Shown: positions 1-34,848 of the stretch, in pieces
Numbering within the stretch: the stretch's first letter is position 1
How the letters are laid out: each line of letters opens with the position of its first letter
NCBI GenBank assembly: GCA_035710745.1
Contig: DASTCX010000033.1
Coordinates: 1 to 34,848, forward strand
Reading direction: 5' to 3'
Length of the DNA stretch: 34,848 nt
Origin: Candidatus Eremiobacteraceae bacterium
GTDB lineage: Bacteria > Vulcanimicrobiota > Vulcanimicrobiia > Eremiobacterales > Eremiobacteraceae
The notes under the pieces: model-generated
What the model was told of the DNA's origin: nothing
The model's database searches: none
The model's input: the letters and a program-made list of their open reading frames with translations, nothing else
Position numbers and translations under genes: made by a program

Positions 1-24
1 TCGAGTTCGTGGTACAATACATGA

Positions 25-76
25 AGAGCCCTCCTGAAGGCGGTTGCTAAGCACAAACACCTTTCAGGAAGGCTCT
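25..76. other. Long stem-loop, possible terminator or small RNA
   Basis: Bases 25-40 pair with 61-76 in a 16-position stem that has one mismatch (31/70) and one G-U pair, with a 20-nt loop. It lies beyond the 3' end of speE, so it could end that minus-strand transcript, but no T-run follows on either strand. On the plus strand a -10-like TACAAT (13-18) lies seven bases before the stem, so a small RNA is an alternative. The pairing is seen directly; the role is unknown. Confidence 0.45.
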
Positions 77-123
77 CGCTTTACCCTAATTTTACGTGTA
101 GCGAAGGTCCGTAGACACTACAC

Positions 124-138
124 TAAAGCTCGACCGCT
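124..138 (-). repeat. Degenerate half copy of the dispersed palindromic element
   Basis: TAAAGCTCGACCGCT matches 14 of 15 bases of the half element at 13642-13656. It lies 14 bases beyond the speE stop codon. Read in the speE direction it has the same orientation as the copies after the genes ending at 2684, 13681 and 34708. Confidence 0.5.
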
Positions 139-152
139 ACAATCTTCGCGGG

Positions 153-1040
153 TTATTCGAAGACGCGAGTCTCTTTCTCGTACGCATCGCGGAGATAGCG
201 CGGCAGATTGAACGCGCGGCGGTGCGTTTGCGCGTCGTAGCAGCGCAAGGCGCACGCTTTCGCATGCGCGTCGGCGGTGGACCCGGCCGCATCCGACAGC
301 GCGTCGACGTCGTCGCCGCACAGCGCGTAGCCCCATTCGGTATCGAATGCGGGGACGTAGGTCGAGTACGGGGCGACGCTTCGAAAGGCTGCCCGCAGCG
401 TCGCGATCATCCGAGCGTGGGTCGCATGATTGTGCGGGCCCGCCATCGATGCTTGCAGCGCATAGAACCCGCCCGGCGACAGCCGCTCGCGGATCTTCTT
501 ATAGAAGCCGACCGTGTGCAGCCCATACGACGGCGAATCTTCGAGCGGTTCGGTGAGATCGCCGAGGATGACGTCAAAACGCTCGTCAGTGTTTTCGATG
601 TAGGCCTTGGCATCGCCGACAACGAGCTCGGATCGCGGATCGTCGAACGCGCCGTCGCTCCACTCGGGCAGATGCTTTCGGCATGCGTCGACGACGACGC
701 CGTCGATGTCGACCATCGTCGCCTTGACCATGCCCGGGACTTTGAGCAGTTCGCGGAGCGATGCGCCTTCAGCGCCACCGAGGATGAGAGCGCGCTTCAC
801 GCTGCCGCGAGCGGCACACGCGGGATGGACGAGCAGCTCGTGGTAGATGCGCTCGTCGAGCGCAGCCGATTGGGTGTCGCCGTCGAGGACGAGCATCTTG
901 CCGAAGAGCGGGCTGACGACGATCGCGTATTCTTGAAACGACGAGCGACCCTGAGCGAGGGTCGCCGTCAACGCGTGGCCGTGGATCTCGCCGTCGGCTA
1001 CTTGCTCAACGTACCACTGCGAGTTTTCTGTTTTTGGCAC
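153..1040 (-). CDS. speE: Polyamine aminopropyltransferase (spermidine/thermospermine synthase family)
   Basis: This 295-aa cytosolic enzyme transfers an aminopropyl group from decarboxylated S-adenosylmethionine to an amine acceptor. A conserved entry region (ERIYHELLVHP, near residue 65) is followed by the SAM-site glycine motif LILGGAEGASLRELL, the acidic pair VDIDG, the DAKAYI segment and DLTEPLEDSP. The order GAEGASLRE with E rather than D, and the D-x-x-x-P-x-E stretch, resemble the Thermus triamine/agmatine enzyme and plant thermospermine synthase more than classical E. coli SpeE. The acceptor could therefore be agmatine or a longer amine; this is inference. The start is GTG and overlaps the 3' end of speD by 35 nt, so the two are one operon and probably translationally coupled. 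The length is normal for the family. Confidence 0.93.
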   Translation of the reverse strand: MPKTENSQWYVEQVADGEIHGHALTATLAQGRSSFQEYAIVVSPLFGKMLVLDGDTQSAALDERIYHELLVHPACAARGSVKRALILGGAEGASLRELLKVPGMVKATMVDIDGVVVDACRKHLPEWSDGAFDDPRSELVVGDAKAYIENTDERFDVILGDLTEPLEDSPSYGLHTVGFYKKIRERLSPGGFYALQASMAGPHNHATHARMIATLRAAFRSVAPYSTYVPAFDTEWGYALCGDDVDALSDAAGSTADAHAKACALRCYDAQTHRRAFNLPRYLRDAYEKETRVFE

Positions 1041-1443
1041 GGCTGTCCGTTCCGGCGCCCCTCTTCCCGACGATATGGCCGTAGACGCCCGCTTCGTCCG
1101 GCAAGCCGCGCCGGACTTCGGTCGTCAGCATCTGCTTCGCCTGGAATTTCTCGGCTGCGTAGCGGCAGGCTTTCCACGGATCCGTGTGGTCGCCGCACGT
1201 GTAGATATCCATCGCCGCATAGCCGTATTCAGGCCAGGTGTGGATCGAAAGATGCGATTCGGCGATGACGACGACGCCGCTCACACCCTGGGGCGTGAAG
1301 CGATGAAAAGCGGTCTGTAAGACCTCGGCGTTTGCTTCTTTTGCGGCTGTGACGAGGATGCTCGTCACCTGATCGACGTCGCTTAGTATTCGAGAGTTGC
1401 AGTCGGAGAGTTCAACGATGATATGCGTGCCAAGCGCTTTCAA
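1006..1443 (-). CDS. speD: S-adenosylmethionine decarboxylase proenzyme, short bacterial type
   Basis: This 145-aa enzyme supplies decarboxylated SAM, the aminopropyl donor for the adjacent SpeE. It is made as a proenzyme that cuts itself between Glu62 and Ser63 in AESHLSIHTWPE, turning Ser63 into the pyruvoyl cofactor. His68 and Cys83 (IYTCG) sit at the positions known to be catalytic in the Thermotoga enzyme. The start is TTG at 1443: an in-frame stop lies six codons upstream, no ATG or GTG start lies between, and the resulting N-terminus (MKALGTHIIVEL) is standard. A GGGGG stretch about 10 nt upstream may serve as ribosome binding site. The C-terminal 20 residues are basic and overlap the speE start. 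It is the first gene of the speD-speE operon, divergent from rplU. Confidence 0.95.
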   Translation of the reverse strand: MKALGTHIIVELSDCNSRILSDVDQVTSILVTAAKEANAEVLQTAFHRFTPQGVSGVVVIAESHLSIHTWPEYGYAAMDIYTCGDHTDPWKACRYAAEKFQAKQMLTTEVRRGLPDEAGVYGHIVGKRGAGTDSRAKNRKLAVVR

Positions 1444-1625
1444 CCATCCAGCCCCCTACAGGCGTGTAGCACGCCGAGCCTCGATCACGACCGACGAACT
1501 CGGCGAAAGGGAGTACCCACCTCCACTCATACGGGCAACCGGAGCGGCGAGCCGCTTACCAAGGTCCAATATTAGGACATTTAATCCGCCATGTAAATAC
1601 TTTAGTTTTGCGGGACATCGCTAGA

Positions 1626-1654
1626 TTGACCGCGAAGAGGCCCTGTGATAGCAT
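1626..1654 (+). promoter_or_regulatory. Candidate sigma-70 promoter for rplU
   Basis: TTGACC (1626-1631) and TAGCAT (1649-1654) are 17 bp apart, placing the start of transcription about 75 nt before rplU. The 292-nt divergent interval 1444-1735 is otherwise non-coding, has AT-rich patches (1558-1620) and must also hold the speD promoter, for which I see no clear boxes. Confidence 0.45.
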
Positions 1655-1735
1655 TTGCGTTTGTGCGATTGAAGCGCCGGCCTTTTCCAACGCCGCGCTC
1701 CATGAGTTAATCCGAAACAGAGGGACCACTTCTCC

Positions 1736-2050
1736 ATGTATGCCGTCATCGAACTCAACGGCCGCCAGCTCAAGGTGCGGGAGGGCGAGATCGTCCGGCT
1801 CGACCGCGTCGCCGGCGACGTCAACTCGAAAGTCGTCTTCGACCGCGTCTTGCTCGCGCACGACGGCAAGGAACTCATCGTCGGCGGCCCCACCGTCGAC
1901 AAAGCGACTGTGAGCGCGACGGTCGTCCGTCAGGCGAGCGGGCCGAAGATCGTCGCCTTCCGGTATAAGCCGAAAAAGCGCGTGCGCCGTCGTCACGGCC
2001 ACCGGCAGCCGATCACCGAACTTCGGATTGACAAGATCGCCCTCTCGTAA
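1736..2050 (+). CDS. rplU: 50S ribosomal protein L21
   Basis: The 104-aa protein is full length for L21, a 23S rRNA-binding protein of the large subunit. Diagnostic segments are the N-terminus MYAVIELNGRQLKVREGE, the central VGGPTVDKATVSATVV and the basic KPKKRVRRRHGHRQ loop before a short C-terminal strand. AGAGGG lies 12 nt upstream of the ATG. The 3' end overlaps the next gene (prp) by 23 nt. In many bacteria rplU-prp-rpmA is the order; here rpmA (L27) does not follow. Confidence 0.97.
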   Translation: MYAVIELNGRQLKVREGEIVRLDRVAGDVNSKVVFDRVLLAHDGKELIVGGPTVDKATVSATVVRQASGPKIVAFRYKPKKRVRRRHGHRQPITELRIDKIALS

Positions 2051-2435
2051 GCTCTACCCGGGCGGCCTCACCGTCACGGCGCGGCGTTCGGCCGGCCGTG
2101 TCGTTTCCATTGGAGTTGCGGGGCATGCCGGTTTCGCGCCTCACGGTCGCGACATCGTCTGCGCCGCCGCGAGCGCGCTCGTCCACTCCGCCGCGCACGG
2201 CATCGCAGCGCATTGCGGTGCGCGAGCCACCGTCGTCGACGAACCCGGCGGCGACTATCGGCTCGACGTTCCGCGCGGGGGCAACGCGCGGGCGCAAGCC
2301 GTCCTCGAATCGGCGCTCTCGGGGCTGCGTGCGATCGCGACGTCGTATCCGCGCTACATGCGAGTCCGCGTCCTCGCGGGAAATGCGACGGCGGCGCCGA
2401 AGCGCAGACGCCCTATTCGTGGCGCGAGGAAATAG
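2028..2435 (+). CDS. prp: Ribosomal-processing cysteine protease Prp-like (DUF464/YsxB)
   Basis: The protein (135 aa with the TTG start) carries the family signature GHAGFAPHGRDIVCAAASAL, with catalytic His33 and Cys45. In Firmicutes and relatives Prp removes an N-terminal extension from L27, and it normally sits between rplU and rpmA. Here it follows rplU with a 23-nt overlap but rpmA is missing downstream, so its substrate cannot be read from context. TTG at 2028 is the only start codon in frame near the expected N-terminus; the conserved domain begins at about residue 14. The last 20 residues are Arg/Lys-rich, beyond the usual domain, and may be a lineage-specific tail. The family call is firm; action on L27 is inferred. 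Confidence 0.85.
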   Translation: MTRSPSRKLYPGGLTVTARRSAGRVVSIGVAGHAGFAPHGRDIVCAAASALVHSAAHGIAAHCGARATVVDEPGGDYRLDVPRGGNARAQAVLESALSGLRAIATSYPRYMRVRVLAGNATAAPKRRRPIRGARK

Positions 2436-2438
2436 CAC

Positions 2439-2684
2439 GTGGATACGATGACGGACAAGCTCGCGACGACCGACGACCCTGGAGGTTCGAGAAAAGACGT
2501 GGACAGCGACGGCGACGATCTCAAGCGAGCCTTTCTGGCGGGCGTCCTCGGGGCGGTTGTGGCCTCGGCAGGCTACCTTATCTATAACCGGCTCGAAGAC
2601 GAGCACAAGGATGCCCTGCGCAAGACGGTCATGAAGTTCGTCGAGGAAAAGGTCGGCGATCTTCGTTCCCAGTTCAAGCTGTAA
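2439..2684 (+). CDS. Small single-pass membrane protein of unknown function
   Basis: This is an unrecognised 81-aa protein. Residues 1-28 are acidic and hydrophilic, residues 30-50 (LKRAFLAGVLGAVVASAGYL) form one likely membrane helix, and residues 51-81 form a charged amphipathic helix ending FVEEKVGDLRSQFKL. This layout resembles YtxH-type small membrane proteins, but I see no specific motif. The start is GTG at 2439, three bases after the prp stop; an ATG three codons on is an alternative. It occupies the slot where rpmA is usual. The dispersed palindromic element follows 45 nt after the stop and may end this transcript. Confidence 0.65.
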   Translation: MDTMTDKLATTDDPGGSRKDVDSDGDDLKRAFLAGVLGAVVASAGYLIYNRLEDEHKDALRKTVMKFVEEKVGDLRSQFKL

Positions 2685-2729
2685 AGTGGTATGCCGAGCA
2701 CGGCTCGGCATTCGTTGAGATTGGATCCG

Positions 2730-2764
2730 GGGAGCGGTCGAGATTTATCTCGACCGCCGCGGTC
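2730..2764 (+). repeat. Dispersed palindromic element, full copy A; possible terminator
   Basis: The core is a perfect 10-bp inverted repeat, GCGGTCGAGA (2734-2743) and TCTCGACCGC (2748-2757), around TTTA. The whole 35-nt block is identical, in reverse complement, to 13625-13659, and its first 20 bases recur at 34709-34728. GGTCTTTCTT follows the stem, so it could act as an intrinsic terminator for the operon ending at 2684. Confidence 0.75.
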
Positions 2765-2819
2765 TTTCTTGCGGGGGTCGGCCTTTACGCCGGCGCTCCA
2801 TCTGCCGATAACTAAGAGG

Positions 2820-3392
2820 ATGCGGTCTAAAGCTATTTTCGTCGCCGTCCTCGCGACCGTCGCCGCCTTCGGGCTGCGCGCCGAGCCGGCGCGCGCCGGC
2901 GCGACGACGTCCGCGCAGGCGATGACCGCGTACGAATCTGCGATCCGCTACTTCAATCCGGGCATCGGCGAGTCCGATGCGCGTCGCATCGTTTCGGCGA
3001 TCATCACCGACGCGTACCAGGACGGCGTCGATCCGCGACTCGTGGTCGCGATCATCGCGACCGAGAGCAGCTTCGATAAGACCGCTCGCAGCTCGGCCGG
3101 CGCCATGGGTCTTGGCCAGTTGATGCCGGCGACGGCCGCGGATGTCGATGTGAGCAACGCCGACGACATCGATCAGAACGTCCGCGGCACCGTGTTGACG
3201 CTCAAGGGAAATCTCGAGCACTATGCGTCGCTCGATCCGCAGCATAAGTTCGTGTACGCGATCGCGGCGTACAATGCGGGCACGGGCGCGGTCGACGAAT
3301 ATCACGGTGTGCCGCCGTACGACGAGACGATCCGCTACGTATGGAAAGTCGTCGTGCTGTGGCGCCGGCTCTGCGGTTTGTCAGCCACCTAG
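2820..3392 (+). CDS. Exported SLT-type lytic transglycosylase
   Basis: This is a 190-aa soluble lytic transglycosylase-like enzyme that would cleave peptidoglycan glycan strands outside the membrane. A signal peptide (MRSKAIFVAVLATVAAFGLR..ARAGA) is followed by the SLT domain: ATESSFDKTARSSAGAMGLG with catalytic Glu82, GQLMPATA, and YAIAAYNAGTGAVDEY. The domain fills the mature protein; no LysM or other wall-binding module is present. The ATG at 2820 is preceded directly by AAGAGG, unusually close, but it gives a clean signal peptide. A longer in-frame extension reaches back to 2691 but would run through the palindromic element at 2730-2764. The stop overlaps the 3' end of the convergent tat gene by 12 nt. 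Confidence 0.88.
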   Translation: MRSKAIFVAVLATVAAFGLRAEPARAGATTSAQAMTAYESAIRYFNPGIGESDARRIVSAIITDAYQDGVDPRLVVAIIATESSFDKTARSSAGAMGLGQLMPATAADVDVSNADDIDQNVRGTVLTLKGNLEHYASLDPQHKFVYAIAAYNAGTGAVDEYHGVPPYDETIRYVWKVVVLWRRLCGLSAT

Positions 3393-3665
3393 GTCCGGCG
3401 TCTTCGACTCTTCGGCCGCCGCTTCTGCGGCGTTTTCTTTTTCCGGCCCGTCGAGCGGCTCGGCGACCGACGCTTCGATCGTCGTGACGTGACGCGGCTC
3501 GTCAGTGCGCGCGGCGCGTTCCATCTCGTTCATAAAGGAGTGCGTCGTCGACTGGACGTGCCGCATCGCCTCGCCGAGTTGGCGCGCGATGCGCGGCAAC
3601 TGGTCCGGACCGAATAGCAACAGCGCGAGCAGAAACACGATCGCGGTGTCAGACGGGCTCAACAT
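3381..3665 (-). CDS. Twin-arginine translocase subunit, TatA/TatB family
   Basis: The 94-aa protein has a short N-terminal membrane helix (SDTAIVFLLALLLFGPDQLP), the hallmark FGP hinge, an amphipathic helix (RIARQLGEAMRHVQ) and an acidic Ala/Glu-rich tail. This is the TatA/B/E/Hcf106 architecture, part of the channel that exports folded proteins. Whether it acts as TatA or TatB cannot be decided from one copy; no tatC is nearby. The in-frame open region continues far upstream, but the ATG at 3665 gives the canonical N-terminus. It is convergent with, and overlaps by 12 nt, the transglycosylase gene. Confidence 0.88.
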   Translation of the reverse strand: MLSPSDTAIVFLLALLLFGPDQLPRIARQLGEAMRHVQSTTHSFMNEMERAARTDEPRHVTTIEASVAEPLDGPEKENAAEAAAEESKTPDLGG

Positions 3666-3749
3666 GCGTGTGGGAAGGGCTCCATCGGCGTTCGGCAAAT
3701 CTTTATCGACCGCGCTTCTTCGTCCTCGCGGATTCGGAACACGAGGCGT

Positions 3750-4235
3750 TTGTTGAAGATTATCTACACGAAGGGCCAGCGCGAAGAAGCGGTCGCGTCC
3801 ATCTCGACCCTCAAGAAGATACTCTCGCGATTCGTCCACCATCGCGTTTTCTACGAGATGTCGGCGCGGCATCGGCGTTCGAACCAGCTCTATTCCGTCA
3901 AGAATGTCTTCACGATCGACCACGTCGAGGTCAGCGGCTCGGCGGAGCTCATCGTGTCGCTCTTCGACGCGCTCCATCCGGCGCATTCGGTGGAGATCGT
4001 CAACCCGCACGCCATGCGCGTCTACGACGAGAACCCGAGCAAAGGATTTGCGGTGGCGTTCTACGCGGATGAAGCGGGCGATTTTGACGTGCGCTTCTAT
4101 CTCCGCGATGAAGGCGAAGACGAGCGCTCGCCGCGCAAGACCGCGCTCGAGCGCATCACCCTTCCGCAGCTCTTCGAGTACTTGCAGGAGATAATTCCGG
4201 CCGACGTCGTGGAAGTCGGCGAGCCGAAGCGCTAG
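3750..4235 (+). CDS. Conserved-looking protein of unknown function
   Basis: This 161-aa protein is not recognised. It appears soluble, with no signal peptide or membrane helix. It starts with a Lys/Arg-rich segment (MLKIIYTKGQREEAVAS), has a central stretch of alternating strands and helices (FTIDHVEVSGSAELIVSLF, then VEIVNPHAMRVYD) and an acidic C-terminus (LQEIIPADVVEVGEP). The two-layer alternation suggests a small alpha/beta domain. Two consecutive TTG codons (3750 and 3753) are the available starts, with GAGG six to nine bases before. Codon use matches its neighbours. It is convergent with the TPR gene, leaving a 7-nt gap. Confidence 0.65.
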   Translation: MLKIIYTKGQREEAVASISTLKKILSRFVHHRVFYEMSARHRRSNQLYSVKNVFTIDHVEVSGSAELIVSLFDALHPAHSVEIVNPHAMRVYDENPSKGFAVAFYADEAGDFDVRFYLRDEGEDERSPRKTALERITLPQLFEYLQEIIPADVVEVGEPKR

Positions 4236-4242
4236 ACCCCGT

Positions 4243-4707
4243 TCACGCGCGACGCCGCCAAAACGCCTTCCATCGCTCGACGAGTTTGCCCGTGCGCGAA
4301 TCGAGCGAAGCGGCGAGTCGCAGCTCGCGCACGCTCTCTCCGATCTTGCCTTCGCGCCGCAAGACGACGCCGAGATTGTGGTGCGCCATCGCTGACGATG
4401 GGTCGATGCGCAGCGCCGCCTCGTATTTCGCCCGCGCTTCTTCGAGCATGTTCGCTTCCTGCGCCAGATTGCCGAGGTTGACGAGCGCCGGCGCGCAACG
4501 CGGGTCGCGCTCGAGCGCTCCTGCGAAGTCGTGCGCGGCGCCCGTTCGATCGCCCATACGGACCTTGCACACACCGCGTTTCGAAAGCGCGAGCGCCGCC
4601 CGGTCGTCGGCTTCGACCGCTTCGGTGAAGAGGGCGACGGCGCTCGCGAACGCGTTCTTTTCGAATGCGGCAAGTCCGCGCTCGTAAGGCGAAGAACCGT
4701 GCTCCAT
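4243..4707 (-). CDS. Tetratricopeptide-repeat protein
   Basis: The 154-aa protein consists of about four TPR units: YERGLAAFEKNAFASAVALF, ALALSKRGVCKVRMGDRTGA, APALVNLGNLAQEANMLEEA and AMAHHNLGVVLRREGKIGES, each ending in a small residue and acidic pair. It would be a cytosolic protein-interaction scaffold; no partner can be named. The likely ATG at 4707 shares the palindrome CATG with the trmD start, so the two genes begin head to head with two bases in common. Two further ATGs upstream (4719 and 4713) would run deeper into trmD. No clear ribosome binding site is visible. Confidence 0.8.
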   Translation of the reverse strand: MEHGSSPYERGLAAFEKNAFASAVALFTEAVEADDRAALALSKRGVCKVRMGDRTGAAHDFAGALERDPRCAPALVNLGNLAQEANMLEEARAKYEAALRIDPSSAMAHHNLGVVLRREGKIGESVRELRLAASLDSRTGKLVERWKAFWRRRA

Positions 4708-5389
4708 GCGCATCGACATCGTCACGTTGTTCCCCGAATTCCTGCGCCCCGTGGTCGAGGGCAGCATTCTCGGCCGCGCGCGGTCGAAGGGGTTGGCGCA
4801 AATCGAGCTGCACGATCTATGGAAGTTCGTGCCGGCCGGTGAGCGAGCCGACGACGCACCGTATGGCGGCGGCGCCGGTATGGTGATGCGGCTTGGTCCG
4901 ATCGTCGATTGTCTCGAGCATCTGCTCGGCGGCGACCTTAAAGTCCCCGCAGGGCATAAGCTGATCGTACCATCGCCCGCGGGCCGGCGCTTCGATCACT
5001 CCGTGGCCCTGGAGCTGTCGCAGCTCGAGCGGATTATCGTCCTTTGCGGCCGATACGAGGGCATCGACGACCGTCTGTTCGACCTCGTCGAGGCAGAAGA
5101 GATCTCCCTCGGCGATTTCGTCATCACGGGCGGCGAGATCGCGGCGCTCGCTTTCGTCGACGCATGCGTGCGCCTGCTGCCGGGAGCGATCGCGCCGGAA
5201 AGCGCTCGAGATGATTCGTTCACTGACGGCGAGCTGGATTGGCCGCACTATACGCGACCAGCGGTCTTTCGCGGACTGGCCGTGCCTGATGTGCTTCTCA
5301 CGGGAGATCACGCACGCATAGAGGCGTGGCGGCGCTCAGAAGCATCTGCACGAACCACTCGCCGCCGCCCCGACCTAAAACGGCCGTAA
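4706..5389 (+). CDS. trmD: tRNA (guanine-37-N1)-methyltransferase
   Basis: TrmD (227 aa) methylates N1 of G37 in tRNAs reading CUN, CCN and CGG, preventing +1 frameshifting. It is a SPOUT enzyme: the N-terminus MRIDIVTLFPEFLRPVVEGS and YGGGAGMVM are standard, the trefoil knot contains LCGRYEGID (113-121) and EISLGDFVITGGE (132-144), and DDSFTDGELDWPHYTRP carries the catalytic Asp (near 170). Length is normal; the Arg-rich tail is short. trmD is usually followed directly by rplS; here about 1 kb of unusual DNA separates them. Its ATG overlaps the start codon of the divergent TPR gene. Confidence 0.97.
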   Translation: MRIDIVTLFPEFLRPVVEGSILGRARSKGLAQIELHDLWKFVPAGERADDAPYGGGAGMVMRLGPIVDCLEHLLGGDLKVPAGHKLIVPSPAGRRFDHSVALELSQLERIIVLCGRYEGIDDRLFDLVEAEEISLGDFVITGGEIAALAFVDACVRLLPGAIAPESARDDSFTDGELDWPHYTRPAVFRGLAVPDVLLTGDHARIEAWRRSEASARTTRRRPDLKRP

Positions 5390-5419
5390 CTGTTGGGATA
5401 CGCAACGCCGATGTAGTAG

Positions 5420-5436
5420 GCCGAGCGAAGCTCGGC
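5420..5436 (+). terminator. Hairpin downstream of trmD
   Basis: GCCGAGC-GAA-GCTCGGC forms a perfect 7-bp stem with a 3-nt loop, 30 bases after the trmD stop. No T-run follows, so termination is possible but unproven. Confidence 0.4.
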
Positions 5437-5768
5437 GATACGAAACGTACGACGACAGGGATCGAGCGATACTGCGATGGTTAGGCGGTGCGGTCGGTAC
5501 CGGAGAGCAAGTCGGGTGGCTAGCGCCCCTATTGCAGTTGATCCTCCGCGCCTTTTGGCGCTTTGCACGTCTAACATAAAGATCTCGTCGGCGCGGGGAC
5601 CTTACCACATCTCGTGACCGAAATTGTAGACGCACGTTGGATAGAAAGACGCTGGCGATCATCTTCGGCCCTCGCCGTTTGCCTCGGGTGTCGCGTAGCA
5701 GTTAGCCAGGGTCACGGCGCTTGTGCCGGCATCATCGGCGAATACGACAACCCTCCCTTTTTGGGTGA

Positions 5769-5963
5769 ATGACGATCTGCATACTCACGTCGACCCCAAA
5801 GAGGTCCAGTTATTGTACTGGCTCGAGTGTAGAACAAGCTCGACATCAGCTCTGGTTGGAACTTGGCGCGACTGTCTTGGCCGGTGTAGCGGTCGGCCTC
5901 TGGACGAAGAAAATTACCCCGTCCCGCATTGAAAGTCGACCACAGTGGGAAGCCGAATCGTAA
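5769..5963 (+). pseudogene. Membrane-protein remnant or small ORF
   Basis: Only the C-terminal half of this 64-aa frame looks coding: LELGATVLAGVAVGLWTKKI is a good membrane helix with a basic cytoplasmic end. The N-terminal part has poor composition and no ribosome binding site. The frame runs through the first direct repeat. It may be a decayed or frameshifted relative of the small membrane ORF that follows. Confidence 0.3.
5920..5943 (+). repeat. Direct repeat, copy 1 (cassette boundary)
   Basis: CGTCCCGCATTGAAA followed by GTCGACCAC. It matches copy 2 (6210-6233) at 22 of 24 bases. A TGA inside it ends an upstream reading frame with the residues VPH. The sequence resembles the repeated terminal motifs I associate with IS21-type elements, but no transposase is present. 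Confidence 0.6.
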
Positions 5964-5967
5964 CGCC

Positions 5968-6222
5968 GTGGGCAAACGCGGTTGGACCATCAGGCTGTCC
6001 GTTCTCGGCGCTGCGATCATTTGCGCGGTTGTATCCGTCCGCAGCTTCCGCGAAGAACCGGGAAAAACGATCTACGAGACTCCCGGCTACCACGGCGGCG
6101 GCGATTATTTTTGGTTTTGGCCAACCTGGGGCATCGTTCTCATGGGCGTTGCGATTGTGCTATTTCTCGGAGCGGTCTCGATCTGGCCGAGGCGACGAAA
6201 GACCACAATCGTCCCGCATTGA
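5968..6222 (+). CDS. Small two-helix membrane protein, unknown
   Basis: This 84-aa protein (GTG start, 5968) has a basic N-terminus (GKRGWTIR), a first helix (LSVLGAAIICAVVSV), a 25-residue external loop rich in Gly and aromatic residues (YHGGGDYFWFWP), a second helix (WGIVLMGVAIVLFLGAVSIW) and a basic tail. The pattern is convincing for an inner-membrane protein, but I recognise no family. Its stop codon lies in direct-repeat copy 2, and copy 1 lies just before its start, so ORF and repeat together form a 290-nt cassette-like unit. A TTG at 5929 would extend it into copy 1. Confidence 0.5.
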   Translation: MGKRGWTIRLSVLGAAIICAVVSVRSFREEPGKTIYETPGYHGGGDYFWFWPTWGIVLMGVAIVLFLGAVSIWPRRRKTTIVPH

Positions 6223-6233
6223 AACTTGACCAC
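6210..6233 (+). repeat. Direct repeat, copy 2 (cassette boundary)
   Basis: CGTCCCGCATTGAAA followed by CTTGACCAC; 22 of 24 bases match copy 1, exactly 290 nt upstream. It contains the TGA that ends the small membrane protein, again with residues VPH. It lies 20 nt before the rplS -35 box. Confidence 0.6.
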
Positions 6234-6252
6234 TCCTTCCGGCGTCTGAACC

Positions 6253-6282
6253 TTGTCGGGCCATCCCGCGCTATGGTATACT
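6253..6282 (+). promoter_or_regulatory. Promoter of rplS, extended -10 type
   Basis: TTGTCG (6253-6258) and TATACT (6277-6282) are 18 bp apart, and TGG directly before TATACT makes an extended -10. Transcription would start near 6289, giving a leader of about 135 nt. Confidence 0.65.
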
Positions 6283-6306
6283 GTCTCTCGTTCAATCGGA
6301 TTACCG

Positions 6307-6387
6307 AGCGCCGGTAGACAGAGCCGGCTTTTCGAGGCGTCTGGCAGCGTCCGGCCTTCACGACGAATGCGTGACCGGCGCTTTTTT
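6307..6387 (+). promoter_or_regulatory. rplS leader with attenuator-like alternative hairpins
   Basis: A terminator-like hairpin (6347-6381) pairs GCG/CGC, CCGG/CCGG and TCACG/CGTGA and is followed by six T's (6382-6387), 37 bases before the rplS ATG. An upstream hairpin, GCCGG (6310-6314) with CCGGC (6324-6328), is followed by TTTT. AGCGCCGGT (6307-6315) is also perfectly complementary to ACCGGCGCT (6374-6382), so the two halves can pair with each other instead, which would dissolve the terminator. The pairings are seen in sequence; autoregulation by L19 or another signal is inferred. Confidence 0.6.
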
Positions 6388-6423
6388 AGCGGCCCTCGAC
6401 CACCTCTAAGGACGACGACGATC

Positions 6424-6771
6424 ATGGACCTGGCAACAATTCTCGGAGACGACCAGCGCAAGGCCCACCCCGCGGAGTTCTCCGTCGGCGATACGGTACG
6501 CGTCCACACACGCGTCACCGAAGGGAACAAAGAGCGCATCCAGCTGTTCGAGGGCGTGGTCATCGAGCGCAAGAACGGCGGCCTCTCCGCAAGCTTCACC
6601 GTGCGCCGAATAGCGCACAACGTCGGCGTTGAGCGTTCGTTCCTCGTCCACTCGCCGCGAGTCGACAAGATCGACGTCATCCGCCGCGGCGTCGTCCGCC
6701 GCGCGAAGCTCTTCTACTTGCAAGACCGTGTCGGCAGCAAAGCGACGCGCATCAAAGAGAACAAGAAATAA
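6424..6771 (+). CDS. rplS: 50S ribosomal protein L19
   Basis: L19 (115 aa) sits at the 30S-50S interface. Recognisable segments are [53 protein letters not shown] and the C-terminal [21 protein letters not shown]. The ATG at 6424 is preceded by AAGGA and fits the family start; the open frame runs upstream to 6253 but only through the structured leader. lepB follows 10 nt after the stop, the usual bacterial order. It has its own promoter because of the insertion that separates it from trmD. Confidence 0.97.
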
Positions 6772-6781
6772 CTCTCACTAG

Positions 6782-7477
6782 ATGAGCCCGTACGTCCTCG
6801 GCGCCGTCCTCGGCATCCTCGTCGTCGCCCGGATCATCATTTGGTTCGCCCCGGCGGCGGTGCCCGATGACAAACAGCGCGGGGTCGTGCGCGAGTATCT
6901 CGACGCGTTCATCATCGCCGGCGCGGTCGCGCTCGTCCTCATGCATTACGTCGTGCGGACCTTCTGGATCCCGAGCGGCTCGATGGAGCCGACCCTCGCC
7001 ATCAACGACGTGCTGTTGGCGAACGAGATCCAATACCGGTTCGGCTCCCCGCAGGACGGTCAGATCGCAGTCTTCAAGCCGCCGTCGCAGGTGCCCGAAC
7101 TCGGCGACACCGATTTCATCAAGCGCGTCATCGCGGGGCCGGGCGATACGCTGAAGATCCACGACGGCAGCGTCTATCGCGACGGCGTGAAGCTGTCTGA
7201 ACCGTACCTCAAACAAGCTCCCGATTATGAGCTATCGCTGCAGAACTACGATCTCGTGATCGACGGCATCCCGCTCGATCCGTCGCGTGCCGTCGTGCCG
7301 CCGAAGAGCGAGTGGCAAGCGCCCGATCGCGTGCCGAACGGCTACTACATCATGCTCGGCGACAACCGGAACAACTCCGACGACTCGCACCTCTGGGGAT
7401 TCTTGCAGCGCGACCAATTCGTCGGTCATGCGTTCTTCGTCTTCTGGCCGCTGACGCGCACGAGGCTTCTGCACTAG
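6782..7477 (+). CDS. lepB: Signal peptidase I, copy 1
   Basis: This 231-aa membrane serine protease removes signal peptides from exported proteins on the outer face of the inner membrane. Two N-terminal helices (residues 3-22 and 44-58) are followed by SGSMEPTL with nucleophile Ser67, DFIKRVIAGPGDTL with general base Lys114, and box E GDNRNNSDDSHLWG (193-206). All catalytic elements are intact. It lies 10 nt after rplS and is the first of three consecutive family members. Copy 2 is about 80% identical and aligns without gaps. Confidence 0.94.
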   Translation: MSPYVLGAVLGILVVARIIIWFAPAAVPDDKQRGVVREYLDAFIIAGAVALVLMHYVVRTFWIPSGSMEPTLAINDVLLANEIQYRFGSPQDGQIAVFKPPSQVPELGDTDFIKRVIAGPGDTLKIHDGSVYRDGVKLSEPYLKQAPDYELSLQNYDLVIDGIPLDPSRAVVPPKSEWQAPDRVPNGYYIMLGDNRNNSDDSHLWGFLQRDQFVGHAFFVFWPLTRTRLLH

Positions 7478-7509
7478 GACCACAGCCGCGCGTCGCCCAA
7501 GCCTCACAC

Positions 7510-8205
7510 GTGAATCCATACGTCCTCGGCGTCATCCTCGCGCTCCTCGTGATCGCGCGCGTCGTCATCTGGCTCGCCCCGCAAGTCCTATCGAGTGACG
7601 CACAGCGCGGCGTCGTGCGCGAATACCTCGACGCGTTTATCATCGCCGGTGTCGTCGCGCTCGTTCTCATGCGATTCGTCGTCCGGACGTTTTGGATTCC
7701 GAGCGGGTCGATGGAACCGACGCTCGCGATCAACGACGTCCTGCTGGCCAATGAGATCCAATACAGCGTCGGCTCACCCCAGGACGGCCAGATCGCCGTC
7801 TTCAAGCCGCCGCCGCAAGTCCCCGAACTCGGCACGACCGACCTCATCAAGCGCGTGGTCGCAGGCCCTGGCGACACGCTGCGCATCCACGATGGCGTCG
7901 TCTATCGCAACGGCAAAGCCCTGAAAGAGCCGTATCTCAAGCAGGCGCCCGATTACGAGCTGGCGCTGGCGGATTACGATCTCGTCGTCGATGGGATTCC
8001 CCTCGATCCGTCGCGCGCCGTCGTTCCTCCGAAAAACGCGTGGCAGGCGCCGGATCGCGTGCCGAACGGCTACTACATCATGCTCGGCGACAATCGCAAC
8101 GACTCCGACGATTCGCACCTTTGGGGATTCTTGCAGCGCGATCAGTTCATCGGGCACGCGTTCTTCGTCTTCTGGCCGCTCGCGCGCATCGAACCGTTGC
8201 GCTAG
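7510..8205 (+). CDS. lepB: Signal peptidase I, copy 2
   Basis: This gene encodes a second signal peptidase I of the same length (231 aa) as copy 1. Ser67, Lys114 and the GDNRNDSDDSHLWG box are all kept. By eye about 43 positions differ, clustered in the first membrane helix and its loop (2-31), residues 130-139 and the last seven residues, while the catalytic core is nearly identical. The start is GTG at 7510, 32 nt after copy 1; the open frame extends back to 7312 inside copy 1 only as a shadow. It arose by tandem duplication, and differences near the membrane region could tune substrate choice. Confidence 0.93.
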   Translation: MNPYVLGVILALLVIARVVIWLAPQVLSSDAQRGVVREYLDAFIIAGVVALVLMRFVVRTFWIPSGSMEPTLAINDVLLANEIQYSVGSPQDGQIAVFKPPPQVPELGTTDLIKRVVAGPGDTLRIHDGVVYRNGKALKEPYLKQAPDYELALADYDLVVDGIPLDPSRAVVPPKNAWQAPDRVPNGYYIMLGDNRNDSDDSHLWGFLQRDQFIGHAFFVFWPLARIEPLR

Positions 8206-8250
8206 CCCGCGACGAGGAGCGCGAGCGCGTCGCGCCCAAGACATAACTCC

Positions 8251-8901
8251 GTGCTTCCGCAGCCCCTCGATCCGGCACAACCGGACGAGCCGCACGACGC
8301 GCGGTCCTTCGTGCTCGACGATCTCGATCGCCGGGCTTCCACTATCAGAGCGCTCCGCCATGCGGGCGCTCTCTTCGTGCAAGTGCTCGTGCTTGCGTCG
8401 CTCGTATCACTTTTTTTCCTTCGTGTTCCGCAGGTCGACGGCTACTCGATGCTGCCGCAAGTCGACGCCGGCGATCACGTCCTCATCAACACGCTTTCGT
8501 ACGATTTGCGGATCCAGCGGCCCGGCGCTGAGGGTCAGGCGCTGCTCGACCTAGCGCTTCATCCTATCGAGCGAGGCGACGTCATCGCGTTCGTCCACGG
8601 CACCGGCGACGACAGCCGCATCTATCTCAAGCGCGTGATCGGCCTGCCGGGCGAGACCGTCTCGATCGAGCGTGGTGTCGTATCGATCGACGGATCGATC
8701 GTCGCGCCCGACTACGAAGCCAGCCGCGATGCCGCCGATATGGCGCCGCTCAACGTGCCTGCCGGAACGTACTTCGTCCTCGGCGACAATCGCGGCGATT
8801 CGGACGATTCGCGCGCGTTCGGACCGGTTCCAACCGCCGCGATCATCGGTCGCGCGGCGCTCGTCATCTGGCCGCCGGCACGTGTCCGCGCGATCCGGTG
8901 A
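8251..8901 (+). CDS. Signal peptidase I-like protein, divergent copy 3
   Basis: This 216-aa S26-family protease has a hydrophilic N-terminus of about 35 residues, one membrane helix (36-57), GYSMLPQVDAGD with Ser66, IYLKRVIGLPGE with Lys127, and GDNRGDSDDSR (178-188). The catalytic dyad is intact, but it is clearly more distant from copies 1 and 2, has one membrane helix instead of two and an inserted segment (PGAEGQALLDLALHP) after the first box. The start is GTG at 8251 with no clear ribosome binding site. Its end overlaps rbgA by 20 nt. A specialised substrate set is plausible but unproven. Confidence 0.88.
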   Translation: MLPQPLDPAQPDEPHDARSFVLDDLDRRASTIRALRHAGALFVQVLVLASLVSLFFLRVPQVDGYSMLPQVDAGDHVLINTLSYDLRIQRPGAEGQALLDLALHPIERGDVIAFVHGTGDDSRIYLKRVIGLPGETVSIERGVVSIDGSIVAPDYEASRDAADMAPLNVPAGTYFVLGDNRGDSDDSRAFGPVPTAAIIGRAALVIWPPARVRAIR

Positions 8902-9688
8902 ACGGCCGCGCGCGGCGGCGTCGTGGTACCCGGGCCACATGGCGGCGGGCATCCGCGCGGTGCTCGAAGTCGCCGATCTCATCGACGTCGTCATCGAGGT
9001 GCGCGACGCGCGCGTTCCCCGCGCCACCGCAGTCGCAGGCCTCCATCCGCGCCTGAAGCGCAAGCCGACGATCGTCCTGCTCAATCGCGCCGACCTTGCG
9101 GAAGCCTCCGTCACGCGGGATTGGGTCGAGTCGCTCAAAAGCGAGTCTGTCGACGCCTTTGCGACCACGGCCACACACGCCGGCACGCTGCGCGCCGCTC
9201 GCGCCGCTTTGCTCGCGCGCCCTCGCAAACGCGCTGTCCTTCGCGCTGCGGTCGTCGGCGCACCGAACACCGGCAAGTCGTCGGTCATCAACGCGCTCGG
9301 CCGACGCAAACGCACGGTTGTCGCGGACCGCGCCGGCGTGACGAGGCACGCAGGTTGGTCAAAGGTCGAGGCAGGCGTCGAATTGCTCGACACGCCCGGC
9401 TTGCTGCCTCCGCGGGTCGAGAGCGCGCAGGCGGCATGGCAGCTCTCGCTCTGCGGCAGCCTGCCCGAATCTGCGTTCGATGTCGAGGAGGCCGTCGACG
9501 AATTCGCTCGCTGGCTCGCGCGCAATCGGCCTCAGTACGCCGCCCGCGCCGATCTCGACGAGTTCGCGCAAGCGCGCGGGATGCGCCGTCGCGGCGGCGA
9601 AATCGACCGCCGCAACGCAGCGCGAAGATTCGTCGCAGACTTCCGCGCAGGCGACCTGTTCCGGCTCACCTTCGAAACACCTGAGTGA
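8882..9688 (+). CDS. rbgA: Ribosome biogenesis GTPase, YlqF/RbgA family
   Basis: The protein (268 aa) is a circularly permuted GTPase: after the family N-terminus SWYPGHMAAGIRAVLE come G4 (LLNRADL, with Arg in place of the usual Lys), then G1 (GAPNTGKSSVINAL), G2 (GVTR) and G3 (LLDTPGLL). The C-terminal helical domain ends in FVADFRAGDLFRLTFE. RbgA promotes late assembly of the 50S subunit, fitting its place between rplS/lepB and rnhB, a common order. The best start is GTG at 8882, overlapping lepB copy 3 by 20 nt; the open frame continues upstream only as a shadow. Confidence 0.92.
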   Translation: MSARSGERPRAAASWYPGHMAAGIRAVLEVADLIDVVIEVRDARVPRATAVAGLHPRLKRKPTIVLLNRADLAEASVTRDWVESLKSESVDAFATTATHAGTLRAARAALLARPRKRAVLRAAVVGAPNTGKSSVINALGRRKRTVVADRAGVTRHAGWSKVEAGVELLDTPGLLPPRVESAQAAWQLSLCGSLPESAFDVEEAVDEFARWLARNRPQYAARADLDEFAQARGMRRRGGEIDRRNAARRFVADFRAGDLFRLTFETPE

Positions 9689-9698
9689 CTGGAGCGCG

Positions 9699-10358
9699 AT
9701 GACGAGCGCCGAGAGCCGACGGATCAACCGGCTGCACCGGTTCGAACGCGATCTGTGGGAAAGCGGATCGCTTTTGCTTTGCGGCCTCGACGAGGTAGGT
9801 CGAGGCCCGCTCGCGGGTCCGGTCACCGCCTGCGCGGTCGTCATCGAGCGGCCGCTTCGGCTCGAATTCCTCGACGACAGCAAGGTCGTCACCGAACTGC
9901 GACGCGTCGCGCTCGACGCGCTCATCCGCGAGCAGGCCGTCGCGGTGTCCGTCGGATGGGCGGACCACCTCGAGATCGATTCGCTCAACATCCTCGGCGC
10001 GTCGCGGCTGGCGATGCACCGCGCGCTCGCCGGACTCGGCTTGACGCCTTGCCGCGTGCTCGTCGACGGACCATCGCTGCCGGGCTGCGCGTATCCGCAG
10101 ATGCCGATCATCGACGGCGACGCGAAATCCGCTGCGATCGCCGCGGCGAGCATCGTCGCGAAGGTGGCGCGCGACGCGTTCATGACGCAGCTCGATTCGA
10201 CGTACCCGGGCTACGGCTTCGCGAACAACAAAGGCTATGCGACGAGCGATCACCTCGCCGCGCTCAACGCGTTCGGTCCGTGCCCCGCGCATCGCCGCTC
10301 GTTCACACCGGTCGTCCAACCGACGTTCGACTTCGCGGCAGCCGGCGCGCTGCCGTGA
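9699..10358 (+). CDS. rnhB: Ribonuclease HII
   Basis: This 219-aa enzyme cleaves RNA in RNA/DNA hybrids and at single ribonucleotides in DNA. The four acidic active-site residues are visible: Asp31 and Glu32 in CGLDEVGRGPLAGPV, Asp123 in VLVDG and Asp140 in IIDGDAKSAAIAAAS. The C-terminal segment YGFANNKGYATSDHLAAL is also diagnostic. The ATG at 9699 follows GGAG; there is an N-terminal extension of about 25 residues before the first strand, acceptable for the family. The stop overlaps the yraN start as GTGA. Confidence 0.96.
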   Translation: MTSAESRRINRLHRFERDLWESGSLLLCGLDEVGRGPLAGPVTACAVVIERPLRLEFLDDSKVVTELRRVALDALIREQAVAVSVGWADHLEIDSLNILGASRLAMHRALAGLGLTPCRVLVDGPSLPGCAYPQMPIIDGDAKSAAIAAASIVAKVARDAFMTQLDSTYPGYGFANNKGYATSDHLAALNAFGPCPAHRRSFTPVVQPTFDFAAAGALP

Positions 10359-10735
10359 AGGCTCGGCGCGGCGCTTCCACCGCTGCGGTCGGCAGCGGCG
10401 GCGAGCGCGCGGCCGCCGACTTCCTCGTCGCGCGCGGCTACCATATCCTCGAACGCAATTTCCGCTGCCGGGGCGGCGAGGTCGACCTCATCGCGCTCGA
10501 CGGCGGCGTCCTCGTCTTCGTCGAGGTGAAAGTCCGGCGCACGCTGTCGCGCGGCGCGCCGATCGAAGCGGTGACGGCCGTCAAACAAGCGCGGGTCCGC
10601 AGGGCGGCCCAAGAATACCTCACGTTTTGCGGCCGCATCTTCCCGCGCATCCGCTTCGACGTCATGAGCGTTATGAAAACCGCCCGGAACACCGATATTA
10701 CTCATTTGAAGGCGGCTTTTTCCACGAACGCATGA
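10355..10735 (+). CDS. yraN: YraN/UPF0102 family endonuclease-like protein
   Basis: This 126-aa protein has the UPF0102 pattern: GERAAADFLVARGYHILERN, then GGEVDLIALDGGVLVFVEVK with the restriction-endonuclease-fold residues Glu42, Asp44, Glu57 and Lys59. The family is widespread next to rnhB; a nuclease role in recombination or repair is supposed but not well established. The GTG start overlaps the rnhB stop (GTGA) and its own TGA overlaps the kinase start (ATGA), so it is translationally coupled on both sides. Confidence 0.93.
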   Translation: MKARRGASTAAVGSGGERAAADFLVARGYHILERNFRCRGGEVDLIALDGGVLVFVEVKVRRTLSRGAPIEAVTAVKQARVRRAAQEYLTFCGRIFPRIRFDVMSVMKTARNTDITHLKAAFSTNA

Positions 10736-12063
10736 ACATCGCCCAAGACAGCGTCCTCGCGAACCGTTACCGCATCGTCGAGAAGATCGGCGCCGGCGGA
10801 ATGGCCGAGGTCTTCCGCGGCATCGACCACGTCCTCGAACGCGACGTGGCGGTCAAAGTGCTCACCGAGCGATCGGATGAGGTCTGCCGACGCTTTTTGC
10901 TCGAGGCGCAGTCGATGGCGCGCCTCAACCATCCGAACATCGTAGCGGTCTACGACGTCGGCGTCGACCGCGATCTCTCGTACATCATCCTCGAGTTCGT
11001 CAGGGGCAAGACGCTGCGCGAGATCGACCGCTCGAAGATCTCCTTCGATGGCGCCATCAACCTGATGGTGCAGCTGCTCGAGGCGCTGCAGTACGCGCAC
11101 TCGCAAGGTATCATCCATCGCGACATCAAGCCGGGCAACATCATCGTCACCGACGACAACGCGCTCAAGGTGATGGACTTCGGCCTGGCACGTCGCATGA
11201 CGGACGTCTCGAACCTGACGCAGAGCGGCGAGATCGTCGGCACGATCGCGTATCTGCCGCCCGAGCGCTTCTTGGGCAAATCCGGCGACAACACGAGCGA
11301 TCTCTACTCGGTCGGCGTTCTGCTTTACGAGCTGCTCTCGGGTCGTCTCCCATTCACGCACGAATCGGGCGATCTCGTCGCGATGATGTTCTCGCACGTC
11401 AACGACCGGCCGCGGCCGCCGCGCCAGCTCAACCCGCTCATCCCGCCGTCGCTCGACCGCATCATCATGCGTCTGCTCGACAAGGATCCGGCGCGACGCT
11501 ATGTCGACGCGGCCGCGCTCATCGCCGATCTGCGCTCGGTCCAGGCGCAGCTCGCGCGAGGTTCAGCCAAACAGGACAAAGCGAAATCGCACGAAGCGCC
11601 GGAGCCCGACGTCGATGAAGAGCTCGCAACCGCGCAAACGCCCGTCGCGCCCTCGAGCGGTCCGCCTGCTCCGGCCGGCACCGATCTTCCGGTCGAGCCG
11701 CCGAGCGGCGGTTATCTCAAGGGAGAGCTCGTCACGAGCAAGACCTTCACCGCCGCGCTCAAGCGCGTCATGCAAGGGATGATCAGCGCGCGCGCGCAGA
11801 ATTGGAGCGAGGCCGAGGAGCATTACAGCGCTGCCGTCGGTATGCTCAAGCCGCTCAACCAGACCTCGGAGCTCGCGCGCACGTACGCGCGGCTCGGCGC
11901 CCTCTACGTCGCGAAGATCAGATCGTCGGGCAACCAACAGCCGAGCGACGTAGCGACCGCGCGGGAATATCTTTCCAAAGCGTTGCCGACGCTGCGCGAC
12001 AAACGCATGATCGCCGACGTCAAGGAAGCTGAAGCGAACCTGCGAGCGCTCGACGCCGTCTGA
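10732..12063 (+). CDS. Eukaryotic-type Ser/Thr protein kinase with helical C-terminal domain
   Basis: The protein has 443 aa. Residues 13-275 are a complete Hanks kinase: IGAGGMAEVFRG (glycine loop), AVKVL (Lys42), HRDIKPGNI (catalytic Asp131, Asn136), DFGLARR (Asp149) and GTIAYLPPERF closing the activation loop, which holds several Ser/Thr. A Pro/Ala/Glu-rich linker (about 285-330) leads to a helical region (340-443) with TPR-like features, such as ARAQNWSEAEEHYSAAVGML and LARTYARLGALYVAK. There is no membrane helix or PASTA repeat, so it is a cytosolic kinase with a helical sensor or docking module. The ATG overlaps the yraN stop. A downstream gene encodes a UspA-like protein, possibly functionally linked. 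Confidence 0.94.
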   Translation: MNIAQDSVLANRYRIVEKIGAGGMAEVFRGIDHVLERDVAVKVLTERSDEVCRRFLLEAQSMARLNHPNIVAVYDVGVDRDLSYIILEFVRGKTLREIDRSKISFDGAINLMVQLLEALQYAHSQGIIHRDIKPGNIIVTDDNALKVMDFGLARRMTDVSNLTQSGEIVGTIAYLPPERFLGKSGDNTSDLYSVGVLLYELLSGRLPFTHESGDLVAMMFSHVNDRPRPPRQLNPLIPPSLDRIIMRLLDKDPARRYVDAAALIADLRSVQAQLARGSAKQDKAKSHEAPEPDVDEELATAQTPVAPSSGPPAPAGTDLPVEPPSGGYLKGELVTSKTFTAALKRVMQGMISARAQNWSEAEEHYSAAVGMLKPLNQTSELARTYARLGALYVAKIRSSGNQQPSDVATAREYLSKALPTLRDKRMIADVKEAEANLRALDAV

Positions 12064-12106
12064 GAGGCCCGCGAAACCGCCTGCTCGAACGCTTTCCGTC
12101 TACGTC

Positions 12107-12304
12107 ATGAATCGTCTTCGTTACAAGATTTTCACGTCGTTTGCGTTCGGCGTCCTCGGCCTCATCGCGATCGCGCGGCTTTGGGCCATCGCACCGCCTT
12201 CCGCGCAGACGGTCGCTCCGTACGCGACGGCCGCGATCCTCGTCATCGCCGCATTTTGGCGCGGCGTCATCCTGCTGCGCGCGTCGCAGACGCGGGTGAC
12301 GTAG
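12107..12304 (+). CDS. Small two-helix membrane protein, unknown
   Basis: This unrecognised 65-aa protein has a basic start (MNRLRYK), a first membrane helix (IFTSFAFGVLGLIAIARLWA), a short Pro/Ser turn, and a second helix (YATAAILVIAAFWRGVILLRA). The start is ATG, 43 nt after the kinase stop, with no strong ribosome binding site. Only four nt separate it from the membrane-anchored UspA-like gene, so the two are probably co-transcribed and may act together at the membrane. Confidence 0.65.
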   Translation: MNRLRYKIFTSFAFGVLGLIAIARLWAIAPPSAQTVAPYATAAILVIAAFWRGVILLRASQTRVT

Positions 12305-12308
12305 CCGA

Positions 12309-12932
12309 GTGGAATTCATCATAGCGCACATCGGTTGGCTCATCGCGGCGGTGATCGTCGCGAGCATTACGTCGACACTCTATTGGATGCTGCATCCGCC
12401 CTCGAACAGGACGTTGCGGATCGCAGAGTCGGCGACGGAACAAGCACACAACATCGCGGGCAACGTCCTCGTCGTCTTCTCCGCCGACATCAGCTCCGAG
12501 GTCCTCATGGCGCTCGCGACGCGGATGGCGAAGGGCCAGCAGACGCAGCTCGTCGCGATCTACGTCATCGAGGTCCCGCTGACGCTGCCGATCGATGCCG
12601 ACCTGCCGCAACAGGAACGTCAAGCGCTTGAAGTCCTCACGGCGGCGACCGAGATCGGCCGCAAGGTCGGGCTCGAGATACGAACGCACACGATCCGCGG
12701 CCGACAGACGGGACCGGCCATTATCGAGGCCGCCCGCGATGAAAACGCACGCCTCATCGTTATGGGTACGTATCGCGAACATCGGTACACAGGTGCGCCG
12801 CTCGCGAAAGTCATCGAGTACGTGACGACGCACACCCACGTCGACGTCCTCGTCGGCGTCTCGAGCGCGACCGAGCCGCGCAGCATGCTCAGTGTGGCCG
12901 CGCTGCCTCCAAAGGGAGAGCCGAAACGATGA
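12309..12932 (+). CDS. Membrane-anchored universal-stress-protein-like protein
   Basis: This 207-aa protein has one N-terminal membrane helix (IAHIGWLIAAVIVASITSTL, residues 6-26) followed by a cytosolic UspA-type alpha/beta domain: NVLVVFSADISSEVLMALA (first strand and helix), TQLVAIYVIEV, GPAIIEAARDENARLIVMGT and HVDVLVGV. The nucleotide-binding G-x2-G-x9-G pattern is only partly kept after MGTYREHRYTG, so ATP binding is uncertain. A membrane-tethered single UspA domain is less common than the free form. GTG start at 12309; the stop overlaps the next gene as ATGA. It might sense or transmit stress state at the membrane, but this is inference. Confidence 0.75.
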   Translation: MEFIIAHIGWLIAAVIVASITSTLYWMLHPPSNRTLRIAESATEQAHNIAGNVLVVFSADISSEVLMALATRMAKGQQTQLVAIYVIEVPLTLPIDADLPQQERQALEVLTAATEIGRKVGLEIRTHTIRGRQTGPAIIEAARDENARLIVMGTYREHRYTGAPLAKVIEYVTTHTHVDVLVGVSSATEPRSMLSVAALPPKGEPKR

Positions 12933-13618
12933 CCCGACGCGCGCTTGGACTGTCCGCGACGACCGGCGCCATTGCCCTAATCGCGATCTGTGCAACCCTC
13001 GCAGGCACTTGCGCCGCGGGCAACGCCGCGAGTGCGACGAGCGCGTCGAGCGGAGAGACGGCGCTAGCGAAGTTTGCGACCGTGTGGGATAAGCTCGGTT
13101 CGTACACCTGCTCGCTCAGCGCGCACGAAGTGCTCGGCACGCGCGTACAAGACCGCACGTACACTTTCGTCTTTCGCAAGCCGTACGATACGAAGATGGA
13201 CATCACCGGCGGCGACGGCAAAGGCGGAGCCGCGGTTTGGCACGGCGGCGACACGCTTCGTGGTCACCAAGGCGGGTTTCTCTCGTTCGTGAAGCTCAAT
13301 CTCAACATCCACGACTCGCGCGCGACGAGCATCCGCGGCACGACGATCGCGCAGGCGAACTACGGCGCGATCCTGGACCACGTCAAGTCGCTCAAAGGAA
13401 CGATCGAGGCGACACCAGCGGACAACGGCACTTATATCGACTTCAGCGTCCCCGACCCCTCGAGTGACATGAACGTCACCAAAGAGCGCGTCGTGCTTGC
13501 CTCGAACGGCCTGCCTTCCGAATACGAACAATGGGAAGGTGATACGCTCGTTCGCCGTGTCGACTACACGGACGTCGTCATCGATCCCCACATCTCGGAC
13601 TCGGCGTTTAATTTGTAA
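12929..13618 (+). CDS. Exported protein, possibly LolA-like or DUF1571-type
   Basis: The protein (229 aa) begins with a signal peptide (RRALGLSATTGAIALIAICA) and continues with an all-beta pattern: YTCSLSAHEVLG, RTYTFVFRKPYDTKMDI, GGAAVWHGGDTLRG, TYIDFSVPDP, KERVVLASNGLPSEYEQW, LVRRVDYTDVVID. The phrase about a payload, a 'pulled' strand and a sloping hydrophobic sheet is like LolA/LolB or DUF1571 proteins that carry lipoproteins or lipids in the envelope. I cannot separate these families by eye. The ATG overlaps the UspA-like stop (ATGA), so it is the last gene of the run 12107-13618. A full copy of the palindromic element follows at once. Confidence 0.6.
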   Translation: MTRRALGLSATTGAIALIAICATLAGTCAAGNAASATSASSGETALAKFATVWDKLGSYTCSLSAHEVLGTRVQDRTYTFVFRKPYDTKMDITGGDGKGGAAVWHGGDTLRGHQGGFLSFVKLNLNIHDSRATSIRGTTIAQANYGAILDHVKSLKGTIEATPADNGTYIDFSVPDPSSDMNVTKERVVLASNGLPSEYEQWEGDTLVRRVDYTDVVIDPHISDSAFNL

Positions 13619-13624
13619 CCGAAT

Positions 13625-13659
13625 GACCGCGGCGGTCGAGATAAATCTCGACCGCTCCC
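13625..13659 (-). repeat. Dispersed palindromic element, full copy B; probable bidirectional terminator
   Basis: This block is the exact reverse complement of 2730-2764 over all 35 nt. The arms are GCGGTCGAGA (13632-13641) and TCTCGACCGC (13646-13655) around TAAA. It lies between two convergent genes, seven bases after one stop and 21 before the other, the position expected of a shared terminator. Confidence 0.78.
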
Positions 13660-13680
13660 TTTATGTGTGCGTGTGTGCGG

Positions 13681-14016
13681 TTATTCGCCGGCGAGTTCGC
13701 GGTCGGAGATCTCCTCGGCCGCTTCGGAGTAGGCTTGCTTCAGGGCGACGAGAGCCTTGTGTCGTTTCGCATCTGTAGGATCGGGCGTCGACTCGGCGCC
13801 GATCTCACCCGTCTCCGACACTCCGTATTTCTTCTCAAGGGCACCGACAAACGTGTCGATGTCGGTCTTCGCTTCGTCGACTTCGCGGATGAGGCGCTGC
13901 AGCTCTGAGGTCGGCGAGTGTTCGAGGGCCGCTAGTCGCTCGGCGTCGGTCGCCGGCTCGAACTTCTTCCACCGCGCGATGAGCGGATCGATCCGTTCCC
14001 AGAGATTGTCCGCCAT
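13681..14016 (-). CDS. Small acidic helical protein, unknown
   Basis: This unrecognised 111-aa cytosolic protein is highly charged and predicted mostly helical: LWERIDPLIARWKKFEPATD, then ELQRLIREVDEAKTDIDTF with heptad spacing, a Pro/Thr linker and a final helix KRHKALVALKQAYSEAAEEI. AAAGGAG lies one base before the ATG, unusually close but strong. It begins six nt after the ABC permease stop and may be the last gene of the transporter operon, although nothing in it suggests transport. Confidence 0.65.
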   Translation of the reverse strand: MADNLWERIDPLIARWKKFEPATDAERLAALEHSPTSELQRLIREVDEAKTDIDTFVGALEKKYGVSETGEIGAESTPDPTDAKRHKALVALKQAYSEAAEEISDRELAGE

Positions 14017-14022
14017 ACTCCT

Positions 14023-15051
14023 TTACCTAGCCGCGAGGTATCGTTTTCGAAGTTCGTCGAGCAGAACTGCCACAAGGATTACCGCGCCGAGGACGACCTC
14101 CTGCGCGTACGACTGGACGTTGAGCAGGTTCATGACGTTGTAGAGCACGCCGATGAGAAGCGCGCCGACGAACGTACCGCCGATTGACCCGCGGCCGCCC
14201 ATGAGCGACGTGCCGCCGACGACGACTGCCGCGATGGACTGCAACTCGTAGCCGAGACCCGATTGCGGTATGCCCGAATTGAGGCGCGCGGCGAGCAGCA
14301 GGCTCGCGAGCCCGGCAAGCGCGCCGGAGATGATGTAGACGCCGAGCTTCACGCGGCCGACCGCGATGCCTGATAGCCGCGCCGCCTCTTCGTTGCCGCC
14401 GATCGCGTAGACGTACCGGCCGAAGCGCGTCTGACCGAGCACGAACGATGCCGCGATGACGACCGCGAGCATGATGACGATCGGGACCGGGATGCCGGGG
14501 ATATGAACGAGCCGGCCGAGCGACTGGAGGAACAACCCGGAGCCGAGGTCGTTAAAACCGTTGTTGTCGATCTCGATCGGCGCGCCATTCGTGTACATGA
14601 AGGCGACGCCGCGCGCCATGAGCATCATCGCAAGCGTCGTGATGAACGGCGGCAACCCGAGCTTGACCACCGGCGTGCCGTTGATCGCGCCCGCCCAGCC
14701 GCCGACGCCGATGCCGACGACGATCGCGACGAGCAACGCAAGCCATGGCGTGTGGATCCCCGCCAGCGTGCCCGCCATGAGCACGCCCGTGAGCGCGACG
14801 AGCGAACCGACGGACAGATCGATGCCCGCGGTGATGATGACGAACGTCTGGCCGGTCGCGAGGATGGCGTTCACGGCGATCTGCCGTAAGATGTTGAGGA
14901 CGTTGCCTGGCGCCAGGAAGTCGCCGTGCGTCGCGATGTTCACCGCGACGAGAAGCACGAGGAGGCCGACGGTGATACCGACGATGCGGTAGAGCGAAGC
15001 ACGCGCCTTTTGCTTGAGAGCGTCGCCCGCTGCGGCCGCGGCTTGCGCCAT
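14023..15051 (-). CDS. Sugar ABC transporter permease, RbsC family
   Basis: The 342-aa integral membrane protein has about ten hydrophobic helices. Diagnostic family segments are ATGQTFVIITAGIDLSVGSL (residues 65-84), the cytosolic coupling region ARLSGIAVGRVKLGVYIISG and the C-terminal AVVVGGTSLMGGRGSIGGT. It would form a homodimeric channel driven by the RbsA-like ATPase encoded just upstream; its ATG abuts that gene's stop. The operon order binding protein-ATPase-permease is normal for the ribose/xylose/galactose class, but the sugar cannot be assigned. Confidence 0.93.
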   Translation of the reverse strand: MAQAAAAAGDALKQKARASLYRIVGITVGLLVLLVAVNIATHGDFLAPGNVLNILRQIAVNAILATGQTFVIITAGIDLSVGSLVALTGVLMAGTLAGIHTPWLALLVAIVVGIGVGGWAGAINGTPVVKLGLPPFITTLAMMLMARGVAFMYTNGAPIEIDNNGFNDLGSGLFLQSLGRLVHIPGIPVPIVIMLAVVIAASFVLGQTRFGRYVYAIGGNEEAARLSGIAVGRVKLGVYIISGALAGLASLLLAARLNSGIPQSGLGYELQSIAAVVVGGTSLMGGRGSIGGTFVGALLIGVLYNVMNLLNVQSYAQEVVLGAVILVAVLLDELRKRYLAAR

Positions 15052-16569
15052 CTACGCCGCCGTTCCCGTCGCGTAGCGGATGATAGATTCTTGGGTCGCC
15101 TCGCCGCGCGCGAAGACGTGGACTATGCGGCCTTGTCGCATCACCGCGAGCCGCATCGACATGCCGAGCACCTCCGGCAGTTCCGAGGATGCCATGATGA
15201 TGCTCGTTCCACCGCGGCACAAGCCGATCATCAGCTCGTAAATCTCGGCTTTCGCGCCGACATCGATGCCGCGCGTCGGCTCGTCAAAACAGATGACCTT
15301 CGCCTTCTCCAACAGCCATTTCGCGAGGACGACCTTCTGCTGGTTGCCGCCCGAAAGATTGCGAGCCAACTGCTCGATCGACGGCGTCCGTATGCGCAGC
15401 TCGGCCGCAAGCTTGGCGACGGCGGAAATCTCTTCCCTCCGGTCGACGCGACCGTCGTGCGTGAACATCTCCAGGTGCGGCAGCGTCACGTTTTCGCGGA
15501 CGCTCATGCCGAGGATGAGCCCTTGCGACTTGCGGTCTTCGGTGACCAGCGCGAGACCCGCGGCGATGGCATCGTGCGGACCACGGAGCCGGAGCGTGCT
15601 GCCTTCGAGCTCGACCTTCCCTTTCGGCAGCGGATCGGCGCCGCAGATGGCGCGGAGCAATGACGTCCGCCCCGCGCCGACGAGCCCGGCGATACCGAGG
15701 ATCTCGCCGGGGTAGACGTCGAGGGAGACATCGTCGATGCGACCCGGGCTCGTCGCGCCGCGCACCGACAACTGGGGCTTGTCGCGCGGCGGATCGGGCG
15801 GCAGCGCCGGGAAATGCGCGTCCAGCGTGCGCCCGACCATCAGCCGGATGACGTCGTCTGGAGTGTATTTCTTCGCGTCGCCGGTCTCGACGTAGCGGCC
15901 GTCGCGGAAGACCGTGATGCGGTCGGCTATCGTGAATATCTCGTCCATGCGGTGCGAGATGTAGACGACGGCGACGCCTTGCTTCGTCAGCGTCCGGATG
16001 ATCTCGAAAAGCCGGCCGACTTCGTCTTGCGTTAGCGCGGCGGACGGCTCGTCCATGACGATGACGCGCGCGTTGACCGACAACGCCTTCGCGATCTCCA
16101 CCATCTGCTGCTGGGCGACCGATAAGGTCCGCACCTCGGCGAGTATCGGCAGGTCGACGCCGAGGCGCTCGAGGACCGCGAGCGTCTGCGCGCGCAGCGC
16201 CGGTCGATCTATCGCGAGTCCTTTCACCGGCTCGCGCCCGAGCATCACGTTCTCCGCGACGTTCAGGCTCGGCACCAAGTTGAACTCCTGGTAGATGACC
16301 GCGATACCGCGCTCTTCCGCCGCTTTCGGCGACGTCAGATGGACCGGCTTTCCTTCGATGTCGATCTCACCCGAGTCGGCTTGGATCGCACCGGCGAGGA
16401 TCTTGACGAGCGTCGACTTTCCTGCGCCGTTCTCGCCGACGAGCGCGTGCACTTCGCCGGTGCGCACGTCGAAGTCGACGCCCGAAAGCGCCTGCACGCC
16501 CGGGTACGACTTCGACACGCCGTGCATCGCCAGATACGGCGTCACGGCCGGCGCGACCGCGTCAGCCAC
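15052..16569 (-). CDS. Sugar ABC transporter ATP-binding protein, RbsA family
   Basis: This 505-aa protein contains two fused ATPase domains. The first has Walker A GENGAGKST (45-53), the variant signature LSVAQQQMVEIAKAL and Walker B VIVMDEPSAALT. The second has a degenerate Walker A (GLVGAGRTSLL), a good signature LSGGNQQKVVLAKWL and Walker B VICFDEPTRGIDVG. This asymmetry is typical of RbsA, MglA and XylG. It energises the adjacent permease on the cytosolic side. GTG start at 16569, three nt after the binding-protein stop. Confidence 0.95.
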   Translation of the reverse strand: MADAVAPAVTPYLAMHGVSKSYPGVQALSGVDFDVRTGEVHALVGENGAGKSTLVKILAGAIQADSGEIDIEGKPVHLTSPKAAEERGIAVIYQEFNLVPSLNVAENVMLGREPVKGLAIDRPALRAQTLAVLERLGVDLPILAEVRTLSVAQQQMVEIAKALSVNARVIVMDEPSAALTQDEVGRLFEIIRTLTKQGVAVVYISHRMDEIFTIADRITVFRDGRYVETGDAKKYTPDDVIRLMVGRTLDAHFPALPPDPPRDKPQLSVRGATSPGRIDDVSLDVYPGEILGIAGLVGAGRTSLLRAICGADPLPKGKVELEGSTLRLRGPHDAIAAGLALVTEDRKSQGLILGMSVRENVTLPHLEMFTHDGRVDRREEISAVAKLAAELRIRTPSIEQLARNLSGGNQQKVVLAKWLLEKAKVICFDEPTRGIDVGAKAEIYELMIGLCRGGTSIIMASSELPEVLGMSMRLAVMRQGRIVHVFARGEATQESIIRYATGTAA

Positions 16570-16572
16570 GCT

Positions 16573-17532
16573 CTACGGCTTCACGGGCCCCGTGTACGAT
16601 CCGACACTCACGGGTATGACCTTCTTCGGCGTCTTGCCGTTGAAGTAGTCGTGGATCGCGTCGATCGTCAACTGTCCTATCATATCTGGATGCTGCTGCG
16701 GATCGCCGATCATCTCACCCGAGTCGATCGCTTTGCGTCCGATTGGACTCGCGTCGTAGCCGACGATCTTGATCTTGCCGATCTTGCTCGCCGCTTTCAC
16801 CGCCGCGACCGCTCCGAGCGCGGAGTTGTCGTTGATGCCGAAGATGCCGGCTAGATCGGGCAGGCGCTGGAGCAGGTTGTCGGTGACCGACTCCGCTTTG
16901 CCCTCGTCGCCGCCGGCGTCTTGATCTGCGACGATCTGCACCGCCGGGCATTTCGCTTGCACCTCAAGTTTGAAACCCTTCACCCGATCTTGGACCGACG
17001 TCACCTCGGGCTGATCGATGATCGCGACCGTGCCCTTGCCCGCGAGCGCCTTGCACATGAGATCGGCTGCGACTCGTCCGCCTTGTATGTTGTCGGACGC
17101 GACGTGAGCGATCACCGTGCCGTGAGAGGCCGTGCTCGCGATGTCCGCGGTGAAGACCGGAATGTTCGCTTGGTTCGCCTCGACGATCGCGGGGCCGACC
17201 GCTTTCGAATCGGCCGGCGTCAGAACGATCGCGTCGACTTTCTTGCTGATGAAGTCCTCGACTTGCGATTGCTGTCGCGCTGCATCGCGATTCGCGTCGA
17301 CGAAGGTGACGGTATAGCCGTACTTCACGGCCTCCGCTTTCATGCCGGCTTCGAGATCTTCGTAGAACTGCGCCTGAAGGTCTTGGATCGACACGCCGAT
17401 GGTCTTGCCGCCGCCGGCGGCTCCGTTCGGACCGCCCGATTGCTGCTGAGATTGGGAGCAGGACGTGACCGAAAGGGTGAGTCCTACGAGTGTCATCGCG
17501 ATGAAAAACCGGCGAAATGCTGTGGATATCAA
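16573..17532 (-). CDS. Sugar-binding lipoprotein, RbsB-like (periplasmic binding protein family 1)
   Basis: The protein has 319 aa with the TTG start at 17532, chosen because GGAGGGA lies four nt before it. A signal sequence (FRRFFIAMTLVGLTLS) ends in the lipobox VTSC, making Cys25 the lipidated residue. After a Gln/Ser/Gly linker comes the two-lobed binding fold: KTIGVSIQDLQAQFYEDLEA, KKVDAIVLTPADSKAVGPAI, GTVAIIDQ, LAGIFGINDNSALGAVAAVK and KIVGYDASPIGRKAIDSGEM. It delivers a sugar or similar ligand to the RbsC/RbsA pair. The longer frame upstream to 17619 runs through the regulatory region and is rejected. TGTGGATAT overlaps codons 2-4. Confidence 0.92.
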   Translation of the reverse strand: MISTAFRRFFIAMTLVGLTLSVTSCSQSQQQSGGPNGAAGGGKTIGVSIQDLQAQFYEDLEAGMKAEAVKYGYTVTFVDANRDAARQQSQVEDFISKKVDAIVLTPADSKAVGPAIVEANQANIPVFTADIASTASHGTVIAHVASDNIQGGRVAADLMCKALAGKGTVAIIDQPEVTSVQDRVKGFKLEVQAKCPAVQIVADQDAGGDEGKAESVTDNLLQRLPDLAGIFGINDNSALGAVAAVKAASKIGKIKIVGYDASPIGRKAIDSGEMIGDPQQHPDMIGQLTIDAIHDYFNGKTPKKVIPVSVGSYTGPVKP

Positions 17533-17611
17533 TTCGTCCCTCCAGTACCAGCGGGCTGAAATCCCGGACCGTGGACCGTAAATGTGCGGTTCCGGGCATA
17601 TTTGGCCGTTC

Positions 17612-17654
17612 CTATCCACACGGCAAAAGCAGAATCGTGTGGATATGTGGATAG
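17612..17654. promoter_or_regulatory. Inverted repeat with DnaA-box-like 9-mers between ABC and MFS operons
   Basis: TATCCACAC (17613-17621) and GTGTGGATA (17637-17645) form a perfect 9-bp inverted repeat 15 nt apart, and TGTGGATA recurs at 17646-17653. CTATCCACA, TGTGGATAT and TGTGGATAG each match the DnaA box TTATCCACA (either strand) at eight of nine bases; another TGTGGATAT lies at 17521-17529. It is probably an operator for the divergent genes; DnaA binding is an alternative. Confidence 0.5.
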
Positions 17655-17756
17655 ATGGGTTGTCGTGACCTTAACCCCCATCGAGCGCTCGAACGCGCCT
17701 CTAGAGCACCGTTTATTCAAGCGGCGACGGGCATCCCCCGGGCGAATGCCGCCGCC

Positions 17757-19259
17757 ATGACAAGCGCCCGCAGCGCGGTGCTCGTAGCCACCATACTCGG
17801 TTCGAGCATGGTTTTCATCGACGGCACCGCCGTCAATGTCGTGCTGCCCGTGCTCCAAACCGACCTCCATGCCAATGCCGTGCAGCTCCAATGGGTGGTC
17901 GTCGGCTACTCGCTTTTCTTGTCGTCGCTCATTCTCGCGGGCGGATCGCTCGGCGACCACTACGGCCGGCGAAAGATGTTCGTCATCGGGACCGTCGTCT
18001 TCGCCGCCGCTTCGATCGCGTGCGGTTTCGCACCGAACGCAGCTGCGCTCATCATCGCGCGATGCATCCAAGGGATCGGCAGCGCGATGCTGACGCCGGG
18101 CAGCCTCGCGCTCATCGGCGCGAACTTCGACGAGCAGTCGCGCGGCAAGGCGATCGGCACGTGGTCGAGCGCGACCGCGGTCATGGCGGCGCTCGGCCCG
18201 GGGCTCGGAGGCTTCCTCGCCCAGCACGTCTCATGGCGGTCGATCTTCTTCATCAACGTGCCGCTCGCGATCGGCGTCGTCATCATCGCGCTTCGAGCCG
18301 TTCCCGAAAGCCGCGATCACGAACGCGTCCATCACCTCGACTGGCTTGGCGCGTTCGCGTGCACCGCCGGCCTCGGGCTCATCGCCTACGGGCTCACGTT
18401 CGCCTCGACGACGTGGACGATCGTCGGCGTCATCCTGCTCGGCGCGTTCGTCGTCATCGAAGCGCGGTCGAAGTCGCCGCTCGTCCCGCTCGATCTATTC
18501 CGGTCGCCGACGTTCAGCGCCGTCAACGCTCTGACGCTCTTGCTCTACGGCGGGTTGGCCGGCGTCACGTTCTTCTTGCCGTTCGAGATGATCCAGGTCG
18601 ACGGATATACGCCGACCGCCGCCGGCTTCGCGTTCTTGCCATTCATCGCTATCATCTTCACGCTCTCGCCGATCGCGGGTGCGCTCATGCCGAAGATCGG
18701 CGCGCGCGTCATGCTCGTCGTCGGCCCGCTCGTCGTCGCGGCCGGATTCGTACTGCTCGGGCTCGCCGGCGGTCACATCGACTATTGGACGGCGTATCTG
18801 CCCGCGATCGTCGTCATCGGTATCGGAATGGGCTTCACCGTCGCGCCGCTGACGACGACCGCGATCGATGCCGCCGACGCCGACCAAATGGGCGTCGCTT
18901 CGGGCGTCAACAACGCCGTATCGCGCGTCGCGGGCATGCTCGCGATAGCCGGTCTCGGCGCGCTCGTCCTCTCTCTCTTCTCGAACGACTTGCAACGCGA
19001 GCTCAAGGCGGTCGGCGTGCCGCCGTCCGTCGCGAGCGCCGTCATGGCTCAGCGCGCCTCGCTGGCAGCGACGACCGCGCCGGCGGACTCGGATGCTGCG
19101 ACGAAGGCGCTGGTGCATCGTGCGGTCGACGGCGCGTATCTCGCAGCGTATCGGATCGTCATGTTCGCGTGCGCCGGCCTAGCGGCTGCCGGCGCACTCG
19201 TGGTTGTCGTCTCGGTCGCGCCACGGCGCGTGCCAAGACCGGTCACACCGATCGCCTAA
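17757..19259 (+). CDS. MFS multidrug exporter, DHA2 (EmrB/QacA) family
   Basis: This 500-aa proton-driven exporter has about 14 hydrophobic segments. It shows the DHA2 signature in helix 1 (VFIDGTAVNVVLPVLQ), motif A in loop 2-3 (GGSLGDHYGRRKMF), a helix-5 motif C (GPGLGGFLAQHVSWR) and the PLVPLDLFRSPTF loop typical of the 14-helix group. Substrates cannot be read from the sequence. ATG at 17757 gives the usual short N-terminus; an in-frame ATG at 17655 would add 34 residues but starts on the DnaA-box-like repeats. It is divergent from the sugar ABC operon and convergent with the repeat-protein genes. Confidence 0.93.
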   Translation: MTSARSAVLVATILGSSMVFIDGTAVNVVLPVLQTDLHANAVQLQWVVVGYSLFLSSLILAGGSLGDHYGRRKMFVIGTVVFAAASIACGFAPNAAALIIARCIQGIGSAMLTPGSLALIGANFDEQSRGKAIGTWSSATAVMAALGPGLGGFLAQHVSWRSIFFINVPLAIGVVIIALRAVPESRDHERVHHLDWLGAFACTAGLGLIAYGLTFASTTWTIVGVILLGAFVVIEARSKSPLVPLDLFRSPTFSAVNALTLLLYGGLAGVTFFLPFEMIQVDGYTPTAAGFAFLPFIAIIFTLSPIAGALMPKIGARVMLVVGPLVVAAGFVLLGLAGGHIDYWTAYLPAIVVIGIGMGFTVAPLTTTAIDAADADQMGVASGVNNAVSRVAGMLAIAGLGALVLSLFSNDLQRELKAVGVPPSVASAVMAQRASLAATTAPADSDAATKALVHRAVDGAYLAAYRIVMFACAGLAAAGALVVVVSVAPRRVPRPVTPIA

Positions 19260-19292
19260 GGGCTGCTCGAGCTTCTGCGCGCAGGCCGCCGT

Positions 19293-20609
19293 TCAATGAG
19301 GCCGCTTCGTCTTTGCGTGGCGCTGCCGCTGGGCATGCGCTACCGGGACCATCGGCAGCCGCGCCGCATCGACTCCGAAACGTCTGGCGACGATCCGGTA
19401 TTCGAACGGCACATCCGAGCGGCCGCCTTCGAGTTCCCGCACGACGAAGCCGCCCGGCGAGCGCGCCGCAACGTACAAGCCCTGGCAGTCGCCGTCGGGC
19501 GTGACGAACACCCGATAGCCGGCGTTCGTATCGATCACGTTCGAGAACGAAGGGTCGAGCGCGACCCGCGCGACGCCGTTCACGAGCGCCGCATCGCCGG
19601 TGTCTTCGATCGTCGGTTCGCTTTCGAGCGCCGAGTACTCGGAGACCGAGCGCGTGCGCTTCCCTCCGAGCGCGCACCCGCTATGGCACGCACCCGCGGT
19701 CGTGAGCAGTCCCGAGATGCTGAGATTTCCGCGGTCGTCGAGATTCATCATCATCGCATCGTTCCCGTCGAACGCCGACATGACGTAGTCGGACGTGTTC
19801 GCCTCGCCGGCGAACATCCACACGACCGGATTCGAGCCGGAAGACGTGAACTCGCCCGCCGGCTTACAGCAACCGCTGTCCGCCATGAATCCGCTGGTCA
19901 CGAACGTGCCCGCTTGTGAGGTGACCGCGAAGATGTCATTGCCGCTCGGGTCGACCGCTTCGATCATGTCGTTGATGCTGCCGGAGCCACCTTGGACGAA
20001 CACCTCGGGCAAGCTCGCGTTCGGCCCTTGATTCGCGAACAACGCGGTGCCTTGCTGCGCGAACGCGTACAGCGAGTTAGCGTTGGGACCGTAAGCGAAA
20101 GCGTGGAGCGCGTCGCTCGCGGTGCTGCCGTCGGCGAGCACTCCCGCGCTGTTGTTGTTGTGCGTCGACGACGTGTTGCGGCCGGCCACGCCGAAACCAC
20201 CGGCCGCCGAATTCTGCCCGTACACGCCGCTCGCCGCAGACGAGCTGAACCCTTGCACGCCGTTGAGATTGGTCGACGTCCCCGTCACACCGGAGCCGTT
20301 GACCGATATACCGGTCACGCCCGAGTTGAGCGTCCCTGTCGTGCTCGTGTCCTGGCCAAGCACGCCCGCTTTCCCCGCGGGCTTGCCGGCGCTCTTGAAC
20401 TTCGTGAGACCTTCGAGGCCCGAGCCGTTCGTCGATACACCTTTCACGCCGTCGCCGCTCTTCGTGTTATCCCATTCCAAACACGGCGCGGTCGAACCGC
20501 ACGTCATCACCGACTCGATCATCGCGCGCGCTGGTGCGCTCGTCGCGACGAGAGCGAGCGCGCCTGCCGCGATCACCGCAGCTAAGCCGAGACGAGCCGC
20601 CGCCCTCAT
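19293..20609 (-). CDS. Exported Gly-Val-repeat protein, paralogue 2
   Basis: The protein (438 aa) starts with a signal peptide ending SAPARA (cleavage near 29). Residues 50-170 contain about eight short repeats of the type G-V-x-G-x-S-x-N-G-S-G-V (GVKGVSTNGSGLEG, GVTGISVNGSGVTG, GVYGQNSAAGGFGVAGRN), which suggests a beta-helical or tail-fibre-like stalk. A middle part (about 215-330) differs wholly from paralogue 1. The C-terminal domain (about 345-438) has EPTIEDTGDAALVNGVARVA and YRIVARRFGVDAARLP. It is likely a surface or secreted structural protein. Its ATG overlaps the stop of paralogue 1 (ATGA), so expression is coupled. Function unknown. Confidence 0.75.
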   Translation of the reverse strand: MRAAARLGLAAVIAAGALALVATSAPARAMIESVMTCGSTAPCLEWDNTKSGDGVKGVSTNGSGLEGLTKFKSAGKPAGKAGVLGQDTSTTGTLNSGVTGISVNGSGVTGTSTNLNGVQGFSSSAASGVYGQNSAAGGFGVAGRNTSSTHNNNSAGVLADGSTASDALHAFAYGPNANSLYAFAQQGTALFANQGPNASLPEVFVQGGSGSINDMIEAVDPSGNDIFAVTSQAGTFVTSGFMADSGCCKPAGEFTSSGSNPVVWMFAGEANTSDYVMSAFDGNDAMMMNLDDRGNLSISGLLTTAGACHSGCALGGKRTRSVSEYSALESEPTIEDTGDAALVNGVARVALDPSFSNVIDTNAGYRVFVTPDGDCQGLYVAARSPGGFVVRELEGGRSDVPFEYRIVARRFGVDAARLPMVPVAHAQRQRHAKTKRPH

Positions 20610-21928
20610 GACCGGCCACCGAAGATGTGCGTCGACGGGTGATGCGGCTTCGCATTCGTGCGGACGTTGACCATGGGCAATCGCGCGACGCTCACGCCGA
20701 AGCGATGCGCGACGATCCGATACCCGAAGCTGACGTTCGAGCGTCCACCCTGAAGTTCTCGTACGACGAAGCCGTGCGCCGAACGCTGCGTCACGAAGAG
20801 GCCGCGGCAATCGCCCTCAGGTGTCACTGTGACGATATACGGTATGTAGGCGTTGATGATGTTCGCGAATTTCGGATCGAGCGCGACCTGCGCGACGCCG
20901 TCGACGAGCGACGCTTCGCCGTTGTCCTCGATCGTCGGCTCGCTCTCGGCCGGCGTATACTCGCGAACGGCGTGCACCCGCTTGTGGTTGACGATACAGC
21001 CGCCGCTGCACGAACCATCCGAATAGAGAAGTCCGCTGATGCCGATGTTGCCGATGTCGGTTATCCCGGCGACGTCGGTGCCGTTGACGTCGTTGACGGT
21101 GAGCACTTCGAAATCAGTGCCGGAGCCGCCGCCGTAGACGTTGAGCGGGGGCGTCTGATAGTCGGAGCCTTCGAATACCGACGCGAACGGCGCGCTCACC
21201 TCGAAATCGGTGTGGAACCACGTGACGCTGCTGGACATGCTGAGCACGGTCCCGTTGGGCCCATCGGCGTGGATGATATCGTTGCTGTTGCTCGGGTTCG
21301 TGTCTTCGAGCGCGAGCTCAGGAGCGAGGTTATTGCCGCCCTGATTTGCGACGAGTGACGATCCTTGCTGCGAGAACGCGTAGATCGCGTTCGCGGTCGA
21401 TCCGGTGCCGAACGCGTGCAGTCCGTCGTCGTGCGCGCCGCCGTCGGCGAGCACGCCCGCGCCGCCATTGTCGTGCGTCGTCGCCGTGTTGCGCCCCGCC
21501 ACGCCGAACCCGCCCGCGACCGAATTCTGTCCGTAGACGCCGCTCGCTCCCGAAGCGCTGAAGCCTTGCACGCCGTTGAGGTTGGTCGACGTGCCGGTCA
21601 CACCGGCGCCGTTGACCGACACGCCGCTCACGCCTGAGTTGAGTCCGCCACTCGTGCTCGTGTCCAGGCCAAGTACGCCAGCTTTGCCGACTGTCTTGCC
21701 GGCGCTCTTGAACTTCGTGAGCCCTTCCAGACCCGCGCCGTTGCTCGAGACGCCCTTCACGGCGTCTCCGCTTTTCGTGTTATCCCATTCCAAACACGGC
21801 GTTGTCGACGCGCACGACATCGCCGCCTCAATCATCGCCCGCGCGGGCGCGCTGGACATCACGCCGAACGATCCGGCGGTCAGCAAGATCGCGACGAGCG
21901 CGACCCGCCGTTTCACTCCCTTGGCCAT
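20606..21928 (-). CDS. Exported Gly-Val-repeat protein, paralogue 1
   Basis: This 440-aa protein is the first gene of the two-gene operon, with a strong AGGAGG nine nt before the ATG. The signal peptide ends SSAPARA (near 31). The stalk repeats (GVKGVSSNGAGLEG, GVSGVSVNGAGVTG, GVYGQNSVAGGFGVAGRN) and the C-terminal domain (EPTIEDNGEASLVDGVAQVA, YRIVAHRFGVSVARLP) are nearly the same as in paralogue 2, while residues about 215-330 are unrelated to it. Conserved CASTTPCLEWDNTKSGD near residue 39-55 holds two Cys that could pair. A role as adhesin or surface fibre is inference. Confidence 0.75.
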   Translation of the reverse strand: MAKGVKRRVALVAILLTAGSFGVMSSAPARAMIEAAMSCASTTPCLEWDNTKSGDAVKGVSSNGAGLEGLTKFKSAGKTVGKAGVLGLDTSTSGGLNSGVSGVSVNGAGVTGTSTNLNGVQGFSASGASGVYGQNSVAGGFGVAGRNTATTHDNGGAGVLADGGAHDDGLHAFGTGSTANAIYAFSQQGSSLVANQGGNNLAPELALEDTNPSNSNDIIHADGPNGTVLSMSSSVTWFHTDFEVSAPFASVFEGSDYQTPPLNVYGGGSGTDFEVLTVNDVNGTDVAGITDIGNIGISGLLYSDGSCSGGCIVNHKRVHAVREYTPAESEPTIEDNGEASLVDGVAQVALDPKFANIINAYIPYIVTVTPEGDCRGLFVTQRSAHGFVVRELQGGRSNVSFGYRIVAHRFGVSVARLPMVNVRTNAKPHHPSTHIFGGRS

Positions 21929-21958
21929 TTCACTAGCCCTCCTGTGCGGATGCTAGCA

Positions 21959-21974
21959 ACGCGGCATGCCGCGT
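21959..21974. promoter_or_regulatory. 16-bp perfect palindrome upstream of the repeat-protein operon
   Basis: ACGCGGCATGCCGCGT lies 30 bp upstream of the paralogue-1 start and 28 bp beyond the RES toxin stop. It could be an operator for the repeat-protein operon, or a CATG-loop hairpin ending the TA transcript; no T-run follows. Confidence 0.4.
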
Positions 21975-22002
21975 GCGTACGCGATGGAGGGTCAGCGAGA
22001 CG

Positions 22003-22686
22003 CTACGCCCGTTCGAGCTCCTGGAACACGCCGCTGATGCGGGTGCCGTCCCAGTGGTAGAGGAGATGGCCGATCTCCCGGCAGCGCGACAGCGCCTTCG
22101 GCCGGAACACGGCCGCGCATTGCCCGCCGGGATCGCGGACGCTGTCGTAGACGACGCCGAACGAGCCGGCCGCCCTCAGCTTGACGCCGAATTTGCTTGA
22201 CTCGGCGTACGAATCCGGGTCGTAGATCTTCGGCAACGCGGCGCGCATGCCGCGGATGTCGTGCATCGACGCGCTCAGGTGCGCGGCGTAGATCCGCATG
22301 TGCAGATGCATCGGCCCGCGTTGCGTCTCTTGCAAGAATTTCGTGCGGTGATACTTGGTCTCGCGGATCGCGGTGTTGAGCGCACGGCCCGCATAGAAGA
22401 CGCCGTAGTTGCCGTCGGAGAAGCGGCTGCCGTTCGGGTTGAGGTGCGTGAACGCTGCCATGATCGGCGTGCTGCCCGGCCCCCGCAACCGTTCGGCCGC
22501 TGGGATGAGCGACATCTCGCCGAGCTGTTGGCGCACGCGAGGGTTCGTCTCCGCTTCCGCCTCGATGAGGTTGTCGATGTCGGCTGGGTCCGCGACGCGC
22601 TCGAAAAGACTCTTCGACGGATAGAGGCTCGGCACGAGACGGTAGCACGGCTGCCAGGCGATGCGCCTGACGGGCGGATCGCTCAT
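22003..22686 (-). CDS. RES-domain toxin (NAD-degrading family)
   Basis: This 227-aa protein has the RES domain: NPNGSRFSDGNYGVFYAGRA with the conserved Arg and Tyr, LNTAIRETKYH with the conserved Glu, and GSFGVVYDSVRDPGGQCAAVF with the conserved Ser. Known RES toxins (MbcT, Res) destroy NAD+ inside the cell and are held by a cognate Xre/MbcA-type antitoxin. The ATG overlaps the antitoxin stop (ATGA), the usual antitoxin-first order. Residues 30-70 (FERVADPADIDNLIEAEAET) form an N-terminal helical part seen in longer RES proteins. The longer open frame to 22998 lies inside the antitoxin gene and is a shadow. Confidence 0.9.
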   Translation of the reverse strand: MSDPPVRRIAWQPCYRLVPSLYPSKSLFERVADPADIDNLIEAEAETNPRVRQQLGEMSLIPAAERLRGPGSTPIMAAFTHLNPNGSRFSDGNYGVFYAGRALNTAIRETKYHRTKFLQETQRGPMHLHMRIYAAHLSASMHDIRGMRAALPKIYDPDSYAESSKFGVKLRAAGSFGVVYDSVRDPGGQCAAVFRPKALSRCREIGHLLYHWDGTRISGVFQELERA

Positions 22687-23087
22687 GCCCAACCGCCGCG
22701 CTCGGCGTCGAGGTATTGCCTCACCGTGTAAAGGTCGGCGACCTTGCCCGACAGCATCCGGTCGAGCGCGCTCTTGCCGCCGAACAGCGGGTTCGCGTTC
22801 GATGCTTTGATCCACGTGTCTGCTTCGCGGGGATCGGGCAGCAGTATCTGGAGATCTTTGAAGATGCCGAGGATGTAGCTGATCCGCTCTTGGGTGTCCG
22901 GCGGAAGCGGCGGATCCTCGTCTTTGCGCCACTTGAAATACGTGGAACGCGACGGGTTGCCGAGAAGCACGCGCTGTTGCTCCGCCGACAGCCCCCACAT
23001 GTCGGCGATGCGGACGAAGGCGTTCATGAGCGAGCGGTTGCGCGCGTGGCGCGCCGGCTCGTGGCGTGGCGTTGGTGTTCGAGGCAT
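22683..23087 (-). CDS. Xre/MbcA/ParS-type antitoxin
   Basis: This 134-aa antitoxin of the RES system has an N-terminal Xre-like helix-turn-helix (ADMWGLSAEQQRVLLGNPSR followed by STYFKWRKDED) and a C-terminal toxin-binding domain of the DUF2384 type (NANPLFGGKSALDRMLSGKV, then ADLYTVRQYLDAERGG). The antitoxin should bind the RES protein and also repress its own promoter; a fitting palindromic operator is at 23148-23161. ATG at 23087 is used; ATG at residue 21 is an alternative that would remove a basic, Pro-rich leader. Confidence 0.9.
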   Translation of the reverse strand: MPRTPTPRHEPARHARNRSLMNAFVRIADMWGLSAEQQRVLLGNPSRSTYFKWRKDEDPPLPPDTQERISYILGIFKDLQILLPDPREADTWIKASNANPLFGGKSALDRMLSGKVADLYTVRQYLDAERGGWA

Positions 23088-23141
23088 GTCGGCGGCTGTG
23101 GCTACGTCCTATCGGTCTTCTGGCTGTTGGACTTTCCTGGT

Positions 23142-23171
23142 ATTATAGTCCGAATTCGGACCGACGGTCAA
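23142..23171 (-). promoter_or_regulatory. TA promoter with operator between -35 and -10
   Basis: On the minus strand TTGACC (23171-23166) and a perfect TATAAT (23147-23142) are 18 bp apart. The perfect 14-bp palindrome GTCCGAATTCGGAC (23148-23161) fills the spacer right up to the -10. Bound antitoxin would cover both boxes. The antitoxin start lies 55 bp downstream of the -10. Confidence 0.75.
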
Positions 23172-23218
23172 GCGCGGGTTGTCACAGCCTATGGCGCGCG
23201 CGCGATAGTCTAAGCCGG

Positions 23219-24760
23219 ATGTTAGCGATCGGATACTCCGCCGCGGTGCGCGGCATCGAGGCGTATGTCGTCAGGGTCGAAGTCGTCGGCGTGCCGGTCG
23301 CGCAGACATCGATCCACATCGTCGGCCTCGCCGACCGTTCGATACAAGAATCGAAAGAACGCGTCGACGCAGCCGTGCGGTCGTGCGGCTTCCTCTTCCC
23401 GACGTACAAAGTCGTCGTGAACTTGGCGCCGGCCGACATCCGCAAGGAAGGCGCGGCGTTCGACGTCGCGCTCGCGCTCAGCGTCCTCGCGATGGACCAG
23501 CAGCTCGACGCCAAGCGCCTCGGGAGCCTCGTGGCCATCGGCGAGTTGGCGCTCGACGGCGCGGTCAAGCCGGTAGGCGGGGTGCTGCCGATCGCTATCG
23601 GCATCAAACGCGCCGGCTTCAGACACCTCGTCTTGCCGGCGGACAATCTCGCAGAGGCGGCGCTCGTCGATGGCCTTGTGCTTCATCCGGTGCGGACGCT
23701 CCATCAGGCGGTCGAAGTCGCGCTTGGACGAAGCATGATCGGCGTGCGATCGGGCGGCGCCGCGAGCCGCGGCTCGCATCCGGAGACCACGGTTCCGACG
23801 TATGCCGAAGACTTCGAGGACGTCCGCGGTCAAGAGCGCGTCAAACGCGCGATGGAAGTCGCCGCGGCCGGCGGGCACAACGTCCTCATGGTCGGTGCGC
23901 CGGGAAGCGGCAAGACGATGCTCGCAAGACGCATGCCTTCCATATTGCCCTCGATGTCGACCGACGAGGCGCTCGACGTCACGAAACTCTATAGCGTCAG
24001 CGGGCTCCTGCGCGAGAAATCGCGCCTCGTGACGACGCGGCCGTTTCGCTCACCCCACCATACGGTCACGGCGAACGCGCTCGTCGGCGGAGGATCGACT
24101 CCACGACCCGGCGAGGTCTCGCTCGCACACCACGGCGTGCTCTTCTTAGACGAGCTGCCCGAGTTTCCGCGAAGCGTCCTTGAGGTTCTCCGCCAGCCGC
24201 TCGAGGACGGCAGCGTGACGGTCAGTCGCACGTCCGGTAGCGTCACGTATCCGGCGCGCTTCATGCTCGTCGCGAGCCTGAATCCGTGTCCGTGCGGGTA
24301 CCACGGCGATCGGCTTCGAGGCTGCTCGTGCAGTCCGCAGACGATCCGCAAGTACCTATCGCGCGTCTCCGGCCCGCTTCTCGACCGCATCGACATCCAC
24401 GTCGAGGTGCCGCGGCTGCCCTACGAGGACATGTCACGCCACAGCGCTGCAGAGCCCTCGGCTGCGATCCGCGCGCGCGTCGAGGTGGCTCGAGCGCGAC
24501 AACGTCAACGTGGACGCGGGCTATGCAACGCAGCCGTTGCAGTCAAGCAGCTACGCGATTTCTGCACGCTCGATGGACACGGTCGCCAAGTCCTCGGCGC
24601 CGCGGTGGCTCGGCTTCACTTATCGGCGCGCGCTCACGATCGGATCTTGCGCGTCGCGCGGACGCTCGCCGACCTCGATGGGCTCGAATCCATCGCGCCC
24701 GCGCATCTAGCTGAAGCGATCGGCTATCGCAGTCTCGACCGTTCGCTTTGGGAGGTCTAA
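23219..24760 (+). CDS. comM: ComM/YifB family AAA+ helicase-like protein
   Basis: The protein has 513 aa. Residues 1-170 are the Lon-protease-like domain typical of YifB (SIHIVGLADRSIQESKERV, NLAPADIRKEGAAFDVALAL). The Mg-chelatase-type AAA+ domain has Walker A GAPGSGKTM (226-234), Walker B HGVLFLDELPEF (305-316) and the four-Cys CPCGYHGDRLRGCSC element (357-371). In Gram-negative bacteria ComM drives branch migration when transformed DNA is integrated. ATG at 23219 gives the canonical MLAIGYSAAVRGIEAY start. It is divergent from the TA operon. The window also carries dprA, another transformation gene, but not next to it. Confidence 0.95.
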   Translation: MLAIGYSAAVRGIEAYVVRVEVVGVPVAQTSIHIVGLADRSIQESKERVDAAVRSCGFLFPTYKVVVNLAPADIRKEGAAFDVALALSVLAMDQQLDAKRLGSLVAIGELALDGAVKPVGGVLPIAIGIKRAGFRHLVLPADNLAEAALVDGLVLHPVRTLHQAVEVALGRSMIGVRSGGAASRGSHPETTVPTYAEDFEDVRGQERVKRAMEVAAAGGHNVLMVGAPGSGKTMLARRMPSILPSMSTDEALDVTKLYSVSGLLREKSRLVTTRPFRSPHHTVTANALVGGGSTPRPGEVSLAHHGVLFLDELPEFPRSVLEVLRQPLEDGSVTVSRTSGSVTYPARFMLVASLNPCPCGYHGDRLRGCSCSPQTIRKYLSRVSGPLLDRIDIHVEVPRLPYEDMSRHSAAEPSAAIRARVEVARARQRQRGRGLCNAAVAVKQLRDFCTLDGHGRQVLGAAVARLHLSARAHDRILRVARTLADLDGLESIAPAHLAEAIGYRSLDRSLWEV

Positions 24761-24766
24761 GAGACG

Positions 24767-25420
24767 CTAGCGAAGTCCGACATACGGGCCCATGAGCGTG
24801 GCCTCGCGATGGCTCACGTGCAGGTCCCAGATCGATTTGACGTCGGCGATAGACTCTCGCGCGGTATACGTCAACATCATGGGCACGTCGTAGACGCCCC
24901 AATCCGGCGTCGCCAGCCCGACCGCATCGATGCCGAGGTTCGTGCAGTCGTAGACGGCTCTCGGCATATGGTACTCTTGCGTCACGAGGATCGCCCGCGT
25001 GACGCCGAAGATCGCTCTCGCTCGATAGCAGCTGTCGTAGGTGTCGAAGCCGGCGTAGTCGAGCGTGATCGCGCCGCGCGGCACGCCGCGGTGCAAGGCA
25101 TACGCGAACATCGCGGTGACCTCATCGTAATCCGGCCGGCTGTTGTCGCCCGAGAACAACATATGCTCGACCTTGTGGCTTCGGTAGAGCGCGACGGCCG
25201 CATCGACGCGATCCGCGAGCATCGCAGACAGCGTGCCGTCGGGCATGACGTATGCCCCGAAGACGAGAGCGACCGGTCGCGATGGTACCGCAGCGACCGA
25301 TGCGAAGCGCGACTCACCAGTCGCGCGCACGACGTATGCTTGCACTCCCATGCAGGCGACGGCGGCGCAGATCCCGACGAGGACGAATGCGGCGGCTGCT
25401 CGCTTCGCTCTAGACCACAC
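24767..25420 (-). CDS. SanA/YdcF-like DUF218 membrane protein
   Basis: This 217-aa protein has one N-terminal membrane helix (AAAAFVLVGICAAVACMGV) and a DUF218 domain: PVALVFGAYVMPDGTLSAML, HMLFSGDNSRPDYDEVTAM, FDTYDSCYRARAIFGV and ILVTQEYHMPRAVYDC. E. coli SanA belongs to this family and affects envelope permeability to vancomycin; the biochemical activity is unresolved. GTG start at 25420, overlapping the DsbA-like gene by 11 nt. It is the third gene of the minus-strand operon beginning at 26536, and convergent with comM with a 6-nt gap. Confidence 0.87.
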   Translation of the reverse strand: MWSRAKRAAAAFVLVGICAAVACMGVQAYVVRATGESRFASVAAVPSRPVALVFGAYVMPDGTLSAMLADRVDAAVALYRSHKVEHMLFSGDNSRPDYDEVTAMFAYALHRGVPRGAITLDYAGFDTYDSCYRARAIFGVTRAILVTQEYHMPRAVYDCTNLGIDAVGLATPDWGVYDVPMMLTYTARESIADVKSIWDLHVSHREATLMGPYVGLR

Positions 25421-26069
25421 CGGCCGGTGCCTTGTTCTCGCTCATGAACGTCGCGTAAACGCCGGCATCGGAGATCGCGTCACGTACCGCCTGCGCGAGC
25501 AGTTCGTACCGCCAGCAACCCGACAGCACGTACGCGTCGCCGATCGGATTGCGGACGACGAACGTCGGCCGCACCTGCACGTTGTACGCCGCGAAGGCTT
25601 CGCTCGACGCCTTGATCCGCGCAAGCGTCTGCGGGTCGTCCATCGCGCGTTCCAGATCGGCCGCCTTGAGATCGCCTGCTTTCGCCGCAGTCGCGACGCA
25701 CACGTCACGCCGGCCCATGTGGTGGCCCTCGATCATCGCACCGCGCGCGAGCGCGAGCCGCACGCGGTCATCGACGCAGCCGAGCCCGCGGGCCGCTTCT
25801 GCGGCAAGGTCGGCCCACTTCGGGCCGTCCTCACGCCCCTCGAGCCAGACCGAGTTGAGCATCGTACCGGTCACCGCGTTCGTACGCTTGTAGTAGAACT
25901 CGAGCATCTCGCGCGAGTAATCGAGCGAATCGCGCAGAGACGCGATCCGCCACTCGTAGTCGAGCCGTTCGCCGAACTCGCGCCGGACGCGGTCGAGCGC
26001 ATCCTCAGCGATGAGACACCACGACGAGAGGACGTCGACGAAATACGTGAGCTTGACCTTGGTCATCAT
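25410..26069 (-). CDS. DsbA-like thioredoxin-fold protein (FrnE/HCCA isomerase group)
   Basis: The 219-aa protein starts with the first strand and active-site turn of DsbA-like proteins, VKLTYFVDVLSSWCLIAEDA, where only one Cys (Cys18) remains and the CxxC partner is Ala. That single-cysteine or Ser pattern is common in the 2-hydroxychromene-2-carboxylate isomerase and glutathione-transferase kappa group. The helical insert and the C-terminal thioredoxin part (YNVQVRPTFVVRNPIGDAYV with its cis-Pro turn VRPT) are present. No signal peptide, so it is cytosolic; true disulfide chemistry is unlikely. ATGATG start at 26069, with ATGA overlap of the upstream stop. Confidence 0.8.
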   Translation of the reverse strand: MMTKVKLTYFVDVLSSWCLIAEDALDRVRREFGERLDYEWRIASLRDSLDYSREMLEFYYKRTNAVTGTMLNSVWLEGREDGPKWADLAAEAARGLGCVDDRVRLALARGAMIEGHHMGRRDVCVATAAKAGDLKAADLERAMDDPQTLARIKASSEAFAAYNVQVRPTFVVRNPIGDAYVLSGCWRYELLAQAVRDAISDAGVYATFMSENKAPAGVV

Positions 26070-26536
26070 GCCGCCTTCATGAGCTGAGCGAGGGCGCGTT
26101 TGATATCGGCGACGTCGACCTGCGTCTGCGTGGCGATCCGCAGCAGCAGTTCTTCCTGTACTTCTTGGTGACGGAGCAGCCGCGAGATATTCTCGTGATC
26201 GGCTTCGGCGCGCAACTCGGCGTGTTCTGCGGATTGCTTTTCGGCGACGGCGATGATGAAGATCAGGATGAGCTGGATGATGTTCGAGATCGTGAGCAAG
26301 AAGACGAACGGATAGGGATCGAAGCGCGTCGCCATTCCTACGATGACCCACGCGACTTGGAAGGCGATGGCGAGGAACAGCGCAAGGGGCGCACCTGTAG
26401 CGTCGGCGATAGCCTTGCAGAACTTCTCGATGGGACTGAGGCTCTTTTCGTGCTCTTCGTTGACGTCGCGGATCTGCGGATGGTCTTCGACGTCCTGCGT
26501 CGGGTCATCGACAATCGACGTAGTCTCAGGCGGCAT
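26066..26536 (-). CDS. DUF1003-like membrane protein
   Basis: This 156-aa protein has an acidic N-terminus (1-40), two membrane helices (LALFLAIAFQVAWVIVGMA and FLLTISNIIQLILIFIIAVA) separated by the short FDPYPF loop typical of DUF1003, then a long charged helix (QSAEHAELRAEADHENISRL) and a C-terminal segment LLLRIATQTQVDVADIKRAL. The FDPYPF loop favours DUF1003, but PF04120-type low-affinity iron permease-like proteins are similar by eye. Function unknown. It appears to be the first gene of the operon with the DsbA-like and SanA-like genes. Confidence 0.65.
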   Translation of the reverse strand: MPPETTSIVDDPTQDVEDHPQIRDVNEEHEKSLSPIEKFCKAIADATGAPLALFLAIAFQVAWVIVGMATRFDPYPFVFLLTISNIIQLILIFIIAVAEKQSAEHAELRAEADHENISRLLRHQEVQEELLLRIATQTQVDVADIKRALAQLMKAA

Positions 26537-26938
26537 GGCGTTACCTCCCGCGCGAACGTTTCAACCATTGTCGGGAGCGCTCCCGCGCGTGACAGCGGCA
26601 AGGGGATGCCGCACTGGTTCGTCGCCATCGATACCGTCCGGCTGCGACGATCGCTCGTCGGCGAAAATGCACGCGCGGTGAACGCGGCGCTCGCGCCCGC
26701 CGCCAAAGCGGCCCGTCTCTGCCTCATAGATGCGACCGTCATCGCGTGCGGCGTCCGTGCAGTAGTAGCAGCGGCTCGGCCATCCGTGCGGCTTTTCGCG
26801 CGCCGTCTTGTCGCGCTCTCGCGCCGGCCGGGTGTGTCGTGGCGGCAGACGTTTCGAATGGCGGCGCTCGCACCCGCTGCCGTTCCCGCCGCTCGCGCGC
26901 TCGTGCGCGAGATGCAAACGACCGACGAGGAAGCAACG
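26537..26938. other. 402-nt interval without a firm gene
   Basis: This lies between the divergent DUF1003-like and glycosylase genes. Both strands are open for long stretches. The minus frame ending at 26561 includes CYYC and, after 27 residues, HRAC, a possible zinc site, but has no well-placed start. The plus frame is an in-phase extension of the glycosylase with Arg/Ala-rich composition. No convincing promoter was found. Confidence 0.5.
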
Positions 26939-27730
26939 ATGATCGCGACATCCGCCACGGCGAAACGCGCGGGCGATACCCGCAAGCTTGCGACGCTCGT
27001 GCGCCACGTCGAGCGTTCCGTCGATTCCGCTCTCGGGGCGGACGAAGCGGCCGCACGCATCCGCCGGTACGTGTCGGAGCACGATGCGCCGGCTGACGAT
27101 CGCGTGGCGTTCGGCCGGCTGTGCACGGTCGTCTTCGCACAGGGGATCGGATACGAAGCCGTCGCGGCACGGGCCGGCGGCTTCACCGAGGCGTTCAGCG
27201 GCTTTGACCCCGCTGCCGTCGCCGCTTACGACTCGAAACGCGTCGAGTCGCTGCTCCAAGCGCCGATCGTGCGCAACGCGGCGAAGATCAACGCGTGCGT
27301 CGAAAATGCTCGCCGCTGGATGGAGCTCGCGAAGGCCCACGGCACGTATGTCGGCCGGATCGCGAGCGCTGCGGCGGCGGACGATCCTGCGAGCGGATGG
27401 CTAGCGCTTAGCGGCATGCTTCGCGAGGACTTCGTCCACCTCGGCGAATCGACCGCGGGCCAAGTCCTCAAGCATCTAGGTTTTTTCACGGCGTTCGCGC
27501 ATCCCGGCGCACGCCGAGTCGTCGAGCGGCTTGGTTTTATCGGACCTGATGCGCCGTCGCCCGCGCTTCAAAAGCTGCTCGGCGGCGCCGCGCAGCGGCT
27601 CGGCCGCGATCCGTACGCGCTCGAAGCGACGCTCGCGCTATTCGCCGGGATCGGTCCGTGCAAGAAAAAACCCGCATGCGATGCATGCGAGCTTGCCGAT
27701 CGGTGCCCGAGCGCGAACGTCTCGGCCTAG
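26939..27730 (+). CDS. Tag-like HhH DNA glycosylase with C-terminal iron-sulfur motif
   Basis: The protein has 263 aa with the ATG at 26939, chosen because GAGGAAG lies six nt upstream. Residues 60-130 resemble 3-methyladenine glycosylase I: GGFTEAFSGFDPAAVAAYD, then APIVRNAAKINACVENARRW. Residues 160-200 form a helix-hairpin-helix-like region (DFVHLGESTAGQVLKHLGFF). The end carries C-x5-C-x2-C-x5-C (Cys241, 247, 250, 256), one residue shorter in the first gap than the 4Fe-4S loop of endonuclease III. The usual Tag aromatic motif GISW is replaced by GIGY, and I cannot place the catalytic residue. It shares the CTAG stop with the convergent peptidase gene. Confidence 0.75.
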   Translation: MIATSATAKRAGDTRKLATLVRHVERSVDSALGADEAAARIRRYVSEHDAPADDRVAFGRLCTVVFAQGIGYEAVAARAGGFTEAFSGFDPAAVAAYDSKRVESLLQAPIVRNAAKINACVENARRWMELAKAHGTYVGRIASAAAADDPASGWLALSGMLREDFVHLGESTAGQVLKHLGFFTAFAHPGARRVVERLGFIGPDAPSPALQKLLGGAAQRLGRDPYALEATLALFAGIGPCKKKPACDACELADRCPSANVSA

Positions 27731-28419
27731 GTGCGATCGATCTCGAGTTCGGTCTCGATGAGCCTTCCTATGCCGCGCCGGATGTGAAGCGCGGCCGACG
27801 ACCGCCGCGAGCTGACGGCGCGCGCGAGCCGGCCGTTGACGAACTCGAGCGCGACCGCATCGTCGACCGCATAGCCTGCGGGCAACTTACCCGTCTTGAT
27901 CAGTCTGCGATAGACCCGTTGGCGGCCGGCCTCGGTATCGAAATGTGGGCAGAAGCTGCCGCGCAGCCAGCCGAGGCATGACATCCGATCGAAGCGCCCG
28001 GGAAACGAGTCGGTGAGGCCGGACTCGAACCAGCATAGTCCGCCCGCGCTCGAACCTGACAGGATGACCCCGCGGTCATACGCGCGGCGAACCGCTGTAT
28101 CGAGCTTCCAGAGCCGCCAGAGCGCAAGCATGTTATACGTGTTGCCGCCCCCGACGAAGATGAGGTCTTGGCGGCTGAGCAGGCGCGTGAAATCTTCGGT
28201 CGGCGCCGCGTAGAGCGCGAGCGTCGTCGGACGTCCGCCGAGCCGCTTGATAGTCGCTTCGATGCGTCGGATGGTCGCGGCGCTGTCTCCGCAGGCGGTC
28301 GGGATGAAGCATACCCGCGGACGGCGTTTGCGGGTCTGAGCGAGCAGCCATCGATCGAACGTCGGCCGAGGCGTGCGCGCGGAAAAAGCGCCGCCGCCGA
28401 TCGCGATGATTCGCTTCAA
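27727..28419 (-). CDS. Peptidase S51 (PepE/cyanophycinase-like)
   Basis: This 230-aa serine peptidase has the family's flavodoxin-like start MKRIIAIGGGAF, PRVCFIPTACGDS, the DLIFVGGGNTYNML strand-turn and the nucleophile elbow ILSGSSAGGLCWFE with Ser124. E. coli PepE removes N-terminal Asp dipeptides; related enzymes cut cyanophycin. The Cys and Phe after the elbow (GLCWFE) follow the common dipeptidase E-like pattern. TTG start at 28419 overlaps the panE stop (TTGA). Its own stop shares the palindrome CTAG with the glycosylase stop. Confidence 0.86.
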   Translation of the reverse strand: MKRIIAIGGGAFSARTPRPTFDRWLLAQTRKRRPRVCFIPTACGDSAATIRRIEATIKRLGGRPTTLALYAAPTEDFTRLLSRQDLIFVGGGNTYNMLALWRLWKLDTAVRRAYDRGVILSGSSAGGLCWFESGLTDSFPGRFDRMSCLGWLRGSFCPHFDTEAGRQRVYRRLIKTGKLPAGYAVDDAVALEFVNGRLARAVSSRRSSAALHIRRGIGRLIETELEIDRT

Positions 28420-29459
28420 TGCTTCCGGCCTCGAGCGACTTCAGCCGCCAGCGAATCCGGCTTCCCGCGAAACTCGGTGCGCTCGATCGCTCCCGATGCG
28501 ATGCCAGAGACGATGCGAGCGATCGCGGCGTTCGCCGGCGCGGAGGCACCCGCGCCTTCCGCAGCGCGTGCGACGGCTCCATTGAGCGCGTCGACCTCGG
28601 TCACTTTACGCCCGGAGCGCACGTCGATGAGCAACGACGGTAGCTTGTCGCCGCGCGCCGCGGCGACGCGCTTCGCGAGCACGCCGCGCAGCAAGGACGG
28701 CGACAGCAGCGATATAGCCGCGACGAGCAGCGGCACAGGAAAGTCGACGAGGCCGACGGGAGCGATGCGCAGCCGGCGCATGACGTCGACCGCTTCGACG
28801 AGCGACTCGCGCTCGACGGCGAACGCGCCGGCATTCGCGTAGACCTGCGCCGGCGTCCAATCGAGCGCGGCGCACACGCCGTTCGCGATGAGATTCATGC
28901 AGAGCTTCGACCATTTGAGCGCACGCCAATCACCCGCAGCCCGCGTGCGCAATCCCGTGGACTCCAGGGCCGGCAGCAACCAGTTGTGCGGCGTCGATCC
29001 CACGGGTGCGAACGATAGGCCGCCTTTGGCGGCTGCGACGACGGTCGTCTCATCTTTTTTCTCGACGGCTGTCGTCAACGCTCCCGCGGCGATGCGGTCG
29101 GCTCCGAACGCGGCGGCAAACGCTTCTTCGTTACCCAACCCGTTCTGAACGTTGAGGATCGTCGACTCGGCGCACGCGCGTACCGCACGCAGCGATTCGA
29201 TCGCCTCGGCCGTCGAGTACGCTTTCAGGGCGACGACGGCGAGTTCGAAAGGATCGCGCAAGGATCTATCGCCTGCCGCCGAGGCCGAGCCGACCGACAC
29301 GGGCCATTCGTCATCGCCGATTCGCAGCGTGACGCCGCTGCGCGCGATCGCGTCGGCCGTCGCGGGCCGCGCGAGTAGTACCGGTTCGTGTCCGCCAAGG
29401 CGGAGACGCGCGGCGAGATACGTGCCGACCGCGCCCGCGCCGACGATCAGCGCGCGCAC
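28416..29459 (-). CDS. panE: 2-dehydropantoate 2-reductase family (ApbA/PanE)
   Basis: The protein has 347 aa. It has an N-terminal NADP-binding Rossmann fold (LIVGAGAVGTYLAARLRLGG), the VQNGLGNEE motif (104-112), catalytic Lys185 in LKWSKLCMNLIANG with Asn189, and a C-terminal helical domain with SGRKVTEVDALNG (Glu and Asn-Gly pair for ketopantoate). It would reduce ketopantoate to pantoate for coenzyme A synthesis; paralogues of this family act on other ketoacids, so the substrate is likely but not certain. GTG start, one nt after dut. Confidence 0.88.
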   Translation of the reverse strand: MRALIVGAGAVGTYLAARLRLGGHEPVLLARPATADAIARSGVTLRIGDDEWPVSVGSASAAGDRSLRDPFELAVVALKAYSTAEAIESLRAVRACAESTILNVQNGLGNEEAFAAAFGADRIAAGALTTAVEKKDETTVVAAAKGGLSFAPVGSTPHNWLLPALESTGLRTRAAGDWRALKWSKLCMNLIANGVCAALDWTPAQVYANAGAFAVERESLVEAVDVMRRLRIAPVGLVDFPVPLLVAAISLLSPSLLRGVLAKRVAAARGDKLPSLLIDVRSGRKVTEVDALNGAVARAAEGAGASAPANAAIARIVSGIASGAIERTEFRGKPDSLAAEVARGRKH

Positions 29460-29460
29460 G

Positions 29461-29937
29461 TCAGGTCCCGCCGGTCGTGCCGGTCGATCCGAAGCCGCCG
29501 CTGTCGCGCTGGGTCGACGGCAATTCGCCGACGCGTCTGAACTGCGCGCGTTCGACCGGCGCGACGATGAGCTGCGCGATGCGCTCGCCCCTTCGGATGA
29601 CGAAGGGTTCGCTGCCGTGGTTGATGAGGACGATGCCGACCGGGCCGCGATAGTCCGCGTCGATCGTTCCCGGTGAGTTCAAGCATGTGACGCCGTGCTT
29701 GATGGCGAGGCCGCTTCGCGGGCGCACCTGCGCTTCGTACCCGCGCGGCAGCGCGATCGCGATCCCCGCCGGCACGAGCGCACGTCCACCGGGCGCAAGC
29801 GTGAGATCGGTCTCGACGGCGGCGAAAAGATCGCAGCCTGCGGCGTCCGCGGACATATAGGAAGGAAGCGGCAGACCTTCTCCGCCGGGCAAGACGCGGA
29901 TCTCGACGACGACGGCGTCGTCACCGCGCTCGCTCAC
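29461..29937 (-). CDS. dut: dUTP diphosphatase
   Basis: The 158-aa trimeric dUTPase has all five motifs: DAAGCDLFA (1), [11 protein letters not shown] (2), [11 protein letters not shown] with catalytic Asp93 (3), [10 protein letters not shown] (4) and the flexible C-terminal [10 protein letters not shown] (5). It hydrolyses dUTP to dUMP, keeping uracil out of DNA and feeding thymidylate synthesis. GTG start at 29937, 15 nt after nrdR. Pairing with the ribonucleotide reductase repressor nrdR puts two deoxynucleotide-balance genes in one operon. Confidence 0.96.
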
Positions 29938-29952
29938 GACGCGAACGATCCG

Positions 29953-30405
29953 CTAGCGCTGCGGCTTGCCGAGCAGTTGTGCCAGCTCTTCTTGAAACGT
30001 CTGGAGATCGAACTCGCGATAGACTGAGGCGAAGCGGATGTAGGCGACTTTGTCGAGCGTTCGCAGCGCACCCATGATGAGCTCGCCGACCGCGCTCGAC
30101 GGGATCTCGCTCTCGCCGCGTGCGTAGAGATCGCGCTCGATCGAGTCGGTGACCTCTTGCATCTGTGCATCGGAGATCGGCCGCTTCTCGCACGCCTTGC
30201 GGAGGCCGCCGATGACTTTGTCGCGATTGAAAGGTTCGCGGCGGCCATCCTTTTTGACGACGAAGAGGCGCCCGCTTTCGATGCGCTCGTAGGTGGTGAA
30301 TCGTTGCCGGCACGATTGGCATTCGCGCCGGCGCCTCACCGCGGCGTCGTCTTCGCGGCTATCGACGACGCGGCTGTCGCCGCTGCGACAGACGGGGCAA
30401 AGCAA
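29953..30405 (-). CDS. nrdR: Transcriptional repressor NrdR
   Basis: NrdR (150 aa) represses ribonucleotide reductase genes when dATP is abundant. The zinc ribbon uses Cys3, Cys6, Cys29 and Cys32 (MLCPVC, ECQSCRQRFTTYER), and the ATP-cone runs from about 49 to 139 (VKKDGRREPFNRDKVIGGLR, LDKVAYIRFASVYREF). TTG at 30405 is chosen because the family almost always begins M-x-C-P, which fits exactly. It follows the DUF5679 gene by 12 nt. No nrd structural genes are in the window. Confidence 0.96.
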   Translation of the reverse strand: MLCPVCRSGDSRVVDSREDDAAVRRRRECQSCRQRFTTYERIESGRLFVVKKDGRREPFNRDKVIGGLRKACEKRPISDAQMQEVTDSIERDLYARGESEIPSSAVGELIMGALRTLDKVAYIRFASVYREFDLQTFQEELAQLLGKPQR

Positions 30406-30417
30406 CGGATGGGGATC

Positions 30418-30564
30418 CTAGGATGAAGCTCCGATTTTGAAGAGCTTCGTCGAACAATCGGGGCACACGCCTTGGACCGCGGGGCGGCCGTTCTTCATCG
30501 TGACCTGTGTCGGGTCTTTGATCTCTTTCTTCGCCTTGCACTTCACGCAGTACGCTTCCGGCAT
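30418..30564 (-). CDS. Small zinc-ribbon protein, DUF5679 type
   Basis: This is a 48-aa protein starting MPEAYCVKCKAKKEIKDPTQ and continuing with NGRPAVQGVCPDCSTKLFKI. Two C-x2-C pairs (Cys6/Cys9 and Cys34/Cys37) form a zinc ribbon, matching the small DUF5679 family found in Actinobacteria, Chloroflexi and candidate phyla. AGGAG lies nine nt before the ATG at 30564. It is first in the minus-strand operon DUF5679-nrdR-dut-panE-pepE-like. Function unknown; a nucleic-acid-binding or chaperone-like role is only a guess. Confidence 0.85.
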   Translation of the reverse strand: MPEAYCVKCKAKKEIKDPTQVTMKNGRPAVQGVCPDCSTKLFKIGASS

Positions 30565-30646
30565 CGAGTCACTCCTATCATCGGGTCATCGGGGCAAGCC
30601 GCCGCGAAGGACCGCATGCCCTAGCTACGAAGGCCCGTTCGTCATC

Positions 30647-31354
30647 ATGGAACGGGACGACGTTCATGCAGTTTTCTTCGACGCGGGCTACACGCTCCTG
30701 TGTATGGACCCGCCCCAAGAAATCTTATTTTTGCAGGTATGTTCCGACTTGGGTATCGCGATAGACGACACTCGGCTTGGAAATGCGGTGAGCGATGCCA
30801 ACGTGATGCTCGCGCCGCGAACTCCGGCGAGCGTTCGTCGTCCGTATTCCGTCGATCGCGTCGACGCGTTCTGGATCGAGTATCATCGCATCGTGCTCGA
30901 AGGCTGCGCCGTCGATCCCGCCGCCATCGGTCTCGCCGAGCCGGTTTATCGGACGTTCTCCAAGCGCTTGGGATGGCACGTCTATGACGACGTACGGCCT
31001 TCGCTCGCCGGACTGAAGGCTCGCGGCATCAGGCTCGGCGTCATCTCGAATTGGACGGGCGACCTCGAAGACGTCCTGAAACGCATCGATCTCCACTCGC
31101 CTTTCGACGTCATCATCGACTCCGCGCGGCTTGGGCACGAGAAGCCCCACCCGGAGATCTTCGCCGAAGCGCTGAGGCGTGCCGGCGTACGGCCCTCGGC
31201 GGCGCTCCACGTCGGCGACTCGATCGAACATGACGTCGAAGGCGCGCTGGGGTCTGGGCTGCGGTCCGTGCTCATCGACCGAACTGGGCGTCACGCCGCG
31301 TTCGATCGCGCACCGCGCGTCGCCGACCTTTCCGAGCTCGCGACGCTCCTCTAA
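30647..31354 (+). CDS. HAD-family hydrolase (subfamily IA)
   Basis: The 235-aa protein has motif I FFDAGYTL (nucleophile Asp12; the usual second Asp is Gly, as in some HDHD3-like members), a helical cap (residues 20-105), motif II VISNWTGDLEDVL, the motif III Lys in GHEKPHPEIF and motif IV HVGDSIEHDVEGA. It probably dephosphorylates a small phosphorylated metabolite; the missing general acid in motif I deserves care when assigning a rate or class. ATG at 30647 is 83 nt from the divergent DUF5679 gene. The open frame further upstream is a shadow. Confidence 0.87.
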   Translation: MERDDVHAVFFDAGYTLLCMDPPQEILFLQVCSDLGIAIDDTRLGNAVSDANVMLAPRTPASVRRPYSVDRVDAFWIEYHRIVLEGCAVDPAAIGLAEPVYRTFSKRLGWHVYDDVRPSLAGLKARGIRLGVISNWTGDLEDVLKRIDLHSPFDVIIDSARLGHEKPHPEIFAEALRRAGVRPSAALHVGDSIEHDVEGALGSGLRSVLIDRTGRHAAFDRAPRVADLSELATLL

Positions 31355-31400
31355 CCTCCGCTATTTTGACGCCGCGCGCGACCGGCGTGATGTCGAGATC

Positions 31401-32519
31401 ATGGACTCGCTCGACGATGGCTACGCGATGGCGGTGGCGGGGGCGCTCGTGTGGACGCCGCGCCTGCTTCGCGCGTGGCTCGATAAATGCGGATCGTCTC
31501 GCGAAATCCTTGCGTGGGTCACAGAACACGACGCACCGCCAGAAGGAGCGCCGGCGCTGAGCCGTTCGGCGATCGAGCGCCTACGCGCTATCGAAGACGA
31601 TAAGGCGCATGGCGCGATCGAGGCGCTCGCTGCGAGCGGTTCGCGTCTCGTGCGCGATCGTGACGCAGACTATCCAGTGGCGCTCAACGATCTCCCCGAC
31701 CCGCCTCCGCTCCTCTATGTGAGGGGCTCGATAGAAGCGCTTGGCGCGCGGGCGATCGCGATCGTAGGGAGTCGAGCTGCGACGACGTACGGGCGTCAGG
31801 TTGCCGGATCCCTAGCCGCCGATCTCGGCGCTTTCGGCGCGTGTATCGTGTCAGGGCTCGCGCGCGGGATCGATGCGTGCGCGCACGGCGCCGCGCTTGC
31901 GGCGAAAGCGCCGACCGTCGCGGTCATCGGATCGGGTATTTCGGCGCTCTATCCACCCTATCACGCATTGCTCGCGGACGAGATCGTCGCTTCCGGCGGG
32001 GCGGTCGTGTCGGAGTTCCCGCCTCGTGAGGCCGCACGAGCTCACCACTTCCCGATGCGCAACCGCCTTGTCGCTGCGCTCGCGCGCGCAACGGTCGTCG
32101 TCGAAGCAGGACGTCGGAGCGGCGCGCTTATCACGGCGCGGCTCGCGGGCGATCTCGGTCGAGACGTGTACGCGATCCCCGGCGACGTCACGCGGCCGAC
32201 CAGCGTGGGCACGAACGACCTCATCAAGGACGGTGTGACGCTGGTGACGAGCGGTGCCGACATCGCGTCGCTTCTCGGTTGGGATGCGCTGTTCGAGCGC
32301 GAGAAGGCCACGGAGTCTTCGCGCGATGATCCAGTCCTCGCGCGGCTCACGGCGGCGGGCGTCGACGTCGTCGAGCTCGCAGCGGCGTGCGGGATGGAAC
32401 TGCCCGCGATGCTCGCGCGGCTGACGCTGCTCGAGATCCAAGGTCTCGCGAAACGGTTGCCCGGCGGCACGTACGCGGCGGTGAAGCGAGAGCGAGCGCC
32501 GAACGCGCGCTCGAGATGA
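31401..32519 (+). CDS. dprA: DNA-protecting protein DprA
   Basis: The protein (372 aa) loads RecA onto incoming single-stranded DNA during natural transformation. An N-terminal helical region (1-90) is followed by the extended Rossmann fold: AIVGSRAATTYGRQ (with the GSR motif at 123-125), VSGLARGIDACAHGAAL, TVAVIGSGISALYPP, HHFPMRNRLVAAL, VVVEAGRRSGALITA and VYAIPGD. A C-terminal winged-helix-like domain (312-355) is present. ATG at 31401 is the best start. The stop overlaps rlmH as ATGA. Together with comM this suggests competence, although no uptake genes are in the window. Confidence 0.94.
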   Translation: MDSLDDGYAMAVAGALVWTPRLLRAWLDKCGSSREILAWVTEHDAPPEGAPALSRSAIERLRAIEDDKAHGAIEALAASGSRLVRDRDADYPVALNDLPDPPPLLYVRGSIEALGARAIAIVGSRAATTYGRQVAGSLAADLGAFGACIVSGLARGIDACAHGAALAAKAPTVAVIGSGISALYPPYHALLADEIVASGGAVVSEFPPREAARAHHFPMRNRLVAALARATVVVEAGRRSGALITARLAGDLGRDVYAIPGDVTRPTSVGTNDLIKDGVTLVTSGADIASLLGWDALFEREKATESSRDDPVLARLTAAGVDVVELAAACGMELPAMLARLTLLEIQGLAKRLPGGTYAAVKRERAPNARSR

Positions 32520-32968
32520 ACGTAGCGATCGTCGCCGTCGATAAACTGCGCGAGCCATATGCCCGGACCGGATGCGCGCTCTACCTCGAGCGACTGGGGC
32601 GGTATTACGGCGTCACCGTGATCGAGACGCGTAAGGAGGCCGGCGCCGGCGCCGTCTTGCTCGAAGGCCGCGGCATTCTCGAACGGATCGACCCGGACGA
32701 CATCGTGTGGGCGCTCGATCGCGCCGGCGTCGCTATGTCGTCGACCGACCTTGCGCGACGCGTCGGCGACGTCGAGCGATCCGGCAAGAGGCGGCTCGTC
32801 ATCGCGATCGGCGGACCCGACGGCTTGGACGAAAGCGTGCTCGCGCGCGCCGAACTGCGCTGGTCGTTGTCGCCGCTGACGTTCCTGCATGAGATGGCGC
32901 GGCTCATCACCTTCGAGCAGCTCTATCGCGCTGCGAAGATATTGCGCGGCGAACCGTATCATCGCTGA
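32516..32968 (+). CDS. rlmH: 23S rRNA pseudouridine-1915 N3-methyltransferase
   Basis: RlmH (150 aa) is a SPOUT methyltransferase acting on m3-pseudouridine 1915 in helix 69 of 23S rRNA in assembled ribosomes. The knot region IAIGGPDGLDESVL (97-110) and the C-terminal LTFLHEMARLITFEQLYRA plus ILRGEPYHR are diagnostic; the last nine residues form part of the active site. The length is standard. Its ATG overlaps the dprA stop (ATGA). Confidence 0.96.
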   Translation: MNVAIVAVDKLREPYARTGCALYLERLGRYYGVTVIETRKEAGAGAVLLEGRGILERIDPDDIVWALDRAGVAMSSTDLARRVGDVERSGKRRLVIAIGGPDGLDESVLARAELRWSLSPLTFLHEMARLITFEQLYRAAKILRGEPYHR

Positions 32969-33013
32969 CGCGTCGACGAAGGGCGCTTCGGCTGGCCGGG
33001 CTAATAGCGGCGG

Positions 33014-34708
33014 ATGAAGAGCCGTCACCTCGCGGCGTTGGCGATCGTCGAAGAAGCGCTTCAGTCGCGTCTGGTCGATGCCGCGCGAAGCGTGGGCGCT
33101 GCCGCAGACGCTATTCCGCGCGTGACGCTCCCGCCGACGCGCGACCCGTCGCATGGCGATTTCGCCACGCCCGTCGCTCTGGCGGCCGCAAAGCTATGGA
33201 AATGCGATCCGATGAAGGTCGCGTCGGCGCTCGCGGATCCTCGCGATGGCGGCATCGCCGGCGTCGCGTCGCTCGAAGCGGCTCGACCCGGCTTCGTCAA
33301 CGTGCGGATGGCACCCGGCTTCTGGAGCGGCGTCATCGCCGAAGTGCTCGAGCGCGGTGACGACTACGGACGCTCCGATGCGTTGGCGGAAGCCGGTCCC
33401 GTCCTCATCGAGTTCACGTCTGCCAATCCAACCGGACCGCTCAACGTCGTCCAAGGACGATCAGGCTCGCTCGGCGCGACGCTTGTCGAGATGTTCCGTT
33501 TCGCCGGCGCGACGACAGCATCGGAGACGTACGTCAACGACGCGGGCGCGCAGCTCGACACGCTCGCCGCTTCACTCTATGCGCGCTACTCCGCGCTCTT
33601 CGGGGTCGATGTACCGTTCCCGGAGGACGGCTACCCCGGCGACTACGTCATCGACGTCGCGCGCGCGCTCCGCGACCGCGATGGCGACAAGTGGCTGGAC
33701 GCAGATCCCGATGAGCGGCGCCGCGTGCTCGGCAAGTTCGGACGCGACGTCATCGTCGAAGAACAGCGCGCCGACATGGAGCGGTTCGGCGTCCACTTCG
33801 ACGTCTGGTTCTCGGAGAAAACGCTCCACGACGGCGGCGCGATCGACGACGTCGTCGCCGACCTGCAGACGCGCGGCTTCGCGTATGAGAAGGACGGGGC
33901 GATCTGGCTCCGCTCGACCGACGTCGGCGATGACCGCGACCGCGTGATACGGCGCAGCGACGGACGACCGACGTATCTGGCAGCCGATGCCGCATACCAT
34001 CGCGACAAACTGCGGCGCGGCTACAAGTATCTCATCAATATCCTTGGGCCTGACCATCACGGCTACATCGCGCGCTTGAGCGCGCTCGTCGCGGCGCTCG
34101 GTCATCCCGGCAGTATCGAGGTGCTCATCGCGCAGCAGGTGACCCTCAAACGCGGCGACGAGGTCGTCGCGATGAGCAAGCGCGCCGGGAACACCGTGAC
34201 GCTCGCCGAGGTGATGGACGAAGTCGGCGTCGACGCCGCGCGTTTTTTCTTCATCGAGCGCGCCCCGGAGTCGCACCTCGTCTTCGATCTCGCGCTCGCC
34301 GTCGAGCATTCGCAGAAGAATCCGGTGTTCTACGTCCAGTACGGGCACGCGCGAATCGCATCGATCCTCCGCAAAGCCGCGGAGACCGGCAAGTCGGCGC
34401 TCCTCGACCGTGCCCGCACGGCGGCCGATGTCGCGCACCTCGCCCATCCGACCGAGATCGCGCTCGCTCGGCGCTTGAGCGATTTCGAACGCACGGTCGT
34501 CGACGCGGCGAACGACCGCGCTCCGCATCGGATCGCCGAATATGCACGCAACGTGGCCGGCGACTTTCACGGGTTCTACACCGCTTGCATCGTCCTCACA
34601 GACGACGACGCGCTGACGAGCGCACGCCTTTCGTTATCCATCGCGGCGAAAACCGTCCTCGCCTCGAGCTTGCGGATCCTCGGCGTCTCAGCCCCAGACT
34701 CGATGTAA
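33014..34708 (+). CDS. argS: Arginyl-tRNA synthetase with altered HIGH motif
   Basis: ArgS (564 aa) charges tRNA-Arg. The N-terminal Add1 domain (1-105) is followed by the catalytic core: SANPTGPLNVVQGRSGSLGA, YVNDAGAQLDTLA, ILGPDHHGYIARLSALVAAL, the KMSKS equivalent AMSKRAGNTVTLAE (386-399) and GVDAARFFFIERAPES. The C-terminal DALR anticodon-binding domain includes NPVFYVQYGHARIASIL. At the HIGH position (144-147) the sequence is Asn-Val-Val-Gln instead of His-Val/Ile-Gly-His, so both histidines are missing; other family features are intact. The dispersed half palindrome begins in the stop codon. Confidence 0.93.
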   Translation: MKSRHLAALAIVEEALQSRLVDAARSVGAAADAIPRVTLPPTRDPSHGDFATPVALAAAKLWKCDPMKVASALADPRDGGIAGVASLEAARPGFVNVRMAPGFWSGVIAEVLERGDDYGRSDALAEAGPVLIEFTSANPTGPLNVVQGRSGSLGATLVEMFRFAGATTASETYVNDAGAQLDTLAASLYARYSALFGVDVPFPEDGYPGDYVIDVARALRDRDGDKWLDADPDERRRVLGKFGRDVIVEEQRADMERFGVHFDVWFSEKTLHDGGAIDDVVADLQTRGFAYEKDGAIWLRSTDVGDDRDRVIRRSDGRPTYLAADAAYHRDKLRRGYKYLINILGPDHHGYIARLSALVAALGHPGSIEVLIAQQVTLKRGDEVVAMSKRAGNTVTLAEVMDEVGVDAARFFFIERAPESHLVFDLALAVEHSQKNPVFYVQYGHARIASILRKAAETGKSALLDRARTAADVAHLAHPTEIALARRLSDFERTVVDAANDRAPHRIAEYARNVAGDFHGFYTACIVLTDDDALTSARLSLSIAAKTVLASSLRILGVSAPDSM

Positions 34709-34728
34709 GGGAGCGGTCGAGATTTATC
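34707..34728 (+). repeat. Half copy of the dispersed palindromic element
   Basis: These 22 nt are the exact reverse complement of 13640-13661, and the last 20 (GGGAGCGGTCGAGATTTATC) equal 2730-2749. The second arm is missing. It starts in the argS stop codon, in the same gene-relative orientation as the other copies. Confidence 0.7.
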
Positions 34729-34748
34729 GGGTCTTCGGGAATTGTGGT

Positions 34749-34773
34749 GGCTCGGGAGAAGTATCCCCGAGCC
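34749..34773 (+). terminator. Hairpin downstream of argS
   Basis: GGCTCGGG (34749-34756) and CCCGAGCC (34766-34773) form a perfect 8-bp stem with a 9-nt loop, 41 bases after argS. No T-run follows directly; GCTTCGTTGT is next. Bases 34774-34848 hold nothing I can call. Confidence 0.45.
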
Positions 34774-34848
34774 GCTTCGTTGTACCCCGAGGCATGCGTG
34801 ATCGAGATTTTCAAGCGACGATTTTAGGCATCCAGCAGCCGTGGGTCG

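Follow-up and report, generated by a model that had tools for sequence, protein, structure and literature searches.

A conserved attenuator-like leader upstream of the ribosomal protein gene rplS in one family of Eremiobacterota

The gene encoding ribosomal protein L19 (rplS) in the DNA stretch analysed here (34,848 nucleotides, hereafter the window) is preceded by a short structured element, which is with high confidence a conserved regulatory leader. We propose a cis-regulatory, attenuating rplS leader that is private to one Eremiobacterota family and most likely senses L19, a proposal to which we attach about even confidence. As read from the nucleotide sequences, the leader combines a dedicated promoter-like site, a downstream hairpin with a U-run, conservation that continues past the U-run, and restriction to rplS.

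The window originates from an uncultured Eremiobacterota genome of 2.97 Mb in 41 contigs (G000). In gene order, trmD (4706-5389) is followed by a spacer of ca. 1 kb, by rplS, and then by signal-peptidase-like genes. The trmD gene has the same orientation as rplS, and no ribosomal-protein gene other than rplS lies directly downstream of the leader. The leader and its surroundings include the following features.

6253..6282, + strand: rplS promoter, with a -35-like TTGTCG (6253-6258), an 18-nt spacer and an extended -10 TGGTATACT (6274-6282); predicted start near 6289 (from sequence)
6310..6328, + strand: upstream hairpin, GCCGGU-N7-GCCGGC and then UUUU; only genera g1 and g3 have a comparable one
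6408..6412, + strand: likely Shine-Dalgarno sequence AAGGA, 11 nt before the ATG and outside the folded element (read from sequence)
6424..6771, + strand: rplS, ribosomal protein L19, 115 aa (ORF; Pfam PF01245, E 1.3e-42)

The family comparison comprised 13 genomes with rplS, representing 8 genera of a single family, where the genus of the window consisted of G000 and its sister species G001 only. The L19 of G001 is 96% identical to that of G000, and loci L002 and L031 (the G001 locus and another record) carried the same rplS leader. In the family member G008, rplS was not detectable. The distance between trmD and rplS was much shorter in several relatives. Within the spacer of the window, CGTCCCGCATTGAAA...GACCAC was repeated (5920-5945 and 6210-6235), perhaps left over from a repeat or mobile element.

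The initial annotation of this DNA had described a good extended -10 promoter upstream of the gene, which was recovered as TGGTATACT with TTGTCG 18 nt upstream of it, and the -10 hexamer TATACT was invariant in all 13 family leaders. This conservation bears on the explanation that the hairpin described below arose by chance, or terminates upstream trmD transcription without any role for rplS. Such a terminator would be in keeping with trmD being located upstream in the same orientation; however, a conserved promoter lies between trmD and the hairpin in 13/13 genomes, which places the hairpin within the rplS transcript and makes this explanation very improbable. No conserved leader peptide was visible by eye in the family leaders, the ATGs of the G011 and G004 leaders being absent from the others.

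The terminator-like part of the element consists of two features.

6346..6382, + strand: P2, terminator-like hairpin AGCG-U-CCGG...CCGG-CGCU with a variable upper stem (by folding; the bases of the stem hardly vary within the family)
6382..6387, + strand: U6 tract, where termination or pausing is expected (13/13 relatives with T5-6)

In its textbook form, an intrinsic terminator is a hairpin ending in GC with T5-6 immediately after it. The corresponding layout, a GC-rich hairpin with a T-tract directly after it inside the transcript, was found in all 13 leaders at the same relative place between the promoter and the rplS start, the T-run being separated from the start codon by 23-36 nt in 12 genomes and by 65 nt in G006. 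In the window, the last T is 36 nt from the rplS ATG (6424); the hairpin and six T's reported in the initial annotation are thereby retained, and the 37 nt given there for the distance is corrected.

The hairpin has a folding energy of -17.5 kcal/mol and is by itself unexceptional (z -1.3 vs shuffles of the 51-nt piece), and with -17.3 in a random-site comparison it ranked in about the strongest tenth of hairpins preceding random GC dinucleotides. The T6 is the uncommon part: T-runs of six or longer numbered six on both strands of the window, which has a GC percentage of 65, and the GC-T6 tract is rare in the genome as a whole. It is the family comparison that confirms the hairpin and its six T's as a real feature of the leader sequence, beyond chance. 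The U-run is probably a pause or termination site.

Conservation was concentrated in the element. The invariant columns of the leader alignment were all in the -10 or the element. Between genera, the 5′ arm was on average 63% identical, and the stretch comprising the 3′ arm, the U-run and the heptamer after it 83%, as compared with 42% for the hairpin loop region, 35% for the upstream and 38% for the downstream sequence. Within the family, the stem sequence GCGGCGUC...CGGCGC was nearly invariant; in G006 the hairpin and U6 were present and the conserved 5′ arm was absent. The hairpin sequence is thus conserved well beyond the needs of a terminator.

A fixed or globally tuned attenuator would terminate a constant share of transcripts, or respond to NusA, NusG or growth rate, and would set the rplS level without sensing L19. 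Such an attenuator agrees with the hairpin and U-run being the best conserved parts of the leader, and with the lack of a conserved competing upstream segment for a classical two-state switch. A plain terminator, however, needs stem pairing only, yet here the stem is nearly fixed in sequence, and conservation extends past the stop point; we regard a fixed attenuator as rather unlikely. The same excess of stem conservation, together with rplS being the sole ribosomal-protein gene directly behind the element, makes L19 the most likely ligand, for which we see the chances as roughly balanced.

The conserved sequence past the U-run is predicted to belong to a second stem.

6343..6348, + strand: 5′ strand of the lower stem P1, family consensus GGCnGCG (alignment; covariance-model match 6343-6394)
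6388..6394, + strand: 3′ strand of P1, AGCGGCC, conserved and directly after the U-tract (alignment)
6332..6337, + strand: 5′ strand of an outer stem, UCGAGG, pairing with 6394-6399 around the terminator and U-run in the window genus (MFE fold)
6394..6399, + strand: 3′ strand of the outer stem, CCUCGA (MFE fold)

The consensus of the element is GGCnGCG-GCGUCG-(variable hairpin)-CGGCGC-UUUUUU-CGCGGCC, in which GCGUCG and CGGCGC pair as the terminator stem P2, and GGCnGCG and CGCGGCC as P1, closing around the U-run. Automatic RNAalifold on the element returned P2 only; P1 was named by hand and then tested. The MFE structure of the isolated element was one long hairpin, P1-(U5-6 bulge on the descending strand)-P2, in 10 of the 12 full-element genomes. 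In the remaining two, i.e. the window genus, only a few pairs are left of P1 proper and the closing stem is made of other bases: the U-run was closed by the outer stem once the flanks were included in folding (in G001 the 5′ strand is UUGAGG, with one U-G pair).

The proposed structure had 89-93% of its alignment cells paired, vs 26-65% for slid versions. The clearest compensations in P1 were found in G007 (ACUGCG with CGCAGU), and in the covariation count two P1 pairs had changed on both sides, a number often reached by shuffles, the stems hardly varying; the near-invariance of P2 is part of the reason why covariation did not exceed the shuffle control. Support for the predicted structure comes from conservation and shared folding rather than from covariation. 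With its 3′ strand downstream of the stop point, P1 is unable itself to decide termination, and as it is formed only after the U-run has been passed, it more probably acts in the full-length transcript, with a part in protein binding, translation or stability.

The element might accordingly be read as a protein-binding hairpin for translation or mRNA stability, with the U-run as a recognition bulge and no terminator at all, given that P1 encloses the U-run in the full-length transcript and has its 3′ strand downstream of any stop point. The genome-wide occurrence of GCTTTTTT (GC-T6) is also compatible with this: 33 sites in the 2.97-Mb genome vs 59 in the reversed control, by which canonical terminators may be uncommon in G000. 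Against it, a GC-ended hairpin with T5-6 directly after it has the textbook form of an intrinsic terminator, and the G000 genome contains several other perfect hairpin-T6 sites; we hold a hairpin without terminator function to be unlikely.

The initial annotation had named another partner for the hairpin, further upstream.

6307..6315, + strand: proposed antiterminator segment AGCGCCGGT, 9 nt complementary to 6374-6382 (real in G000, not conserved)

According to that annotation, 6307-6315 and 6374-6382 are complementary, in a fold mutually exclusive with the terminator; the segment would then act as an antiterminator. In G000, AGCGCCGGT is a perfect 9-nt complement of ACCGGCGCT, a length reached by 6/2000 dinucleotide shuffles, and the competing fold is nearly isoenergetic, at a cost of 1 kcal/mol (-36.0 forced vs -37.0 kcal/mol). 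The longest upstream complement, however, is down to 6 nt in the sister G001 (shuffle p 0.54), the other family genomes reach 3-6 nt, within the shuffle range, and eight genomes have only 13-27 nt from the predicted start to the hairpin region, too little upstream sequence for a comparable segment. A complementary segment beyond chance was found only in G000 among the 13 genomes, and no conserved mutually exclusive terminator and antiterminator was found. On the shuffles and the 13-genome comparison, the pairing of 6307-6315 with 6374-6382 was rejected as a conserved mechanism; a switch of this kind is highly improbable, and would be tenable only as an innovation of the one species. What is conserved as partner of the hairpin is instead the lower stem closing around the U-run.

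In the mechanism proposed for the L19-sensing leader, polymerase would start at the dedicated promoter near 6289 and soon meet the GC-rich hairpin and U6, at which part of the polymerases would pause or terminate. In read-through transcripts, the conserved sequence just past the U-run is predicted to pair with the one just before the hairpin, whereby the U-run would become a bulge on the descending strand of a long stem ending shortly before the Shine-Dalgarno sequence. Free L19 would bind the hairpin and cause more termination, perhaps also a translation block, and L19 would in this way limit its own synthesis. Of these steps, we infer the polymerase stop at the U-run, the identity of the ligand, and whether it raises or lowers expression. 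In the most complete version, an L19 sensor not described before, a single hairpin would have two jobs: the upper part would stop polymerase at the U-run, and in escaped transcripts the U-run would form the bulge of a longer, L19-binding stem upstream of the ribosome-binding site, with L19 acting on both termination and translation. This would be an independent invention of rplS control, in a class whose ribosomal-protein genes share GGUUGUC at the presumed transcript start. Taken as a whole, this version is put forward tentatively and is itself rather doubtful.

The element was specific to rplS. In 12/13 genomes (G006 being diverged), a covariance model returned a single strong match, invariably the one at rplS, other matches having E 0.01 or worse; the E-values of this family search include the training sequences. 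When the model was trained on eight sequences, none of them from the window genus, G000 had no match up to E 1 other than the window site, which was found at E 0.22 and was also the best match within the window; G005, likewise left out of the eight-sequence model, was found at E 0.002. Outside the family, no convincing match was obtained in 97 phylum loci or 75 Firmicutes loci. A weak match in G008 was discarded, as it was located among unrelated genes of the genome in which rplS was not detectable.

The loci of the window and its relatives returned no Rfam match at gathering thresholds, RF00556 (L19_leader) included, and only a spurious ALIL match at E up to 10. Eremiobacterota/WPS-2 are unmentioned in PMC7247131, and a literature search on Eremiobacterota with riboswitch did not name the leader either. 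A conserved, structured and gene-specific 5′ UTR RNA, as is general for ribosomal-protein leaders, was present in 12/13 genomes with the predicted structure shared. Leaders of this kind bind the ribosomal protein that they precede, often by mimicking its site on the rRNA. By these comparisons, the rplS leader is not covered by any Rfam family and represents one more ribosomal-protein leader, distinct from the known L19 leader in sequence and predicted fold. The initial suggestion of a separate, lineage-specific attenuator-like solution is supported by its occurrence in 8 genera, by the lack of an Rfam match and by a structure different from that of the Firmicutes L19 leader.

The Firmicutes L19 leader RF00556 and its counterpart in Flavobacteria, the latter reported as further homologs of the Firmicutes motif (PMC7247131), are likewise short structured leaders directly upstream of rplS with L19 as presumed ligand. 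RF00556 differs in being a 42-nt hairpin ACGAUGUUCCGCUGC...GCAAGAGCAUCUG without a U-tract (Listeria, L080:2910-2952). The leader of the Escherichia coli S10 operon, controlled by L4, is alike in having an attenuator hairpin shortly before the first gene of a ribosomal-protein transcript, and its U-run is part of the descending strand of a longer hairpin. It differs in gene, RNA sequence and phylum, and the elements to which L4 binds precede the attenuator hairpin. In the S10 leader, L4 controls both transcription and translation (PMC10931766), and the dual layout of the rplS leader would resemble it by analogy, with a different protein and RNA. Conditional intrinsic termination is also used by the L20 (RF00558) and L10(L12)4 leaders of Bacillus subtilis (PMC10931766); these form structures competing with the terminator, whereas no conserved antiterminator was found in the Eremiobacterota rplS leader. 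According to the same review, nothing is known about the control of the E. coli operon containing rplS (PMC10931766).

The rplS leader described here probably has an origin independent of the known L19 switches. If a phylum that has no standard model strains possesses a leader of its own, this would point to repeated invention of L19 feedback with unrelated RNAs. At about 50 nt, the motif is compact and can be taken directly into assays of binding and termination, and it could join RNA family libraries.

In the sister family f2, the rplS leaders have a GUUG start and a hairpin soon after, and the next 10 nt are U-rich. The T content after the hairpin was 44% vs a baseline of 19%, a contrast that is only indicative because the baseline includes GC-rich upstream DNA; clear T6-7 tracts were present in G088, G054, G040, G044 and G032 (L189, L127, L211, L214 and L208). 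The f2 leader seems attenuator-like, and simpler than that of the window's family, and its occurrence speaks in favour of the attenuating rplS leader proposed here.

The promoter -10 combined with GGTTGTC at the presumed transcript start produced 20 matches in 61 class genomes and none in the reversed control (G000:C38:47927-47947, i.e. L262; L259-L278 and L280), and all those with a readable downstream gene were before ribosomal-protein genes (rplS, rpmB, rpsB, rpsT). A looser pattern in five genomes returned seven matches, four of them at ribosomal-protein genes, and the rplS leaders of the window's family mostly have CGTT at nearly the same position. GGTTGTC is a putative class-wide start-site or discriminator signal of ribosomal-protein genes.

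The rpsB leaders of the sister family (L264, L265 and L272) had a hairpin near the start, then a UAUGG-containing segment and later a GGGAGCCAGAAAGG-like segment; they returned no Rfam match and are possibly S2 leaders. In G072 of the sister family (L021), two rplS copies were located ca. 1.2 kb apart (G072:C5:475639 and 476886), each with its own promoter and leader. In the window, rplS is followed by three consecutive signal-peptidase-like genes (6782-8901), of which the first (6782) and third (8251) were Peptidase_S26 by Pfam, and the middle one (frame 7312-8205) appeared by eye as approximately a copy of the first.
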